Source: Burkholderia ubonensis subsp. mesacidophila
Lineage (GTDB): Bacteria; Pseudomonadota; Gammaproteobacteria; Burkholderiales; Burkholderiaceae
Length of the DNA stretch: 64,000 nt
Assembly (NCBI RefSeq): GCF_002097715.1
Contig: NZ_CP020737.1
Coordinates: 496,001-560,000 of the forward strand
Direction: 5' to 3'
The position numbers and the translations under genes are program-made. The first letter of the stretch is position 1. Each line of letters starts with the position of its first letter. The notes beneath the pieces are model-generated. The model had not been told where the DNA came from. It did no database searches and saw only the letters and a program-made list of their open reading frames with translations. This document shows, in pieces, positions 1 through 64,000 of the stretch.

Positions 1-22
1 CCTCTTTGGGGAGTCGAAGGCC

Positions 23-526
23 ATGTTAGACATGTATCTGAAGTTCGGTAATCCGGCCATCAAGGGCGAGTCTGCGGACAAAGACCATGATGCCTGGATC
101 GAACTGAAATCCTGGGACCATTCCATCATCCAGCCGCGCTCGGCGACCGCGTCGACGGCCGGCGGCCATACGTCGGAGCGTTGCGAGCACGGCGACATGG
201 TGTTCACGAAGGAAATCGATTCGTCGAGCCCGCTGCTGTACCAGCACGCGTCGGGCGGCACGACGTTCGATGAAGTCACGATCGACTTCATGCGTTCGGA
301 CGGTGAAGGCCAGCGCGTCAAGTACCTCGAGGTCAAGCTGAAGTACGTGATCATCTCGAGCGTCACGCCGAGCGTGCAGAAGGAAGGCCTGCCGCACGAG
401 ACCTTCTCGCTGAAGTACGCTGCCGTGCAGTGGAAGCAGACGCAGCAGAAGATCGGCGGCAACCAGGGCGGCAACACGCAGGGCGCCTGGAGCCTGACGA
501 AGAACGACAAGACCTACGCGGTCTAA
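23..526 (+). CDS. hcp: Hcp (TssD), T6SS inner-tube protein
   Basis: This 167-aa protein forms hexameric rings that stack into the T6SS tube expelled with the VgrG spike. The start MLDMYLKFGN, the SWDHSI segment near residue 30 and the C-terminal QKIGGN...WSLTKN segment are typical of the Hcp family, and the length is normal. The ATG at 23 is preferred over the in-frame ATG at 32 because GGGGAG lies 9 nt upstream. tssE follows after 61 bp that contain a strong hairpin, so Hcp can be made in excess of the downstream proteins. The upstream tssB/tssC expected in this cluster are outside the window. Confidence 0.96.
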   Translation: MLDMYLKFGNPAIKGESADKDHDAWIELKSWDHSIIQPRSATASTAGGHTSERCEHGDMVFTKEIDSSSPLLYQHASGGTTFDEVTIDFMRSDGEGQRVKYLEVKLKYVIISSVTPSVQKEGLPHETFSLKYAAVQWKQTQQKIGGNQGGNTQGAWSLTKNDKTYAV

Positions 527-535
527 GGTCGGTTG

Positions 536-568
536 CGGCAACGGGGCGTCGCGTCCCGTTGCCGTTTT
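536..568 (+). terminator. Hairpin plus T run between hcp and tssE
   Basis: A perfect 10-bp inverted repeat, CGGCAACGGG (536-545) and CCCGTTGCCG (555-564), has a 9-nt loop and is followed at once by TTTT. It has the form of an intrinsic terminator but lies inside the T6SS operon directly after hcp. It probably terminates partially or stabilises the hcp 3' end, which would explain high Hcp levels relative to tssE onward (inference). Confidence 0.7.
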
Positions 569-587
569 CACGTCGCGTCCCGGCCTG

Positions 588-1073
588 ATGAAACGATTCG
601 AACCGAGCTTTCTCGACAAGCTGTTCGACGATGAACCGCACTTGCCGGCTTCCGCGGCGATGCGGCAATTGTCGCTGGAAGAGCTGAAGAACACGGTCGC
701 CCGCGATGTCGAGGCGATCCTCAATACCCGTATCGCGCATACCGACCACGAGCTGGCGACGCTGCCGGAATGCCAGAAGTCGGTGCTGACCTACGGGCTG
801 AACGATTTCGCGGGCCTGAGCCTCGCGAGCCACTACGACCGCACCTACATCTGCAAGTCGATCCAGCAGGCGATCGCGCGCCATGAGCCGCGCCTGCAGC
901 AGGTGCAAGTGATGTTCGAGCTCAACGAGCAGTCGACCAACGCGCTCTATTTCGCGATCCAGGCGCTGCTCGTCGTGCACCCGGCCGAAGAGCCGGTCAA
1001 TTTCGACGCGATGCTGCAGCCGTCGACGCTGCAGTATTCGGTCACACGCGCGCGCGCCGCGAAAGCGCAGTAA
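588..1073 (+). CDS. tssE: TssE, gp25-like T6SS baseplate wedge protein
   Basis: A 161-aa protein of the gp25/TssE family, a baseplate wedge component that works with TssF, TssG and TssK to start sheath assembly. Visible family features are the N-terminal FLDKLFDD motif, the ARDVEAILNTR segment near residue 43 where the conserved E and R of gp25 proteins sit, and VLTYGLNDF near residue 66. The C-terminal part resembles the IQxAIxxxEPRL pattern of gp25. No strong ribosome site precedes the ATG. It lies between hcp and tssF in the usual T6SS-1 order. Confidence 0.95.
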   Translation: MKRFEPSFLDKLFDDEPHLPASAAMRQLSLEELKNTVARDVEAILNTRIAHTDHELATLPECQKSVLTYGLNDFAGLSLASHYDRTYICKSIQQAIARHEPRLQQVQVMFELNEQSTNALYFAIQALLVVHPAEEPVNFDAMLQPSTLQYSVTRARAAKAQ

Positions 1074-1138
1074 CTTACGCCGCCGCGCGGGCCGGACCGT
1101 CCGGCGCGGCAAGCAATGAAAGAGGTTCGGGGTCGTCG

Positions 1139-2974
1139 ATGGAAGAATTGCTGCCGTATTACGAGCGCGAATTATCGTTTTTGCGGCGCTATTCGCGCGA
1201 TTTCGCCGAACGCTACCCGAAGATCGCGGCGCGTCTCGCGCTCTCCGGCGAGCATTGCGAGGATCCGCACGTCGAGCGGATGATCGAGTCGTTCGCGCTG
1301 CTCGGCGCGCGGATCAACAAGAAGCTCGACGACGACTACCCCGAATTCACCGAAGCGCTGCTGGAAGTGCTGTATCCGCACTACCTGCGGCCGTTCCCGT
1401 CGTGCTCGATCGCGCAGTTCGCGCTCGGCGCGCCGGGCCAGCAGACCGAGCCGGTCGTCGTCGAGCGCGGCACCGAGCTGAAGAGCCGCCCGATCCGCGG
1501 CGTGCAGTGCCGGTTCCGCACCGCCTATGACGTGACGCTCGCGCCGATCCGCATTTCCGAGGCGCGCTACACGCCGGTCGCGCTCGCGCCGAGCGCGACG
1601 GTGCTGCCGCCCAACGCGACCGGCGTGATCTCGATCACGTTCGAATCGCTCGCGGCGCAGCTCGATCTCGGCGCGCTGAAGCTGTCGACGCTGCGCGCGC
1701 ACCTGCACGGCGAGCAGTCGTTCGTCGCCGCGCTCACCGATTGCCTGTTCGTCAACGTGCTCGGCGCGTACGTCGAGCCGGAGCGCAACGGCCGCTGGAC
1801 CGCGCTGCGCAAGCTGCCGATCACGCAGGCGGGCTTCGACGAGGGCGACGCGCTGATCGACTACCCGGCGAAATCGCATCCGGCGTACCGGCTGCTGACC
1901 GAGTATTTCGCGTTCCCCGACAAGTTCGACTTCGTCGATTTCGACCTCGCCGCGATCGCGCGCGCGTCCGGCCGCTGCCAGCGCTCGACGCTGCACCTCG
2001 TGCTGCAGGACGTGCGCGGCGACTCGCACGTCGCGCGCCTGCTCGAGCTGCTGAGCGCGAACCATTTCCGGCTGTTCTGCACGCCGATCGTCAACCTGTT
2101 CCGCCAGCACGGCGAGCCGATCCGCATCACGCACCGCGCGGTGTCGTACCCGGTGATCGCCGAGGCGCGCCGCGCGTTCGCGTACGACGTGTATTCGATC
2201 GACTCGGTGAAGCTCGTGCGCCAGCAGGCGCACGAGGAATCGGTGATCGAGTTCCGGCCGTTCTATTCGCTGCACCACGGCGAGTCGGCGCGGGTCGGCC
2301 ATTACTGGTTCGCGCGCCGCAACGACTGGGTCGCGCAGAAGAGCCCCGGCTACGAGACCGAGATCTCGATCGTCGACATCGATTTCGAGCCGACGTCGCC
2401 GCAGACCGATACGCTGAGCCTCGACCTGACCTGCACGAACCGCGACCTGCCGGCGATGCTCGCGTTCGGGCTCGAGGGCGGCGACCTGTTCCAGGAAGGC
2501 GGCGCGCAGACGAGCAGCATCGCGCTGCTGCGCCGGCCGACGCCGAGCGTGCGCTTCGAGCGCGGCCGCTCCGCGCACTGGCGGCTCGTGTCGCATCTGG
2601 CGCTCAATCACGTATCGCTCGTCGATCACGGCCTCGCGCCGCTGAAGGAAATGCTGACGCTGTACGACCTGCGGCGCACCGCGGTGTCGATGCGGCAGAT
2701 CGACGGGCTCGCGGGCATCGAGCAGCGCGGCGCCGTGCAGTGGCTGCCCGGCAAGCCGTTCGCGACCTTCGTGCGCGGCATCGAGATCCGCGTGACGATC
2801 GACGAGGAGCACTTCGTCGGGTCGAGCCTCGCGTCGTTCGTGCGCGTGCTCGACAGCTTCTTCGGGCTTTACGTCCACCTCAACAGTTTTGTCCAGCTGG
2901 TCGTCGTGTCGAAGCGCACCGGCGAGGAGATCATCCGATGCAAGCCCCGGACCGGCGAATCGATCCTGGCGTAG
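1139..2974 (+). CDS. tssF: TssF, T6SS baseplate protein
   Basis: A 611-aa protein opening with MEELLPYYERELSFLRR, the hallmark start of TssF/ImpG (VasA). TssF pairs with TssG and TssE in the baseplate wedge. The conserved N-terminal stretch with FAERYPKIAARL and CEDPHVERMIESFA is present, and the length (about 600 aa) matches the family. Its last 37 bases overlap the start of tssG, implying translational coupling and fixed stoichiometry. Cytoplasmic, with no signal or membrane segments. Confidence 0.95.
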   Translation: MEELLPYYERELSFLRRYSRDFAERYPKIAARLALSGEHCEDPHVERMIESFALLGARINKKLDDDYPEFTEALLEVLYPHYLRPFPSCSIAQFALGAPGQQTEPVVVERGTELKSRPIRGVQCRFRTAYDVTLAPIRISEARYTPVALAPSATVLPPNATGVISITFESLAAQLDLGALKLSTLRAHLHGEQSFVAALTDCLFVNVLGAYVEPERNGRWTALRKLPITQAGFDEGDALIDYPAKSHPAYRLLTEYFAFPDKFDFVDFDLAAIARASGRCQRSTLHLVLQDVRGDSHVARLLELLSANHFRLFCTPIVNLFRQHGEPIRITHRAVSYPVIAEARRAFAYDVYSIDSVKLVRQQAHEESVIEFRPFYSLHHGESARVGHYWFARRNDWVAQKSPGYETEISIVDIDFEPTSPQTDTLSLDLTCTNRDLPAMLAFGLEGGDLFQEGGAQTSSIALLRRPTPSVRFERGRSAHWRLVSHLALNHVSLVDHGLAPLKEMLTLYDLRRTAVSMRQIDGLAGIEQRGAVQWLPGKPFATFVRGIEIRVTIDEEHFVGSSLASFVRVLDSFFGLYVHLNSFVQLVVVSKRTGEEIIRCKPRTGESILA

Positions 2975-4038
2975 TCGGCGCGCTGCTCGACGAGCCGCAC
3001 CGCTTCGAGTTCTTCCAGGCGGTGCGCGTGCTCGAGGGGCTGTTCGCGCGGCAGGCGACCGATGCGCCCGGCGCGTGGCGGCATGGCGACGCCGTCGCGC
3101 AGCGCATCGCGTTCCGCAACACGCTGTCGCTCGGCTTTCCGGCGAGCGAGATCGAGCGCCTGCGCTCGTTCGACGACAACGGCGCGCCGCTCGACGCCGC
3201 CGACGCGCGCGACGCGGCGCTCGCGGCCGGCGAGCTCGGCCGCGTCGAGCTGACGCCCGCGTTCTTCGGCCTGCTCGGCGCGCAGGGCGCGCTGCCGCTG
3301 CACTACACCGAGCAGATCGTCGCGCGCGAGTACCTGAAGCGCGACCACGCGGCGCGCGCGTTCTTCGACGTGTTCTCGAACCGCGCGACCGCGCTGTTCT
3401 ACGCCGCGTGGAAGAAATACCGGCTGCCGTTCCATTACGAGCTCGACCGCGACGAGCGCTACCTGCCGCTGCTGCTCTCGATCGCGGGCGTGACGAGCGA
3501 CGAGGTGCGCGACAGCCTGCAGGCGGGCGCGGGCGGCGTGCTCGACGAGGCGGTGGCCGGCTATGCGCTGGCCGCGCGGCACCGGCCGATGTCGGCCGCG
3601 TACCTGCAGCGCACGCTGTCGGACTACTTCCGCGTGCCGGTGAAGATCGACCAGTTCGTCGGCAAGTGGTACGACGTGCCGCCCGACCAGCTGAGCGTGC
3701 TCGGCGAGGTCAACGCTGTGCTCGGCGGCACCGCGCTGGTCGGCGAGCGCGTGTGGCAGCGCGACATGCGCGCGCGGATCGTGGTCGGCCCGCTGGCGAA
3801 GCGCGACTACGAGGCGTTCCTGCCCGGTGGCCCGCGGGCGATCGGCCTCGAGCGGATGCTCACGCTGCTCGCCGGCGTCACGCTCGAATACGAGGTGTCG
3901 CTCGTGCTCAAGCGCAGCGAGGTCGGCCCGAGCCAGCTCGGCGCGGGCGCGCGGCTCGGCTGGGACGCGTTCCTCTGCACCCGCGACGCGACGCACGACC
4001 GCACGGATGCGCGCTACGAGCTGCACGTGATCCACTGA
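2938..4038 (+). CDS. tssG: TssG, T6SS baseplate protein
   Basis: A 366-aa protein of the TssG/ImpH (VasB) family, partner of TssF in the baseplate. The start is placed at ATG 2938, inside the 3' end of tssF, because the protein then begins MQAPDRRIDPGVVGALLDEP and runs into the family motif HRFEFFQAVRVLE; the longer upstream open frame is only the shadow of tssF. Other TssG-like segments are FRNTLSLGFPASEI, FFGLLGAQGALPLHYTE and DYFRVPVKIDQFVG. clpV follows after 50 bp. Confidence 0.94.
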   Translation: MQAPDRRIDPGVVGALLDEPHRFEFFQAVRVLEGLFARQATDAPGAWRHGDAVAQRIAFRNTLSLGFPASEIERLRSFDDNGAPLDAADARDAALAAGELGRVELTPAFFGLLGAQGALPLHYTEQIVAREYLKRDHAARAFFDVFSNRATALFYAAWKKYRLPFHYELDRDERYLPLLLSIAGVTSDEVRDSLQAGAGGVLDEAVAGYALAARHRPMSAAYLQRTLSDYFRVPVKIDQFVGKWYDVPPDQLSVLGEVNAVLGGTALVGERVWQRDMRARIVVGPLAKRDYEAFLPGGPRAIGLERMLTLLAGVTLEYEVSLVLKRSEVGPSQLGAGARLGWDAFLCTRDATHDRTDARYELHVIH

Positions 4039-4088
4039 AATACCCGAACACAACAATACGCGACGCAAACGAACCTGAGATCGACGCC

Positions 4089-6758
4089 ATGAGCACGCCC
4101 CTGAAGACCCTGATCACGAAACTGAATCCGCTGTGCCGCCAGGCGACGCAGCACGCGGCGAGCGCGTGCCTCGCGCGCGGCCACTACGAGGTCGATCTGG
4201 AGCACCTGTTCCTCGCGCTGCTCGACGAGCCGGCGGGCGACCTGCCGCTGGCGCTGCGCGCGAGCCGCATCGATCCGCACGCGCTGCGCGCGGATCTCGA
4301 GCGCGAGCTGACGCGCCTGAAGACCGGCAATACGCGCACGCCGGTGTTTTCCGTACACCTGATCGCGCTGTTCGAGCAGGCGTGGCTGATCGCGTCGCTC
4401 GATTCGCAGCTCGGCCGCATCCGCTCGGGGCATCTGCTGCTCGCGCTGCTGACCGCGCCGGACCTCGCGCAATTCGCGCAGCGGATGTCCGCGCAGTTCG
4501 CCGAGTTCCGCGTGACGGACCTGAAGCACAAGTTCGACGAGATCACCGCCGGGTCGAGCGAAGCCGAGCCGCGCCAGGCGGACGCGGGCGGTGACGGTGG
4601 CGATGCGTCGGCGCTCGACGCGGCGCCCGCGTCCGGCCCGTCGAAGACGCCCGCGCTCGACACCTACACGACCAACCTCACGCAGCGCGCGCGCGACGGC
4701 AAGATCGATCCGGTGATCGGCCGCGAGGCGGAGATCCGCCAGGCGATCGACATCCTGATGCGCCGCCGCCAGAACAACCCGATCATGACGGGCGAGGCGG
4801 GCGTCGGCAAAACGGCGGTCGTCGAGGGGCTCGCGCTGCGCATCGCGGCCGACGACGTCCCGCCGCCGCTGCGCGGCGTCGCGCTGCACGTGCTCGACAT
4901 GGGCCTGCTGCAGGCCGGCGCGAGCGTGAAGGGCGAGTTCGAGAACCGGCTGAAGAGCGTGATCGACGAGGTGAAGAAGAGCGCGCATCCGATCATCCTG
5001 TTCATCGACGAGGCGCACACGATCATCGGCGCGGGCGGCCAGGCCGGCCAGAACGACGCGGCGAACCTGCTGAAGCCGGCGCTCGCGCGCGGCGAGCTGC
5101 GCACGATCGCGGCGACCACGTGGAGCGAATACAAGAAGTACTTCGAGAAGGACGCGGCGCTCGCGCGGCGCTTCCAGGTCGTGAAGGTCGAGGAGCCGAG
5201 CGAGCCGCTCGCGGCCGCGATGCTGCGCGGGATGTCCGGCCTGATGGAGACGCACTTCAACGTGCGGATCCTCGACGACGCGATCACCGAGGCCGTGCGC
5301 CTGTCGCACCGCTACATCAGCGGCCGCCAGCTGCCGGACAAGGCGATCAGCGTGCTCGACACCGCGTGCGCGAAGGTCGCGCTCGCGCAGAGCGCGACGC
5401 CGGCCGCGATCGACGACACCAAGAAGCGCATCGAGCGGATCGACGCGGAAATCGCGTCGCTCGAGCGCGAGGCGGCGAGCGGCGCCGCGCACGACGAGCG
5501 GCTCGGCGAGCTGCGCGGCGCGCGCGACGCCGCGCTTGAACAGCTTGCGGCCGACGAAGCCCGCTACGAAGGCGAGCGCGCGATCGTCGCCGAGATCACC
5601 GAACTGCGCGCGGCGCTCGACAAGGCCCGCGGCCCGTCGGAGGACGGCGAGCCGGTCGACGTGCAGGCCACGCGCGACAAGCTCGCCGAGCGCGTCGCGG
5701 CGCTGCATGCGCTGCAGGGCGGCGAGCCGATGGTGCCGCTGCAGGTCGACGGCCATGTGGTCGCCGAGATCGTCGCGTCGTGGACGGGCATCCCGCTCGG
5801 CCGGATGGTGAAGGACGAGATCGGCACGGTGCTGAACCTGCAGCCGCTGCTCGCCGCGCGCGTGATCGGCCAGGACCACGCGCTGGAGGCGATCGCGCAG
5901 CGCGTGCGCACCGCGTCGGCGAGCCTCGAGGACCCGAACAAGCCGCGCGGCGTGTTCATGTTCGTCGGGCCGTCGGGCGTCGGCAAGACCGAAACGGCGC
6001 TTGCGCTGGCCGACATCCTGTACGGCGGCGAACGCAAGATGGTCACGATCAACATGAGCGAGTACCAGGAGGCGCACAGCGTGTCGGGCCTGAAGGGCTC
6101 GCCGCCGGGCTACGTCGGCTACGGCGAGGGCGGCGTGCTGACCGAGGCGGTGCGGCGCAATCCGTACTCGGTCGTGCTGCTCGACGAGGTCGAGAAGGCC
6201 CACCCGGACGTGCTCGAGATGTTCTTCCAGGTGTTCGACAAGGGCGCGATGGACGACGCGGAAGGGCGCGAGATCGACTTCCGCAACACGCTGATCATCC
6301 TGACGTCGAACGTCGGCTCGTCGGCCGTGATGCAGGCCTGCCTGAACAAGCCGGCCGAGGAGCTGCCCGATCCGGACGCGCTCGCCGAAACGCTGCGCCC
6401 GCAGCTGTACAAGACGTTCAAGCCCGCGTTCCTCGGCCGCATGAAAGTCGTGCCGTACTACCCGATCTCCGACGACGTGCTCGCCGAGATCATCGACCTG
6501 AAGCTCGACCGCATCCGCCGCCGGATCGACGCGAACCACAAGGCCGTGTTCGAGTGGGACGAGTCGCTGGTCGACGCGGTGCTCGCGCGCTGCACCGAGG
6601 TCGACTCGGGCGCCCGCAACGTCGACCACATCCTGAACGGCACGCTGCTGCCGGAGATCGCGGGCCACGTGCTGGGCCGGATCGCCGACGGCGCGGCCAT
6701 CGCGCGCATCGCGGTGCGCGCGGACGAAGCGGGCGAGTTCGTCTATACGGTCGAATGA
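4089..6758 (+). CDS. clpV: ClpV (TssH), AAA+ ATPase that disassembles the T6SS sheath
   Basis: An 889-aa Hsp100/ClpB-type ATPase that recycles contracted TssB/TssC sheath. An N domain (about 10-160) is followed by an acidic, Ala/Gly-rich linker, then AAA1 with Walker A GEAGVGKT at residue 235 and Walker B FIDEAHT at 305. A shortened middle coiled coil lies near 430-530, and AAA2 has Walker A GPSGVGKT at 627. The start at 4089 is chosen because the N domain begins there (MSTPLKTLITKLNPLCRQA); the open frame continues upstream only as a shadow of tssG. The N-terminal domain and T6SS context separate it from housekeeping ClpB. Confidence 0.96.
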   Translation: MSTPLKTLITKLNPLCRQATQHAASACLARGHYEVDLEHLFLALLDEPAGDLPLALRASRIDPHALRADLERELTRLKTGNTRTPVFSVHLIALFEQAWLIASLDSQLGRIRSGHLLLALLTAPDLAQFAQRMSAQFAEFRVTDLKHKFDEITAGSSEAEPRQADAGGDGGDASALDAAPASGPSKTPALDTYTTNLTQRARDGKIDPVIGREAEIRQAIDILMRRRQNNPIMTGEAGVGKTAVVEGLALRIAADDVPPPLRGVALHVLDMGLLQAGASVKGEFENRLKSVIDEVKKSAHPIILFIDEAHTIIGAGGQAGQNDAANLLKPALARGELRTIAATTWSEYKKYFEKDAALARRFQVVKVEEPSEPLAAAMLRGMSGLMETHFNVRILDDAITEAVRLSHRYISGRQLPDKAISVLDTACAKVALAQSATPAAIDDTKKRIERIDAEIASLEREAASGAAHDERLGELRGARDAALEQLAADEARYEGERAIVAEITELRAALDKARGPSEDGEPVDVQATRDKLAERVAALHALQGGEPMVPLQVDGHVVAEIVASWTGIPLGRMVKDEIGTVLNLQPLLAARVIGQDHALEAIAQRVRTASASLEDPNKPRGVFMFVGPSGVGKTETALALADILYGGERKMVTINMSEYQEAHSVSGLKGSPPGYVGYGEGGVLTEAVRRNPYSVVLLDEVEKAHPDVLEMFFQVFDKGAMDDAEGREIDFRNTLIILTSNVGSSAVMQACLNKPAEELPDPDALAETLRPQLYKTFKPAFLGRMKVVPYYPISDDVLAEIIDLKLDRIRRRIDANHKAVFEWDESLVDAVLARCTEVDSGARNVDHILNGTLLPEIAGHVLGRIADGAAIARIAVRADEAGEFVYTVE

Positions 6759-6801
6759 GCGCGACGCGCGAAACCTCATGCATCAACGGATTCACTGAAC
6801 C

Positions 6802-7926
6802 ATGCCGATCAATCTTCCCGAATTGCTGACGCCGATCAGCGACGCGTCGCCATGCGGCGACGACCTGCTGTTCTCGAACGATTTCGACGCGATCCAGGAG
6901 GCGCGGCGCTTCGACGACCCGTCGCTCGACCAGGGCGAATGGGTGACCGAGATCAAGGAAGCCGACTGGGGCTTCGTCGTCGCGCGCTCGAGCGAGCTGC
7001 TGCGCACGCAGACGAAGGACCTGCGGCTGGCCGTGTGGCTGACCGAGGCGCTCGCGCTCGAGGACGGCATCACGGGTCTCACCGACGGCTACTCGTTGCT
7101 CGAGGGGCTGTGCCGCCAGTACTGGGACACCGTGCATCCGCTGCCGGAAGGCGACGACACGGAATACCGGCTCGGCAACGTCGCGTGGCTCGCCGGGCGC
7201 ACCGCCGCGCTGCTGCGCGCGGTGCCGCTGACGGAGGGCGCGTCGAACGCGTTCAGCACGCTCGACTGGGAAGTCGCGCAGCATGTCGCGCAGGCGGTGA
7301 AACGCGACCCGGATCACGCGAACGACATCGCGCGCGGCAAGCCGTCGGTCGAGCAGATCGACGCGTCGCGGCGCATGACGTCGCTCGCGTTCTACTCGGC
7401 GCTGCTCGGGAACCTGAAGGCGTTCGAATTTGCGCTCGATGCGTTCGAGGAGACGCTCGACGCGCGCGCAGGCGATGCGGCGCCGAGCTTCCGGCAGGCG
7501 CGCGACGCGTTCGAGACCGTGTACCGGCTCACCGAGCGCTTCGCGCGCGAGCAGGGCTATACGGGCGCGCAGCAGCAGGCGCAGTCGCAACCGGCGCCGC
7601 CCGCACAGCCGGACCGCATCGAGCCGAGCTTCGGCGCCCCGCAATATACGGAGGAGACCCACGTGCAGCAGCAGCCCGTTTTGCGTCCGGTACCGCAGGT
7701 GATCGCCGGCATCCAGAACCGCGCGCAAGCGGTCGACCAGCTGCGCGCGGTTGCGCGCTATTTCCGGCAGACCGAGCCGCACAGCCCGGTCGCGTATCTC
7801 GCGGACAAGGCGGCCGAGTGGGCCGACATGCCGCTGCACAAGTGGCTCGAAAGTGTGGTGAAGGACAGCGGGTCGCTGTCGCATATTCACGAGCTGCTGG
7901 GGGTGAAGCCGGACGATCAGTCGTAA
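6802..7926 (+). CDS. tssA: TssA, T6SS cap/assembly protein with ImpA N-terminal domain
   Basis: A 374-aa TssA protein. The ImpA N-terminal domain spans about residues 8-120, with SPCGDDLLF near 16 and a DLRLAVWLTEAL segment near 75. A Gln/Pro-rich linker (about 255-275) leads to a short C-terminal domain (about 310-374) containing SPVAYLADKAAEWADMPLHKWL. TssA organises baseplate and tail assembly. It is the last + strand gene of the cluster and converges on the OmpA-domain gene across a hairpin. Confidence 0.93.
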   Translation: MPINLPELLTPISDASPCGDDLLFSNDFDAIQEARRFDDPSLDQGEWVTEIKEADWGFVVARSSELLRTQTKDLRLAVWLTEALALEDGITGLTDGYSLLEGLCRQYWDTVHPLPEGDDTEYRLGNVAWLAGRTAALLRAVPLTEGASNAFSTLDWEVAQHVAQAVKRDPDHANDIARGKPSVEQIDASRRMTSLAFYSALLGNLKAFEFALDAFEETLDARAGDAAPSFRQARDAFETVYRLTERFAREQGYTGAQQQAQSQPAPPAQPDRIEPSFGAPQYTEETHVQQQPVLRPVPQVIAGIQNRAQAVDQLRAVARYFRQTEPHSPVAYLADKAAEWADMPLHKWLESVVKDSGSLSHIHELLGVKPDDQS

Positions 7927-7931
7927 ACGCA

Positions 7932-7964
7932 AACCGGGCGGCGCATGACTGCCGCCGCCCGGTT
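7932..7964. terminator. Bidirectional hairpin between tssA and the OmpA-domain gene
   Basis: A perfect 12-bp inverted repeat AACCGGGCGGCG / CGCCGCCCGGTT with a 9-nt loop lies in the convergent gap just after the tssA stop. There is no clear T run, so efficiency is uncertain, but its position suits termination of both converging transcripts. Confidence 0.6.
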
Positions 7965-8001
7965 CGCGTCGCGCCGGCCCGCCATGGAGCCGGCGGCCTG
8001 C

Positions 8002-8943
8002 TTACTGCCCCACCCGGAAATCAATCCGTCGATTCCGCGCCCGCCCTTCGGCCGTATCATTCGGCGCGATCGGCTGATCCGGGCCCACGCCCGTCGTCGT
8101 CATCTGCTGCGACGCGATCCCCTTCGTGATCAGGTAGCCCTTCACCGCATCGGCGCGCGCCTGGCTCAGCGCGATGTTCGACGTGCGATTCCCCGAGTTG
8201 TCGGTATGACCGATGAGATCGACCGTGCGGTTCGGCATCTTCGACAGCGCCGCGGCCATCTGGTCGAGCACCACCTTGCCCTGCGGCGTGAGCGTCGCGC
8301 TGCCGGTCTCGAACTCGATCGTGCGGTTCGCGAGCGTCTGGTCGAGCAGCCCCTGCTCGGACGCCGACACGCGCAGCCCGTTCTTGATCGTGTAGGTCGG
8401 GTTCAGCGTGTTCGCCATGTCGCTCGCGAGCTGCTGGCGCTGCGCCTCGTTGTGCACCTCGCCCTTCATGTCGATCTGCGTGCCGTCGATCTTCAGCTGC
8501 CCCTTGCTGATCTGCTTGAGCTGCGGGCCGATCAGCTTCTGCACGTTCGCGCTCCAGTTCGGCGGCGTCGCGACATCGCCGATCTCGATCTGGTCGACGA
8601 CGTTGGCGGCGCCATAGGTGTCGCGCAGCTTCTGCAGAACGCCGGCCTTGGTCGCCTCGTCGGGCACCTTGCCGCCGACGACGACCTGGCCGGGCGTCGC
8701 GTTCGCCGGCGGCGGCGCCAATGTCGTCGTCGCGGCGGCCGGGTGCGCGGCCGTGCCGGAGGTCAGCGACGCGGGAGCGGCGGGCAGCGCGGTCGCCGTG
8801 ACGTTGCCGTTGCCGACCGGCGTGACGGTCGCGCCGCTGTTCTGCGCGAAGCTGCTGGCGCCACCGGCGAGCAGGCCGGCGGCGAGGAGGGCGGCGAGGA
8901 CGGGCGAGAAGCGCGCGCGGCGGGCGTGATTCGTGTTGCGCAT
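8002..8943 (-). CDS. T6SS-associated OmpA/BON-type peptidoglycan-binding protein (TagL/TagN-like)
   Basis: A 313-aa secreted protein with a signal peptide of about 33 residues (hydrophobic LAALLAAGLLAGGAS). A BON-like segment lies near 90-180, and the C-terminal OmpA-family domain (about 215-313) carries the peptidoglycan-binding pattern IGHTDNSGN...NIALSQARADAV and a GPDQPIAPN...RARNRRIDF ending. The ATG at 8943 is chosen because it gives a proper signal sequence and lies 4 bp after the tagF stop. It probably anchors the TssJLM membrane complex to the cell wall (inference from context). Co-transcribed with tssM and tagF. Confidence 0.88.
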   Translation of the reverse strand: MRNTNHARRARFSPVLAALLAAGLLAGGASSFAQNSGATVTPVGNGNVTATALPAAPASLTSGTAAHPAAATTTLAPPPANATPGQVVVGGKVPDEATKAGVLQKLRDTYGAANVVDQIEIGDVATPPNWSANVQKLIGPQLKQISKGQLKIDGTQIDMKGEVHNEAQRQQLASDMANTLNPTYTIKNGLRVSASEQGLLDQTLANRTIEFETGSATLTPQGKVVLDQMAAALSKMPNRTVDLIGHTDNSGNRTSNIALSQARADAVKGYLITKGIASQQMTTTGVGPDQPIAPNDTAEGRARNRRIDFRVGQ

Positions 8944-8947
8944 GCCG

Positions 8948-9937
8948 TCAGCCTCCGATGAATGCTTCGCGGAACGCGTCGATCGCGAAACGCAGGGACA
9001 GTTGCGGTTGGTCGAGGTAGCTGACGAGCTTGCTGATCTGTTGATCGTTTTGCGCATGGGCGTCGATCCACTCCGGATCGTCGATGTCGATGTTGTGGGC
9101 GGCGTAGGTCTGCGGGTCGACGACGCTCAGCAGCGTTTTCGCCGACGCGCCGTTGAAGCCGATGATGAGCCGTTCGCGTTCGGCGATCGAGCCCATGAAG
9201 ATCGCGAGTTCGAAATCGGCCTGCGCGATGAAGGGCGCGATCAGTTCGAGCCAGAACGCCGCGACGAGACTGCGGTAGAACGGGTCGACCGGCAGCGGCA
9301 GCGTGAGGCCGCGCTCGATGTGCGACGAGCCGCTCTGCATCACCGGGCGCAGCAGCGAGCCGAGCGCGAGCATCGCGCCGCGCAGCCGCACCGGGTGGCC
9401 GCTCGCGAGCAGCATCTGCTCGAGGCCGTACAGCGACTGGTGCTCGATGAAATCGTTGAACGTGCCGTCGTGCGCGTTGCCGGGGCCGCCGATCTCGATC
9501 GGCACCTGCGTGTCGCCGAGCGCCTGCAGCGCGCCGGGCGGCTCTTCCTTGCCGAGCAGCGCCGGCATCTGCTGCGCGACGCGCGACCACAGCCGTGCGA
9601 ACGCGAGCGGGCTGCGCGCGAGGAATGCGACCGGCCGGTCGACTTCGAGCGCGGCCGCGCCGAGGAACGGGAAGCGTCGCATCGACACGTCGTGGCTCGC
9701 GACCATGTGCCCGGCGATCGCGAGCCGGCTGCGCGAGCCGAGGAACGCGAAATGCATCGGCTGCGCGCCTTCGTAGACGATCTTCCAGCGCGGGTCCTCG
9801 GCGAGCAGCTCGAGCGCCTGCGCGATCCAGTGGTCGAGCGTCTGCAGCAGCTGCGGGTTGTGCGGGCTTTTGACGAAGTCGCCGCGCGACGGAATCTTGC
9901 CGAAGTAGGCGATCTGCGCCTGAACGGTTTGCGTCAT
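8948..9937 (-). CDS. tagF: TagF (ImpM/SciT), T6SS-associated protein
   Basis: A 329-aa protein of the TagF/ImpM (DUF2094) family. The diagnostic start motif YFGKIPSRGDFV is at about residues 11-22, followed by a PHNPQLLQTLDHWI helix. In other species TagF domains act as post-translational repressors of T6SS assembly; whether this one does is unknown. Its ATG overlaps the tssM stop as ATGA, indicating translational coupling. At 329 aa it is longer than the minimal TagF domain (about 200 aa), leaving about 130 C-terminal residues without an assigned role. Confidence 0.9.
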   Translation of the reverse strand: MTQTVQAQIAYFGKIPSRGDFVKSPHNPQLLQTLDHWIAQALELLAEDPRWKIVYEGAQPMHFAFLGSRSRLAIAGHMVASHDVSMRRFPFLGAAALEVDRPVAFLARSPLAFARLWSRVAQQMPALLGKEEPPGALQALGDTQVPIEIGGPGNAHDGTFNDFIEHQSLYGLEQMLLASGHPVRLRGAMLALGSLLRPVMQSGSSHIERGLTLPLPVDPFYRSLVAAFWLELIAPFIAQADFELAIFMGSIAERERLIIGFNGASAKTLLSVVDPQTYAAHNIDIDDPEWIDAHAQNDQQISKLVSYLDQPQLSLRFAIDAFREAFIGG

Positions 9938-12900
9938 TGCGCCCCCGGTGCGTTCGATGCGGTGGCGGCTGCAACGGCCGGGGCGGCGCCCGACGCGCCC
10001 GACGCGCCCGCGCCCGGCTGGGCGGTGGCGTTGAGGGCCGAGCCGGCGCCGACATCGGCGACCGACGACGGCAGGCGCAGGCCGCGCAGGCTCTGCTGCT
10101 GCGGCTGGTCGCCGCCGCCGCCCGTCGGCTGCGACGTGCTGATGATGCGCATCGTGACCGACACGTTCACGTTGCCTTGCGTCCACGTGAGGTCGAAGGT
10201 GCCGTCCGGACGGCGCTTGCGCTGCGCGGAGTTGATCAGCTTCTCGAGACCGTAGCGGCCCGGCTCGTTGACGAGCTGGATCGTGCGGCCGTCGAAGGTG
10301 GTCGCCGACAGCGTCGCGCCCGGCGAGCCCTGCGGGTTCGGCCACACGAAGTTGGTCCACTGCGGCGGCGTGTTGCGGTAGCGCAGCTGCTGGCCGTCGA
10401 TCGCGACGGTGTACTCGGTCGTGCCGCTGCTCGGCTGCGGCAGGATCTGGAACACGGTCTGCGGTTCCGACGACGCGCCGCCGCCGCCCGCGCCCGCCGC
10501 GCCGCCCGCGAGCGGCGCGACCCAGCGCGCGAAGCCGTTCGTGAAGTCCGGCGCGAGCGCAAGGCCCATGTCGCCCCAGGTGCGGGCCGCGAGCGTGTCG
10601 CCGCGGCGCACCGCGAGCGGCCCGAGCGTCGTGCCGACGAACTTCGCGATCGAGCCGTCCGGACCGAACACCTGCGCGATCTCGCTGGCGCCGGCCTCGA
10701 CCTTCGCGCTCGCCGCGAACGGGTACTTGGTCGCGAGCGAGCCCTGGAACGGCTGGTAGACCTGCGCGTTCCACACCTTGTTGACTTCCGCGCTGGCCGG
10801 CTGGATCACGACCGAGAACGCCTGCATCAGCGGCCGCACCAGCAGCGGACGCAGCGACTTGCGTTGCGTGTCGGTCAGGCCGGTCAGCATCTGCTCGTCG
10901 ACGAACTTCAGCGAATCCGCCAGTTCCGAGCCGTTGCCGTCGAGCGTCTGCTGCATCAGCTGGCGCGCGCCGGGGCCCGGATCGCCCTGGTTCTTGATCA
11001 CGTTGAAGCGCGTGCGGACCTTCGACAGCGTGTCCATGTAGCCCTTCAGCAGCGACGTGCCGTCATGCGCCGCGACGATCCGCGCGAGGCCGACGAACTC
11101 CTGGCCGACCGGGCCCATCGGCACCTCGGCCGGATTGCCGTTGATGTCGATGTTGGCGGCCGCCACCTGGCCCGCCTTCGTGCGCGTGAACAGCTGCTTG
11201 AACCAGTTCACGACGCCCGTCTGCGCCTTCTTGATCGTCGCGTTCGCGAGCGACGGGTTGTCCCACGAGGTCTGGTCGTACGCGGTCTCGAGCACCTTGC
11301 GGATCGGCGAATCCTGCGGGTCGCCCAGGCGGTTCATCCCGTCGACGGCCTGCCCGAAGCTGCTGAAGCCCTGCACGGCGATGCCCTGCATGAACTTCTG
11401 CCAGTGCTGCGCGTACTCGGTCTTGTACATGCCGACGAGCGTCTTCTGGATCTGCTCGGGGCTGCCCTCGAGCGTCAGGTCGTCCTGCGTCGACGTGTTC
11501 AGCACCCAGTCCTTCGCCTGCAGTTCCTTGGTCGCCGCATCGCGGATCGCCGGCTGCACGTAGTCGAACCACGCGTCGCGCGTGAACGTGCCGGGGATCG
11601 CGTAGCTGCCGGCGATCAGGCCGCCGTTGCCGTCGCCGACGATGCGCGCGATGGTCATCGGCGCGAAGCGGGTCGACGCGCGGGCCTTGATTTCCTCATA
11701 CACGCGCTGGCGGGCCGGCATGCCGCGCACGACGCGGCGCAGGTTCTCGCGGGTCTGGTCGACGAGCGAGAGGTTCGCTTCGATCATCGGCCAGTCGTTG
11801 TCGTTCACGCGCGCGAGGTAGAACGAGATCATGCGCTCGGCGCTGCGGATCATCTCGTCGCGCGGCATGTTGCCGCGATTCGTCTCCAGCCAGCCGCGCC
11901 AGAAGCGCGCGACCTGGTCGGTCAGGTGCGCCTGCTCGACGTGGCGCTTGTCGGACAGCATCAGGTAGGTCTTCAGCGCGTTGTACGCGTCCTGCACGTT
12001 GGTCGGCGACGCGTCGCTGTACAGGCCGCCCTGCGGCGCGGCGGCCGGCTGCGCGGCGGCGCCAGGCTGCGCGGCGGCGCCCGGCTGCGCCGAGGCCCCT
12101 GCCGCGTTCGTCGAGACCGGGATGGCGCCGCCTTGCACGGCGCCGGACTCCGGCGGGCGCGTCATCGGCACGAGCTGGTCCGGGTGCGCGTTCACGTCCT
12201 TCAGGAACGACGCGAGGTTCTGCGACACCGGGTTCAGCAGGACCTGGCGCACGCCGTTGTAGTACTCGGTCAGCAGGTGCTGCTCGAGGCGGTCGCCCTG
12301 GTAGAGGCCGAGCGACACCGACACCGGCTTGTCGCGGCGGAACTGCTCGAGCTGTTCGATGCGGTCCTCGAGGATGTCCATCGCCTGCAGGCGCGACTGC
12401 AGGTCGTTGCGGCCCTGCTGCATGCGCGTGACGTTGTCGAGGTCGGCCTGCACGTTCGCGACCAGCTGCTGGTTGCCGATCGTCGACCAGGTCCAGCCGC
12501 CGAGCGCGAGCGCAAGCGCCGCGACGAAGCCGAAGAAGGTCGCGTAGCGCAGGCGCGTCTTGGTCGGGCTCGCGAACTGGCGCACCGTCTGGCGGTCGGC
12601 GAAGATCACCTTCGAGAACAGGTCGCGCAGGAAGAAGCCGTTCTTCGAGAACGCGCTGTGCGGCTTCGGCAGCGCGTTTGCGTCGAGGCCGAAGCGGTGC
12701 GCGATGCGCTGCGCGGCGGCGCTGCTGGTCTCGCCTTCCTGCAGCGCGCTGGTGAAGTAGAAGCCGCGGAAGATCGGCTTGTACTGGAACGGGTTGTTCT
12801 CGAACAGCGTCGCGAGGAACGCGCGCAGCGCCGGCTTGATCGTCGAGAACTCGAGCGGGAAGCTCAGCTGGCCCGGCGACGCCAGGTTGCCGCGCGACAG

Positions 12901-13881
12901 CGACAGCTGCGCGACGCTGATCTCCTTCAGCCCGTCGTACAGCTCCTCGAAGCGCTCGTCGAACTGCGCGACGACGTCGCGCTTCTCGTCCGGCTCGTAG
13001 GGGAGGGTGGCGCCCCACACGCGGTCGTATTCGTGCTTGTCGCTGCTGCTGAAGAACTCGGTGAAGCCGGTGATCAGGTCGGCCTTCGTGAACATCACGT
13101 AGACCGGCGCGAACACTTCGAGCTTCTCGGTCAGCTCCTGCACGCGCTGGCGCAGGTTTTTCGCGAGGTTGATCGCGAATTCGGGGCGGTTGCCGGTGAG
13201 TTCGGCGATGCTCGCGGTGACGATGATGCCGTTGATCGGTGCCTTCGGGCGGTAGCGCTTGAGCAGGCCGAGGAAGCCGAGCCACTCGCTGCGGTCTTCC
13301 TCGTGCACCGAGTAGCGGCCCGCGGTGTCGAGCAGGATGCCTTCGGTCGTGAAGAACCAGTCGCAGTTGCGGGTGCCGCCGATGCCGTGGATCACCGCGC
13401 TGTTCTTGTCCGCGAACGGGAACTGCAGGCCGGAGTTGATCACCGCGCTGCTCTTGCCCGCGGCCGGGTTGCCGATCACGATGTACCACGGCAGTTCGTA
13501 CAGCGCGGAGCCGCCCGACACCTGGCCGATCTTCGACGTCTTGATCGTCTTCACCGCATCGGACAGGCGCGTGCGCAGCACGTCGAGGTCGGCCGTCTTC
13601 GCGTCCGTCGCGGCTGCGGCGGCGGCAGGCGCGGTGATCTTGCCGGTTTCCGCCTGTTCCTCGAGCATCTCGCCGAGCTGGCGGTTCGCGCGCTTCACGC
13701 GCCAGCGGCGCCACAACGCGACGCCGAGCCACAGCACGAGGATCGCCGCGAACGCGAGCGCCGCCCACAGGAGCGGCAGCTGCAGCGTATCGGCGACGAT
13801 GAAGAGGATCGCCGCGAGCGCGACGATCCCGACGATCGAGAGCGTACGCGGGTGAGTCAGCACGTTGAGGATGCGTTGCAT
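9934..13881 (-). CDS. tssM: TssM (IcmF), inner-membrane scaffold of the T6SS membrane complex
   Basis: A 1315-aa IcmF-family protein. Two N-terminal membrane segments (about 15-30 and 36-56) and a third near 440-465 place the NTPase-like domain in the cytoplasm and the large C-terminal part in the periplasm. Walker A GNPAAGKS is at 137-144. A Pro/Ala/Gln-rich repeat lies in the periplasmic part. Start MQRILNVLTHPRT at 13881 fits the known N-terminus of IcmF proteins; an in-frame ATG at 13971 would add 30 low-complexity residues. First gene of the tssM-tagF-OmpA run; its partners TssL and TssJ are not in the window. Confidence 0.95.
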   Translation of the reverse strand: MQRILNVLTHPRTLSIVGIVALAAILFIVADTLQLPLLWAALAFAAILVLWLGVALWRRWRVKRANRQLGEMLEEQAETGKITAPAAAAAATDAKTADLDVLRTRLSDAVKTIKTSKIGQVSGGSALYELPWYIVIGNPAAGKSSAVINSGLQFPFADKNSAVIHGIGGTRNCDWFFTTEGILLDTAGRYSVHEEDRSEWLGFLGLLKRYRPKAPINGIIVTASIAELTGNRPEFAINLAKNLRQRVQELTEKLEVFAPVYVMFTKADLITGFTEFFSSSDKHEYDRVWGATLPYEPDEKRDVVAQFDERFEELYDGLKEISVAQLSLSRGNLASPGQLSFPLEFSTIKPALRAFLATLFENNPFQYKPIFRGFYFTSALQEGETSSAAAQRIAHRFGLDANALPKPHSAFSKNGFFLRDLFSKVIFADRQTVRQFASPTKTRLRYATFFGFVAALALALGGWTWSTIGNQQLVANVQADLDNVTRMQQGRNDLQSRLQAMDILEDRIEQLEQFRRDKPVSVSLGLYQGDRLEQHLLTEYYNGVRQVLLNPVSQNLASFLKDVNAHPDQLVPMTRPPESGAVQGGAIPVSTNAAGASAQPGAAAQPGAAAQPAAAPQGGLYSDASPTNVQDAYNALKTYLMLSDKRHVEQAHLTDQVARFWRGWLETNRGNMPRDEMIRSAERMISFYLARVNDNDWPMIEANLSLVDQTRENLRRVVRGMPARQRVYEEIKARASTRFAPMTIARIVGDGNGGLIAGSYAIPGTFTRDAWFDYVQPAIRDAATKELQAKDWVLNTSTQDDLTLEGSPEQIQKTLVGMYKTEYAQHWQKFMQGIAVQGFSSFGQAVDGMNRLGDPQDSPIRKVLETAYDQTSWDNPSLANATIKKAQTGVVNWFKQLFTRTKAGQVAAANIDINGNPAEVPMGPVGQEFVGLARIVAAHDGTSLLKGYMDTLSKVRTRFNVIKNQGDPGPGARQLMQQTLDGNGSELADSLKFVDEQMLTGLTDTQRKSLRPLLVRPLMQAFSVVIQPASAEVNKVWNAQVYQPFQGSLATKYPFAASAKVEAGASEIAQVFGPDGSIAKFVGTTLGPLAVRRGDTLAARTWGDMGLALAPDFTNGFARWVAPLAGGAAGAGGGGASSEPQTVFQILPQPSSGTTEYTVAIDGQQLRYRNTPPQWTNFVWPNPQGSPGATLSATTFDGRTIQLVNEPGRYGLEKLINSAQRKRRPDGTFDLTWTQGNVNVSVTMRIISTSQPTGGGGDQPQQQSLRGLRLPSSVADVGAGSALNATAQPGAGASGASGAAPAVAAATASNAPGAQ
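12046..12090 (-). repeat. Short tandem repeat inside tssM encoding QPGAAA units
   Basis: About two and a half copies of an 18-bp unit (consensus on the + strand GGCTGCGCGGCGGCGCC plus one base) encode A-A-Q-P-G-A-A-A-Q-P-G repeats in the periplasmic part of TssM. In-frame units like this can expand or contract by slippage without shifting the frame, so length may vary between strains. Confidence 0.6.
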
Positions 13882-14183
13882 AGGACGTTCAGGTTCCGGT
13901 GCGATTCGATGAGGCGACGCAGGCGCGCCGAGCGGCAAGGGTGGCGCCGCGATGTGTCGCCATGCTGTCAAACGGGGTGAAAGAGGCCGGCATCAATGCG
14001 CTCGCGGCATCGGGGAAGGCGCGCGCATTAGTGAAAGGACGCTGTGAGATTTAAAACGGGGCCGGCGGCCCGAGAAAATCGCGCACCGGAATGCACGACC
14101 GATTGCACCGCCCATATCGTTTCCTGCCGGGATATTAAAAAGCCCCATGCCGCCCTCATTATTTCCTGTCCGGCCAGCCCTGG
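13882..14183. other. Intergenic region upstream of tssM
   Basis: About 300 bp between the end of the TagX-like gene and the tssM start, both on the - strand. It is AT-richer than the flanking genes and probably carries the tssM promoter. I found no convincing -35/-10 pair and no small gene. Confidence 0.4.
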
Positions 14184-15029
14184 CTAGCTGCCGCGTCCCA
14201 GTTTAAAACCGGGTTTATGGTATTCGACGTGCCCCAGATCCATCATTTTCCAGCGTCCGCCCCAGGTCAGGCCGACCTGTTCGGCGGTCTGTCCGTATAA
14301 CTGGTAGCCGCGCATCGCCCACGGATCTTTCTCGGAAATGACCAGCTTGCCGTCGCGCAGGAACGCGTTGTCGGACGCCAGCCCGAATTGGTGATAACTC
14401 TGGAACGCCGCCGCATTGGTCACGTTGCTGCCCATTTGCGCCAGCCGGTTTTGCCGTTCCGGGCTCCGGTAACCTTCCAGCAATGCCATTTCATAACCGT
14501 GCTGCTCGCGCATGATCTTGTAGACCAGCAGCAAGCGCGTGCGGAAATCCGGGTCCAGCAGGTTCCAGTCGCGGCTGGCGTCCTTCAGCGCCGGCCGCAC
14601 CTGCTCGACTTCCTTGGTGGCAAAGACTTCCGGCGGCAACGGCGGGGGTGGCACGAGCTGCTCGCCCTCCAGCAGGGCGGCGATTTTCTCGTCAGGCGCG
14701 CGCGCCGTGTCGTCGAACTGGAATAATTGCCGGCCGCGCAACGCAATGGCGACCAATGGCGGCGTCGCAAGAATACCTGTCGACACCATAATCAGCAAGC
14801 GCCGCCGGACAAGTAAATTTTGCACATCGTTTAAAGCACCCCGGGTAACGCTTGCCGATTTAACAATCTGACTGCGGGTGCGATTGGCGCGATCGCTCGC
14901 GCGGCGCGTGAGACGGCCGTGAAACTGAGCCACGGATTCGAAAACGGTCGCCCGGATGCCGGGTAAAAGCAGCAGCGCCGCGATGGCGACTGCAAGGGCG
15001 AAATAGGCGACGAGTGCGACGGCAATCAA
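14184..15029 (-). CDS. tagX: TagX-like peptidase M15/VanY family protein, T6SS-linked peptidoglycan hydrolase
   Basis: A 281-aa protein if translated from the TTG at 15029, which follows GGGGA by about 6 nt. This gives MIAVALVAYFALAVAIAALLLLPG, an N-terminal membrane anchor. The longer ATG frame (from 15179) would overlap the divergent gene and add 50 unlikely residues. A second hydrophobic segment follows near residue 80. The C-terminal half matches M15/VanY peptidases: LLEGYRSPERQ, FQSYHQFGLASD (the SxHxxGxAxD-like zinc site, with Asp then Asn) and LGHVEYHKPG (third ligand). TagX in Acinetobacter is an L,D-endopeptidase that opens the wall for T6SS assembly; the same role here is inference from family and place. 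Confidence 0.8.
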   Translation of the reverse strand: MIAVALVAYFALAVAIAALLLLPGIRATVFESVAQFHGRLTRRASDRANRTRSQIVKSASVTRGALNDVQNLLVRRRLLIMVSTGILATPPLVAIALRGRQLFQFDDTARAPDEKIAALLEGEQLVPPPPLPPEVFATKEVEQVRPALKDASRDWNLLDPDFRTRLLLVYKIMREQHGYEMALLEGYRSPERQNRLAQMGSNVTNAAAFQSYHQFGLASDNAFLRDGKLVISEKDPWAMRGYQLYGQTAEQVGLTWGGRWKMMDLGHVEYHKPGFKLGRGS

Positions 15030-15084
15030 CGAAATCCCCGGAAATTGGAATTGATTGTGTTTTGGAATGCTTGCTCTTAGAATC

Positions 15085-15103
15085 AGGCCTGCTCTGAGAG
15101 GCC
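15085..15103. promoter_or_regulatory. Inverted repeat in the divergent tagX/membrane-protein spacer
   Basis: AGGCCT at 15085-15090 and AGGCC at 15099-15103 form a short inverted repeat around CTCTGAGAG in the 122-bp spacer between two divergent T6SS-linked genes. TATATT at 15108-15113 could serve as a -10 for the + strand gene, but no good -35 matches it. Weak evidence for an operator. Confidence 0.25.
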
Positions 15104-15151
15104 GGGCTATATTATCGCGGCGAATTAAACCAGGATTCAATGAGACACTGA

Positions 15152-16135
15152 ATGAGTGCGCCGGACAATTCGAATTCAAAGACTCCGCCCAGCCTGCTGT
15201 CCGACACGAACCAGGCCGACGGGTCCCAGCATTCGCGGATTCTCGCGAACCTGGAGGGACGCGTCGCGCAGCAGCCCGAACCGCCGCGCCGTTCGCTGAA
15301 GGCGCCGATCGCAGCCGTCGTCGCGCTCGTGGTCGCGGTCGGCGGCTGGGGCGCGTGGCGCATGCAGCAGGCGGACGACGCCCCCACGGCAGTGGCTGCC
15401 GCGCCCGCCGTGCCGGTGCCGGTGCCGGCGAAGGCCGCGCCCGCCAGCGCCGTTGCGCCGCAGGTCGCGCAGCGTGCCGCGAGCGCGCCGCAGCCCGCCA
15501 CGATCGTCAATGACGACGCTGCTTCCCGAACCGTTGCATCCGCATCGTCCGCGCCCGCCGCGGACAACAGCCGACTGTCGCGCGCGCTCGCGGGCGGCGC
15601 CGACGACGCGTCGGGCGCCGCTGCGTCGGGCGCCGCGCCGGCCGCAGCCGCAGGTCCCAAAGCCGACGCCGCGAAGGGCGCGAAATCGACGGCCACGGCC
15701 GCCACGGTCGCCGCCCGCAGCAAGAGCGACGCCGCGCGCGCGAAGGCCGAAGCAAAGGCTGAAGCGAAAGCCGAGGCCAGGAAGCGTCGCAAGGAGCAGC
15801 AGGCCGAAGCCGCGCTGGCGAAGAAACGTCGTGACGCATCGGCGCGCACGGCGGCTGCGAAGCAGGGCGCGAAGGACGATCCGGATGCCGACCTGCTCGC
15901 GGCGCTCGTCGCGCGCACGAAGCCGGCCGACAAGAAGCCCGCCGCGACCGACGCGCAGGCCGCGCCGGCCAAGACCGCCGCGACGGCGGGGGGCGCGACG
16001 CTCGCCGCGCGCGTGAAGGAGTGTTCGGAACGCGGTTTCTTCGAGGATCAGCTGTGCCGGTGGCGCGTGTGCGACGGCCACTGGGGCAAGGATCCCGCGT
16101 GCCCGTCCGCCGCGCAGTCGCAGAACCGCCAGTAA
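15152..16135 (+). CDS. T6SS-linked single-pass membrane protein with Lys/Ala-rich stalk and 4-Cys C-terminus (TagY-like)
   Basis: A 327-aa protein with a cytoplasmic N-terminus of about 50 residues and one membrane segment (about 52-68, IAAVVALVVAVGGWGAW). A long low-complexity Ala/Pro/Lys/Glu stalk (about 75-285) includes AKAEAKAEAKAEARK near 195-215 and is probably helical. The compact C-terminal tail has four Cys in about 30 residues (VKECSERGFFEDQLC, RWRVC, KDPAC). The layout suggests a periplasmic spacer that presents a disulfide-bonded tip. I do not recognise a named domain. Position next to tagX suggests it corresponds to the gene called tagY in Burkholderia T6SS-1 clusters (inference). 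Confidence 0.8.
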   Translation: MSAPDNSNSKTPPSLLSDTNQADGSQHSRILANLEGRVAQQPEPPRRSLKAPIAAVVALVVAVGGWGAWRMQQADDAPTAVAAAPAVPVPVPAKAAPASAVAPQVAQRAASAPQPATIVNDDAASRTVASASSAPAADNSRLSRALAGGADDASGAAASGAAPAAAAGPKADAAKGAKSTATAATVAARSKSDAARAKAEAKAEAKAEARKRRKEQQAEAALAKKRRDASARTAAAKQGAKDDPDADLLAALVARTKPADKKPAATDAQAAPAKTAATAGGATLAARVKECSERGFFEDQLCRWRVCDGHWGKDPACPSAAQSQNRQ

Positions 16136-16158
16136 GCCGCTCTCGTTTCCGACGCATC

Positions 16159-16179
16159 GCGCCGCCCACCGGGCGGCGC
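16159..16179 (+). terminator. Hairpin after the 4-Cys membrane protein gene
   Basis: Perfect 9-bp stem GCGCCGCCC / GGGCGGCGC with a 3-nt loop, 23 bp after the stop codon. It is not followed by a T run, so it may be a weak terminator or a 3' stabilising hairpin. Confidence 0.4.
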
Positions 16180-16334
16180 TGTGCTTTCGACGCCGCGACG
16201 CCGTACGTGACAGCGTCACGAAAACGCCACATCGGTCGGGCATACGTCGTGGTTCCTTTCCCTGCGCGGCGTCCGGGCGCGGGCGGCGCGCCCGCCGACG
16301 ATGCCCGGCCGCCGCGCGCCGCTCGACCTTCGAC

Positions 16335-17351
16335 ATGATCGTACAGACTTACGGCGCGGATACCTCCGGCATGGTGTGCGGGTTCCGGTTCATGCCCGGC
16401 GAGCCGGGGGCGATGCTCGACGCCGAGGCCGCCGCCGATTGGCTGCGCGGGCATCGCGCCGCCGCGCCCGACGACGCGTTCGTCTGGCTGCACTTCAACC
16501 TCGCGCACGGCGCGAGCGAGCGCTGGATGCGCACGCACCTCGGGCTGCCCGGCAGCTTCTTCGAATTCCTGCACGAAGGGTCGCGCTCGACCCGCATTGA
16601 ACAGGAAGACGGCGCGCTGCGCGCGATCGTCAACGACGTGATGTTCAATCTCGAACTGACGCCGTCGGAGATCGCGACGCTGTTCGTCCACGTCGAGCGA
16701 CGCATCATGGTCACCGCGCGGCTCAAGCCGCTGCGCTCGGTCGACACCTTGCGCGCGAGCGTGCGCGACGGCGAGCGCTTCCGTTCGCCTGCGGAGCTGC
16801 TCGTGCATCTGCTGCGCGACCAGGCCGACCTGCTGATCCGGATCGTGCGGCGCACGAGCGTCGACGTCGACCGCATCGAGGATCGCTTCCTGTCGCAGCG
16901 CCTGACCGCGAGCCGCGTCGAGCTCGGCGCGATGCGCCGCACGCTGACGCGGCTGCAGCGCATGCTCGCGCCGGAGCCGGGCTCGATCTTCCGGCTGCTC
17001 GCGAAGCCCCCCGCGTGGCTGCATGCGGAGGACGTGCAGGAGCTGCGCGAGTCGACCGAGGAATTCTCGCTGGTGCTCGCCGATCTCGCCGGGCTCGTCG
17101 AACGGATCAAGCTGCTGCAGGAAGAGATCGGCTCGCGCCTCGACGAGCAGAACAACCGCACGCTGTTCACGCTGACGCTCGTGACCGTGATCGCGCTGCC
17201 GATCAACATCGTCGCGGGCTTCTTCGGGATGAACGTCGGCGGGATTCCGTTCTCGGAGAACAAGCACGGCTTCTGGCTGATGGTGCTGCTCGTCGCCGGC
17301 TTCACGGGGCTCGCCGCGTGGTGGGCGTTCTGGCGGCGCAACGACCGCTAG
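16335..17351 (+). CDS. CorA/ZntB-family divalent metal transporter
   Basis: A 338-aa protein with a soluble N-terminal domain, a long helical neck (about 120-270) and two C-terminal membrane segments (about 278-297 and 312-332) joined by the family signature GMN in FFGMNVGGIPF. The usual CorA MPEL after GMN is replaced by a GIPF sequence, as in ZntB-type members, and the N-terminus with WLHFNLAH also resembles ZntB. Substrate (zinc efflux or uptake, or another divalent cation) cannot be decided from sequence. A pentameric inner-membrane channel is expected. Confidence 0.88.
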   Translation: MIVQTYGADTSGMVCGFRFMPGEPGAMLDAEAAADWLRGHRAAAPDDAFVWLHFNLAHGASERWMRTHLGLPGSFFEFLHEGSRSTRIEQEDGALRAIVNDVMFNLELTPSEIATLFVHVERRIMVTARLKPLRSVDTLRASVRDGERFRSPAELLVHLLRDQADLLIRIVRRTSVDVDRIEDRFLSQRLTASRVELGAMRRTLTRLQRMLAPEPGSIFRLLAKPPAWLHAEDVQELRESTEEFSLVLADLAGLVERIKLLQEEIGSRLDEQNNRTLFTLTLVTVIALPINIVAGFFGMNVGGIPFSENKHGFWLMVLLVAGFTGLAAWWAFWRRNDR

Positions 17352-17374
17352 CGGCCGCTGCGCCTCCGGCGCGC

Positions 17375-17527
17375 TCAGCGCAGCAGCGCGATCGCGCGTT
17401 CGCCGATCACCATCCCGAGCAGGCCGACGAGCGCGACGAGCGGCGGGGCCGGCGAGCGCACGTGGAGCAGCGCGTACAGCACGCCGACGCCGAGGCCCAC
17501 CGCGAGCGAGATCAGATAGTCCGTCAT
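17375..17527 (-). CDS. XapX-domain small membrane protein
   Basis: A 50-aa protein, MTDYLISLAVGLGVGVLYALL followed by HVRSPAPPLVALVGLLGMVIGE. This is the XapX (DUF1427) pattern: two hydrophobic segments around an RSPAPP turn. The start at 17527 has GGAG 5-6 nt upstream. It lies 32 bp downstream of the dehydrogenase gene on the same strand and may be co-transcribed. XapX proteins often sit beside small-molecule metabolism genes; their function is not established. Confidence 0.82.
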   Translation of the reverse strand: MTDYLISLAVGLGVGVLYALLHVRSPAPPLVALVGLLGMVIGERAIALLR

Positions 17528-17559
17528 GGCTGTCTCCTTCGATTCCGGTTCGCGCGGCA

Positions 17560-18537
17560 TCAGGGCTGGATGACGACGCGTTCGCGCGCGCCGGCGAGCA
17601 CGGCCCGGTATGCGTCGTGCGCGCGTTCGAGCGGGTACACGTGGTCGTCGCCGATCGGGAACGCGCGCAACGTGCCATCCTCGAAACCGGGCGCGAGCGT
17701 GTCGAGGGTCCGCGCGACGGTGGCGCCGTCGAGCTGCAGCGAATCGACGCCCACGTACGTGTGCTGGCCGCGATAGAACGCGAAGATGTCGAACGGCATG
17801 CTGCGCTCGATCGTCGAGATGAAGATCTGCCGTGCGCCGACCGCCATCGACGCGTTGGCCGCGTCGAAATACGGGCTGCCGACCGTGTTGTAGACGATGT
17901 CCGCGCCGCGGCCGCCCGTCGCGGCACGCACCGCGTCGGCGACGGGCCGGCTCGATGCGTCGATCAAGCGCACGTCGCCCGACGCATGGCCGCGATAGCG
18001 CCCCGGGCCGCGCTCGACACCGATCACGGTCGCGCCGCGCGCGGTCGCAAGCTGGATCGCCGCCTGGCCGACCTTGCCGTTCGCGCCGAACACCAGCACG
18101 ACGTCGCCGGCTTCCGGCATCCCGGCGCGGCGCAGCCCTTCATGCGCGGTGACGAACGGCACGCCGACGCCCGCCGCCTCGTCGAGGGTCAGCGCACGCG
18201 GCTTGCGGCGCACGTGCGCCGCGTCGAGCAGCAGCCATTGCGCGTGCGAGCCGTCGCGCCGCACGCCGAGGTCGCCGCCCGATCCCCACACTTCGGCGTC
18301 GATCCAGTCGGCAGGGCCGCTGCGCACGATGCCGGCCCAGTCGCGCCCCGGCGTGCGCGGCCAGACCGCGTGCGGCATGTAGCCGAGCGCGGCCTTGACG
18401 TCGCTCGGGTTGACGCCGGCCGCGCGGACCTCGATCAGCATCTGGCCGGTCGCCGGCACGGGTTGCGGAATCTCCCTGACGCGCGCATCGAGCGACTCGA
18501 TGTCGGCGGCGGGGGCTTCGAAACGGAGACTGCGCAT
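17560..18537 (-). CDS. Zinc-type alcohol dehydrogenase / quinone oxidoreductase (MDR family)
   Basis: A 325-aa medium-chain dehydrogenase/reductase. The N-terminal GroES-like domain has AAGVNPSDVKAALG and PGRDWAGIV; the Rossmann domain has VLVFGANGKVGQAAIQLA (about 150-167). The structural-zinc Cys cluster of true alcohol dehydrogenases is absent, so it belongs with NADPH quinone-oxidoreductase-like members. The start at 18537 is supported by AAGGAG 8 nt upstream. It is divergent from a LysR regulator, which probably controls it, and a GCAAAG-N11-CTTTGC repeat lies between them. Substrate unknown. Confidence 0.85.
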   Translation of the reverse strand: MRSLRFEAPAADIESLDARVREIPQPVPATGQMLIEVRAAGVNPSDVKAALGYMPHAVWPRTPGRDWAGIVRSGPADWIDAEVWGSGGDLGVRRDGSHAQWLLLDAAHVRRKPRALTLDEAAGVGVPFVTAHEGLRRAGMPEAGDVVLVFGANGKVGQAAIQLATARGATVIGVERGPGRYRGHASGDVRLIDASSRPVADAVRAATGGRGADIVYNTVGSPYFDAANASMAVGARQIFISTIERSMPFDIFAFYRGQHTYVGVDSLQLDGATVARTLDTLAPGFEDGTLRAFPIGDDHVYPLERAHDAYRAVLAGARERVVIQP

Positions 18538-18636
18538 GGTGGGCTCCTTGACGGATGCCGCGCCCGCCCGGCGGGCCGGCGCGTGAAGTGGATCGGATGC
18601 ACGCAGTCTAGTGGTCCGGATTTGACGCGGAAACAT

Positions 18637-18659
18637 GCAAAGGCGCAGGATTGCTTTGC
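18637..18659. promoter_or_regulatory. Candidate LysR operator between dehydrogenase and LysR genes
   Basis: GCAAAG (18637-18642) and CTTTGC (18654-18659) form a perfect 6-bp inverted repeat with an 11-nt spacer, the geometry favoured by LysR-type regulators. It lies in the 158-bp divergent spacer, 37 bp upstream of the LysR start. Confidence 0.45.
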
Positions 18660-18695
18660 GCTGTACGCACAGGCAAGCGCCAACACGGATCACTT

Positions 18696-19580
18696 ATGGA
18701 CGACTTTCTTTCACCTCATCTGTCGCTGTTCGTCGACGTGGTCGAGCAGCAGAGCTTCTCGGCGGCCGCGCGCCGGCTGGGCGTCGCCGCGTCGTCGGTC
18801 ACGCGGCGCATCGACCAGCTCGAGGTGCAGCTCGGGATCCGCCTCCTGCACCGCACCACCCATGCGCTCAAGCCGACCGAGGCCGGGCAGCTGCTGTATG
18901 CGCGCGCGACGCGGATGCTCGCCGAGATGCGCGGCTTGCAGGAGGACCTGCACAGCCAGCACAGCGAGCCGAGCGGCCTGCTGCGCGTCGATTGCCCGGC
19001 GCCGTTCGGCCGCCTGCACCTGATGGCCGCGCTCGTCGCGTTCATGCGGCGTCATCCCGCGCTGCAGGTCGAGTTGGTGCTGACGGACAGCATGGTCGAC
19101 CTGCAGGGCGCGCGGCTCGGCTCCGAAGTGGATCTCGCGGTGCGCATCGGCCCGCTCGAGGACACCCGGTTCGTCGCGACCGTGCTCGCGCCGCAGCGGC
19201 GGGTGCTGTGCGCGAGCCCGGACTACCTCGCGCGGCGCGGCGAGCCCGGGTCGCCCGACGTGCTGGCCGCGCACGACTGCCTCGCGTGGCACGGGGCGCC
19301 GCCGCCGGGCGCATGGCAATTCGACGGGCGCCGTTACGCGCCCGCGCAGCCGCGGTTTCGCAGCAATCATTCGGAAGCGTTGCTCGAGGCCGCGATCGAA
19401 GGGCTCGGTCTCGCGCACCTGCCGACCTGGCTCGCGGCCGACGCGCTGCGCGCGGGGCGGCTGCGGGCGGTGCTGCCGCACTACGCGGCCACGCCCGAGC
19501 GGGCGACGATCCACGTGCTGCGCCAGCAGGCGCGCGGCAGCGCACGCGCGTCGCGGCTCGTCGCGTTCCTCGGCACCTAG
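18696..19580 (+). CDS. LysR-family transcriptional regulator
   Basis: A 294-aa LysR-type regulator. The winged helix-turn-helix spans about 5-63, with FVDVVEQQSFSAAARRLGVAASSVTRRIDQLE and RLLHRTTHALKPTEAG, followed by a substrate-binding domain (about 88-290). It groups with the AaeR/CrgA-like class by these motifs. The ATG at 18696 is preferred over upstream in-frame starts because the HTH normally begins within the first ten residues. Divergent from the dehydrogenase gene, the probable target along with itself. Confidence 0.9.
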   Translation: MDDFLSPHLSLFVDVVEQQSFSAAARRLGVAASSVTRRIDQLEVQLGIRLLHRTTHALKPTEAGQLLYARATRMLAEMRGLQEDLHSQHSEPSGLLRVDCPAPFGRLHLMAALVAFMRRHPALQVELVLTDSMVDLQGARLGSEVDLAVRIGPLEDTRFVATVLAPQRRVLCASPDYLARRGEPGSPDVLAAHDCLAWHGAPPPGAWQFDGRRYAPAQPRFRSNHSEALLEAAIEGLGLAHLPTWLAADALRAGRLRAVLPHYAATPERATIHVLRQQARGSARASRLVAFLGT

Positions 19581-19635
19581 TTCGCGCAGCCGGCGTGGGA
19601 TGCCGCCTGGACGTGACGGGCGAACGCCAATGAAA

Positions 19636-19659
19636 ACGGGCCTCGCGTGCGAGGCCCGT
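19636..19659 (-). terminator. Intrinsic terminator for the M1 aminopeptidase gene
   Basis: An 11-bp perfect stem ACGGGCCTCGC / GCGAGGCCCGT with a 2-nt loop lies in the convergent gap. On the - strand it is followed by TTTTC, as expected for a terminator of the aminopeptidase gene. Confidence 0.65.
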
Positions 19660-19724
19660 CGAAGCAGCGGGAAGCGTGACCGCCCGCCAGCGCCGCAGGC
19701 TGCGCGGCGCCGGACGGACAGGCG

Positions 19725-21875
19725 TTACTGCGTGAGCACCTTGCGCGGCGCGAACGTACCCTGATAGCGCAGTGCCGGACGTTCCTGCGGCGCCGTGAGG
19801 TCGTTGGTCCGCGGCGTCATGCGCAGGAGCGTCGCGGCCGGCGAGGCGACCGAGCCGATCGACGTCGAGCGCGAGGCCGGCGCGAGGTTGTTCGCGACCA
19901 GCAGCGCGGCTTCGCTCTTCAGGTTCGCGAGCAGCACCGGATCGGTCGAACGGTTGACCTGCGTGAGCAGCCCGCTCCATGCCGCGTCGCTATAGTTCAC
20001 GACGTAGTAGTCGAGCCCGCTCGGGTCCGCCACCACGCCCGTGCAGCCGTCGATCCGGATCTGCGCCTGCGGATCCTTCAGCGCGTACGTCGTGCGATTG
20101 GCGAGACCCTGGCCGTACGCAAGCGTGATCGGCACCGTCCACTGCGTGCCCGGATACGGGTTCTTGTTCGGGAACGGCTGCTGCTTCAGCGTGACGATGG
20201 TCTGGTTCTTCGTCAGGTCGCACTGCGTGTCGAGCGTGACCAGCGGCACGCCGGTCTGGCGCGTGTAGCTGTCGCCGATCGGGCCGACGGCCTGGCCGGT
20301 CGACTTCGACACCGCGTCCCACAGGCGCTTCGGCGTGCCGTTGCCGAACGAGTAGTCGGTCAGGTACTGCTGCAGGCCCTGGCGCAGCGGCTGCTCGCCG
20401 ACGAAGTTCTCGATCGTCTTCAGCACGTGGGCGCCCTTGTTGTAGACGAACGCGCTCGCGCTCACCACGAAGTCGTTCGATGCCCACCCGTTGAAGTTCG
20501 GCGCGACCGGGAACGCGTTCGGGCCGATGTCGCGGTTGATCACGCGATACTTGTTCGTCACCTGGTCGAGCCAGCTGAACTCTTCCGGGAAGAACTGGAT
20601 CGTCGTCTTCACCTCGAAGAACCGCGCGAACGACTCGTTCAGCCACACGTTGTCCCACCAGTCGGCGGTGACGAGATCGCCGAACCACTGGTGCGCGACT
20701 TCATGCGTCAGCACCTGGTTGCCGTAGTGCGACATCGGCTTGCCCGGTTCGGGCAGGATGTCGTCCGCGAACTCGAGGATCGAGCCCCAGTTCTCCATCC
20801 CGCCGAAGTTCAGGTTCTTCTCGGCCTTGAACGCGTCGTTCGCGGCGACCGTGTCGAACTTCTTCAGCGGCAGCGGAATGCCCGTATAGCGATAGTAGAA
20901 GTCGAGCGCCTGCTTGGTCCGCTGCATCGCCGGCTGCGCCCAGGTGCGCATGCCCGGCGGCGTGAACACGCGCAGGTGCAGGCCCTTGCCGTCCGGCAGC
21001 GGGCTCGTGAAGTCGTCCTCGTAGGTGTCGAACAGGCCGCCGCCGAAGAACACCAGGTACGACGGCATCGGCGGGGTCTTCTCGAACGACACGAGCTTGT
21101 AGCCGCCGCCGATGCTGGTCGACGGCTTTTCGGCCCCGTTCGACACGACGCGCCAGTTCTGCGGCACTTCGGCGGTCACTTCATAGGTCGGGCGGAACGC
21201 CGGCTCGTCCCAGCCGGGGAACCACTGGCGCGACAGGTTGGTTTCGCCCTGCGTGAGGATCGCGCCGCTCGTCGTGCCGTCGGTGCTCTTCAGGTCGACG
21301 CGGAACACCCCTTCGGCGGCCGAGCAGCCCGGATACGGATCGTCGCCGCAGCTTCCGCCGGTGTGGTTGACCGGATCGTCGTAGGTCTTGAAGTTGATGA
21401 TGCCCGACCACTCCATGTGCAGCGAGTAGCTGCCGGGCGAGATCGTGCCGCTCACCGGGCGCAGCTGGTAGAAGTCGCCCTTGTCCTGCGGCGTCGCGAT
21501 CAGCTGGATGTTGCCGGGCTGCAGCGTGACGCGGCCGTTCGTGAACTTGATCCGGTGGCCGGCGACGACGATCGCGTTGACCGGCTTGAGCACCTTGATC
21601 TCGACGTCGGCGCGGCCGTCGAACGCGTTCAGCGCGTCGTTCGGGCGGAACCACAGCCGGTAGTTGACCGGCACGACGGTGTCGGGCAGCTCGACCGGGT
21701 GCACGCTCTTGTCGACGTTGGAAGCGGCCGGCTGAGGCGCCGACGCCGCGTTCGGGTTGCCGGCCGCGCTGAGCGCGGAGGCCGAGCCGACGCCGCCGTC
21801 ATCGCCGCCGCATCCGGCGAGCGCGAGCGCGGCGACCATCGGCAGATAACGCATCTTGCGAATGTCCATCCACAT
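19725..21875 (-). CDS. M1-family zinc aminopeptidase, predicted lipoprotein
   Basis: A 716-aa peptidase with a lipoprotein signal at the N-terminus (VAALALAGC lipobox) followed by a Ser/Ala/Gly-rich tether (about 25-55), so it is exported and lipid-anchored. The catalytic domain carries the exopeptidase motif FGGMENWG and the zinc site HEVAHQWFG at 391-399, with the third ligand E414 in WLNESFA (HExxH-x18-E). Typical M1 enzymes such as PepN are cytoplasmic, so the lipoprotein form is notable. The ATG at 21875 follows GAGG by about 7 nt. It stands alone, with a terminator hairpin downstream. Confidence 0.92.
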   Translation of the reverse strand: MWMDIRKMRYLPMVAALALAGCGGDDGGVGSASALSAAGNPNAASAPQPAASNVDKSVHPVELPDTVVPVNYRLWFRPNDALNAFDGRADVEIKVLKPVNAIVVAGHRIKFTNGRVTLQPGNIQLIATPQDKGDFYQLRPVSGTISPGSYSLHMEWSGIINFKTYDDPVNHTGGSCGDDPYPGCSAAEGVFRVDLKSTDGTTSGAILTQGETNLSRQWFPGWDEPAFRPTYEVTAEVPQNWRVVSNGAEKPSTSIGGGYKLVSFEKTPPMPSYLVFFGGGLFDTYEDDFTSPLPDGKGLHLRVFTPPGMRTWAQPAMQRTKQALDFYYRYTGIPLPLKKFDTVAANDAFKAEKNLNFGGMENWGSILEFADDILPEPGKPMSHYGNQVLTHEVAHQWFGDLVTADWWDNVWLNESFARFFEVKTTIQFFPEEFSWLDQVTNKYRVINRDIGPNAFPVAPNFNGWASNDFVVSASAFVYNKGAHVLKTIENFVGEQPLRQGLQQYLTDYSFGNGTPKRLWDAVSKSTGQAVGPIGDSYTRQTGVPLVTLDTQCDLTKNQTIVTLKQQPFPNKNPYPGTQWTVPITLAYGQGLANRTTYALKDPQAQIRIDGCTGVVADPSGLDYYVVNYSDAAWSGLLTQVNRSTDPVLLANLKSEAALLVANNLAPASRSTSIGSVASPAATLLRMTPRTNDLTAPQERPALRYQGTFAPRKVLTQ

Positions 21876-22507
21876 ACTGAAACCTCATTATTGAAAGAAT
21901 CGTTCAGTGCTGCGAAAACGCCCGGCAAAAGCATTCCCCCGCCGTTAATCAACAGCGATGCGAAACGCCAATGACGGATTATTCGAAAAGACGGCCGGCT
22001 GACTACGTGAAGGTAATCATGGTTTGTTGCCCCCTATTGATTCTCGTTTGTCGGTTGACTTGCCGGTTCGATTTTCCCGGGCGCGCGTTGTACTGAATGG
22101 AATTCGCGCGCGCGGCACGTGGCGGCGCGCCCGCGCGGGCGCGCAACCCCGTCGAATCGACGACCCATGGAGCGGGCCGGGCCATGCGCCGCGCGACCGG
22201 AACGCACGTGTGCCGTTCCGTAAAATCGCCGTCATGCAGCTACAAGGTTTGTCGGCTTGCTCGAAGGATGGGTCAATATACTTGATGGTTTTGAGTAAAG
22301 GAAACGAAAAATTTAGAATCTGCATCGATTGAAATTTTTGCGCTGCATTGCACGATGACAGCGAAGGATTTGCATTTCCGTTTGGTCCGCGAGTTCGTAG
22401 TTTTAATGTATTAACCATATTCGGCATGCACGTGGACTACGAAATCCGGTGCGCCGCGCGTGCCCGGTACAATGCGGCGAGGATCGTTCGCCGCGAGGAG
22501 GCTGCTC
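21876..22507. other. Long AT-richer divergent intergenic region
   Basis: About 630 bp between the M1 aminopeptidase (-) and the LEA-type lipoprotein (+). The part from 22240 to 22400 is clearly AT-rich. Short open frames on both strands lack ribosome sites and coding character. One good promoter-like pair is present at 22291-22319. I see no RNA gene. Confidence 0.5.
22291..22319 (+). promoter_or_regulatory. Sigma70-type promoter upstream of the LEA-type lipoprotein gene
   Basis: TTGAGT (22291-22296), a 17-bp spacer and TAGAAT (22314-22319) match the sigma70 consensus at 5/6 and 5/6 positions. Transcription would start near 22326, giving a leader of about 180 nt to the ATG at 22508. Confidence 0.5.
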
Positions 22508-23020
22508 ATGCCACAGGTTTCATTCCGCGCCGCGCCGCTGCGCGCCGTGCTGTCGTTCATCGTCGCCGTGCTGCTGCTCGGCGGGTGCGCGAGCCTGATG
22601 CACGATCAGGTGCGAGTGTCGGTTGCGGGGCTCGACCCGCTCGTCGGGCAGGGGCTCGAGATGCGCTTCATGCTGAAGCTGCGCGTGCAGAACCCGAACG
22701 ATGCGCCGATCGAGTACAACGGCATCGCGGTGGCGCTGGAGCTGAACGGCCAGCCGTTCGCGAGCGGCGTCAGCGATCGCGCGGGCGTCGTGCCGCGCTT
22801 CGGCGAGGCGGTGCTCGACGTGCCGGTCTCCGTGTCCGCGTTCGCTGCGGCGCGGCAGGCGTGGAACCTGGCCGGCGCCGCGTCGGCGGGCGAAATGCCG
22901 TATGCGCTGCGCGGCCGGCTCGCGGGCGGCGCGCTCGGCGCCGTGCACTTTTCCGATGCGGGCACGCTGCGGCTGCCGGCGCTGCCGGCGCTGCCTGCGC
23001 TGCCTGCGTCGGGCGGATGA
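22508..23020 (+). CDS. LEA type 2 / WHy-domain lipoprotein
   Basis: A 170-aa protein with a lipoprotein signal (AVLLLGGCAS, Cys at about 26) and a WHy-like domain: an immunoglobulin-like strand pattern including FMLKLRVQNPNDAPIEYNGIAVALELNG. Bacterial LEA14-like lipoproteins are thought to act in desiccation or envelope stress. The ATG at 22508 has a strong AGGAGG site. The C-terminus is a short LPALPALPALPA repeat coded by near-identical 9-bp units. It is probably anchored in the outer membrane facing the periplasm. Confidence 0.85.
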   Translation: MPQVSFRAAPLRAVLSFIVAVLLLGGCASLMHDQVRVSVAGLDPLVGQGLEMRFMLKLRVQNPNDAPIEYNGIAVALELNGQPFASGVSDRAGVVPRFGEAVLDVPVSVSAFAAARQAWNLAGAASAGEMPYALRGRLAGGALGAVHFSDAGTLRLPALPALPALPASGG

Positions 23021-23140
23021 TGGTCGCCGCGACGCGCTGCAGCACGGGCCCGCGCTTTGCCGCGTCACCCAAAGCAGGGTAAGGTGTCGTCCGCACGGCG
23101 CATTTGCGCCGCCCGTTGCAGCCAACCGTTCCGAATTCGC

Positions 23141-24274
23141 GTGACCGATTTTCCCGTTTTCCACTGGACCGACGCCGCCGGCGTCGATCATGCCGTGCGC
23201 TGGCGCTCCGAAGCCGGTGTGGCGCCGCCCAAGCGCGCGGTGCCGGCCGACGACCGCATGACTGCCGATGCCGCCTATCGCCTGGCGTGCGAGGGCACCG
23301 CGCTCGTCTGGCAGGGCGACTTCCAGAATGCGCGCCAGCTCGTGCAGGCGATGGCGCGCCGCGTCGAGCGCAAGCCGAAGAAGGCGAAGGCCGCGGCCGG
23401 CGTCGACGCGTTCAACCTGCATCGCCTCGCGCAGTCGCAGCGCGCCCGCACGCTCGGGATGCTGCTGATTCTGCTCGACGCCGACTATACGATCCCGCTG
23501 CGCCGCGCGCCCGACGTGCGCGCCGCATGCGAGGAAGCGTACGGCCCCGGCGGCGCGCCGTCGGTCGTGTCGCTGCGCGAGCTGCTGGGCCTCGTCGGCG
23601 CGCATGAATGGCGCAAGAAGGGCGTGCCGATTCCGGCGCTCGGCGGCGCGGCGATCCACCCGCATTACGGCGTGTTTTCGCCGGTGCGCGGCGAGTACGT
23701 CGAGCTCGTCGCGCGCGCGCCGCTGCCGGCCGACACGCTGGCGTTCGACGTCGGCACCGGCACCGGCGTGCTGGCCGCGGTGCTGGCCGCGCGCGGCGTC
23801 AAGCGCGTCGTCGCGACCGACCAGGACCCGCGGGCGCTTGCCTGTGCGCGCGAGAACGTCGAACGGCTCGGCTGCGCGGCGCAGGTGGACGTCGTCGAGG
23901 CCGACCTGTTTCCGGACGGCCGCGCGCCGCTCGTGGTCTGCAACCCGCCGTGGGTGCCGGCCCGGCCGAGCGCGCCGATCGAATACGCGGTCTACGATCC
24001 GGACAGCCGCATGCTGCGCGGTTTCCTCGCCGGGCTCGCCGCGCATCTGGCGCCGGGCGGCGAGGGCTGGCTGATCCTGTCCGATTTCGCCGAGCATCTC
24101 GGCCTGCGGCCGCGCGACACGCTGCTGCAGTGGATCGATGAAGCGGGCCTCGTCGTGCTCGGCCGCGACGACATCCGTCCCGCGCATCCGAAGGCGGCCG
24201 ACGCCGACGATCCGCTCTACGCGGCGCGCCGCGCCGAGGTGACGTCGCTGTGGCGGCTCGGCGCGCGGAGCTGA
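23141..24274 (+). CDS. Class I SAM-dependent methyltransferase (small-domain, NPPW motif)
   Basis: A 377-aa protein. The N-terminal half (1-190) has no recognised domain. The C-terminal half is a Rossmann methyltransferase with motif I FDVGTGTGVLAAVLA (about 200-214), motif II VVATDQDPRALACARENVERLG and the catalytic CNPPW, akin to the NPPY of N-methyltransferases such as PrmC, PrmA or RsmC relatives. The GTG at 23141 (VTDFPVFHW) is the best start although the ribosome site is poor; upstream frame is non-coding in character. Target unknown. Confidence 0.82.
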   Translation: MTDFPVFHWTDAAGVDHAVRWRSEAGVAPPKRAVPADDRMTADAAYRLACEGTALVWQGDFQNARQLVQAMARRVERKPKKAKAAAGVDAFNLHRLAQSQRARTLGMLLILLDADYTIPLRRAPDVRAACEEAYGPGGAPSVVSLRELLGLVGAHEWRKKGVPIPALGGAAIHPHYGVFSPVRGEYVELVARAPLPADTLAFDVGTGTGVLAAVLAARGVKRVVATDQDPRALACARENVERLGCAAQVDVVEADLFPDGRAPLVVCNPPWVPARPSAPIEYAVYDPDSRMLRGFLAGLAAHLAPGGEGWLILSDFAEHLGLRPRDTLLQWIDEAGLVVLGRDDIRPAHPKAADADDPLYAARRAEVTSLWRLGARS

Positions 24275-24367
24275 GCGCGCGTTTTCGGTAAACTATCGCC
24301 ATTCCTCACGTTTTTTTCGCCGTCGGGCCGCGCGCATCGTTCGCACGCGGCCCGGCGCCGCATCCAG

Positions 24368-25246
24368 ATGTCGAACAAAACCCACGAAATCCGTCCGGAA
24401 CAGTCCGTCGAGCTGCTGAAGGAACTGCATATCCTGACCCGCGACGGCAAGCTGAACCAGGACAGCCGCCGCAAGCTGAAGCAGGTCTACCACCTGTTCC
24501 AGTTCATCGAGCCGCTGCTCGCCGGCGTGCAGGCCGACCAGGGCGCCGTGACGCTCGTCGACCACGGCGCGGGCAAGTCGTATCTCGGCTTCATCCTGTA
24601 CGACCTGTTCTTCAAGCAGCAGCCGGGGCACGGCACGCCGGCGTTCGCGTCGCACATCTACGGGATCGAGACGCGCGAGGAGCTGGTCGCGCGCTCGACC
24701 GAGCTCGCCGCGCGGCTGGGGTTCGGCGGGATGTCGTTCCTGAACCTGTCGGTCGCCGATTCGATCACGTCGCCCAAGCTGCCCGAAACGGTCGACGTCG
24801 TCACCGCGCTGCACGCGTGCGACACGGCGACCGACGACGCAATCCGCTTCGCGCTCGCGAAGCGTGCGCGGCACATCGTGCTGGTGCCGTGCTGCCAGGC
24901 GGAAATCGCGGGCGTGCTGCGCCGGAACAAGGGCAAGTCGCTCGCGAGCGCGCTGACCGAGGTGTGGCGGCATCCGCTGCACACGCGCGAATTCGGCAGC
25001 CAGATCACCAACGTGCTGCGCTGCCTGCAGCTCGAAGCGCACGGCTACCAGGTCAGCGTGACCGAGCTGGTCGGCTGGGAGCATTCGATGAAGAACGAGC
25101 TGATCATCGCGCAGTACAAGAACCTGCCGCGCCGGCGGCCGAGCGAGCGGCTGGGCGAGATCCTCGACATGTTCGGGCTGGCGGAGCTGCGCGAGCGGTT
25201 CTTCGCGCCGCAGGGCGGCGAGGAAACGACGCCGGCCGCTCACTGA
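24368..25246 (+). CDS. Class I SAM-dependent methyltransferase (PF13679-like)
   Basis: A 292-aa protein. Residues about 60-190 carry a Rossmann fold, with motif I reading TLVDHGAGKSYLGFILYDLF and a post-core segment VDVVTALHACDTATDDAIRFAL. That ALHACDTATD motif and VLVPCCQAEI are typical of the Methyltransf_32 family (related to eukaryotic METTL25/RRNAD1 and bacterial proteins of unknown target). It follows the previous methyltransferase on the same strand at 93 bp. Confidence 0.82.
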   Translation: MSNKTHEIRPEQSVELLKELHILTRDGKLNQDSRRKLKQVYHLFQFIEPLLAGVQADQGAVTLVDHGAGKSYLGFILYDLFFKQQPGHGTPAFASHIYGIETREELVARSTELAARLGFGGMSFLNLSVADSITSPKLPETVDVVTALHACDTATDDAIRFALAKRARHIVLVPCCQAEIAGVLRRNKGKSLASALTEVWRHPLHTREFGSQITNVLRCLQLEAHGYQVSVTELVGWEHSMKNELIIAQYKNLPRRRPSERLGEILDMFGLAELRERFFAPQGGEETTPAAH

Positions 25247-25294
25247 GTCGCTGAGTCACGTTCCGCCGCGGTGCGGCGACGACGCGATGCCCGC

Positions 25295-25885
25295 TCAGAC
25301 GTCGTCGCCGGGGCGGTTCATCCAGTCGCGCCAGCCGTCGTGGCCGAGGCGGCGCAGGGTTTCCTGGTTCTTTTCGTAGATCGCGGACGCGTCCGGGAAC
25401 GCGTCGACCGCGCGCGCGATGCTGTCCTCGCGCAGCAGGTGCAGGATCGGATACGGCGCGCGGTTCGTATAGTTCTCGATGTCGTCCGGCGCCGTGCCGT
25501 CGAACTGATAGTGCGGATGGAAGCTCGCGATCTGCAGCACGCCGTCGAGCTTCAGCTGCCGGACGAGCCGGTCGGCGAAGAACAGCGCGTCGTTGTAGTC
25601 GAGGAAATCCGCGAACGCATGCGGGTAGATCAGGAGCGTCGTGTCGACCAGCCGCGGGTCGGCGGCGTCGAGCCGGCGCAGTTCGGTCTCGAGATCGGCG
25701 AGCGCGTCCTCGAGCGTCGTGGCTTCGCTGATCGCGTAGCGCACCTGATCCTTCACGTACACGCTCTTCGCGAACGGGCACAGATTGAGCCCGATCACCG
25801 CGCGCGCGAGCCAGTGCCGGGTGGCGGCGAGGATGTCGTCGTGCGCGTTGTGCTCGTCGTGCGAATGGGAGCGGGCGTCGGTCAT
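25295..25885 (-). CDS. DUF1415 family protein
   Basis: A 196-aa cytoplasmic protein. The opening ATRHWLARAVIGLNLCPFAKSVY motif, the DTTLLIYPHAFADFLDYNDAL segment and ASFHPHYQFDGTAPDDIENYTNRAPYP are the conserved blocks of DUF1415. The Cys in NLCPFA and the His in FHPHY are candidates for a metal or active site, but no activity is known. The start at 25885 is preferred because the family begins shortly before the helix. It is convergent with the methyltransferase gene. Confidence 0.88.
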   Translation of the reverse strand: MTDARSHSHDEHNAHDDILAATRHWLARAVIGLNLCPFAKSVYVKDQVRYAISEATTLEDALADLETELRRLDAADPRLVDTTLLIYPHAFADFLDYNDALFFADRLVRQLKLDGVLQIASFHPHYQFDGTAPDDIENYTNRAPYPILHLLREDSIARAVDAFPDASAIYEKNQETLRRLGHDGWRDWMNRPGDDV

Positions 25886-25970
25886 GGCGGTGCGGGGTGG
25901 GGGCAGCGGGAGTCGCATTGTAGCGGGAGGCCGCGCGGCCTCGCGCGTCGCGCGGCCCGTTCGCCGTTGA

Positions 25971-26591
25971 TCACGCGCAAGCGGCCTCGATCAGCTGCGT
26001 GACGAGCTCGGGCGCGGTGCCGATCGGCGTTTCGCCGTGCCGATACGTCTGGCTTGCCGCATAGATCCCCTCGATCACGAGCGCGAGCGAATCGGCGAGC
26101 TTCGCCGGCGCGCGCGCGCCGGCGCTTTCGCACAGCGCCACGAGCCGCGCCATCAGCCGTTCCTTGTTCTGCGCGACGCGTTCGCGCGCCGGATGCGACG
26201 CGTCCGGGAATTCCGCCGCGACGTTCACGAACGGGCAGCCGCGGTAGTCCTTCTGCGACGCGCGCTCGGCGAGATCGACGAAATACTGGACCAGTTGCGC
26301 CTTCGGCTGGCCCGGATGCTTCGCGATGCTCGCGTCGAAGCGCTCGAAGAAGCACGCATCCATCCGCTCCAGGTACGCGAGCACCAGCTCGTCCTTCGAC
26401 GAGAACTGGCGGTACAGGCTCATCTTGTTGACGCCCGCGAGTTCCACGACGGCCTCGACGCCGACCGCGCGCACCCCTTCCTTGTAAAACAGCTCCTCGG
26501 CGGCGCGCAGCAGATGCTCCTGCGCGGCGGCGCCCGGGATCGCCTGTCGCGCGCGTCGCGACGCGGGCTTGGCGGCCTCGATGTCGGACAT
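25971..26591 (-). CDS. TetR-family transcriptional regulator
   Basis: A 206-aa TetR regulator. The N-terminal HTH (about 25-70) reads HLLRAAEELFYKEGVRAVGVEAVVELAGVNKMSLYRQFSSKDELV. The C-terminal ligand domain has KDYRGCPFVNVAAEFPD, common in a class of TetR repressors of efflux or small-molecule genes. The start at 26591 has GAGGG upstream. It is divergent from an MFS transporter, and perfect GTTACC-N4-GGTAAC operators lie in the spacer, so autoregulation and control of the transporter are likely. Confidence 0.92.
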   Translation of the reverse strand: MSDIEAAKPASRRARQAIPGAAAQEHLLRAAEELFYKEGVRAVGVEAVVELAGVNKMSLYRQFSSKDELVLAYLERMDACFFERFDASIAKHPGQPKAQLVQYFVDLAERASQKDYRGCPFVNVAAEFPDASHPARERVAQNKERLMARLVALCESAGARAPAKLADSLALVIEGIYAASQTYRHGETPIGTAPELVTQLIEAACA

Positions 26592-26625
26592 GTTGCCCTC
26601 GATGTCGATATTGAATGCTTGACAT

Positions 26626-26641
26626 GTTACCGACTGGTAAC
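26626..26641. promoter_or_regulatory. TetR operator, site 1
   Basis: GTTACCGACTGGTAAC is a perfect 6-4-6 inverted repeat located 35 bp upstream of the tetR start. Its size and symmetry are typical of TetR-family operators. Confidence 0.7.
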
Positions 26642-26652
26642 TACGATCGCAA

Positions 26653-26675
26653 CACAATTGTGACTGATCGGTAAC
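26653..26675. promoter_or_regulatory. TetR operator, site 2, with overlapping palindrome
   Basis: GTGACTGATCGGTAAC (26660-26675) repeats the GGTAAC half-site of site 1 with an imperfect left arm. A perfect 10-bp palindrome CACAATTGTG (26653-26662) overlaps it. The centres of the two GGTAAC sites are 34 bp apart, about three helical turns, which allows both to be bound on one DNA face. Confidence 0.5.
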
Positions 26676-26811
26676 AATGCGATCGGATCGATGACAACTG
26701 CCAGACGTCGGCCCGGGCCGGCCGACGTGGCGTGCGGCGGAGGTGGCCCGTTTTGCGTGGGACCGGACCGGGCGCTGAAGCGCCAGCTCCGGTTATCAGG
26801 AGAAATCGGAC

Positions 26812-28095
26812 ATGAACTGGGCGGCAAGACGAATCGGCGGGCGTTTTCACTACGGATGGCTCGCGGCGGCGGTGGTATTCCTGATCCTGCTGGCGGCGGC
26901 CGGCACGCGCGCGACGCCGAGCGTGCTGATGGTCCCGCTCGAGCGCGAACTCGGCTGGAGCCGCGCCGCGATCTCGCTGGCGATCTCGGTGAACATCGCG
27001 CTGTACGGGCTGACCGGCCCGTTCGCGGCGGCGGCGATGCAGCGCTTCGGGCTGCGGCCGACGATCCTGGCCGCGCTCGCGACGATGAGCGCGGGCGTCG
27101 CGCTGTCGTCGATGATGACGCAGAGCTGGCAGATGGTGTTGATCTGGGGCCTGATGGTCGGCAGCTCGACGGGCGTCGTCGCGCTGACGCTGTCGGCGAC
27201 CTTCGTCACGCGCTGGTTCCATGCGCGGCGCGGCCTCGTGATGGGGGTGCTGACCGCGAGCACGGCGACCGGCCAGCTCGTGTTCCTGCCGATGCTCGCG
27301 GCGATCGCGCAGCGGTACGGCTGGCGGCCGGTCGTGCTGGTCGTCGCGGTGGCGGCGACGATCGTGATTCCGCTGGTCGCGTTCCTGCTGCCCGAGCGCC
27401 CGGCCGACGTGCGGCTGCGTCCGTACGGCGAGCCGGCCGATGCGCCGCCGGCCGCCGAAGCGACCAAGGAGAACCCGCTCACCGTCGCGCTCCGCACGCT
27501 GCTGACCGCGAGCCGCTCGCGCGACTTCTGGCTGCTGTTCTTCAGCTTCTTCATCTGTGGCGCGAGCACCAACGGCTATGTCGGCACCCACCTGATCGCG
27601 ATGTGCAGCGACTACGGGATGACGGAAGTGCAGGGCGCGTCGCTGCTCGCCGCGATGGGCGTGTTCGACCTGTTCGGCACGACGCTGTCGGGCTGGCTGT
27701 CGGACCGCTACGACAACCGCGTGCTGCTGTTCTGGTACTACGGGCTGCGCGGGCTGTCGCTGATCTACCTGCCGCATGCGTTCGGCATCGACTTCTTCGG
27801 GCTGCCGCTGTTCGCGATGTTCTACGGGCTGGACTGGATCGCCACGGTACCGCCGGCGGTGCGGCTCGCGACCGACGTGTTCGGCAAGGCGGCCGCGCCG
27901 GTCGTGTTCGGCTGGATCGTCGCCGGCCACCAGCTCGGCGCGGCGTTCGCGGCGCTCGGCGCGGGGATGCTGCGCGCGAGCCTCGGCACCTACACGATCG
28001 CGTCGATGATCTCGGGCGGGCTGTGCATCGTCGGCGCGCTGATCGTGCTGCGCATCAACCGCGGCGCGTCGCGCGCGGCGGCGCAACCGGTCTGA
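26812..28095 (+). CDS. MFS transporter
   Basis: A 427-aa major facilitator with 12 hydrophobic segments and a central cytoplasmic loop (about 200-225). The opening FHYGWLAAAVVFLILL and the motif ELGWSRAAISLAISVNIALYGLTGPF are typical of the monocarboxylate/oxalate:formate-like MFS subgroup; a loop SDRYDNR in the second half is the weak A-motif. ATG 26812 has AGGAG upstream. Controlled probably by the divergent TetR gene. Substrate unknown; organic anion is a reasonable guess. Confidence 0.9.
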   Translation: MNWAARRIGGRFHYGWLAAAVVFLILLAAAGTRATPSVLMVPLERELGWSRAAISLAISVNIALYGLTGPFAAAAMQRFGLRPTILAALATMSAGVALSSMMTQSWQMVLIWGLMVGSSTGVVALTLSATFVTRWFHARRGLVMGVLTASTATGQLVFLPMLAAIAQRYGWRPVVLVVAVAATIVIPLVAFLLPERPADVRLRPYGEPADAPPAAEATKENPLTVALRTLLTASRSRDFWLLFFSFFICGASTNGYVGTHLIAMCSDYGMTEVQGASLLAAMGVFDLFGTTLSGWLSDRYDNRVLLFWYYGLRGLSLIYLPHAFGIDFFGLPLFAMFYGLDWIATVPPAVRLATDVFGKAAAPVVFGWIVAGHQLGAAFAALGAGMLRASLGTYTIASMISGGLCIVGALIVLRINRGASRAAAQPV

Positions 28096-28231
28096 CGCCG
28101 GCCGCGGCCGGGCCAACGCAGGTCTGACGATTTGCATTGATCGGCAGGGGCGGGCGCGCCGGCGCGCAACCGGTTATGCTTGCGGTTCGCCGGGCGTTCG
28201 CGCCCTTTCATCGATATCAGCGAGGATCCGC

Positions 28232-28837
28232 ATGTCGGTCAAACCTGCTCCTACTACTGTTTCGATTCACGAACTGATTGCGGGCCGCTGGAGCCCGCGC
28301 GCCTATTCGAACGCGCCGGTCAGCGCCGAGCACCTGCACGCGGTGCTGGAGGCGGCGCGCTGGGCGCCGTCCGCCTACAACGCGCAGCCGTGGCGCTTCA
28401 TCGTGTTCGATCGCACGCGCGACGAGGTCGCGTTCAAGCGAGCGTTCGCGACGCTGGTGCCGTTCAACCAGGGCTGGAATGCGCCGGCGCCGGTGCTGAT
28501 CGCGGTGACCGCGCACACGCTCACGTCGAAGGGCGAGCCGGCGCCGACCGCGCTGTACGATGCGGGCGCGGCCGCGCTGTCGCTGGTGCTGCAGGCGCAT
28601 GCGCTGGGGCTCGCGGCGCACCAGATGAGCGGCTTCGATGCGCATGCGTTCCGCGACGCATTCTCGATTCCTGCGGATGTCGCGATCCCGGCGCTGATCT
28701 CGATCGGCCACTATGGCGACGCCGACAAGCTCGATCCGGTGCTGCGCGATCGCGAGAAGGCGCCGCGCACGCGCCATCCGATCGGCGACGTGGTGTACGC
28801 AGGCGCGTGGAAGAAGGGCTTCGAGACGGCGGCCTGA
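28232..28837 (+). CDS. Nitroreductase-family protein
   Basis: A 201-aa FMN-dependent nitroreductase-fold protein. RWSPRAYSNAPVSAEHLHAVLEAARWAPSAYNAQPWRFIV is the conserved N-terminal FMN-binding stretch (R at about 19, S-x-N-x-Q-P at about 48-53). The C-terminal half has ALSLVLQAHALGLAAHQMSGFD and the FMN phosphate-binding region. It likely reduces nitro compounds or quinones with NAD(P)H; physiological substrate not deducible. Follows the MFS gene on the same strand at 136 bp. Confidence 0.9.
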   Translation: MSVKPAPTTVSIHELIAGRWSPRAYSNAPVSAEHLHAVLEAARWAPSAYNAQPWRFIVFDRTRDEVAFKRAFATLVPFNQGWNAPAPVLIAVTAHTLTSKGEPAPTALYDAGAAALSLVLQAHALGLAAHQMSGFDAHAFRDAFSIPADVAIPALISIGHYGDADKLDPVLRDREKAPRTRHPIGDVVYAGAWKKGFETAA

Positions 28838-29074
28838 CGCAAAGGTCCGCCGGCGCGCGTACGAATGCATGGCCGACGCTCGAGCTCGATCGTCGGCCCG
28901 GGCAAGCCCGGCAAGGGCTTCTTGCGACGCGCCCCCGCCGGGCGTTGTGGCCCCGAATCCATCAGGCCGGCCCGTCCCGGCGCCATCCGCCGCTGGCGGT
29001 TGTGATCCCGCGGGCTTCATGTTAAAAAGCCCGTCCTTTCCGTTTTCGCGCCGGCCATGCGACGGCACCTTCCC

Positions 29075-30325
29075 ATGACTTACTGCGCGATCGACTTCGG
29101 CACGTCCAATTCCGCTGTGGCGCTGCCCGACGGCGACGGCATGCGGCTCGCGCCCGTCGAGGGCGACCACCTGACGCTGCCGACCGCCATTTTCTTCAAC
29201 AACGACGAGGAGACGGTCGAATACGGCCGCGCGGCGCTCGCGTCCTACATCGACGGCTTCGACGGCCGCCTGATGCGTTCGATGAAGAGCATCCTCGGTT
29301 CGCCGCTGGCGGAGACGACGACCGATCTCGGCGACGGCTCCGCGATCGCGTACACGGAAATCATCGCGCGCTTCCTCACGCACCTGAAGCGCAAGGCGGA
29401 AGCCCGCTCGGGCGCGCCGATCGGCCGCGCGGTGCTCGGCCGGCCGGTGTTCTTCGTCGACGACGATCCGCGCGCCGACCGCCTCGCGCAGGACCAGCTC
29501 GAAGCGGCCGCGCGTGCGGTCGGCTTTGCCGACGTGCATTTCCAGTACGAGCCGATTGCCGCCGCGTTCGACTACGAGTCGCGCCAGCGCGACGAGCGCC
29601 TCGTGCTCGTCGCCGACATCGGCGGCGGCACGTCCGACTTCTCGCTGGTGCGGGTCGGCCCGCAGCGGATGGCGCGCCTCGAGCGCAAGGACGACGTGCT
29701 CGCGCACCATGGCGTGCACGTCGCCGGCACCGACTACGACCGCCGCGTCGAGCTGGCCGCGATCCTGCCGGCGTTCGGCTACCGTTCGCTTGACCCGGAA
29801 GGGCGCGAGCTGCCGAACCGGACCTATTTCGATCTCGCGACCTGGCACCTGATCAACACGGTCTACACGCCGAAGCGGCTCGGCGAGCTGAAGCTGATGA
29901 AGCACCTGTATGTCGACGCGCGGCAATTCGAGCGGCTCGCGCGGGTGGTCGAGCTGCGGCTCGGCCATGCGCTGATGGCGCGTGCGGAAGAAGCGAAGAT
30001 CGGCGTCGCGGCGGGCGGGGAGACGGTGATCGACCTGAACGACGTCGAGGAGGACCTGCAGATCGCGTTCGACGCGGACCGGCTGGTCGACGCGAGCCGC
30101 GACGACACCGCGCGGATCGTCGACGCCGCGCGCGAGACGGTGCGGCTCGCCGGCGTGGCGCCGCGCGACGTCGGCGCGCTGTACTTCACGGGCGGCTCGA
30201 CCGGGCTGGCGTTCCTGTCGGGTGCGCTCGCGGCGGCGTTCGCGGATGCGCAGCCGGTGTTCGGCGACCGGCTGGCGAGCGTGGCGACTGGTCTCGGCAT
30301 CCACGCGCAGCGGCTGTTTGGCTGA
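29075..30325 (+). CDS. Hsp70-like protein (YegD family)
   Basis: A 416-aa member of the actin-like/Hsp70 ATPase superfamily. Phosphate-1 loop CAIDFGTSNSAVAL (about 4-17), phosphate-2 loop VLVADIGGGTSDFSLVRVG and adenosine motif ALYFTGGSTGLAFL are all present. It lacks the C-terminal substrate-binding domain of DnaK and is the length of YegD-type stand-alone ATPases. ATG 29075 (MTYCAIDFG) is chosen because the family starts directly before the phosphate-1 strand. Function of YegD proteins is not established. Confidence 0.9.
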   Translation: MTYCAIDFGTSNSAVALPDGDGMRLAPVEGDHLTLPTAIFFNNDEETVEYGRAALASYIDGFDGRLMRSMKSILGSPLAETTTDLGDGSAIAYTEIIARFLTHLKRKAEARSGAPIGRAVLGRPVFFVDDDPRADRLAQDQLEAAARAVGFADVHFQYEPIAAAFDYESRQRDERLVLVADIGGGTSDFSLVRVGPQRMARLERKDDVLAHHGVHVAGTDYDRRVELAAILPAFGYRSLDPEGRELPNRTYFDLATWHLINTVYTPKRLGELKLMKHLYVDARQFERLARVVELRLGHALMARAEEAKIGVAAGGETVIDLNDVEEDLQIAFDADRLVDASRDDTARIVDAARETVRLAGVAPRDVGALYFTGGSTGLAFLSGALAAAFADAQPVFGDRLASVATGLGIHAQRLFG

Positions 30326-30387
30326 GCGCGGCCGGCGAGGTGCGGCCGCAGCGCCCGCTGCGTATCGTCTGGCACCCTCGGAACAAC

Positions 30388-30416
30388 AAAAAGCCCCGCC
30401 GAAGCGGGGCTTTTTT
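30388..30416. terminator. Bidirectional intrinsic terminator between hsp70-like gene and cspA
   Basis: GCCCCGC / GCGGGGC 7-bp stem with a CGAA loop is preceded by five A and followed by six T, so it works in both directions between the converging genes. Confidence 0.9.
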
Positions 30417-30437
30417 ACATCAAATCTCGCGCAGAAC

Positions 30438-30641
30438 TTACAGCGGCTTGATGTTCGATGCTTGCAGACCCTTCGGGCCCGTCTTCACATCGAATTCGAC
30501 CTTCTGGTTTTCTTGCAGCGTCTTGAAGCCTTCGGTGCGGATTTCCGAGAAGTGCGCGAACAGATCGTCGCCGCCGCCTTCCGGGGTGATGAAGCCGAAG
30601 CCCTTAGCGTCATTGAACCACTTGACGGTACCGGTTGCCAT
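30438..30641 (-). CDS. cspA: Cold-shock protein, CspA family
   Basis: A 67-aa single cold-shock domain. [22 protein letters not shown] carries RNP1 (KGFGFI), and DLFAHFSEI carries RNP2 (LFAHF in place of VFVHF). The length is standard. It binds single-stranded RNA and DNA as an RNA chaperone. AGGAA precedes the ATG. A near-consensus promoter with a leader of about 140 nt precedes it and a strong terminator follows, so it is a monocistronic gene with a long 5' leader as in cspA of E. coli. Confidence 0.96.
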
Positions 30642-30782
30642 GTTACTTGTTCCTAAAAAGATAAAACGGGGCCGAAGCCCATTGGGCGCGGAAATTCAAG
30701 GAAGGGGTAATGGGACCAACCGGAGTACCGTTGATGGGCGAACTACGAAAGAACCAATTCACTCGCCGCTTGAAATCCTGCG
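30642..30782 (-). ncRNA. Long 5' leader of cspA (possible RNA thermoswitch)
   Basis: From the predicted start near 30782 to the ATG is about 140 nt. It contains no gene. Long, structured leaders of cspA-type mRNAs change fold with temperature to control translation. The length agrees; the function is inferred. Confidence 0.45.
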
Positions 30783-30788
30783 TGGACC

Positions 30789-30817
30789 TTTATACGGCTA
30801 ATTCGTCGCGCGGTCAA
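30789..30817 (-). promoter_or_regulatory. cspA: cspA promoter
   Basis: On the - strand, TTGACC (30817-30812), a 17-bp spacer and TATAAA (30794-30789) give 5/6 and 5/6 matches to the sigma70 consensus with ideal spacing. Predicted transcription start is near 30782. Confidence 0.75.
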
Positions 30818-31062
30818 CCGGATTTCCATACACTCAGGGTTATTACGAGTTTCGAGCTTACAAACATTGCAGATTTCGCGGATTTTTTGTAGGGGCCAAT
30901 CGATTTTGGCGCAAATGTACAGGTGCAACCGTTAAACTACGCGCCGCGTGGACCGGGTTGCTCCGACCGAGTGATCCGTCCCCCCAAGAATGCGTGCGCG
31001 GTGCAGTTCGAGCCGATCCCGGGCTGCGGACCGACCATGCTTTTTGAGACACAGGAGAGGAT

Positions 31063-32661
31063 GTGAAGAGTTCTATTCAACGGAACATCGGCCCGTTTGC
31101 ACTGATGCTGACGGGGCTGGGTTCGATTATCGGCTCGGGCTGGCTGTTCGGCGCCTGGAAAGCGGCGAAGATCGCCGGTCCGGCGGCGATCTGCGCGTGG
31201 ATCATCGGCGCGGTCGTGATTCTCGCGATTGCGCTGACGTACGCCGAACTGGGCGCGATGTTCCCCGAGTCTGGCGGCATGGTGCGCTACGCGCGCTACT
31301 CGCACGGGTCGCTGGTGGGCTTCATCAGCGCATGGGCGAACTGGATCGCGATCGTATCGGTGATTCCGATCGAGGCCGAAGCGTCGATCCAGTACATGAG
31401 CACGTGGCCGTATGAATGGGCGCACAGCCTGTTCGTGAACGGCGAGCTGACGACACCGGGCCTGCTGCTGTCGGCCGTGCTCGTTGTCATCTACTTCCTG
31501 CTGAACTACTGGGGCGTGAAGGCGTTTGCGCGTGCGAACACGGCGATCACGATCTTCAAGTTCCTGATCCCCGGCCTGACGATCGGCGGCCTGATGCTGT
31601 CGAGCTTCCATTCGGAGAACCTCGGCATGGCGACGAACGAGAGCTTCGCGCCGTACGGCTGGTCGGCGGTGCTGACCGCGGTTGCGACGAGCGGCATCGT
31701 GTTCGCGTTCAACGGCTTCCAGAGCCCGGTGAACCTCGCGGGCGAAGCGCGCAATCCGTCGCGCAGCGTGCCGTTCGCGGTGATCTCGTCGATCCTGATC
31801 GCGCTCGTGATCTACGTGCTGCTGCAGGTCGCCTACATCGGCTCGGTGAATCCGGCCGACGTCGCGAAGGGCTGGGCGCACTTCAACTTCTCGTCGCCGT
31901 TCGCCGAACTGGCGATCGCGCTGAACCTGAACTGGCTCGCGATCCTGCTGTACGTCGACGCGTTCATCAGCCCGAGCGGCACCGGCACGACCTACATGGC
32001 GACCACGACCCGCATGATCTACGCGATGGAGCGCAACAACACGATGCCGAAGATGTTCGGCAACGTGCACCCGCTCTACGGTGTGCCGCGCCAGGCGATG
32101 TGGTTCAACCTGCTGGTCTCGTTCATCTTCCTGTTCTTCTTCCGCGGCTGGAGCTCGCTCGCGGCGGTGATCTCGGTCGCGACGGTGATTTCGTACCTGA
32201 CCGGCCCGATCAGCCTGATGGCGCTGCGCCGCGCGGCGACCGACATCGAGCGTCCGCTGACGATCCCGCTGATGAAGCTGATCGCGCCGTTCGCGTTCGT
32301 CTGCGCGTCGCTGATCCTGTACTGGGCGAAGTGGCCGCTGACCGGCGAAATCATCCTGCTGATGATCGTCGCGCTGCCGGTGTACTTCTACTTCCAGGCC
32401 AAGGCGGGCTGGAGCGGCTGGGGCCGCGACCTGAAGGCCGCATGGTGGCTCGTCGCCTACCTGCCGACGATGGCCGTGCTGTCGCTGATCGGCAGCAAGG
32501 AGTTCGGCGGTCATGGTGTCCTGCCGTACGGCTGGGACATGCTCATCGTCGCGGCGATCTCGCTGGTGTTCTACTTCTGGGGCGTGAACACGGGCTACCG
32601 CACCGAGTATCTCGACGAGCGCGAAACGCGCGACGAGATCCTCGAAGGGATCGGCGCCTGA
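31063..32661 (+). CDS. APC-family amino acid permease
   Basis: A 532-aa permease with about 12-14 hydrophobic segments. NIGPFALMLTGLGSIIGSGWLFG (about 8-30) is the conserved TM1 with the GSIIGSG substrate-binding break of the APC superfamily; GFQSPVNLAGEARNPSRSVPFA is the conserved loop before TM7. It resembles aspartate:proton symporter-like APC members, but substrate is not certain. The start is GTG 31063 with AGGAGAGG just upstream; an ATG at 31061 is out of frame. Confidence 0.88.
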   Translation: MKSSIQRNIGPFALMLTGLGSIIGSGWLFGAWKAAKIAGPAAICAWIIGAVVILAIALTYAELGAMFPESGGMVRYARYSHGSLVGFISAWANWIAIVSVIPIEAEASIQYMSTWPYEWAHSLFVNGELTTPGLLLSAVLVVIYFLLNYWGVKAFARANTAITIFKFLIPGLTIGGLMLSSFHSENLGMATNESFAPYGWSAVLTAVATSGIVFAFNGFQSPVNLAGEARNPSRSVPFAVISSILIALVIYVLLQVAYIGSVNPADVAKGWAHFNFSSPFAELAIALNLNWLAILLYVDAFISPSGTGTTYMATTTRMIYAMERNNTMPKMFGNVHPLYGVPRQAMWFNLLVSFIFLFFFRGWSSLAAVISVATVISYLTGPISLMALRRAATDIERPLTIPLMKLIAPFAFVCASLILYWAKWPLTGEIILLMIVALPVYFYFQAKAGWSGWGRDLKAAWWLVAYLPTMAVLSLIGSKEFGGHGVLPYGWDMLIVAAISLVFYFWGVNTGYRTEYLDERETRDEILEGIGA

Positions 32662-32720
32662 CGCATGCCGACCTGCCGCCGGAATCGGCGGCGGCGGGAA
32701 TCGGAGCACGCATGGAAAAA

Positions 32721-32753
32721 AGCCCGTTCGAGCTTGGCTCGAACGGGCTTTTT
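32721..32753. terminator. Bidirectional intrinsic terminator, permease / dioxygenase
   Basis: AGCCCGTTCGAGC / GCTCGAACGGGCT is a perfect 13-bp stem with a TTG loop, followed by T4 on the + strand and by a T run on the - strand (six A at 32715-32720). Confidence 0.9.
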
Positions 32754-32770
32754 GTTTGGGCGGGCGCCGG

Positions 32771-33562
32771 TCAGTCGTCCGCGCCGGCGAACACGTAGTT
32801 CGTCATCGCCAGCACGCGCTGGTAGGTGCCGAGCGACTGGATGCCGAGCCGGTAATCGTCGTCCGCGGCGCCGAGCGCGGCGAACACCGGCAGCAGGTGC
32901 TCGTCGGTCGGATGCATCAGCACCGCGTGCGGCGCCTGGCGGCGATAGTCGAGCAGCGCGTCGAGATCGCGCGCGGCAAGCTTCGCCTCGAACCAGTCGG
33001 TGAATTCGGCGACGCGCGGGTCGGCATCCTCGGGCGCCGCGCCGAAATCCGCCGCACGCAGGTTGTGCGTGATCTGGCCGGAGCCGATCACCATCACGCC
33101 TTCGTCGCGCAGCGGCCGCAACGCGCGGCCGAGCGCGAAATGATGCGCGGCATCCGCGCGCGGCTGGATCGACAGTTGCGCGACCGGCACGTCGGCATTC
33201 GGGAACATCAGCAGCATCGGCACCCACGCGCCGTGATCGAGCCCATGCTCGGCCGTTTCGGTCGCGAGGCCGGCCGCGTTCAGCAGGCCGGCCGCGCGCT
33301 CGGCGACGTCCGGCGCGCCCGGCGCCGGATACTGGATCTCGTACAGCGCGCGCGGAAAGCCGTAGAAGTCGTGGATCGTTTCCGGCTGCCGCGCGATGCT
33401 CGCGACCGGCTGCTGCGTGCCCCAGTGCGCGGACAGCATCAGCACCGCGCGCGGGCGCGGCAGCTCGGCGCCGAGGTGCGTGAACGCGCCGGACGGCAGC
33501 GTCGGATCGATCGGCAGCGTCGGCGCGCCGTGGGACAGGTAGAGCGAAGGCAAGCGGTTCAT
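32771..33562 (-). CDS. DODA-type extradiol aromatic ring-opening dioxygenase (LigB superfamily)
   Basis: A 263-aa protein of the 4,5-DOPA extradiol dioxygenase (YgiD) family. Metal ligands and active-site residues are in LYLSHGAPTL (His about 11), TAEHGLDHGAWVPM (two His), SGQITHNLRA and HPTDEHLLPVFAALGA. The start MNRLPSLYLSHG at 33562 is standard for the family. It is a non-heme iron or zinc enzyme; the natural substrate in bacteria is uncertain. Confidence 0.9.
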   Translation of the reverse strand: MNRLPSLYLSHGAPTLPIDPTLPSGAFTHLGAELPRPRAVLMLSAHWGTQQPVASIARQPETIHDFYGFPRALYEIQYPAPGAPDVAERAAGLLNAAGLATETAEHGLDHGAWVPMLLMFPNADVPVAQLSIQPRADAAHHFALGRALRPLRDEGVMVIGSGQITHNLRAADFGAAPEDADPRVAEFTDWFEAKLAARDLDALLDYRRQAPHAVLMHPTDEHLLPVFAALGAADDDYRLGIQSLGTYQRVLAMTNYVFAGADD

Positions 33563-33764
33563 GGTGGTGGTCCTGCGATGAGGTTGCCTGTGACTATAGG
33601 CTCGCACCCATTGTTGATAAATCCGCGTATGCGAATTTGATTCGATCTTGTTTGTTGATAATTGGCGTGCGTTGCGGCGTGATCAAACGTGTGCCGGCGA
33701 GAATCAGCGAACTTGACTGGGGATGCCAGGTGAAGCGAGTGGAATGAGCGAAGAACGGCGAAGG

Positions 33765-33781
33765 GGCGCGTCGGGCGCGCC
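33765..33781 (-). terminator. Short GC hairpin after ubiX
   Basis: GGCGCG / CGCGCC with a 5-nt loop directly abuts the ubiX stop codon on its 3' side. On the - strand the following bases are CCTTCGCC, not a T run, so it is at best a weak terminator at the end of the hemA-to-ubiX series. Confidence 0.3.
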
Positions 33782-33782
33782 G

Positions 33783-34379
33783 TTACTGGGCGTGCCGGAT
33801 GCCTTCCCAGGGCGTCGTCAGCGGCGCGCTGAGCGCGAACAGGTCGAGCACGCGCGCGACCGTCTGGTCGACGAGCTCCTCGATCGTTTTCGGCATCGCA
33901 TAGAAGACCGGCAGCGGCGGGAAGACGATGCCACCCATCTCGGTGACGGCGGTCATGTTGCGCAGATGCGCGAGGTTGAACGGCGTCTCGCGCACCATCA
34001 GCACGAGGCGGCGGCGTTCTTTCAGCGTGACGTCGGCGGCGCGGGCGATCAGGTTGTCCGACAGCCCGTGCGCGACGCTCGCGAGCGTTTTCATCGAGCA
34101 CGGCGCGATCACCATCCCGTCGGTCGCGAACGAGCCGGACGCGATCGTCGCGCCGACGTCGCGCACTGCATGGACGACGTCCGCGCGGCGCTCGACGTCG
34201 GCCTTCGACAGCTTCAGTTCGTGCTGGATGTTCAGCCAGCCGGCGCTCGAAATCAGCAGATGCGTTTCGATGCCGCCGGCGGCGCGCAGCATGTCGAGCA
34301 GCCGCACGCCGTAGATCGCGCCGGTGGCGCCGGTGATCGCGACGATCAGGCGGCGCGGCGGCGCGCTGCGGAGTTCCAT
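33783..34379 (-). CDS. ubiX: UbiX flavin prenyltransferase
   Basis: A 198-aa UbiX. RRLIVAITGATGAIYGVRLLDML (about 9-31) is the FMN-binding N-terminus, IASGSFATDGMVIAPCSMKTLASVAHGLSDNLIARAADV is the core, and LKERRRLVLMVRETPF binds dimethylallyl phosphate. It makes prenylated FMN for UbiD decarboxylase in ubiquinone synthesis. Last gene of the hemA-prfA-prmC-grxD-ubiX run, 13 bp after grxD. Confidence 0.95.
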   Translation of the reverse strand: MELRSAPPRRLIVAITGATGAIYGVRLLDMLRAAGGIETHLLISSAGWLNIQHELKLSKADVERRADVVHAVRDVGATIASGSFATDGMVIAPCSMKTLASVAHGLSDNLIARAADVTLKERRRLVLMVRETPFNLAHLRNMTAVTEMGGIVFPPLPVFYAMPKTIEELVDQTVARVLDLFALSAPLTTPWEGIRHAQ

Positions 34380-34392
34380 CGGGGGAGGGGGA

Positions 34393-34704
34393 TTACGCGG
34401 CGGCGAACAGCTGCTGCAGTTCGCCCGACTGGTACATCTCCATCATGATGTCCGAGCCGCCGACGAATTCGCCCTTCACGTACAGCTGCGGGATGGTCGG
34501 CCAGTTCGAGAATTCCTTGATGCCCTGGCGGATTTCTTCATCTTCGAGGACGTTGACCGTCTTGAACTGGTCGACGCCGCAGGCCTTCAGTACCTGGACT
34601 GCGCGGCCCGAGAAGCCGCACATCGGGAATTGCGCGGTGCCCTTCATGAAGAGCACGACCTGGTTTTCGTCGACGATTTGCTTGATACGTTGTTGGGTGT
34701 CCAT
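34393..34704 (-). CDS. grxD: Monothiol glutaredoxin GrxD (Grx4)
   Basis: A 103-aa monothiol glutaredoxin with the CGFS active site (Cys29), the MKGT segment before it, the [18 protein letters not shown] glutathione-binding region and length typical of Grx4. It binds a [2Fe-2S] cluster with glutathione and delivers or stores iron-sulfur clusters. Located between prmC and ubiX in the conserved betaproteobacterial order. Confidence 0.95.
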
Positions 34705-34771
34705 GACTGACCTTGCGTTTGCGGGGCGTTAGAACGAAATGATAGCGGATTTCAACCGGGCGGGCCGGCCG

Positions 34772-35614
34772 TTAGCCGGGCCGCCGGCCGCCTGTCGTGC
34801 GCTCGATCGCGGCGAGATCGGCGAGCGATTCGACCGCGACGAAGCCGTGCGCGGCAAGCAGCGCGCGCACCGCTTCGGCCTGGTCGTAGCCGTGCTCGAT
34901 CCACAGCGTGCCGCCGGGCTTCAGGTGCGCGCCGGCACCGGCGACGATCGCGCGGATCGCGGTGAGGCCGTCCGCGTCGTCGGTGAGCGCGCCGCGTGGC
35001 TCGAAGCGCAGGTCGCCCTGCGACAGGTGCGGGTCGTGCTGCGCGATGTACGGCGGGTTGCTGACGATCGCGTCGAACGCGAGCGCCGGATCGAGCGCCG
35101 CGTACCAGTCGCTTTGCAACCAGTGCAGCGGCCCGCCGGGGCGGTGCGCGTCGAGCAGCTTGTCCGCGTTGCGCCGCGCGACGGCGAGCGCTTCGGCCGA
35201 ACGGTCGAGTGCCCACACGCATGCGTCGGGCCGCTCGGCCGCGATCGACACCGCGATCGCGCCGCTGCCGGTGCCGAGGTCGAGCACGGCCGGATGCAGG
35301 ATCCCGTCGATCGCATCGAGCGCCGCTTCGACGAGCAATTCGGTTTCCGGGCGCGGAATCAGCACGTCGGGCGTCACGTCGAACGGCCGCCCGAAGAACT
35401 CGCGCATGCCGACCAGCTGCGCGACCGGCTCGCCGGCCGCGCGGCGCGCCTCGAGCGCGAGATAGCGCTCGACGGCGGCCGCGTCGAGCGGCTCGTCGCC
35501 GCGCGTGATCAGCTGCGTGCGCGTCCAGCCGAGCGCATGCCCGAGCAGCACGCGCGCGTCGACCGGGTCGAGCGGCGACGCGCGCAGCAGGCCGAGGGCG
35601 GTCGTGGCGCTCAT
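34772..35614 (-). CDS. prmC: PrmC (HemK), release-factor glutamine methyltransferase
   Basis: A 280-aa methyltransferase that N5-methylates the GGQ glutamine of release factors. An N-terminal helical domain (1-75) precedes the FFGRPFDVTPDVLIPRPETELLV segment, SAM motif I VLDLGTGSGAIAV (110-122) and catalytic NPPY (186-189). The start at 35614 lies 8 bp after the prfA stop; the upstream open frame is shadow of prfA and hemA. Pairing with its substrate gene prfA is the classic arrangement. Confidence 0.95.
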   Translation of the reverse strand: MSATTALGLLRASPLDPVDARVLLGHALGWTRTQLITRGDEPLDAAAVERYLALEARRAAGEPVAQLVGMREFFGRPFDVTPDVLIPRPETELLVEAALDAIDGILHPAVLDLGTGSGAIAVSIAAERPDACVWALDRSAEALAVARRNADKLLDAHRPGGPLHWLQSDWYAALDPALAFDAIVSNPPYIAQHDPHLSQGDLRFEPRGALTDDADGLTAIRAIVAGAGAHLKPGGTLWIEHGYDQAEAVRALLAAHGFVAVESLADLAAIERTTGGRRPG

Positions 35615-35622
35615 TACGGGCC

Positions 35623-36705
35623 TCAGTCGGCGTCGCCGAGCGACGCGAGCTGCTCGGCCTGGTGCTCGCTGACGAGCACCGCGATCAGCTCGTCGAGGTC
35701 GCCGTCCATGATTGCTTCGAGCCGGTAGAGCGTCAGGTTGATCCGGTGATCGGTCATCCGGCCCTGCGGGAAGTTGTACGTGCGGATCCGTTCGGAGCGG
35801 TCGCCCGAGCCGATCAGGCTCTTGCGCGTCGCGGCTTCCTTCGCGTGCTGCTCGTGATACTGCTTGTCCTTGATCCGCGCGGCGAGCACCTTCAGCGCGC
35901 GATCCTTGTTCTTGTGCTGCGAACGGTCGTCCTGGCACTCGACGACGATGCCGGTCGGCAGGTGCGTGACGCGCACCGCCGAATCGGTCTTGTTGATGTG
36001 CTGGCCGCCCGCGCCGGACGCGCGGAACGTGTCGATCCGCAGGTCGGCCGGATTGATCTCGACCTCGCCGATCTCGTCGGCTTCCGGCATCACCGCGACC
36101 GTGCACGCGGACGTGTGGATGCGCCCCTGCGTCTCGGTCGCCGGCACGCGCTGCACGCGATGGCCGCCCGACTCGAACTTCAGGCGCGAGTACGCGCCCT
36201 GGCCCGCGATCCGCACGATTACTTCCTTGTAGCCGCCGAGATCCGATGCGCTCTCCGACATCATCTCGACCTGCCAGCGCTGGCGCTCCGCGAAGCGCAG
36301 GTACATGCGCAGCAGGTCGCCCGCGAACAGTGCCGATTCGTCGCCGCCGGTGCCCGCGCGGATTTCGAGGAAGATGTTGCGGTCGTCGTTCGGGTCCTTC
36401 GGCAGCAGCATCTTCTGCAGCTCGACCTCGAGCTGGACCATCCGGTCGCGCGCGCTGCGGATCTCGTCCTCGGCGAAGTCGCGCATCGACGCATCGCCGA
36501 GCAGCTCCTGCGCCGCCGCTTCGTCGCTGAGCGACTGGCGCCACAGCGCGTATTGCCCGACGACCGGGTCGAGCTCCGCGTGCTCGCGGGTCAGCTTGCG
36601 GTACTGGTCGAGGTCGGCCGTGACGTTCTCGCGGCTCAGCAGGTCGTTCAGTTCGGCCAGCCGTGTGGAAAGCTGGTCGAGCTTGCGTTGCATGCTCGTC
36701 TTCAT
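35623..36705 (-). CDS. prfA: Peptide chain release factor 1 (RF1)
   Basis: A 360-aa class I release factor for UAA and UAG. The stop-codon tripeptide PAT is at 188-190 and the peptidyl-hydrolysis GGQ motif at 233-235 ([10 protein letters not shown]). Length equals E. coli RF1. The ATG at 36705 ([12 protein letters not shown]) aligns with the standard RF1 start; an internal ATG at 36693 is less likely. Follows hemA at 81 bp. Confidence 0.97.
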
Positions 36706-36786
36706 GATGTGGAGCGTCGCTCCCGGGCAAGGTATTCGGAAAGGATAGGCCGGCTGGCGAGCCGGCGGCACGGCGATCTGTCGGCG

Positions 36787-38100
<1,314 letters not shown>

Positions 38101-38110
38101 TTAGCCTCAT

Positions 38111-38116
38111 ATTATA
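38111..38116 (-). promoter_or_regulatory. hemA: -10 element of a probable hemA promoter
   Basis: On the - strand a perfect TATAAT (38116-38111) overlaps the stop codon of the response-regulator gene. Transcription would start near 38104, about 20 nt before hemA ATG. The -35 region is poor, so this is a moderate call. Confidence 0.45.
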
Positions 38117-38873
38117 GCGTTTCAGCGATTTCCTCACTCGACGCGTATCGAGCGTCCGCGAGACGGGGGCGGCGATCCGGGGGCTCGATCGGTACCTGGT
38201 CGAGCTGATAGCCGTAGCCGTAGAGGGGCAGCAGCCGGTAGCCGCGCTCCGGGAGCAGCCGCAGCTTGCTGCGCAGCCGGGACGCGTGGGTGTCGAGCGT
38301 GCGCGACTTTGTGTCACGCCGGCGCGCCCAGACCGTTTCGAGGATATGGGCGCGCGACACCGGGCGGGACAGGTTCGCGAACAGCAGCAGCGCGAAGCGG
38401 AATTCCTTCGGCGTGAGCGATACGACCTCGTCGCCGAAGCGCACGAGGCAGTGCGTGGCGTCGAATGCGTATTCTCCATACGTATCGCGCGAGCGGTTCG
38501 GCGGGCGCCGCACGCCCGCGCGCCGCATCAGCGCGTTGACGCGCGCGAGCAGTTCGGGGCCGCTCACCGGCTTGGCGATGCAGTCGTCGGCGCCCGCGTG
38601 CAGGCACGACACGATCTCGCTTTCGCGCGGCATGCGCATCACGGCGATCGCGGGCAGCCCGGGCAGGAGCGCGCGGGCGAGGGGGATGACTTCCTCGGCG
38701 GGCTGGTCGCCGGCCCAGTCGCCGGTAATCAGCAGGTCGCAGGTTTCGGTGGCGAGCCACTCGAGGCACCGTGCGCTGGACGGGAACGGGTGGCAGAGGT
38801 GGCCGCCCGCGAAGAGGAGGCGATTCATCAGCGCTGCATGACGCGCATCCGGATCGATCAGAGCGATTCGCAT
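38112..38873 (-). CDS. OmpR/PhoB-type response regulator with atypical receiver domain
   Basis: A 253-aa orphan response regulator. The receiver (1-118) keeps acidic residues D7 and D9 and the Lys in DDCIAKPVS. The usual Thr/Ser of the switch is replaced by Arg80 (AIAVMRMPRE). The acceptor Asp52 (LLITGDWAG) is displaced by one residue relative to PhoB. The C-terminal winged helix (about 150-240) has LTPKEFRFALLLFANLSRPVSRAHILETVW and DTHASRLRSKL. No histidine kinase gene is adjacent. It ends 26 bp before hemA on the same strand. Phosphorylation-independent action is likely but inferred. Confidence 0.85.
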   Translation of the reverse strand: MRIALIDPDARHAALMNRLLFAGGHLCHPFPSSARCLEWLATETCDLLITGDWAGDQPAEEVIPLARALLPGLPAIAVMRMPRESEIVSCLHAGADDCIAKPVSGPELLARVNALMRRAGVRRPPNRSRDTYGEYAFDATHCLVRFGDEVVSLTPKEFRFALLLFANLSRPVSRAHILETVWARRRDTKSRTLDTHASRLRSKLRLLPERGYRLLPLYGYGYQLDQVPIEPPDRRPRLADARYASSEEIAETL

Positions 38874-39049
38874 GGGAATTTCTTCATTACGACAGCCGGT
38901 GCGCGCTTGCCATGGCGTCGGGTCGGCCCCTAAACTCAAATGTTGCGCGGCAAGTACCCTGCTGATCTCGGGTTCGATGGATGGGTCGATGCTAGCCGCA
39001 GGAGTCGTTCACGCCTATGGGACGAATCTGAAATTGCTAGGGGCGTTGA

Positions 39050-39304
39050 ATGAACTGGTTTGGAATCATCGTTCTGGGAACGGCCGTCGGATGGTTCGGC
39101 CGGGGGCTGCACCCGTTGCGGCGCGCCGGCCGGCCGGCATGGTGGGTCGTGGTGCTCGTCGGCATCGCCGGCGCGGCTGCCGCCAAGATGGCCGGCAATC
39201 TCTCAGGACTCTTTTATGACGGCGAGACGCTCGAATGGCCGGTCTGCACCGGCGTTGCGTTCGTCGCCGTGGCCTTGACGGTCGCGCTGGCGGCTCGTCG
39301 CTGA
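39050..39304 (+). CDS. Small three-segment membrane protein, GlsB/YeaQ-like
   Basis: An 84-aa protein with three hydrophobic segments (about 2-18, 30-50, 65-82). The opening NWFGIIVLGTAVGWFGRGLHP and glycine-rich helices resemble the transglycosylase-associated (GlsB/YeaQ/YmgE) group, but the match is by eye only. AGGGGC precedes the ATG at about 7 nt. It is divergent from the response regulator and lies 18 bp before aminopeptidase P. Confidence 0.7.
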   Translation: MNWFGIIVLGTAVGWFGRGLHPLRRAGRPAWWVVVLVGIAGAAAAKMAGNLSGLFYDGETLEWPVCTGVAFVAVALTVALAARR

Positions 39305-39322
39305 TTGCCCGCAGGTGAAATC

Positions 39323-41137
39323 ATGAATGCCCGTTTTCCCGAAGACTCGTCGGCGCCGGCGCGTCTCGCGCTGTTGCGCGACGCGATGGCCCGCGAGAAC
39401 CTGGCCGCGTATCTTGTGCCGTCCGCCGATCCCCACCTGTCCGAATACCTGCCCGAGCGCTGGCAGGCGCGCCGCTGGCTGTCGGGCTTCACGGGCTCGG
39501 TCGGCACGCTCGTCGTCACCGCCGATTTCGCGGGGCTGTGGGTCGACAGCCGCTATTGGGTGCAGGCCGACGCGGAACTGGCCGGCAGCGGCGTGCAGTT
39601 GATGAAGATGACGGGCGGCCAGCAGAGCGCGCCGCACGTCGACTGGCTCGCGCAGAACGTGCCGTCCGGCGCGAGCGTCGGCGTCGACGGCGCGGTGCTC
39701 GGCATGGCGGCGGCGCGTGCGCTGTCCGCCGCGCTGAGCGCGCGCGGCATCGCGCTGCGCACCGATCTCGACCTGCTCGACGCGATTTGGCCCGAGCGGC
39801 CGGGGTTGCCCGACGATGCGGTGTTCGAGCACGTCGCGCCGCAGGCCGACACGACGCGCGCGAGCAAGCTCGCCGACGTGCGCCGCGCGATGCGCGCGCA
39901 GGGCGCGCAGTGGCATTTCGTGTCGACGCTCGACGATCTCGCCTGGCTCTTCAACCTGCGCGGCGCGGACGTCAGCTTCAATCCGGTATTCGTTGCGCAC
40001 GCACTGATCGGCGCCGACCGCGCGACGCTGTTCATCGCCGGCGGCAAGGTGCCGCCGGCGCTTGCCGCATCGCTCGCGCAGGACGGCGTCGACGTGCGGG
40101 CGTACGACGCCGCGCGCGCGGCGCTCGCGGCGCTGCCCGACGGCGCGACGCTGCTGATCGACCCGCGCCGCGTGACCTACGGCACCCTCGATGCGGTGCC
40201 GGCCGGCGTGACGCTCGTCGAGGCGGTGAATCCGTCGACGTTCGCGAAATCGCGCAAGACGTCCGCCGAGATCGAGCACGTGCGCGTGACGATGGAGCAC
40301 GACGGCGCGGCGCTCGCGGAATTCTTCGCGTGGTTCGAGCAGGCGGTGAACCGAGAGACGATCACCGAACTGACGATCGACGAGAAGCTCACGGCCGCGC
40401 GCGCGCGCCGTCCGGGCTACGTGTCGCGAAGCTTCGCGACGATCGCCGGCTTCAACGCGAACGGCGCGATGCCGCATTACCGCGCGACGCCGCAATCGCA
40501 CGCGACGATCGCCGGCGACGGCCTGCTGCTGATCGATTCGGGCGGCCAGTACGTGAGCGGCACGACCGACATCACGCGCGTCGTGCCGGTCGGCATGGTC
40601 GGCGACCTGCAGCGGCGCGACTTCACGATCGTGCTGAAGTCGATGATGGCGCTGTCGCGCGCGCGGTTCCCGCGCGGCATCCGCTCGCCGATGCTCGACG
40701 CGATCGCGCGCGCGCCGATGTGGGCGGCCGGGCTCGACTACGGCCACGGCACCGGTCACGGCGTCGGCTATTTCCTGAACGTGCACGAAGGCCCGCAGGT
40801 GATCTCGCATTACGCGCCGGCCGAGCCGTACACGGCGATGGAAGAGGGGATGATCACGTCGATCGAGCCGGGCCTGTACCGGCCCGGCAAGTGGGGCATC
40901 CGGATCGAGAACCTGGTCGTCAACCGTGCAGCGGGGCAGACCGAGTTCGGCGACTTCCTCGCGTTCGAGACGCTGACGCTGTGCCCGATCGACACGCGTT
41001 GCGTGCTCGTCGAAATGCTGCACGAGGAAGAGCGCGCGTGGCTCAACGCGTACCATGCGACGGTGCGCGAGCGCGTCGGCCGGCACGTGAGCGGCGACGC
41101 AAAGGCCTGGCTGGAGGCGCGCACGCAGCCGATCTGA
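39323..41137 (+). CDS. Xaa-Pro aminopeptidase (M24B)
   Basis: A 604-aa three-domain aminopeptidase P of the eukaryotic/large type. Two creatinase-like N-terminal domains are followed by a pita-bread M24 domain with metal ligands in LLIDSGGQY (Asp), GTTDITR (Asp), GHGTGHGVG (His), ITSIEPGLY (Glu) and GIRIENLVV (Glu). The length near 600 separates it from E. coli PepP (440 aa). ATG 39323 follows GCAGGTG; an upstream TTG is possible but unnecessary. It cleaves N-terminal residues before proline. Confidence 0.93.
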   Translation: MNARFPEDSSAPARLALLRDAMARENLAAYLVPSADPHLSEYLPERWQARRWLSGFTGSVGTLVVTADFAGLWVDSRYWVQADAELAGSGVQLMKMTGGQQSAPHVDWLAQNVPSGASVGVDGAVLGMAAARALSAALSARGIALRTDLDLLDAIWPERPGLPDDAVFEHVAPQADTTRASKLADVRRAMRAQGAQWHFVSTLDDLAWLFNLRGADVSFNPVFVAHALIGADRATLFIAGGKVPPALAASLAQDGVDVRAYDAARAALAALPDGATLLIDPRRVTYGTLDAVPAGVTLVEAVNPSTFAKSRKTSAEIEHVRVTMEHDGAALAEFFAWFEQAVNRETITELTIDEKLTAARARRPGYVSRSFATIAGFNANGAMPHYRATPQSHATIAGDGLLLIDSGGQYVSGTTDITRVVPVGMVGDLQRRDFTIVLKSMMALSRARFPRGIRSPMLDAIARAPMWAAGLDYGHGTGHGVGYFLNVHEGPQVISHYAPAEPYTAMEEGMITSIEPGLYRPGKWGIRIENLVVNRAAGQTEFGDFLAFETLTLCPIDTRCVLVEMLHEEERAWLNAYHATVRERVGRHVSGDAKAWLEARTQPI

Positions 41138-41189
41138 TGCAGGGCGTGCGCGGTTTCCGTTCGAACGACAATCACACCGAGGGCGAAAG

Positions 41190-41741
41190 ATGGCGGACAC
41201 GGCAGTCTTGGTAATCGACATGCAGCGCGGGCTGGTGGAGCGGGCGAGGCCCGCATACCGGCTCGACGACGTGGTGGCAGGCATCAACCGGTTGACGGCG
41301 GCGGCGCGGGCCGCGGGTGCGCCCGTCTGCTTCGTGCAGCACGACGGCGACGCGGACGACGACATCGTGCCCGGCACGCCCGGCTGGGAACTGTATGCCG
41401 AGCTCGCGACCGCGGACGGCGACTGGCGCATTCGCAAGTGTTTCGGCGATGCGTTCCACGAGACGCCGCTCGCGGCGCAGCTCGACCGCCACGGCATTCG
41501 TTCGGTGCTGATCTGCGGCTATGCGACCGAGTTCTGCGTCGATTCGGCGGCCCGCCGCGCGGCGCTGCTCGGCTACCGGACGACGGTCGTGTCCGACCTG
41601 CACACGACGAACGAGCGCGCGCACCTGTCGGCCGCGCAGATCGTCGCGCATCACCATTTCATCTGGAATAACAACACGTTGTCGGGCAACGCGGTGACGC
41701 CGCGTCCGCTCGCCGACGTGCTCGCCACGGAGTTCGCATGA
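41190..41741 (+). CDS. Isochorismatase-like cysteine hydrolase
   Basis: A 183-aa cysteine hydrolase. The catalytic triad is visible: Asp10 in VLVIDMQRGL, Lys in IRKCFGDAF, and Cys in ICGYATEFCVDSAARRAALLGY preceded by the cis-peptide GYATE. These enzymes hydrolyse amide or imine bonds (nicotinamidase, isochorismatase, ureidoacrylate types); substrate here is unknown. Its stop overlaps the next gene as ATGA. Confidence 0.9.
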   Translation: MADTAVLVIDMQRGLVERARPAYRLDDVVAGINRLTAAARAAGAPVCFVQHDGDADDDIVPGTPGWELYAELATADGDWRIRKCFGDAFHETPLAAQLDRHGIRSVLICGYATEFCVDSAARRAALLGYRTTVVSDLHTTNERAHLSAAQIVAHHHFIWNNNTLSGNAVTPRPLADVLATEFA

Positions 41742-42361
41742 CGATCAAGGCAGTCGTGTTCGATTTCGGCGGGGTGCTGATCGACTGGAGCCCCGACTAC
41801 CTGTACAGCAAGCTGATTCCGGACGAGGCCGAGCGCCGCCGGTTCGTCACGCAGGTGGTCGGATCGGACTGGGTGATCAAGCAGGACGGCGGGCAGACGA
41901 TCGAGGACGGCACGGCCGAACGCGTCGCGAAGTTTCCGGAACACGAGCCGCTGATCCGCGCGTTCTATGCGCGCTGGCACGAGATGATCGGCGGCGTGCT
42001 CGCGGACGGCGAGGCGCTCGTCGACCGGCTCGACGCACAGGGGATGCCGATCTTCGGGCTCACGAACTGGTCGGCGCAGACGTTCCCGTATGCGTGGGAG
42101 CGCTTCCCGGTATTGCGGCGCTTCAAGGACATCGTCGTGTCGGGCCGCGTGAAGCTCGTGAAGCCCGATCCGGCGATCTATCGCGAGATGCAGGCGCGGA
42201 TCGAGCCGCATCTGCCGGGCGTCGCGCCGCACGAGCTGGTGTTCATCGACGACAACGCGAAGAACGCCGCCGCCGCGACGGCGCTCGGCTGGCACGGGAT
42301 ACACCACACGAGCGGCGCGGCCACCGAGGCGCGGCTGCGCGAACTGGGCGCGCTCGCGTAG
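41738..42361 (+). CDS. HAD-family hydrolase (YihX/epoxide hydrolase-like)
   Basis: A 207-aa HAD phosphatase. Motif I is VVFDFGGVLIDW (nucleophile Asp9), motif II GLTNWS, motif III Lys in VKLVKPDPAIY and motif IV VFIDDNAKNAAAA. The DFGGVL start and C1-type helical cap fit the YihX-like alpha-D-glucose-1-phosphatase and L-2-haloacid dehalogenase-like groups. It is translationally coupled (ATGA) to the cysteine hydrolase, suggesting a joint pathway. Confidence 0.9.
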   Translation: MTIKAVVFDFGGVLIDWSPDYLYSKLIPDEAERRRFVTQVVGSDWVIKQDGGQTIEDGTAERVAKFPEHEPLIRAFYARWHEMIGGVLADGEALVDRLDAQGMPIFGLTNWSAQTFPYAWERFPVLRRFKDIVVSGRVKLVKPDPAIYREMQARIEPHLPGVAPHELVFIDDNAKNAAAATALGWHGIHHTSGAATEARLRELGALA

Positions 42362-42391
42362 GCGGCGGGCGAGCACACGTCAGACAAAAAA

Positions 42392-42414
42392 ACGGGCCCA
42401 GGGGCCCGTTTTTT
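42392..42414. terminator. Bidirectional intrinsic terminator, HAD gene / ettA
   Basis: ACGGGCCC / GGGCCCGT stem with a very short loop is flanked by seven to eight A on the left and six T on the right, in the convergent gap. Confidence 0.85.
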
Positions 42415-42454
42415 CGTTTTGCCGATCCGGGAGCTGCAACCCCCGGACGCCCGA

Positions 42455-44122
<1,668 letters not shown>

Positions 44123-44310
44123 GTGGGTGTGAGAGTCAGAAGTTGGGGCCGCCGCTCGGCGAATTCGCGTGGCGGCGTCGGGTGATTCGGTACGGAGCGT
44201 GCCGCGTGACGTGCGGCGGTGTCGCCCGGTGTCGCCGCATGTCGACGGCGAGAGCGGCTATTGTACTTCGCCGCCGGCCGGCGCTGGCTCGGCGCGGCCG
44301 TTCCGCGAGG

Positions 44311-44631
44311 TCAGAGCCAGGCGGCGACGCCGCCGTGCCCCGAGCACGTGCCGCGCCGGTGGCGGCTGAAACTGTACGTGCCGTCGCGGCAACGCGCGCT
44401 CGCGCCTTCGGGGACGCGGCCCGATTTCGAGCGGGCCGGCGCATGCACGGTTTCGCCGTTGCGGTTCCGGTACGTGTCGTGGCGGTCGAGGTCGGCTTCG
44501 TTGCCGTAGGTCTGCGGCGCGCGATAGGCGTACGCGTGGTGCGGGGCGACGGCGGCGCATGCGATCAGCAGCGTGATCGACAGTCGCGCGAGCCGTGTGG
44601 TGTGCGCGGTGCGCAAGGCGGGCAAGGGCAT
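44311..44631 (-). CDS. DUF3761 small secreted protein
   Basis: A 106-aa protein with a signal peptide (ITLLIACAAVAPHHAYA, cleavage about residue 35). The mature part carries the DUF3761 pattern NRNGETVHAPARS...VPEGASARCRDGTYSFSRHRRGTCSGHGGVAAWL, with two Cys. Similar domains occur in secreted or periplasmic proteins of unknown function. Monocistronic, between ettA and a LysR gene on the same strand. Confidence 0.85.
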   Translation of the reverse strand: MPLPALRTAHTTRLARLSITLLIACAAVAPHHAYAYRAPQTYGNEADLDRHDTYRNRNGETVHAPARSKSGRVPEGASARCRDGTYSFSRHRRGTCSGHGGVAAWL

Positions 44632-44743
44632 GGTCTCTCTCGGTTCTTGGTATCGGGCGCGCGACGGCGGCGGGCCGCGCGCGCCAGCATGGTAGCCGAG
44701 GCGGTGTGACCGGCGCTGTGACGCCGCTCAAGTGGAGATGCCG

Positions 44744-45676
44744 CTAACGATGCGCGTGCGATCCCGCGCCCGACATCTCCGCGGCCCCTTCGGCATGGGC
44801 CGCATCGAGAATCCAGCGGCGGAACGCGGCGACCTTCGGCCGCTCCGCGTGATGCGGCGGATAGACGAGGTAGTACGCGAAATCGTCGAGCCACGCGCGC
44901 GCCGCGAGCTGCACGAGCCGTCCGCTCGCGAGCTCGGCGCGCACCATCGCGGCGGGCAGCAGGCCCGCGCCCTGGCCGGCGAGGAGCGCCTGCAGCAGCA
45001 GGCCTGAGTCGTCGAACGCGGGGCCGCGCGGCGGGCCGAAATCGTCGATCCGCTGCGCATCGAACCAGATGTGCCAGCCCTTGCGCTCCGCGTCGTGCAG
45101 ATGCGGCCACGCGACCAGATCGGCGGGCGTCGCGGGCAGGCCGAGCCGCTCGACGAGCCCCGGCGCCGCGAGCGCGACGATCTCGACGGTCAGCAGGCGC
45201 TCGCTGCACCGGCCGACATAGCGCCCGAGGCCGTGGCGGATCGCGACGTCGACGCCGTCGCGCGCGAAGTCGGCGAGCGCATGGCTCGTGACGACCTGCA
45301 GGTCGACGTCCGGGCACGCGTGCCGGAACTGCGCGAGACGCGGCACGAGCCACGCGGACGCGAAGAACGGCGTGACGCTCACGGTCAGCACGCCGCTGTC
45401 GGCCGTGCCCGACACGCGCTGCGATGCGTCGGCGATCTGCCGGAATGCGTTGCGCACCGGCGGCAGGTAGTCGCGGCCGGCGGCGCTCAGCAGGATGCCG
45501 CGATTGACGCGCTCGAACAGCTGTACGCCGAGGTGCGCCTCGAGCGTGCGGATCATCTGGCTCACCGCGCCGGGCGTGACCGACAGCTCCTCGGCCGCGG
45601 CCTTCACCGACAGGTGGCGGGCGGCCGCTTCGAACGCGCGCAGCGCATTGAGCGGCGGCAGGCGGGAACGTTTCAT
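44744..45676 (-). CDS. LysR-family regulator, GcvA-like
   Basis: A 310-aa LysR regulator. The opening RLPPLNALRAFEAAARHLSVKAAAEELSVTPGAVSQMIRTLE and LFERVNRGILLSAAG is the GcvA-type HTH (about 6-65), followed by the effector-binding domain. The initiation at 45676 is standard. It is divergent from the MFS transporter gene and a perfect ATAGTT-C-AACTAT palindrome lies in the spacer, which makes the transporter a likely target. Confidence 0.92.
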   Translation of the reverse strand: MKRSRLPPLNALRAFEAAARHLSVKAAAEELSVTPGAVSQMIRTLEAHLGVQLFERVNRGILLSAAGRDYLPPVRNAFRQIADASQRVSGTADSGVLTVSVTPFFASAWLVPRLAQFRHACPDVDLQVVTSHALADFARDGVDVAIRHGLGRYVGRCSERLLTVEIVALAAPGLVERLGLPATPADLVAWPHLHDAERKGWHIWFDAQRIDDFGPPRGPAFDDSGLLLQALLAGQGAGLLPAAMVRAELASGRLVQLAARAWLDDFAYYLVYPPHHAERPKVAAFRRWILDAAHAEGAAEMSGAGSHAHR

Positions 45677-45796
45677 TGAGTTTTTCTAAAGCGAAAAGCC
45701 GACGAAAAATCGTTTGAGACGGCGCACGTGCGCGAGTAACGTTCTTTCATCGGGTTGCATCCCGACAGCCGCGCAGTGGCGGCGGATGTGATCAAC

Positions 45797-45809
45797 ATAG
45801 TTCAACTAT
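45797..45809. promoter_or_regulatory. Palindromic candidate operator upstream of the MFS gene
   Basis: ATAGTTCAACTAT is a perfect 6-1-6 palindrome in the 197-bp LysR/MFS divergent spacer, 64 bp upstream of the MFS start. It also satisfies the T-N11-A form of LysR sites. Confidence 0.5.
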
Positions 45810-45873
45810 ATCCATGAGGCAATCCGGAAGGCATTCGACGCCGCGCCGGAACGGACCTGAGAGGAGCATCGTC

Positions 45874-47166
45874 ATGAACCGCCCGGGCGCGCCGCGCTTC
45901 TTTTACGGCTGGTACGTGGTCGCCGCCGCATTCGCCGTGACGTTCGTCGGCTTCGGCAGCGCGTACACGTTCAGCGCATTCGTCGAATCGCTGCAGCGGG
46001 ATTTCGCCGCGTCCCGCGGACAGATCTCGCTCGTGTTCTCGCTCGCGGGCTTCCTGTATTTCGGCTTCGGCGTCGTCAGCGGGCCGCTCGCGGATCGCGT
46101 CGGTTCGCGGCGGCTCGCCGTCGCCGGCATGCTGCTGACGGCCGCCGGGCTCGCGGCCGCGGGCGCCGCGCGCACGTTGCTGCAGGTCTATGCCGCCTAC
46201 GGGCTCGGCGTCGGCCTTGGCGTCGGCTGTGCATACGTGCCCGCCGTCGGCGCGGTGCAGCGCTGGTTCGTGCGGCGGCGCGGCTTCGCGTCGGGGCTCG
46301 CGGTCGCGGGCATCGGCGTCGGCACGCTCGTGATGCCGCCGCTCGCGTCCGCGCTGATCGCGCAAGTCGGCTGGCGCGGCGCGTATTTCGCGCTCGCCGC
46401 GCTCGCGGTCGTGTTCGGCGCGGGGATGTCGCTGTTGATCGAGAATGATCCGCGCGGCCGCGGGCTGTTGCCGGATGGGGCCGCCCGGGAAAGGGCCGCC
46501 CGGGACAGGGTCGCCCACGCGGAGGCTTGCCGGCCGGCGGACGGCGCACCGGCGGCGAGCCTTTCGGCAGCCGGCGCGACGGTCCGCGAGGCCGTGACTT
46601 CGCGGCCGTTCGCGAGCCTCTACGCGGCATGCCTCGCGTGCTCGTTCGGCGTGTTCGTGCCGTTCGTGCACCTCGTGCCGTATGCGCTCGATCACGGCGT
46701 GAAACCCGCGGCGGCTGTGTTGCTGCTGGGCGCGATTGGCATCGGCAGCACGGCGGGCCGGTTCTTTCTCGGTGGTCTCGCCGACCGCTTCGGCCGCCGC
46801 GCGTCGCTGCTCGCGATGTTCGCCGGAATGGCGGCAGCGCTCGTCGCATGGGCAGCCGCCGGCGATTTCGCGGCCCTCGTCGCGTTCGCGCTGGTGTTCG
46901 GCGTGTTCTACGGCGGCTGGGTCGCGGTGTTGCCCGCCGTCGTGATGGACTATTTCGGCGGCCGCAACGTGAGCGGGATCATCGGCGTGCTCTACACGAG
47001 CGTCGCGTTCGGCACGCTGATCGGGCCGGCTGCCGCGGGCTTCGTCTACGATGCCGGAGGCGGCTACCTCGTGCCGATTCTCGCCAGCGCCGCCGCGAAT
47101 GCGATCGCGTTCGCCATCGTCGCCGCGACCGGTCGTGCGCCGGCGACCGCGCGCGCGGGTGCATAG
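45874..47166 (+). CDS. MFS transporter, monocarboxylate/oxalate-like subgroup
   Basis: A 430-aa major facilitator with 12 membrane segments and a long central loop (about 200-235). The opening RFFYGWYVVAAAFAVTFVGFG and GPLADRVGSRR motif between TM2 and TM3 resemble monocarboxylate or oxalate:formate-type transporters. The central loop shows a short repeat AARERAARDR coded by a 15-bp near-duplicate. ATG 45874 has GAGGAG upstream. Divergent from a GcvA-like regulator. Substrate unknown. Confidence 0.88.
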   Translation: MNRPGAPRFFYGWYVVAAAFAVTFVGFGSAYTFSAFVESLQRDFAASRGQISLVFSLAGFLYFGFGVVSGPLADRVGSRRLAVAGMLLTAAGLAAAGAARTLLQVYAAYGLGVGLGVGCAYVPAVGAVQRWFVRRRGFASGLAVAGIGVGTLVMPPLASALIAQVGWRGAYFALAALAVVFGAGMSLLIENDPRGRGLLPDGAARERAARDRVAHAEACRPADGAPAASLSAAGATVREAVTSRPFASLYAACLACSFGVFVPFVHLVPYALDHGVKPAAAVLLLGAIGIGSTAGRFFLGGLADRFGRRASLLAMFAGMAAALVAWAAAGDFAALVAFALVFGVFYGGWVAVLPAVVMDYFGGRNVSGIIGVLYTSVAFGTLIGPAAAGFVYDAGGGYLVPILASAAANAIAFAIVAATGRAPATARAGA

Positions 47167-47233
47167 GCGTGTACGGCGAGTTCCGGCAGGGTGGGCGGAC
47201 CGCCCATCCGGAGCGCACGTTCGGGGAGGAACC

Positions 47234-47578
47234 ATGACATTCGACGAAGTTCGGCAGATCGCGCTTGCGTGGCGGGGCGTCGAGGACGGCACGTCGTACG
47301 GAACGCCCGCGCTGAAGGTGAAGGGCAGGCTGCTGGCCCGCCTGCGCGAGGACGGCGACACGCTCGTCGTGAAGGGCGTCGGCCCGGACGAGCGCGCGTG
47401 GCTGATCGAGTCCGCGCCCGACGTGTATTACGTGACCGATCACTACGTCGGCTGGCCGATCGTCCTGGTGCGCCTGTCGGCCGTGCGCCCCGACGCCGTG
47501 AAAAACCTGCTTTTGCGAGAATGGCAGGCGATCGTGCCGGCCAGATGGCGCGACGAAATGGAGCGCGGGTCGAACTGA
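47234..47578 (+). CDS. MmcQ/YjbR family protein
   Basis: A 114-aa protein of the MmcQ/YjbR (CyaY-like fold) family. MTFDEVRQIALAWRGVEDGTSYGTPALKVKGRLLARL and the ending DAVKNLLLREWQAIVPARW are characteristic. GGGGAGGA precedes the ATG at 4 nt. The family is DNA-binding-like in fold, with no proven role. It follows the MFS gene at 67 bp and may be co-transcribed. Confidence 0.88.
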   Translation: MTFDEVRQIALAWRGVEDGTSYGTPALKVKGRLLARLREDGDTLVVKGVGPDERAWLIESAPDVYYVTDHYVGWPIVLVRLSAVRPDAVKNLLLREWQAIVPARWRDEMERGSN

Positions 47579-47676
47579 ACCGACCGCGCGCCCCATGCGC
47601 ACCTGCACGGCCGGCACACGCTTCGCCGCCAGCGTCACACCGGCCTCGAGCCGCATCTTTCCGCGCAACTTCGCGT

Positions 47677-47686
47677 GTCACGTGAC
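47677..47686. promoter_or_regulatory. 10-bp palindrome GTCACGTGAC
   Basis: A perfect 10-bp palindrome with an E-box-like CACGTG core, 20 bp upstream of the larger inverted repeat. A possible dimeric regulator site for gabP. Confidence 0.35.
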
Positions 47687-47705
47687 CGTCACCGGACGGC
47701 ACGTC

Positions 47706-47733
47706 TGTTGCATCGGTTCCCGTCGATGCAACA
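47706..47733. promoter_or_regulatory. 10-8-10 inverted repeat upstream of gabP
   Basis: TGTTGCATCG and CGATGCAACA are perfect complements separated by 8 nt. No T run follows, so it is more likely an operator or an RNA hairpin than a terminator. It lies about 290 bp before gabP. Confidence 0.5.
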
Positions 47734-48024
47734 AGTGGTTCCATCGAAATTCATCAATTGGTTCTTAGTCGCGAACCGTTTGATGCTTACACTCCTTCGC
47801 TTCGAAGGCGGCTGAACACAATGCCGACGGAAGGGCGCCGCGATGCGTCGGTACGCATCGCCCCGCAGTTTCGCAGACCTGCGTGGCGCACCCTGTCCGA
47901 GCGGCCGAGAATCCGGCAGCGGGCCGACGCACGCCGCGCCGAGTCCGGATCGAGAACGACAATCCCCAGCGCCGCCTTCAAGCGATACCCGGTCATACCG
48001 GAACCGTTTTATGGAGAGAGACAC

Positions 48025-49419
48025 ATGAATGGAAGCAAGACAGGGCTCGGCACCGGCCTGAAGCAACGCCACGTGACGATGCTGTCGATTGCGGGCGTGA
48101 TCGGCGCGGGGTTGTTCGTCGGCTCCGGCCACGCGATCGCGGAAGCCGGCCCGGCGTCGCTGATCGCCTATGCGATCGCGGGCGCGCTGGTCGTGCTGGT
48201 GATGCGGATGCTGGGCGAAATGGCCGTCGCGCATCCGGACAGCGGCTCGTTCTCGACCTACGCCGATCGCGCGATCGGCCACTGGGCGGGCTTCACGATC
48301 GGCTGGCTGTACTGGTGGTTCTGGGTGCTCGTGATCCCGATCGAGGCGACCGCCGCCGCGACCATTCTCAATGCGTGGTTCCCGGGCGTCGCCACGTGGG
48401 TCTTCGCGCTCGGCATCACGTCCGTGCTGACGCTCACCAACCTCTTCTCCGTCAAGCATTACGGCGAGTTCGAATTCTGGTTCGCGCTGATCAAGGTCGT
48501 CGCGATCGTCGTGTTCCTCGCGATCGGCGGCGCGGCGATCGTCGGGCTGCTGCCGGTGCCGAGCGTATCGGGCGTGTCGAACCTGTTCGCGCACGAGGGC
48601 TTCATGCCGAAGGGCGCCGGCGCGGTGCTCGCGGCGATGCTGACGACGATGTTCTCGTTCCTCGGCACCGAGATCGTGACGATCGCAGCCGCCGAATCGG
48701 ACAACCCGCAACGCCAGATCGTGCGCGCCACCAATTCGGTGATCTGGCGCATCACGCTGTTCTACCTCGGCTCGATCCTCGTCGTCGCGGCGATCGTGCC
48801 GTGGAACGATCCGCTGCTGCCGACGCACGGTTCGTACCAGCGCGCGATGGAACTGATCGGCATTCCGCACGCGAAGGCGATCATCGACGTGATCGTGCTG
48901 GTATCGGTCGCGAGTTGCCTGAACTCGGCGCTGTACACCGCGTCGCGGATGCTGTTCTCGCTGTCGAAGCGCCAGGACGCGCCCGCGTTCCTGCATCGCA
49001 CCGATTCGACCGGCACGCCGCGCGCGGCGGTGCTCGCGTCGACCGCGTTCGGCTTCGTGACCGTGATCGCGAACTACCTGATGCCGGAGCAGGTGTTCGG
49101 CTTCCTGCTCGCGACGTCAGGCGCGATCGCGCTGCTCGTGTATCTCGTGATCGCGATCTCGCAGTTGCGGATGCGGCGGATCCTCGAAATCAGCGGCGCG
49201 AACGTGGCGCTGCGGATGTGGATGTTTCCGTGGCTCACGTGGGCGGTGATCGTGTTCATCTGCGGCACGCTGACGGTGATGCTGGTGAGCGAGGATCACC
49301 GGATGGAAGTGGGCGCGACGGCGGTGCTTGCGTTGATCGTGCTGGCCGCGTCGTGGCTCAACCGGCGGGCGCGAGTGGCGCGCGAACCGGCGGGGAAGGT
49401 GTCGGCGAGCCTGCGGTAA
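48025..49419 (+). CDS. gabP: GABA permease, AAT/APC family
   Basis: A 464-aa permease with 12 membrane segments. GLKQRHVTMLSIAGVIGAGLFVGSGHAIAEAGPASLIAYAIAG (about 10-52) and MLGEMAVAHPDSGSFSTYADRAIGHWAGFTIGWLYWWFWVLVIPIEA are close to E. coli GabP, as are SVKHYGEFEFWFALIKV and AAAESDNPQRQI. The length equals GabP. It imports 4-aminobutyrate by proton symport. The start ATG 48025 has GGAGAGAG upstream; the longer frame to 47758 is not coding in style. Specificity within the AAT family is inferred from similarity. Confidence 0.88.
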   Translation: MNGSKTGLGTGLKQRHVTMLSIAGVIGAGLFVGSGHAIAEAGPASLIAYAIAGALVVLVMRMLGEMAVAHPDSGSFSTYADRAIGHWAGFTIGWLYWWFWVLVIPIEATAAATILNAWFPGVATWVFALGITSVLTLTNLFSVKHYGEFEFWFALIKVVAIVVFLAIGGAAIVGLLPVPSVSGVSNLFAHEGFMPKGAGAVLAAMLTTMFSFLGTEIVTIAAAESDNPQRQIVRATNSVIWRITLFYLGSILVVAAIVPWNDPLLPTHGSYQRAMELIGIPHAKAIIDVIVLVSVASCLNSALYTASRMLFSLSKRQDAPAFLHRTDSTGTPRAAVLASTAFGFVTVIANYLMPEQVFGFLLATSGAIALLVYLVIAISQLRMRRILEISGANVALRMWMFPWLTWAVIVFICGTLTVMLVSEDHRMEVGATAVLALIVLAASWLNRRARVAREPAGKVSASLR

Positions 49420-49429
49420 AGGGCACGGG

Positions 49430-49460
49430 CGACCGCCCCGGCAGGAGCCGGGGCAGGTCG
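49430..49460. terminator. Strong hairpin between gabP and the secreted-protein gene
   Basis: GCCCCGGC / GCCGGGGC perfect 8-bp stem with AGGA loop is extended by CGACC / GGTCG across a one-base bulge. It sits in the convergent gap; no T run, so its efficiency is uncertain. Confidence 0.55.
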
Positions 49461-49480
49461 TGCGGGGCAGCAGGACGGTG

Positions 49481-49960
49481 CTATTGCGTCCGCTTCAGGA
49501 ACACGACATTGGGCTGCGCGCCCGGCACGGGGCCGGCCGGATAGTAGCCGCACTTCGACGGATCGGTGGAATAGCCGACGGGCTGCCAGTTGGCCGGCCA
49601 TGAAAAACTCCAGCAGGCGGAGATGGTCGATCCCACGGGCATGTTATTGAAATACGTCATTTCCTGCCAATTGGGACCCGGGAGTCCGCCGGGCGGAATG
49701 CATTGTGGATTATTGAGCTGATTGGTGACGATCCAGCCCGATGCAATCTGGGTGGGAAAGCCGGCGCTGATGTGCGTGCGGTAATCATAAAAGCACGCGG
49801 ACACGGTCGGCGCGCCGTTCTGCCCGACGCCCGGAGTGAGCCCGACCGCCGCGGGATTGGGAATCCCGGGGAGGGATTGCGCGTACAGCGGCCCCGCATG
49901 CATGCACAACACGGCCAGTGCGACGGAAACGCCTCGGAATGGGTTGTGATGATTTTTCAT
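49481..49960 (-). CDS. Secreted protein of unknown family, four cysteines
   Basis: A 159-aa protein with a signal peptide ending near residue 27 (VALAVLCMHAGPLYAQS). The mature part has four Cys (SACFYDY, PQCIPP, SACWSF, SKCGYY), many Pro, Gly, Asn and aromatic residues, and probably a small disulfide-bonded beta domain. I do not recognise the family. AAGGGG precedes the ATG. Base composition is AT-richer than neighbours, and it is divergent from the CheD/CNF-like gene, so the pair may be a transferred insertion between gabP and ychF. Confidence 0.72.
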   Translation of the reverse strand: MKNHHNPFRGVSVALAVLCMHAGPLYAQSLPGIPNPAAVGLTPGVGQNGAPTVSACFYDYRTHISAGFPTQIASGWIVTNQLNNPQCIPPGGLPGPNWQEMTYFNNMPVGSTISACWSFSWPANWQPVGYSTDPSKCGYYPAGPVPGAQPNVVFLKRTQ

Positions 49961-50505
49961 AGGTCAGCCCCTTATATGATTGATCGTATAAAGCGACTTC
50001 ATTGCCTCCGATTCTTATGTTCAGGTGTGGGAGGCGAATCATTGTATTGGTAGGCTCTGTTTTTAAACATCTGATTTTTTGATTGAATTGATTGTTCTTG
50101 TGACATCGCCACTTTTGAAAATTAATCGAATGACATCGGTGATGGCGATGGTGAACAAGATCGAAATATTCGGGCAACTCGCCGGAACATTTGACGCCCG
50201 CTCTTTGCTGGCGGTGTTCCGTGGTCGCCCGCGATGCAAGTCTTCGGATGCGTGGCGACGTTTTCGCCTTTCGCCGGGCGCGTGGGGCCGGCATGTCGAA
50301 GACTGCGGATGGCGGGGGCTGTTCGGCGCGATGCGAGCGCTTTTCCCGCGAAGGGACCGCGCGATCATGGGGCCGCTCCGGCATCGAAGGCGTGTCGCGT
50401 GGAGGGTCACTCGTGCTACGGGGCAGGCTGGCGAAAGGTCACGGGGGTGTCGGGCGCGACGGGCCACGTCATTCCGCTGAACCGGGAGCGGCTTGCGGAC
50501 ATCTG
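49961..50505. other. AT-rich divergent spacer of the accessory segment
   Basis: A 545-bp spacer. Bases 49970-50200 are strikingly AT-rich for this chromosome, with runs such as ATTTTTTGATTGAATTGATTG. Open frames in its right half lack coding character except the one that runs into the CheD/CNF-like gene. TTCG-N16-TTCG occurs at 50243-50266. No RNA gene or IS remnant seen. Confidence 0.5.
50243..50266 (+). promoter_or_regulatory. TTCG-N16-TTCG element (hrpII/PIP-box form)
   Basis: TTCG at 50243-50246 and at 50263-50266, separated by exactly 16 nt, matches the hrpII/PIP-box that HrpB/HrpX-type activators use at type III secretion genes. No YANNRT -10 is evident at the expected distance, and TTCG is common in this genome, so chance is plausible. 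Confidence 0.25.
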
Positions 50506-51264
50506 ATGAATTTCGGCGTTACAGGAACAGCATCGTCCGCGATCGGACAGGGAAACCAAGCGGGCACCGCGAATCAATCTCATTCGCTGGCGGCCCATCC
50601 ATCCACCTTTCGAACAATGCCCGAGATACTGCAGTCGCTGCAGCCGACCGGCCATTTGTTCAGCGGCGCGCGCGTGATTCAAAGGCAAGCGACCGAGCAC
50701 GGTGCCGTTGTCAGCGAGAACAGCATTGCGCGGGTTGGCCGCGATCTCGGCGCGGACGCGAATCTCTGCTATCCCAACATCAGCTCTTGCCTGACGGTAA
50801 CCGGCCTGTCCAGGCAAGGCAGCCTCCGCGGTGCGCATCTGGCCACGCCTTTCGGTCTCAAGAAAGACGACGTGACAACCCTGGCGAAGGCGATCGGCGC
50901 GGGAGGCTGCGACAAGTTCGTGGTGGCGGGGCCGATCAAGGACATCAAGGCGCGTACGGACGAGGGCGAATGCAATACCCGGAAAGACATCGAAGCGCAG
51001 CTGAAGGAATTCTCGTCGGACGCGGAAGTCCGTTTTCTGGATACGAGCAAGCGCCCGCCGCCCTATAACATCTACGTCCAACGCGAACCACGGGCATCCG
51101 GCGATACGCTCAAGCTCCATATCGTCGACCAATCCGCAGCGGGCAGCGTCGCGGGAGTCGTGACGGCTCGCGTTCCGCGCGACGCCTCGCTACCCGCCGA
51201 CGCGGAGGCCATTCCCGACAAGCAAGTCGTTCAAAGGGAGGTATCGTGGTGGATGCGGGCGTGA
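50506..51264 (+). CDS. Putative CheD/CNF1-fold protein (possible Cys-His deamidase), orphan
   Basis: A 252-aa protein of no named family. Residues 1-85 are Ser/Gly/Ala/Asn-rich, as in many secreted effectors. The core (about 88-208) follows the CheD order: a Cys after a short strand (NISSCLTVTG, Cys95), a His 16 residues later (LRGAHLATPF, His111), a helix, GCDKFVVAGPI, a helix DIEAQLKEF, VRFLDTSKRPP and a final strand LKLHIVDQ. In CheD and in CNF1 toxins a Cys and a His 15-17 apart catalyse glutamine deamidation. No chemotaxis genes are nearby. ATG 50506 is the likeliest start, though its ribosome site is poor. Fold assignment is by eye and function is inference. Confidence 0.62.
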   Translation: MNFGVTGTASSAIGQGNQAGTANQSHSLAAHPSTFRTMPEILQSLQPTGHLFSGARVIQRQATEHGAVVSENSIARVGRDLGADANLCYPNISSCLTVTGLSRQGSLRGAHLATPFGLKKDDVTTLAKAIGAGGCDKFVVAGPIKDIKARTDEGECNTRKDIEAQLKEFSSDAEVRFLDTSKRPPPYNIYVQREPRASGDTLKLHIVDQSAAGSVAGVVTARVPRDASLPADAEAIPDKQVVQREVSWWMRA

Positions 51265-51338
51265 ACGCCGTGCTCGCCGAAAGCGATCGAGCACGGGGCC
51301 GCGGCGTGGGGCGTGCGACGCCCGCGCCGCAACAAAAA

Positions 51339-51366
51339 AGCCCGCGACCTCGACGGTTCGCGGGCT
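51339..51366 (-). terminator. Intrinsic terminator of ychF
   Basis: AGCCCGCGA / TCGCGGGCT 9-bp stem with a 10-nt loop. On the - strand it is followed by six T, right after the end of ychF. Confidence 0.85.
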
Positions 51367-51399
51367 TGCTCAGACAAACCGGCTGCTGCCGGCCTGCAC

Positions 51400-52494
51400 T
51401 CAGACGTTGAACAGGAAGTTCATCACGTCGCCATCGTGCACGACGTATTCCTTGCCTTCCGCCCGCATCTTCCCGGCTTCCTTCGCGCCCTGTTCACCCT
51501 TGTACGCGATGAAGTCGTCGAACGCGATCGTCTGCGCGCGGATGAAGCCGCGCTCGAAGTCGGTGTGGATCACGCCGGCCGCCTGCGGCGCCGTATCGCC
51601 GATGTGAATCGTCCACGCGCGCACTTCCTTCACGCCCGCGGTGAAGTAGGTCTGCAGGCCGAGCAGCTTGAAACCCGCGCGGATCACGCGGTCGAGGCCC
51701 GGCTCGTCCATGCCCATGTCGGCGAGGAACGCTTCCTTGTCCACGTCGTCGAGATCGGCGATTTCCGCCTCGATCGCCGCGCACACCGCGACGACCGGCG
51801 CATTCTCGCTTTCCGCGTACTTGCGCACCGCGTCCAGGTGCGGGTTGTTCTCGAAGCCGTCGTCCGTCACGTTCGCGACGTACATTGCCGGCTTCGCGGT
51901 GATCAGGCAGAACGGCTTGAGCAGCGCCTGTTCGTCGTCGGACAGCGCGAGGCCACGCACGGCCTTGCCCTGGTCGAGTTGTGCGCGCACCTTGTCGAGC
52001 ACCGCGACGAGCTTCGCCGCTTCCTTGTCGTTGCCCGACTTGGCGGCCTTCGAGTAGCGCGTGAGCGCCTTCTCGACGGTGCCGAGGTCGGCGAGCGCGA
52101 GTTCGGTGTTGATCACCTCGATGTCGTCGATCGGGCTCACCTTGCCGGCGACGTGGATGACGTTCTCGTCCTCGAAGCAGCGCACGACGTGCGTGATCGC
52201 GTCGGTTTCGCGGATGTTCGCGAGGAACTGGTTGCCGAGGCCTTCGCCCTTGCTCGCGCCCGCGACGAGGCCCGCGATGTCGACGAACTCGACGACGGCC
52301 GGCACGACGCGCTCGGGGCTGATGATCTCGGCGAGCGCCTTCAGGCGCGTGTCAGGCACTTCGACGACGCCGACGTTCGGCTCGATCGTGCAGAACGGAT
52401 AGTTCTCGGCGGCGATGCCGGCCTTGGTCAGCGCATTGAACAGGGTGGACTTGCCGACGTTAGGCAAGCCGACGATGCCGCATTTGAGGCTCAT
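51400..52494 (-). CDS. ychF: YchF/EngD/Ola1 ribosome-binding ATPase
   Basis: A 364-aa Obg-related P-loop ATPase. [22 protein letters not shown] carries G1 (GLPNVGKS, 9-16), followed by [21 protein letters not shown] (G3). The ATP-preferring [10 protein letters not shown] stands in place of the GTPase NKxD. The C-terminal TGS domain ends with the [19 protein letters not shown] motif. Length matches E. coli YchF (363 aa). It associates with the ribosome and modulates leaderless mRNA translation and oxidative stress. Confidence 0.96.
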
Positions 52495-52735
52495 GGAATC
52501 CTTCGAACGGGTGAAGCGGCGCGGCCGGGCGGGGCGCGGCGGCGCGGGACAAGGGGGCGGGCCGTCGCACTGCGCGACGGGCCGGCGTTCAAAGGCGCTA
52601 TTGTACCGTGCCGCCGCGCGGGTTTCCGGGCGCCGGCCGAACGGACGGCGCCGCTGGGCCGTGTATGGCGCCGCTATCCTGCGATTCCCCTGATTTCCCG
52701 CAAAGTCCGGCCGCATAAGGGTTTGGCCCCGCGGC

Positions 52736-52741
52736 TATAAT
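52736..52741 (+). promoter_or_regulatory. TATAAT directly before the UbiH-family gene
   Basis: A perfect -10 hexamer. A start about 7 bp downstream falls at the ATG 52749, giving a nearly leaderless transcript. No good -35 was seen. Confidence 0.4.
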
Positions 52742-52748
52742 GCCCGCC

Positions 52749-53918
52749 ATGACTGCCCACCACACCTTCGACGTCGCCGTGGTCGGCGGCGGGCTCGTCG
52801 GCAAGACGGCCGCGCTCGCGCTGACCCAGTCCGGCTACAAGACCGCGTTGCTCGCCCAGCCGGCGACGCCGCGCCCCGCCGATCTTGCCTTCGACACGCG
52901 CATCTACGCGCTGTCGTCCAGCTCGCAGGCGCTGCTCGAACGGCTGCGCGTCTGGCAGGCGCTCGATCACAGCCGGCTTGCGCCCGTCTACGACATGCGC
53001 GTCTACGGCGACGCGCACGCCGAACTCCATTTCTCCGCGTACCAGGCGTCGGTGCCGCAGCTCGCGTGGATCGTCGAATCGTCGCTGATCGAGACCTCGC
53101 TCGACGCCGCGCTGCGGTTCCAGCCGAACCTGACGTGGTTCGACGCGCGCGCGCAGGGTTTCGACGTGCGCGACGACGCGGCCGTGCTCACGCTGTCGTC
53201 AGGGCAGGTGCTCGAAGCCGACCTGGTCGTCGGCGCGGACGGCGCGCATTCGTGGGTGCGTTCGCAAATAGGGGCCAAGGTGGAGCGGCGCGACTACCGG
53301 CAGACCGGCGTCGTCGCGAACTTCAAGGCGTCGCTGCCGCACCGTGAAACGGCCCGCCAGTGGTTCCGCGACGGCGAGATCGTCGCGCTGCTGCCGCTGC
53401 CGGACGGCCACGTGTCGCTCGTCTGGTCGGCGCACACCGCGCATGCGGACCAGTTGCTGACGCTCGATCCCGCGCAGCTCGCGGCCGAAGTCGAGCGGGT
53501 CTCGCACGGGCAGGCCGGCACGCTCGAATGCGTGACGCCGGCGGCCGGCTTCCCGCTCGCGCTGCAGACCGTCGACAAGCTGATCGCGCCGCGCGTCGCG
53601 CTGGTCGGCGACGCCGCACACCTGATCCACCCGCTCGCGGGCCAGGGGATGAACCTCGGGCTGCGCGACGTCGCCGCGCTCGCCGATGCGATCGCGAGCA
53701 AGGAGAGCTTCCGCAACCTCGGCGATACCGTGCTGCTGCGCCGCTACGAGCGGTCGCGCCGCGAGGACATCCGCGCGCTGATGATCGCGACCGACGGCCT
53801 GCAGCGGCTGTTCGCGGCGCCCGGCCCGTTCGCGAAGGCGGTGCGCAACGCGGGCATGGCGTTCGTCGGCGCGCAGCCGCTCGTCAAGCGCTGGCTCGTG
53901 TCGGCCGCGCTCGGCTGA
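52749..53918 (+). CDS. UbiH/UbiF/COQ6-family FAD monooxygenase
   Basis: A 389-aa flavoprotein hydroxylase of ubiquinone synthesis. FDVAVVGGGLVGKTAALAL (about 7-25) is the Rossmann GxGxxG variant for FAD, GADGAHSWVRSQIG the DG motif, and VALVGDAAHLIHPLAGQGMNLGLRD the UbiH/COQ6 signature. Start 52749 (MTAHHTFD) is the second ATG; 52740 would add MPA only. It could act at C5, C6 or C8 of the ring; broad-range UbiL/UbiM types exist, so the position is not assigned. dsbC follows at 90 bp. Confidence 0.9.
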   Translation: MTAHHTFDVAVVGGGLVGKTAALALTQSGYKTALLAQPATPRPADLAFDTRIYALSSSSQALLERLRVWQALDHSRLAPVYDMRVYGDAHAELHFSAYQASVPQLAWIVESSLIETSLDAALRFQPNLTWFDARAQGFDVRDDAAVLTLSSGQVLEADLVVGADGAHSWVRSQIGAKVERRDYRQTGVVANFKASLPHRETARQWFRDGEIVALLPLPDGHVSLVWSAHTAHADQLLTLDPAQLAAEVERVSHGQAGTLECVTPAAGFPLALQTVDKLIAPRVALVGDAAHLIHPLAGQGMNLGLRDVAALADAIASKESFRNLGDTVLLRRYERSRREDIRALMIATDGLQRLFAAPGPFAKAVRNAGMAFVGAQPLVKRWLVSAALG

Positions 53919-54008
53919 GCGAACCTTCGTACCGTTCCCGGGTCGGAGTCGGTTCCGTTACGGCGTACACTGTGCCGTGCACTCCGAATGAGCTGAAGGA
54001 AGACCTCG

Positions 54009-54737
54009 ATGAAAAAAACGATCCGCATCGCCTCGCTGGCGCTGGCCGTCGCCGCGGCGACGCTGGGCTGCACCGCGCAGGCCGACCAGACCACCGACAA
54101 GCTGAAAGCGACGCTGCAGTCCCGTCTCGGCAGCGACGCGCCGATCAAGAGCGTGGCGAAATCGCCGGTAGCCGGCCTGTATGAAGTGAACCTCGGCTCG
54201 CAGATCATCTACAGCGACGCGTCCGGCGACTACTTGTTGCTCGGCGATCTCGTCGACGCGAAGTCGCGCAAGAACCTGACCGAAGCGCGCCTCGCCGAAA
54301 TCAACAAGATCGATTTCGCGAGCCTGCCGTTCGCCAATGCGATCAAGGTCGTGAAGGGCAACGGCGCGCGCAAGATCGCCGTGTTCTCCGATCCGAACTG
54401 CCCGTACTGCAAGAAGCTCGAGACGACGCTGCAGTCGGTCGACAACGTGACGGTCTACACGTTCCTGTATCCGGTGCTGTCGCCGGATTCGACCGCGAAG
54501 TCGAAGGCGATCTGGTGCGCGACCGACCGCGCGAAGACGTGGGAGGGCTGGATGCTCGACCACCGCCCGCCGGCGAACGCCGCGAGCTGCGACACGAGCG
54601 CGCTCGACAAGAATCTCGCGCTCGGCCGCGGGATGAACGTCACCGGCACGCCGACGATCTTCCTGCCGGACGGCCGCCGCCTGCCGGGCGCCGTGTCCGC
54701 CGAGCAGCTGAATCAGGCGCTCGCTTCGAACAAGTAA
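54009..54737 (+). CDS. dsbC: DsbC, periplasmic thiol:disulfide isomerase
   Basis: A 242-aa periplasmic isomerase. A signal peptide ends after QADQ (about 25), an N-terminal dimerisation domain spans about 26-90, and the thioredoxin fold holds the active site CPYC (Cys131 and Cys134) in FSDPNCPYCKKLE. The cis-Pro loop is VTGTPTIFLPDGRRLPGA. Two further Cys (WCATDR and ASCDTS) match the structural disulfide of DsbC. It corrects mispaired disulfides with DsbD as reductant. Confidence 0.95.
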   Translation: MKKTIRIASLALAVAAATLGCTAQADQTTDKLKATLQSRLGSDAPIKSVAKSPVAGLYEVNLGSQIIYSDASGDYLLLGDLVDAKSRKNLTEARLAEINKIDFASLPFANAIKVVKGNGARKIAVFSDPNCPYCKKLETTLQSVDNVTVYTFLYPVLSPDSTAKSKAIWCATDRAKTWEGWMLDHRPPANAASCDTSALDKNLALGRGMNVTGTPTIFLPDGRRLPGAVSAEQLNQALASNK

Positions 54738-54843
54738 CCGATTGATGCGCCGGGCCGCGAGGCCCGGCCGGCGAGGGGCGCACGGGGTTTCTGCCCGGCG
54801 CCTCTCGTCGTTTCTGACGCCGCCTCCCCGACCGATTCCGACG

Positions 54844-56649
54844 ATGAAAACGCCGATCCGCTATTCGATTGCCCCGAAAGATCCCGCCGCGCACCTGTTC
54901 GAGGTGTCGGTGACGGTCACCGATCCCGACCCCGAAGGGCAGCGGTTCTCACTGCCGGTGTGGATTCCGGGCAGCTACCTCGTGCGCGAGTTCGCGCGCA
55001 ACATCGTGACGCTGCAGGCGTTCAACGAGGCGGGCCGCAAGGTGCGCATCGCGAAAGCCGACAAGCGCAGCTGGCAGGCCGCGCCGGTGAAGGGCGCGCT
55101 GACGCTGCGCTACGACGTCTACGCGTGGGACCTGTCGGTGCGCTCCGCGTATCTCGACGATACAGGCGGCTTCTTCAACGGCACGGCGGTGTTCCTGAGC
55201 GCCGTCGGCCGCGAGGACGCACCGTGCGAAGTGGAGATCGCGAAGCCCGCGGGCGCGGCGTTCCGCACGTGGCGCGTCGCGACCGCGCTGCCGGAGGCGC
55301 GCGGCACGAAGCGCTACGCGTTCGGCGCGTATCGCGCCTCGAACTATGACGAGCTCATCGACCATCCGGTGACGATCGGCGAATTCGCGCTCGCGACGTT
55401 CGACGCGCACGGCGTGCCGCACGACATCGTGGTCGCGGGGCGCGTGACGCAGCTCGACATGGACCGGCTGCGCGCCGACCTGAAGCGCGTGTGCGAAGCG
55501 CAGATCGCGCTGTTCGAGCCGAAGTCGAAGAAAGCGCCGATGGACCGCTACGTGTTCATGACGCTCGCGGTCAGCGACGGCTACGGCGGTCTCGAGCATC
55601 GCGCGTCGACCGCGCTGATCTGCAATCGCACCGATCTGCCGGTGAAGGGCCGCCCGGAAGCGTCGGAAGGCTATCGCACATATCTCGGCCTGTGCAGTCA
55701 CGAGTACTTCCACACGTGGAACGTGAAGCGCATCAAGCCGGCGGCGTTCGTGCCGTACGACCTCGCGCAGGAAAACTACACGTCGCTGCTGTGGCTGTTC
55801 GAAGGCTTCACGTCGTATTACGACGACCTGATGCTGGTGCGCAGCGGGCTGATGTCGCAGCCCGAATACTTCGCGACGCTCGGCCGCACGATCGGCGGCG
55901 TGCAGCGCGGCACCGGCCGCCTGAAGCAGAGCGTCGCCGACAGCTCGTTCGACACGTGGATCAAGTACTACCGGCAGGACGAGAACGCGACGAATGCGAT
56001 CGTCAGCTACTACACGAAGGGCTCGCTCGTCGCGCTCGCGTTCGATCTCGCGATTCGCGCGCAGACTCGCCACCGCAAGTCGCTCGACGACGTGATGCGG
56101 CTGCTATGGCAGCGCTACGGCCGCGACTTCTATAACGGCAAGCAGGCCGGCGTCGGCGAGGATGAAGTCGAGGCGCTGATCGAGGCAGCGACCGGCGTCG
56201 CGCTCGGCCGCCTGTACGCCGATGCGGTGCACGGCACGCGCGACCTGCCGCTCGCCGACCTGCTCGCGCCGTTCGGCGTGACGCTCGAACCGGATCTCGG
56301 CGTGAATGGCGCACAGGCGAAGCCGACGATCGGCGCGCGGCTGCGCGGCGGCGCGGATTGCACGCTGGCAGCGGTCTACGAGGGCGGCGCCGCGCACCGC
56401 GCGGGGCTGTCGGCCGGTGACACGCTGATCGCGCTCGACGGGCTGCGCGTGACCGGCACGAATCTCGATGTGCTGCTCGCGCGCTACCGGCCGGGCGACA
56501 AGGTCGAGATCCACGCGTTCCGTCGCGACGAGCTGCGCATCGCGAAGCTGAAGCTCGACGGCCCCGAGGTCGCGCGCTACAAGCTCGCCGCCGCCACGAA
56601 GCCTGCGGCGGCGCAGCGCACCGCGCAGGAAGCCTGGCTGAAAGGCTGA
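54844..56649 (+). CDS. M61-family metallopeptidase with PDZ domain
   Basis: A 601-aa M61 glycyl aminopeptidase-like protein. The N-terminal domain starts [17 protein letters not shown]. The zinc site HEYFHTWN is at 286-293, with the third ligand Glu in [15 protein letters not shown] and [12 protein letters not shown] before it. A C-terminal PDZ domain (about 490-575) includes [23 protein letters not shown]. No signal peptide is visible from ATG 54844, so it is likely cytoplasmic. The longer frame to 54742 adds a non-conserved stretch. Confidence 0.92.
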
Positions 56650-56684
56650 GCGGGCGGGCTCCGGCAATCAGGGCGCGATCAAGC

Positions 56685-56706
56685 ATTGTTCTGCTGCTGC
56701 AACAAT
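56685..56706. promoter_or_regulatory. Inverted repeat upstream of azoR
   Basis: ATTGTT (56685-56690) and AACAAT (56701-56706) form a perfect 6-10-6 inverted repeat 91 bp before azoR. A possible site for a redox- or quinone-sensing regulator, by analogy with other azoR genes. Confidence 0.4.
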
Positions 56707-56797
56707 CCGTCGCCCTGAACCGGCTTTTTCGGGATGGGGGTGCCGCGCACAATGGCGTCACTCGCGCTGCACAAGCGCAAACCCACTGGAGCCCGAC

Positions 56798-57394
56798 ATG
56801 ACGACCATTCTGCAAATCAATTCCGCCGCCCGTACGCAAGGCGCGCAGTCCACGCTGCTGGCCAATGAACTGACGGCAAAGCTGCAACAATCGAACCCCG
56901 GCGCGAAGGTCGTGGTCCGCGACCTGCTGGCCGATGCGCTGCCGCATCTCGACGAATCCGTGCTCGGCGCGTTCTTCACGCCGGCCGACCAGCGCAGCGC
57001 GGAACAGAATGCGATCGTCGCGAAGAGCGATGCGCTGATCGCCGAGCTGCAAGCGGCAGACGTCATCGTGATCGGCGCGCCGATGTACAACTTCGGCATC
57101 TCGTCGCAACTGAAGACTTACTTCGACTGGATCGCGCGCGCCGGCGTCACGTTCCGTTACACCGAGAACGGCCCGGAAGGCCTGATCAAGGGCAAGAAGG
57201 TGCACGTGGTGACGGCGCGCGGCGGCAAGTACCTCGGTACGCCGAACGACAGCCAAACCCCGTTCCTGCGCACGTTCCTCGGCTTCCTGGGCATGACCGA
57301 CGTGAACTTCATTCACGCGGAAGGCCTGAACCTGGGGCCGGATGCGCAGAGCGCGGCGCTCGCCAGCGCACGCGAAGCGATCGCCGCCGCGTAA
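56798..57394 (+). CDS. azoR: FMN-dependent NADH-azoreductase
   Basis: A 198-aa flavodoxin-fold enzyme. [22 protein letters not shown] (about 4-25) is the FMN phosphate loop, [42 protein letters not shown] the core azoreductase signature, and [13 protein letters not shown] the isoalloxazine contact. It reduces quinones and azo compounds by two electrons. GGAG precedes the ATG at about 8 nt. Monocistronic, with an operator-like repeat upstream and a terminator downstream. Confidence 0.94.
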
Positions 57395-57445
57395 TGCGGG
57401 TTGGCCGGTTGCGACGGGCGCGATGCGTCCGTCCGCCCGGACGAT

Positions 57446-57482
57446 AAAAAACGCCGCGTACCCAAAGGTGCGCGGCGTTTTT
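57446..57482. terminator. Bidirectional intrinsic terminator, azoR / ung
   Basis: ACGCCGCG (57451-57458) / CGCGGCGT (57471-57478) with a 12-nt loop, preceded by AAAAA and followed by TTTTT, between converging genes. Confidence 0.88.
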
Positions 57483-57517
57483 GCATGGGGCCGGAAACAA
57501 CCGGAAACGCGGCGGCG

Positions 57518-58363
57518 TTACGCGAACGTCTTGGCCTCGTCCGGCAGGCGCCAGTCGATCGGCGCGCGATCGTGCGCCGCGAGGTAATCGTTCGCGAGCG
57601 CGAAATGGCGGCAGCCGAGGAAGCCGCGGTGCGCGGACAGCGGCGACGGATGCGGCGCCTCGAGCACGCAATGCGCGTCCGCGTCGAACAGCGCGCGCTT
57701 GGCCTGCGCGTGCGCGCCCCACAGCATGAACACCAGCCCGCGATGGCGGTTCGCCAGCTCGTGGATCAGCGTGTCCGTGCATTGCTCCCAGCCGCGTTTC
57801 GCGTGGCTTGCCGCCGCGCCGCGCTCGACCGTCAGCACGGTGTTGAGCAGCAGCACGCCCTGGCGCGCCCACGAGTCGAGACAGCCGTGACGCGGCGTGT
57901 CGTGGCCGAAGTTCGCGGCGATTTCCTTGAAGATGTTGCGCAGCGACGGCGGCGGCTTGACCGCCGGCGGCACCGAGAACGCGAGGCCGTGCGCCTGCGG
58001 CGTGCCGCGGTCGTCGCCGTGATACGGGTCCTGGCCGAGGATCACGACCTTCACGTCGTCCGGGCTCGTGAGCCGCAGCGCGCGGAATACGTCGGTCGGA
58101 TAGACGGTCTTGCCGGCCGCGCGTTCGCTGTCGACGAAGCGGCACAGCGGGTCATAGGCGTCGCTGGCGACGAACGGCGCGAGGACCCCGCGCCATGCGT
58201 CGGGCAGCGCGTCGAATTGGGCGGCGAGATGCTGGATGTCGCCCGGCGTCGCGGCTGGCGCGGGCGAGGCGGCGACCGCCACCGGAGTTGCGGGGGTATC
58301 GGTGACGAGATCGTCGAACAGCGACGCCTGCTGCGGCGTGCGGGAAGTCTTACGGGTTGCCAT
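57518..58363 (-). CDS. ung: Uracil-DNA glycosylase, family 1
   Basis: A 281-aa Ung. The water-activating loop VVILGQDPYHGD holds catalytic Asp112; the PPSLRNIFKE loop and HPSPLSAHRGF leucine loop complete the active site. An N-terminal extension of about 45 residues (Ala/Pro/Thr-rich) precedes the core and contains QASLFDDL, a beta-clamp or SSB-interaction-like peptide. It lies 6 bp after the CYTH gene as the distal gene of the trp operon. Confidence 0.96.
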   Translation of the reverse strand: MATRKTSRTPQQASLFDDLVTDTPATPVAVAASPAPAATPGDIQHLAAQFDALPDAWRGVLAPFVASDAYDPLCRFVDSERAAGKTVYPTDVFRALRLTSPDDVKVVILGQDPYHGDDRGTPQAHGLAFSVPPAVKPPPSLRNIFKEIAANFGHDTPRHGCLDSWARQGVLLLNTVLTVERGAAASHAKRGWEQCTDTLIHELANRHRGLVFMLWGAHAQAKRALFDADAHCVLEAPHPSPLSAHRGFLGCRHFALANDYLAAHDRAPIDWRLPDEAKTFA

Positions 58364-58369
58364 GCGTGA

Positions 58370-58996
58370 TTATTGCGCGCGCAGCCGGTAGCCGCGCTGC
58401 GCCTTGCTGATGTTGTCGGGGGCGAGGCCGGGCAGCGCCTGCTGCAACTCGGCGGCGAGCGTCGCGAGCGCCGACTCCGGGCCGTCGATCAGTTCGAGTT
58501 CGATTTCGCTGATCGGTTCATGGCGCGTTTCGCTTTCCGCCTGAACGACGATCTCGCCGAGATCCACCGCCGCTTCGACGGTCGCGCCGCCGATCGCGAC
58601 GCGCCACAGCGTGCGCGTGAAATCGGTGCGGAACAGCGCGTGCAGCGCGGGCGCCGCGCCGCGCAGCGCGTCGGCGGCTTCAGCCACGTCGCACGCGGCG
58701 ACGAGCGCGTCGATCTCGAGCGCGTCGCCGGCCACCGGCAGCTCCCACTCGTGACGCCGATGCAGCCCGCCTTCGGCGGTGCCGACCGTCTTGAACGTCT
58801 GCAGCCAGCCGTGCGGCGCGCGGCGCACCCGCACCGCGCTCTTCGAGCGGGCGAGCGCGAGATCCGGCGTGTCGTAATAGACGTTCGCGAGCGCGATCTC
58901 GCGCCCGGGCTCGCCGGTCAGCGTCGCGAAGAACTGCTGCGCGGCTGCGGCCTGTCCGGCCGGCAGCGCGAGCTTGATTTCCTTTTCGATCGCCAT
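58370..58996 (-). CDS. CYTH-domain protein, YgiF-like inorganic triphosphatase
   Basis: A 208-aa CYTH protein. The diagnostic EXEXK stands as [11 protein letters not shown] (residues 4-8), and acidic and basic tunnel residues recur in YYDTPDLALARSKSAVRVRR, EWELPV and ISEIELELIDG. It lacks the C-terminal CHAD domain of E. coli YgiF, so only the triphosphatase half is present. It probably cleaves inorganic triphosphate or similar. The start overlaps the trpC stop (TGATG), so it is translationally coupled to the trp operon. Confidence 0.9.
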   Translation of the reverse strand: MAIEKEIKLALPAGQAAAAQQFFATLTGEPGREIALANVYYDTPDLALARSKSAVRVRRAPHGWLQTFKTVGTAEGGLHRRHEWELPVAGDALEIDALVAACDVAEAADALRGAAPALHALFRTDFTRTLWRVAIGGATVEAAVDLGEIVVQAESETRHEPISEIELELIDGPESALATLAAELQQALPGLAPDNISKAQRGYRLRAQ

Positions 58997-59781
58997 CAGA
59001 AGAACATCCGCGCGAGCGCTTCGCCCGGGTGCTCGGCGCGCATGAACGCCTCGCCGACGAGGAACGTGTTCACGTTCGCCGCGCGCATCGTATCGACGTC
59101 GGTGCGCGACAGGATGCCCGACTCGGTCACGGCGATGCGGTCCGGCGGGATCATGTCGAGCATGTCGAGCGAGGTCTGGATCGACGTCTCGAACGTGCGC
59201 AGGTTGCGGTTGTTGATGCCGAGGAGCGGCGTCTTGAGCGTCAGCGCCTGCTCCATCTCGTCGCGGTCGTGCACTTCGACCAGCACCGCGAGACCGAGCG
59301 AGTGCGCGTACGCCTCCAGGTCCTGCATCAGCGGCGTGTCGAGCGCGGCGGCGATCAGCAGGATCGCGTCGGCGCCCATCGCGCGCGCTTCGAGGATCTG
59401 GTACGCATCGACGATGAAGTCCTTGCGCAGCACCGGCAGCGTGCAGGCCGCGCGCGCCTCCTCCAGATAGCGGACGCCGCCCTGGAAGAACTGCTCGTCG
59501 GTCAGCACCGACAGGCAAGCGGCGCCATGCGTCGCGTACGACCGCGCGATGTCGGCCGGCACGAAGTGCTCGCGCAGCACGCCCTTCGACGGGCTGGCCT
59601 TCTTGATTTCGGCGATCACGGCGGGTTGGCCGGCCGCATGCTTCGCGCGCAGCGCGCCGACGAAGTCGCGCAGGTCGCGCGCGGACGCGTCCAGCTTCAG
59701 CGCTTCGAGCGGCGTGCTGCGCATGGCCGCCGCGACCTCTTCGCGCTTGACGGCAATGATTCGTTCGAGAATGTCGCTCAT
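58996..59781 (-). CDS. trpC: Indole-3-glycerol phosphate synthase
   Basis: A 261-aa monofunctional TrpC (TIM barrel). [19 protein letters not shown] (catalytic Lys and phosphate loop), [53 protein letters not shown] and AVTESGI form the active site in order. It converts CdRP to indole-3-glycerol phosphate. It lies 37 bp after trpD and is not fused to TrpF. The start at 59781 gives the standard family N-terminus [16 protein letters not shown]. Confidence 0.97.
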
Positions 59782-59818
59782 GGGAGTCTCGTGCTTGATT
59801 CGGGTTCGAAAGGGCGGG

Positions 59819-60850
59819 TCAGCGCTTGAACTGCTGCGTGAAGCGCACCAGCTCGTCGACCTTCGCGCGCGCCTTGCCGCTCGCGATTGCCTCGCGGGCA
59901 AGCTGGATGCCGTCGGCGATCGACGCGGCGACGTTCGCCGCATACAGCGCGGTGCCCGCATTCAACGTGACGATCTCGCGCGCGACGCCCGGCTGGTTGT
60001 CGAGCGCGCCGAGCAGCATCACGCGCGATTCGTCGGCATTTTCCACCTTCAGCGAGCGGTTCGACACCATCTGCAGGCCGAAGTCCTCCGGATGGATCTC
60101 GTACTCGTGCACCTCGCCGTCGCGCAGCTCGCCGACGAGCGTCGCGGCGCCGAGCGACACCTCGTCCATCCCGTCCTTGCCGTACACGACGAGCACGTGC
60201 TGCGCGCCGAGACGCTGCATCACGCGCACCTGGATGCCGACGAGGTCAGGGTGGAACACGCCCATCAGCTGGTTCGGCGCGCCGGCCGGATTGGTCAGCG
60301 GGCCGAGGATGTTGAAGATCGTCCGCACGCCGAGCTCGCGGCGCACCGCTGCGATGTTCTTCATCGCCGGATGGTGGTTCGGCGCGAACATGAAGCCCAT
60401 CCCGGTCTCGGCGATCGACGCGGCCACCTGGTCCGGCTGCAGGTCGATGTTGACGCCGAGCGCCTCGAGCACGTCGGCGCTGCCGGACTTGCTCGACACG
60501 CCGCGGTTGCCGTGCTTCGCCACCTTCGCGCCGGCCGCGGCCGTGACGAACATCGTCGCGGTCGAGATGTTGAACGTATGCGAGCCGTCGCCGCCGGTGC
60601 CGACGATGTCGACGAAATTCGAGTTGTCCGCCACCTGCACGTGGTTCGCGAATTCGCGCATCACGGTCGCGGCGGCGGTGATTTCGCCGATCGTTTCCTT
60701 CTTCACGCGCAGGCCGGTGATGATCGCGGCAGCCATCACCGGCGACATGTCGCCGCGCATGATGAGCCGCATCAGGTGCAGCATTTCGTCGTGGAAGATC
60801 TCGCGGTGCTCGATCGTGCGCTGGAGCGCCTCCTGAGGGGTGATCGTCAT
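59819..60850 (-). CDS. trpD: Anthranilate phosphoribosyltransferase
   Basis: A 343-aa TrpD. The PRPP-binding motif [22 protein letters not shown] (about 81-102), [21 protein letters not shown] and [12 protein letters not shown] are standard. It transfers phosphoribosyl to anthranilate. It stands 13 bp after trpG as a separate gene, not fused to it as in enteric bacteria. Confidence 0.97.
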
Positions 60851-60863
60851 CGTGAGGCTCCGG

Positions 60864-61454
<591 letters not shown>

Positions 61455-61467
61455 GGTCAGTCTCCGG

Positions 61468-62961
61468 TCAGAAGTCGCTGTCGAGGCCGTCTTGGACCTG
61501 TTCGGCCGCACGCAGCACCGCGCGCGCCTTGTTCTCGGTCTCTTGCCATTCGGATTCGGGCACCGAATCCGCGACGACGCCGGCCGCCGCTTGCACATAC
61601 AGGTTGCCGTTGTGGATCAGGCCGGTGCGGATCGCGATCGCGAGGTCCATCTCGCCCGAGAACGACAGGTAGCCGACGGCGCCGCCGTACAGCCCGCGCT
61701 TGACCGGCTCGAGCTCGTCGATCAGCTCCATCGCGCGCACCTTCGGCGCGCCCGACAGCGTGCCGGCCGGGAACGTCGCGCGCAGCACGTCGTAGTTCGT
61801 CATGCCGGGCTTCAGCTTGCCTTCGACCGAGCTGACGATGTGCTGCACGTGCGAGTACTTCTCGATCACCATCTTGTCGGTCACCTGGACCGAGCCGATT
61901 TCCGCGATGCGGCCCACGTCGTTGCGCGCGAGGTCGATCAGCATCACATGCTCGGCAATCTCCTTCGGATCGTTGAGCAGTTCGGTCGCGAGCTCCGCGT
62001 CGCGTTCCGGCGTGTTGCCGCGCGGGCGCGTGCCGGCGAGCGGGCGGATCGTGACGATCTGGTCGTCGCCGCGCTTCTCCTGGCGCACGAGGATTTCCGG
62101 CGACGCGCCGACCACGTGGAAATCGCCGAAGTTGTAGTAATACATGTACGGCGACGGATTCAACGAGCGCAGCGCGCGGTACAGCGACAGCGGGTTGTCG
62201 CGATACGGCTTCGTCAGGCGCTGGCCGACCTGGATCTGCATCAGCTCGCCGGCCGCGATGTATTCCTTCGCCTGGCGCACGGCGGCCAGATAGTCTTCCT
62301 TCTTGAACTCGCGGAACGTTTCGGTGCGCACGCTCGCCGACGTGACGGGCGGCTGCACGGTCGCGCGCAGCCGTTGCTTCAGCTCGCGCAGGCGCTGCTT
62401 CGCCTTCGTGTACGCCTCCGGCTGGCCCGGATCGGCGTAGATGATCAGGTACAGCTTGCCGGCCAGGTTGTCGATGACGGCGACTTCCTCCGTCAGCAAC
62501 AGCTGGATGTCGGGCAGGCCGAGATCGTCGCGCGGCGCGGTGTGCGCGAGCTTCTTCTCGATGTAGCGCACCGCGTCGTAGCCGAAGTAGCCGGCGAGAC
62601 CGCCGCAGAAGCGCGGCAGGCCAGGACGCTGCGCGACCTTGAAGCGCGCCTGGAACGCGGCGATGAACTCGAACGGATCGCCGTCGTGCGTCTCGACGAC
62701 CTGGCCGTCGCGCACCACCTCGGACACGCCGTTGCGGGTACGCACGAGGGTGCGCGCCGGCAGGCCGATGAACGAGTAGCGGCCGAAGCGTTCGCCGCCG
62801 ACCACCGATTCGAGCAGGAACGAGTTGGCGCCGGTGCGTTCGGGCTGCGCCAGCTTCAGGTAGAGGGACAGCGGCGTTTCGAGATCGGCCAGGGCCTCCG
62901 CGATCAGCGGAATGCGGTTGTAGCCTTCGTTCGCGAGCGATTGGAATTCGAGTTCGGTCAT
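61468..62961 (-). CDS. trpE: Anthranilate synthase component I
   Basis: A 497-aa chorismate-utilising enzyme, the committed step of tryptophan synthesis. The N-terminal Trp feedback pocket includes LLES at about 48-51 (FLLESVVGG). The catalytic barrel has [61 protein letters not shown] and [20 protein letters not shown]. First structural gene of the trp operon, preceded by a 343-nt leader with a Trp attenuator. Confidence 0.97.
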
Positions 62962-63183
62962 GTTCCGGTCCTGTTCTGGACGAGCGGCGGGATGCGCCGG
63001 GGATCACGTGATGCTGCGCGGCTGCTGTCGGCGGAACGGCGGTCGATCGTGGTGTGCCTGGTGCCGGCGGGCGGATTCCGGAGCGCGAACGTCGCGAGCC
63101 TGCGACCGTCCCTGAACGCAAGCGTTCGGGTGCGGTAGGACTCGAGGTGGTGCGGCGATCGGCGTGCGGATGCGCAGCGAGAC

Positions 63184-63215
63184 AAAAAAACGGCGCTGAA
63201 GACGTGCTTCAGCGC
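63184..63215 (-). terminator. trp attenuator terminator
   Basis: On the - strand GCGCTGAAG (63215-63207), loop CACGT, and CTTCAGCGC (63201-63193) form a perfect 9-bp stem followed by CG and seven T (63190-63184). It lies 16 nt beyond the leader-peptide stop codon. Confidence 0.92.
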
Positions 63216-63237
63216 ACCTCATCGAAGAGGTTAGCGC
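63212..63237 (-). promoter_or_regulatory. trp antiterminator hairpin
   Basis: On the - strand GCGC (63237-63234), bulged TA, ACCTC (63231-63227), loop TTCGAT, GAGGT (63220-63216) and GCGC (63215-63212) pair. The last GCGC is also the first part of the terminator 5' arm, so the two hairpins exclude each other. The 5' arm contains the leader-peptide stop codon, so a ribosome at that stop would block it. Confidence 0.75.
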
Positions 63238-63305
63238 GACCAGCGACGCCAGGGCCAGGCTCCCCGGTCGATGCTGCTCAGACTCCGTTTTTTGTTCAGA
63301 AACAT
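63231..63305 (-). CDS. trpL: trp operon leader peptide
   Basis: A 24-aa peptide starting MFLNKKRSL and ending AWPWRRWSR, with Trp at positions 17, 19 and 22 (codons at 63257-63255, 63251-63249, 63242-63240) just before a TAA. Three Trp in 24 residues, right before a mutually exclusive antiterminator and terminator, is the classical attenuator layout. The ATG lies 18 bp after the gph stop. The ribosome site is weak. Ribosome stalling at these codons in Trp shortage would let the trp operon be transcribed (established mechanism; function here inferred). Confidence 0.85.
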   Translation of the reverse strand: MFLNKKRSLSSIDRGAWPWRRWSR

Positions 63306-63323
63306 GCGGATGGAAGAATTAGA

Positions 63324-64000
63324 TCAGACGGTTGGCCGGCCGGCGTTGTGCGCGGCGATCGCGCGAGCTGCGACCAGCAACGAGCCGACTATACCATCCG
63401 AATTTATCGTTTGTATAGCCTTGCCATGGTTGTAGCCGTACGGCACCGTCAGCGTCGCCATGCCCGCCGCGCGGCCCGCGAGCGCGTCGTTTTCCGAGTC
63501 GCCGATCGCCACCGCGACACCCGGCGCGACGCCGAGCGCATCGCACGCGGTCAGCATCGGCAGCGGGTCGGGTTTCTTGCGTGGCACGCTGTCGCCGCCG
63601 AGTACGATGTCGAAGCGGTCGATCAGCCCGTATTGCTCGAGCAGTTCGATCGCGAAGCGGTGCGGCTTGTTGGTCACGCACGCGAGCTTGATGCCGTCGG
63701 CGCGCAGCGCGTCGAGACCGGCCGCGACGTCCGGGTAGAGGCACGTGTGGCGGCCGTTGATCTTTGCGTATTCGGCCTGGTAGATCGCGAGCGCGTCGTT
63801 AAAGCGCGCGTGCGCTTCGTCCGCGGAAAAGCGCGGCTTCAGCACGCTCTGGATCAGATGCTCGGAGCCCTTGCCGACGTAGCCGATCACCTCGTCGCGC
63901 GACGTCGCCGGCGCATCGAGCTTCGCCAGCATGTGGTTCAGGCCGACGGTGAAATCGTCGGCGGTATCGACCATCGTGCCGTCGAGGTCGATCAGCGCCG
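63324..64000 (-). CDS. gph: Phosphoglycolate phosphatase Gph (N-terminus beyond window)
   Basis: A HAD-superfamily phosphatase cut by the right window edge; 225 residues are visible. The frame is open to position 64000 and reads ALIDLDGTMVDTADDF, containing HAD motif I (DLDGT), so the ATG at 63974 is internal. Motif II is ACVTNKPH, motif III RKKPDPLP and motif IV AIGDSENDALAGRAAGM. It removes phosphate from 2-phosphoglycolate. It directly precedes the trp leader, as in other Burkholderia and Pseudomonas genomes. Confidence 0.92.
   Translation of the reverse strand, partial: ALIDLDGTMVDTADDFTVGLNHMLAKLDAPATSRDEVIGYVGKGSEHLIQSVLKPRFSADEAHARFNDALAIYQAEYAKINGRHTCLYPDVAAGLDALRADGIKLACVTNKPHRFAIELLEQYGLIDRFDIVLGGDSVPRKKPDPLPMLTACDALGVAPGVAVAIGDSENDALAGRAAGMATLTVPYGYNHGKAIQTINSDGIVGSLLVAARAIAAHNAGRPTV
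63388..63393 (-). promoter_or_regulatory. Possible trp promoter -10 inside the 3' end of gph
   Basis: TATAGT on the - strand in an AT-rich stretch of gph (about 63385-63430). A start near 63381 would give a 76-nt leader to the trpL ATG. The -35 (ATACAA at 17 bp) is poor. Confidence 0.35.

Follow-up and report, generated by a model that had tools for sequence, protein, structure and literature searches.

In Escherichia coli, the trp leader trpL is a ribosome-mediated attenuator, and Rfam collects such elements in its Trp_leader family; as a kind, the Trp-codon leader attenuator is textbook material. The locus described here, from a window of 64,000 nt (the whole stretch of DNA that was analyzed), resembles E. 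coli trpL in that a short open reading frame (ORF) with Trp codons near its end, hairpins, and an intrinsic terminator stand before trpE. It departs from E. coli trpL in that positions 62000 to 64000 gave no Rfam 15 family match at E ≤ 1, a stable antiterminator is not supported in the window, a long-range helix, here called P0, joins the beginning of the leader to the terminator tail, and the genome gave no match to TrpR (PF01371), with a profile that in the control matched 2 of 14 known genomes, E. coli included. Antibiotics induce the erm-type translational attenuators, in which a Shine-Dalgarno site is kept sequestered until a ribosome waits on the leader ORF. The model below shares with them the waiting ribosome and the freed site, whereas here the signal would be Trp-tRNA shortage and the sequestering strand is formed by the leader's own first codons.

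Among the literature passages compared, the nearest published relative of P0 is the LEU element of Actinobacteria, in which Leu codons pair with the Shine-Dalgarno box of leuA (PMC1262725). As those passages describe it, the run of Leu codons itself pairs in the LEU element, whereas here pairing is by the first codons and encloses the Trp codons in a loop; phylum and amino acid are also different, and a form with a terminator tail exists here. The rnTrpL/peTrpL system of Sinorhizobium meliloti likewise has a Trp leader and a terminator before trpE(G) (PMC7298713), but this organism is an alphaproteobacterium, the paper deals with roles in trans, and a helix of the leader start is absent from its passages compared. 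No trp leader of Burkholderia and no such helix was found among the literature matches listed, and the main text of a start-site study of Burkholderia cenocepacia (PMC4603805) contains none of the strings "trp," "tryptophan," and "attenuat." Because a web list of predicted bacterial attenuators (cited in PMC1173090) and older surveys exist, the trpL leader may already have been predicted in print. Trp attenuation is the textbook example of gene expression being decided by a ribosome, yet the best-supported helix at this locus lies outside that scheme.

The host genome has 7.84 Mb in four contigs, and its nearest relatives by TrpE are named Burkholderia. The features of the region are collected in Table 1; the gene names gph, trpE, trpG, and trpD are those that we take to apply from sequence and gene order.

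Table 1. Features of the trp leader region, in positions of the window
Feature	Position	Strand	Description and basis
Promoter candidate	63388..63417	-	TATACA, 18 nt, TATAGT, with TG before the -10 element; inside the 3' end of gph
trpL	63231..63305	-	24-codon leader ORF, MFLNKKRSLSSIDRGAWPWRRWSR
P0, 5' strand	63285..63296	-	Codons 4 to 7, AAC AAA AAA CGG; covaries with the tail
Hairpin I, Trp-codon region	63249..63267	-	CCGGGG-AGCCTGG-CCCTGG; predicted by folding
Trp codon 17 (TGG)	63255..63257	-	First Trp is codon 17 in 143/146 and codon 18 in 3/146 distinct leaders
Trp codon 19 (TGG)	63249..63251	-	Trp two codons past the first Trp in 146/146
Trp codon 22 (TGG)	63240..63242	-	Trp in 133/146; Ser in 10, Leu in 2, missing in 1
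Hairpin II, ACCTC/GAGGT	63216..63231	-	Its 5' end is the final stop-codon base
Hairpin III, 9-bp terminator stem	63193..63215	-	Terminator scan, folding, consensus
U run, seven T	63184..63190	-	Sequence, terminator scan
P0, 3' strand	63182..63193	-	CCG, U run, and next base (terminator tail); consensus fold, pair counts
trpE	61468..62961	-	ORF, 497 aa; ATG at 62961; trpG and trpD ORFs follow

The original prediction had placed here a complete attenuator made up of a Trp-codon leader, an antiterminator, and a terminator. Its leader was borne out in every detail: an ORF of 24 codons with Trp at codons 17, 19, and 22 lies between gph and trpE, starts 18 nt after gph (whose stop codon ends at 63324), and ends in a TAA at 63233 to 63231, within the 5' arm of a hairpin spanning 63237 to 63212. 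By eye, a purine-rich Shine-Dalgarno sequence is absent upstream of the trpL ATG. The conservation of the Trp codons expected among relatives was also seen, the first two being present in all 146 distinct leaders and the third in 133. These leaders come from trpE upstream regions gathered from relatives (among genome contigs, the best 80 of 582), the family, the order, and the class, by a search for ORFs that start with MF and hold at least two Trp codons anywhere, with Trp positions not imposed. Altogether, 161 of 257 family and order loci carried a leader, in counts that include repeats, as some loci are one contig present in two collections. All 105 loci of the Burkholderia group (L001 to L025 and L031 to L110) have trpL in the same position, as do 52 of the 65 additional family loci (the other 13 are without a leader); a leader was also found in 4 of 5 loci from a second family of the order (f8). 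At the level of the order, some ORF with a Trp cluster precedes trpE in 63 of 90 loci, some of them by chance, and many of these ORFs are shorter and near trpE. An ORF with Trp codons before trpE, the mark of attenuators of this class, is therefore in place, and because trpL stands in 105/105 and 52/65 loci, a Trp-responsive leader before trpE is well supported by sequence comparison. Little changed, the stretch DRGAWPWR (codons 13 to 20, 63269 to 63246) is found again in several families. P0 does not account for this, and possible causes are hairpin I or some action of the nascent peptide.

The hairpins of the original prediction are likewise present in the window. The stop-codon hairpin reads GCGC-TA-ACCTC/TTCGAT/GAGGT-GCGC, that is, hairpin II extended by GCGC (63237 to 63234 with 63215 to 63212), and its 3' arm has this GCGC in common with the 5' arm of the 9-bp terminator stem GCGCTGAAG/CTTCAGCGC, which is followed by CG and seven T. 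A terminator scan of 63100 to 63500 gave a single site, but shuffled sequences averaged 0.4, so that the scan taken alone is weak evidence; the predicted fold of the 151-nt leader had a z score of -2.41, equaled by 4 of 200 shuffles. A terminator between leader and trpE is conserved in the 88 distinct sequences used for the consensus, which were chosen for having such a tail. The consensus stem ends 4 to 5 nt ahead of the U run in 82 of these 88 rows, while the stem of the window ends 2 nt ahead of it. The pairs of hairpin I are almost invariant, so covariation is uninformative there. Straight after the U run, a UUCGCUGCGC-like motif (63172 to 63181, minus strand) recurs in many Burkholderia and Paraburkholderia rows.

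The GCGC overlap as the switch was not supported in the form predicted. Exact copies of the pairing common to both hairpins, which had been expected to be kept by compensatory changes, occur in just 2 of the 88 distinct relatives; a three-pair GCG/CGC form is present in 58 more, while 8 peptides end in His, which breaks the overlap; the shared GCGC was hence rejected as a conserved switch. We then have to ask how far a classical E. coli-type attenuation remains tenable, in which a stalled ribosome would let hairpin II form first, by speed and not by stability, and so weaken hairpin III, while a ribosome at the stop codon would block hairpin II and leave hairpin III to terminate, P0 merely silencing trpL later. 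In 83 of 88 rows (counted without a shuffle control), a stem lies no more than 12 nt from the stop codon, at the place of hairpin II and starting on the stop codon; 70 of these stems are of the CCTC/GAGG type, and 13 differ in sequence. The stem can be extended into the terminator stem by at least three pairs in 60 of 88 (2 exact, 58 shorter), and both the terminator and the U run are conserved, all of which is in keeping with the classical scheme. Folding with masked ribosomes bears on it in both directions. With a ribosome at W17, W19, W22, or the stop codon, the terminator stem of the window kept a probability of 0.93 to 1.00, so that the folding model gives no support to a stable antiterminator in the window. 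Eight relatives were folded in this way (eleven names were tried in all; L037 and L079 were not representatives and gave no result). With the whole tail free, two of them lost the stem, L170 at W19 and W22 and L052 at these two positions as well as at the stop codon; when the U run was hidden, L052 at W22 was the sole case of loss. Such losses are what the scheme calls for, but the loss in L052 at the stop codon (tail free) goes in the wrong direction for it. Kinetic competition by hairpin II is possible; taken as a whole, we regard the classical reading as unlikely, given the rarity of the exact overlap, the His-ending peptides, and the persistence of hairpin III.

The helix that stands out in sequence comparison is P0, the best-covarying and best-conserved helix of the leader, which had no part in the original prediction. 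Leader codons 4 to 7, AAC AAA AAA CGG, are the reverse complement of the typical terminator tail CCG UUUUUU G, and in general the strands read AAY AAA AAA CGG and CCG UUUUUU R. In 88 distinct sequences, 844 of 880 P0 pairs were Watson-Crick, compared to 792 ± 5 when tails were exchanged between species, the observed count not being reached once in 10,000 exchanges; for the 21 distinct strand combinations, the figures were 181 of 210 and 168 ± 3 (again 0 of 10,000). Here and above, counts on 88 rows refer to distinct rows whose tail was found by pattern, the rows of L114, L115, L117, g20, and g128 lying outside this set, and P0 pairs were counted by script because the alignment put the tail one column out of register between rows. 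The RNAalifold consensus of the 88 distinct sequences also includes P0. Mismatches occur in rows L157, L158, L163, L167, L168, L169, and L176. In the window itself, each of nt 11 to 20 of trpL pairs with the tail at a probability of 0.75 to 0.99 over all registers, while the mean probability of P0 in its fixed register is 0.39, which is due to the seventh T disturbing the register. An extension of P0 by codons 9 and 10 (CUGAG) into the 3' arm of the terminator appeared by eye to be kept in many rows; it was dropped on being found lost without compensation in L095, L154, L158, L168, L176, and L178.

P0 also covaries at a synonymous position, in codon 4. The third base of this codon (AAT, or AAC/AGC) fits the A or G that follows the U run, AAT going with A and AAC with G, and forms a Watson-Crick pair in 126 of 127 rows and a U-G wobble in the remaining one. 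For this analysis, 3 of 161 loci were skipped (less than 520 nt before trpL), repeats were merged to give 143 rows, and 16 rows with another codon 4 or no U run were left out. On a quick gph tree, the two positions changed 9 and 8 times; restricted to well-supported branches, there are no more than 5 independent codon 4 pairs, of which 4 go the same way, none the opposite way, and 1 shows no difference (p = 0.125). Matched double changes were also found elsewhere in the helix, namely, AAG with CCGUUUCUUG (L171 and L172) and AGA with CCGUUUUCUG (L160), and in f8 the U run is broken in step with the leader codons, ACAACAAACG with CGUUUGUUGU (L117) and CAAUAAA with UUUAUUG (L115). Lys codons 5 and 6 are AAA 259 times and AAG 5 times in 144 leaders, compared to AAA 2 and AAG 46 in trpE, trpG, trpD, and part of gph of the window. 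These data weigh on the idea that the leader peptide itself is the conserved product, acting in trans or in the ribosome tunnel: the recurrence of DRGAWPWR in several families, left unexplained by P0, would suit it, but the conserved NKKR start is explained by RNA pairing in which a synonymous position covaries, and we consider this idea very improbable. By eye, in a locus of yet another family (L215, G059), leader TGGAAAAA matches terminator tail TTTTTCCA. The tail form may have arisen more than once.

The pairing of a leader start with an output element, backed by covariation, was thus found with the terminator tail, and in other genomes it was found with the trpE ribosome-binding site (RBS). 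The trpE of the window lies 220 nt further on; where leaders adjoin trpE, in the order and in other orders of the class, their first codons match the trpE ribosome-binding region, as in CCGAATCCTG with CAGGATTCGG (L204), CCCGGATCCTG with CAGGATCCGGG (L135), and GCATTTACCT with AGGTAAATGC (L222). Shuffled 5' strands in RNAduplex proved a poor control because long gapped pairings dominate, and swapped partners were used instead, in tests in which loci within one family are not independent. In 40 order-level loci, the leaders scored 1064.5 with their own partners, and swapping gave 740 ± 26 (0 of 20,000); the true partner came first in 11 of 40 cases and had a median rank of 3. Sliding windows over 37 of the loci (L200, L028, and L136 left out; L026, L114, and L115 kept) located the signal between leader nt 1 to 30 and the region 36 to 7 nt upstream of trpE, with z of 9.5 to 11. 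The signal had dropped to nearly 0 at 48 nt upstream and at 36 nt downstream of the trpE ATG, with the caveat that the trpE starts of relatives come from alignment and could be wrong by a few codons. In the same 37 loci, the z of the leader's final 30 nt against the trpE RBS was only 1.7, so the hallmark of the LEU element, pairing of the control-codon end with the Shine-Dalgarno box, was not seen in them. The class, which in the GTDB scheme holds both beta- and gammaproteobacteria, yielded 23 leaders from 68 loci of its other orders, with z of 8.9 (0 of 5,000); two of these leaders, L272 and L318, probably lie inside gph. If the ribosome is taken to extend 18 nt upstream of its A-site codon, one that waits at the first Trp would overlap the helix strand by at least 4 nt in 42 of 51 trpE-near loci, a count made without a control and with L200, L028, L136, L026, L114, and L115 all left out.

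A third site is matched in genera g20 and g128 of the family, which we would guess to be Ralstonia- or Cupriavidus-like. Here codons CGC AAA CGC match GCGUUUGC or GCGUUCGCG (the latter with one mismatch) just after the stop codon, and there is no U run; the rows with this site are L177, L182, and L185 to L188, as well as L113, L179, L180, L184, and L189 (codons 5 to 7). In L179, CGC is changed to CGU together with G to A on the opposite strand. This pairing at the stop codon without a U run stays unexplained by the model set out below and counts against it. In L217, the leader and the trpE upstream region contain complementary copies of a CACAGAGGCACAGAG-like repeat with a perfect match of 27 nt, and a repeat element may have supplied both strands.

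We think it probable that P0 is an OFF state that ribosomes open while they wait for Trp, and that it acts on the terminator tail in Burkholderia and on the trpE start signal in many lineages. According to this model, transcription would begin at a promoter within the end of gph, and trpL would be translated. Codons 4 to 7 would serve both as code and as the RNA strand that pairs with the tail (CCG and the U run), and closure of P0 would enclose the Trp codons together with the stop-codon hairpin and the terminator stem in one compact fold. With ample Trp-tRNA, the ribosome would be gone, codons 4 to 7 would be free, and P0 would shut, with termination completed or locked in. With scarce Trp, a ribosome would stall at codon 17 or 19 and a second one would queue about ten codons behind, on codons 4 to 7; P0 would be open, and read-through into trpE would follow. 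In the trpE-near leaders, the same strand would hide the trpE ribosome-binding site, and a waiting ribosome on this strand would free translation directly. Genome comparison demonstrates the leader, the terminator, the helix, and the trpE counterpart of the helix in two other genome sets; we infer the OFF sign in Burkholderia, the queueing, and the timing relative to RNA polymerase. The missing TrpR match in the genome also speaks for the model.

The geometry of the leader is the reason for invoking a queue. Apart from its downstream edge, the ribosome footprint is a general background value. A published passage gives 12 nt for the downstream side (PMC4833913). In Burkholderia, the first Trp sits 10 to 13 codons past the helix strand, and a ribosome at codon 17 reaches back to about nt 31, with codons 4 to 7 at nt 10 to 21; the waiting ribosome therefore misses the strand, and a queued second one would cover it. 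Several further points count against the model, namely, the small number of independent codon 4 pairs, the P0 mismatches in several rows, the register disturbed by the seventh T in the window, and the 13 family loci that have no leader. In addition, P0 and the terminator stem are compatible and not exclusive, as seen by RNAalifold and masked folding. The 3' strand of P0 emerges from the polymerase later than the position at which intrinsic termination usually occurs, so that P0 may act too late to decide it. Its role could then lie after the decision, in hiding the trpL start and the U tail of the released RNA to give a stable untranslated small RNA, perhaps with targets in trans. P0 does join the expected 3' tail of the terminated RNA to the start of the ORF, and trans roles have been reported for the Sinorhizobium trp leader in the passages compared (PMC7298713), but this proposal leaves unexplained why, in leaders near trpE, that strand is paired to the ribosome-binding site of trpE, and we judge it improbable.

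Taking P0 as the OFF state, a wider proposal is a class-wide trp switch in which the first leader codons are antisense to the output signal, either the trpE RBS, where the leader is near trpE, or a composite terminator, as in Burkholderia, its relatives, and a further family of the order, and in which occupancy of these codons by the ribosome decides termination; for this we see the arguments as evenly balanced. The last helix of the composite terminator would come from the start of the trpL coding sequence 100 nt upstream. If true, one rule, a leader start antisense to the output, would link transcriptional and translational control across the class, would explain why a short leader peptide keeps its N terminus, and would provide a sequence test for such switches before other amino acid operons.

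Upstream of the leader, a promoter scan of 63100 to 63500 gave only one promoter-like site, scoring 9/12, where shuffled sequences gave a mean of 0.1. GATGGTATAGT occurs within 160 nt upstream of trpL in 148 of 161 leaders. This site in gph being conserved, trp transcripts may start near 63381, about 75 nt upstream of trpL, as judged from the promoter-like sequence. All 3 ATA codons among the 72 Ile codons of trpE, trpG, trpD, and part of gph fall at the promoter candidate, and the GC content at third codon positions is 0.38 over the 13 codons of the promoter stretch, compared to 0.86 for gph. At 63388 to 63420 (minus strand), an AT-rich stretch in the end of gph thus has an extended -10 promoter candidate written into the coding sequence.
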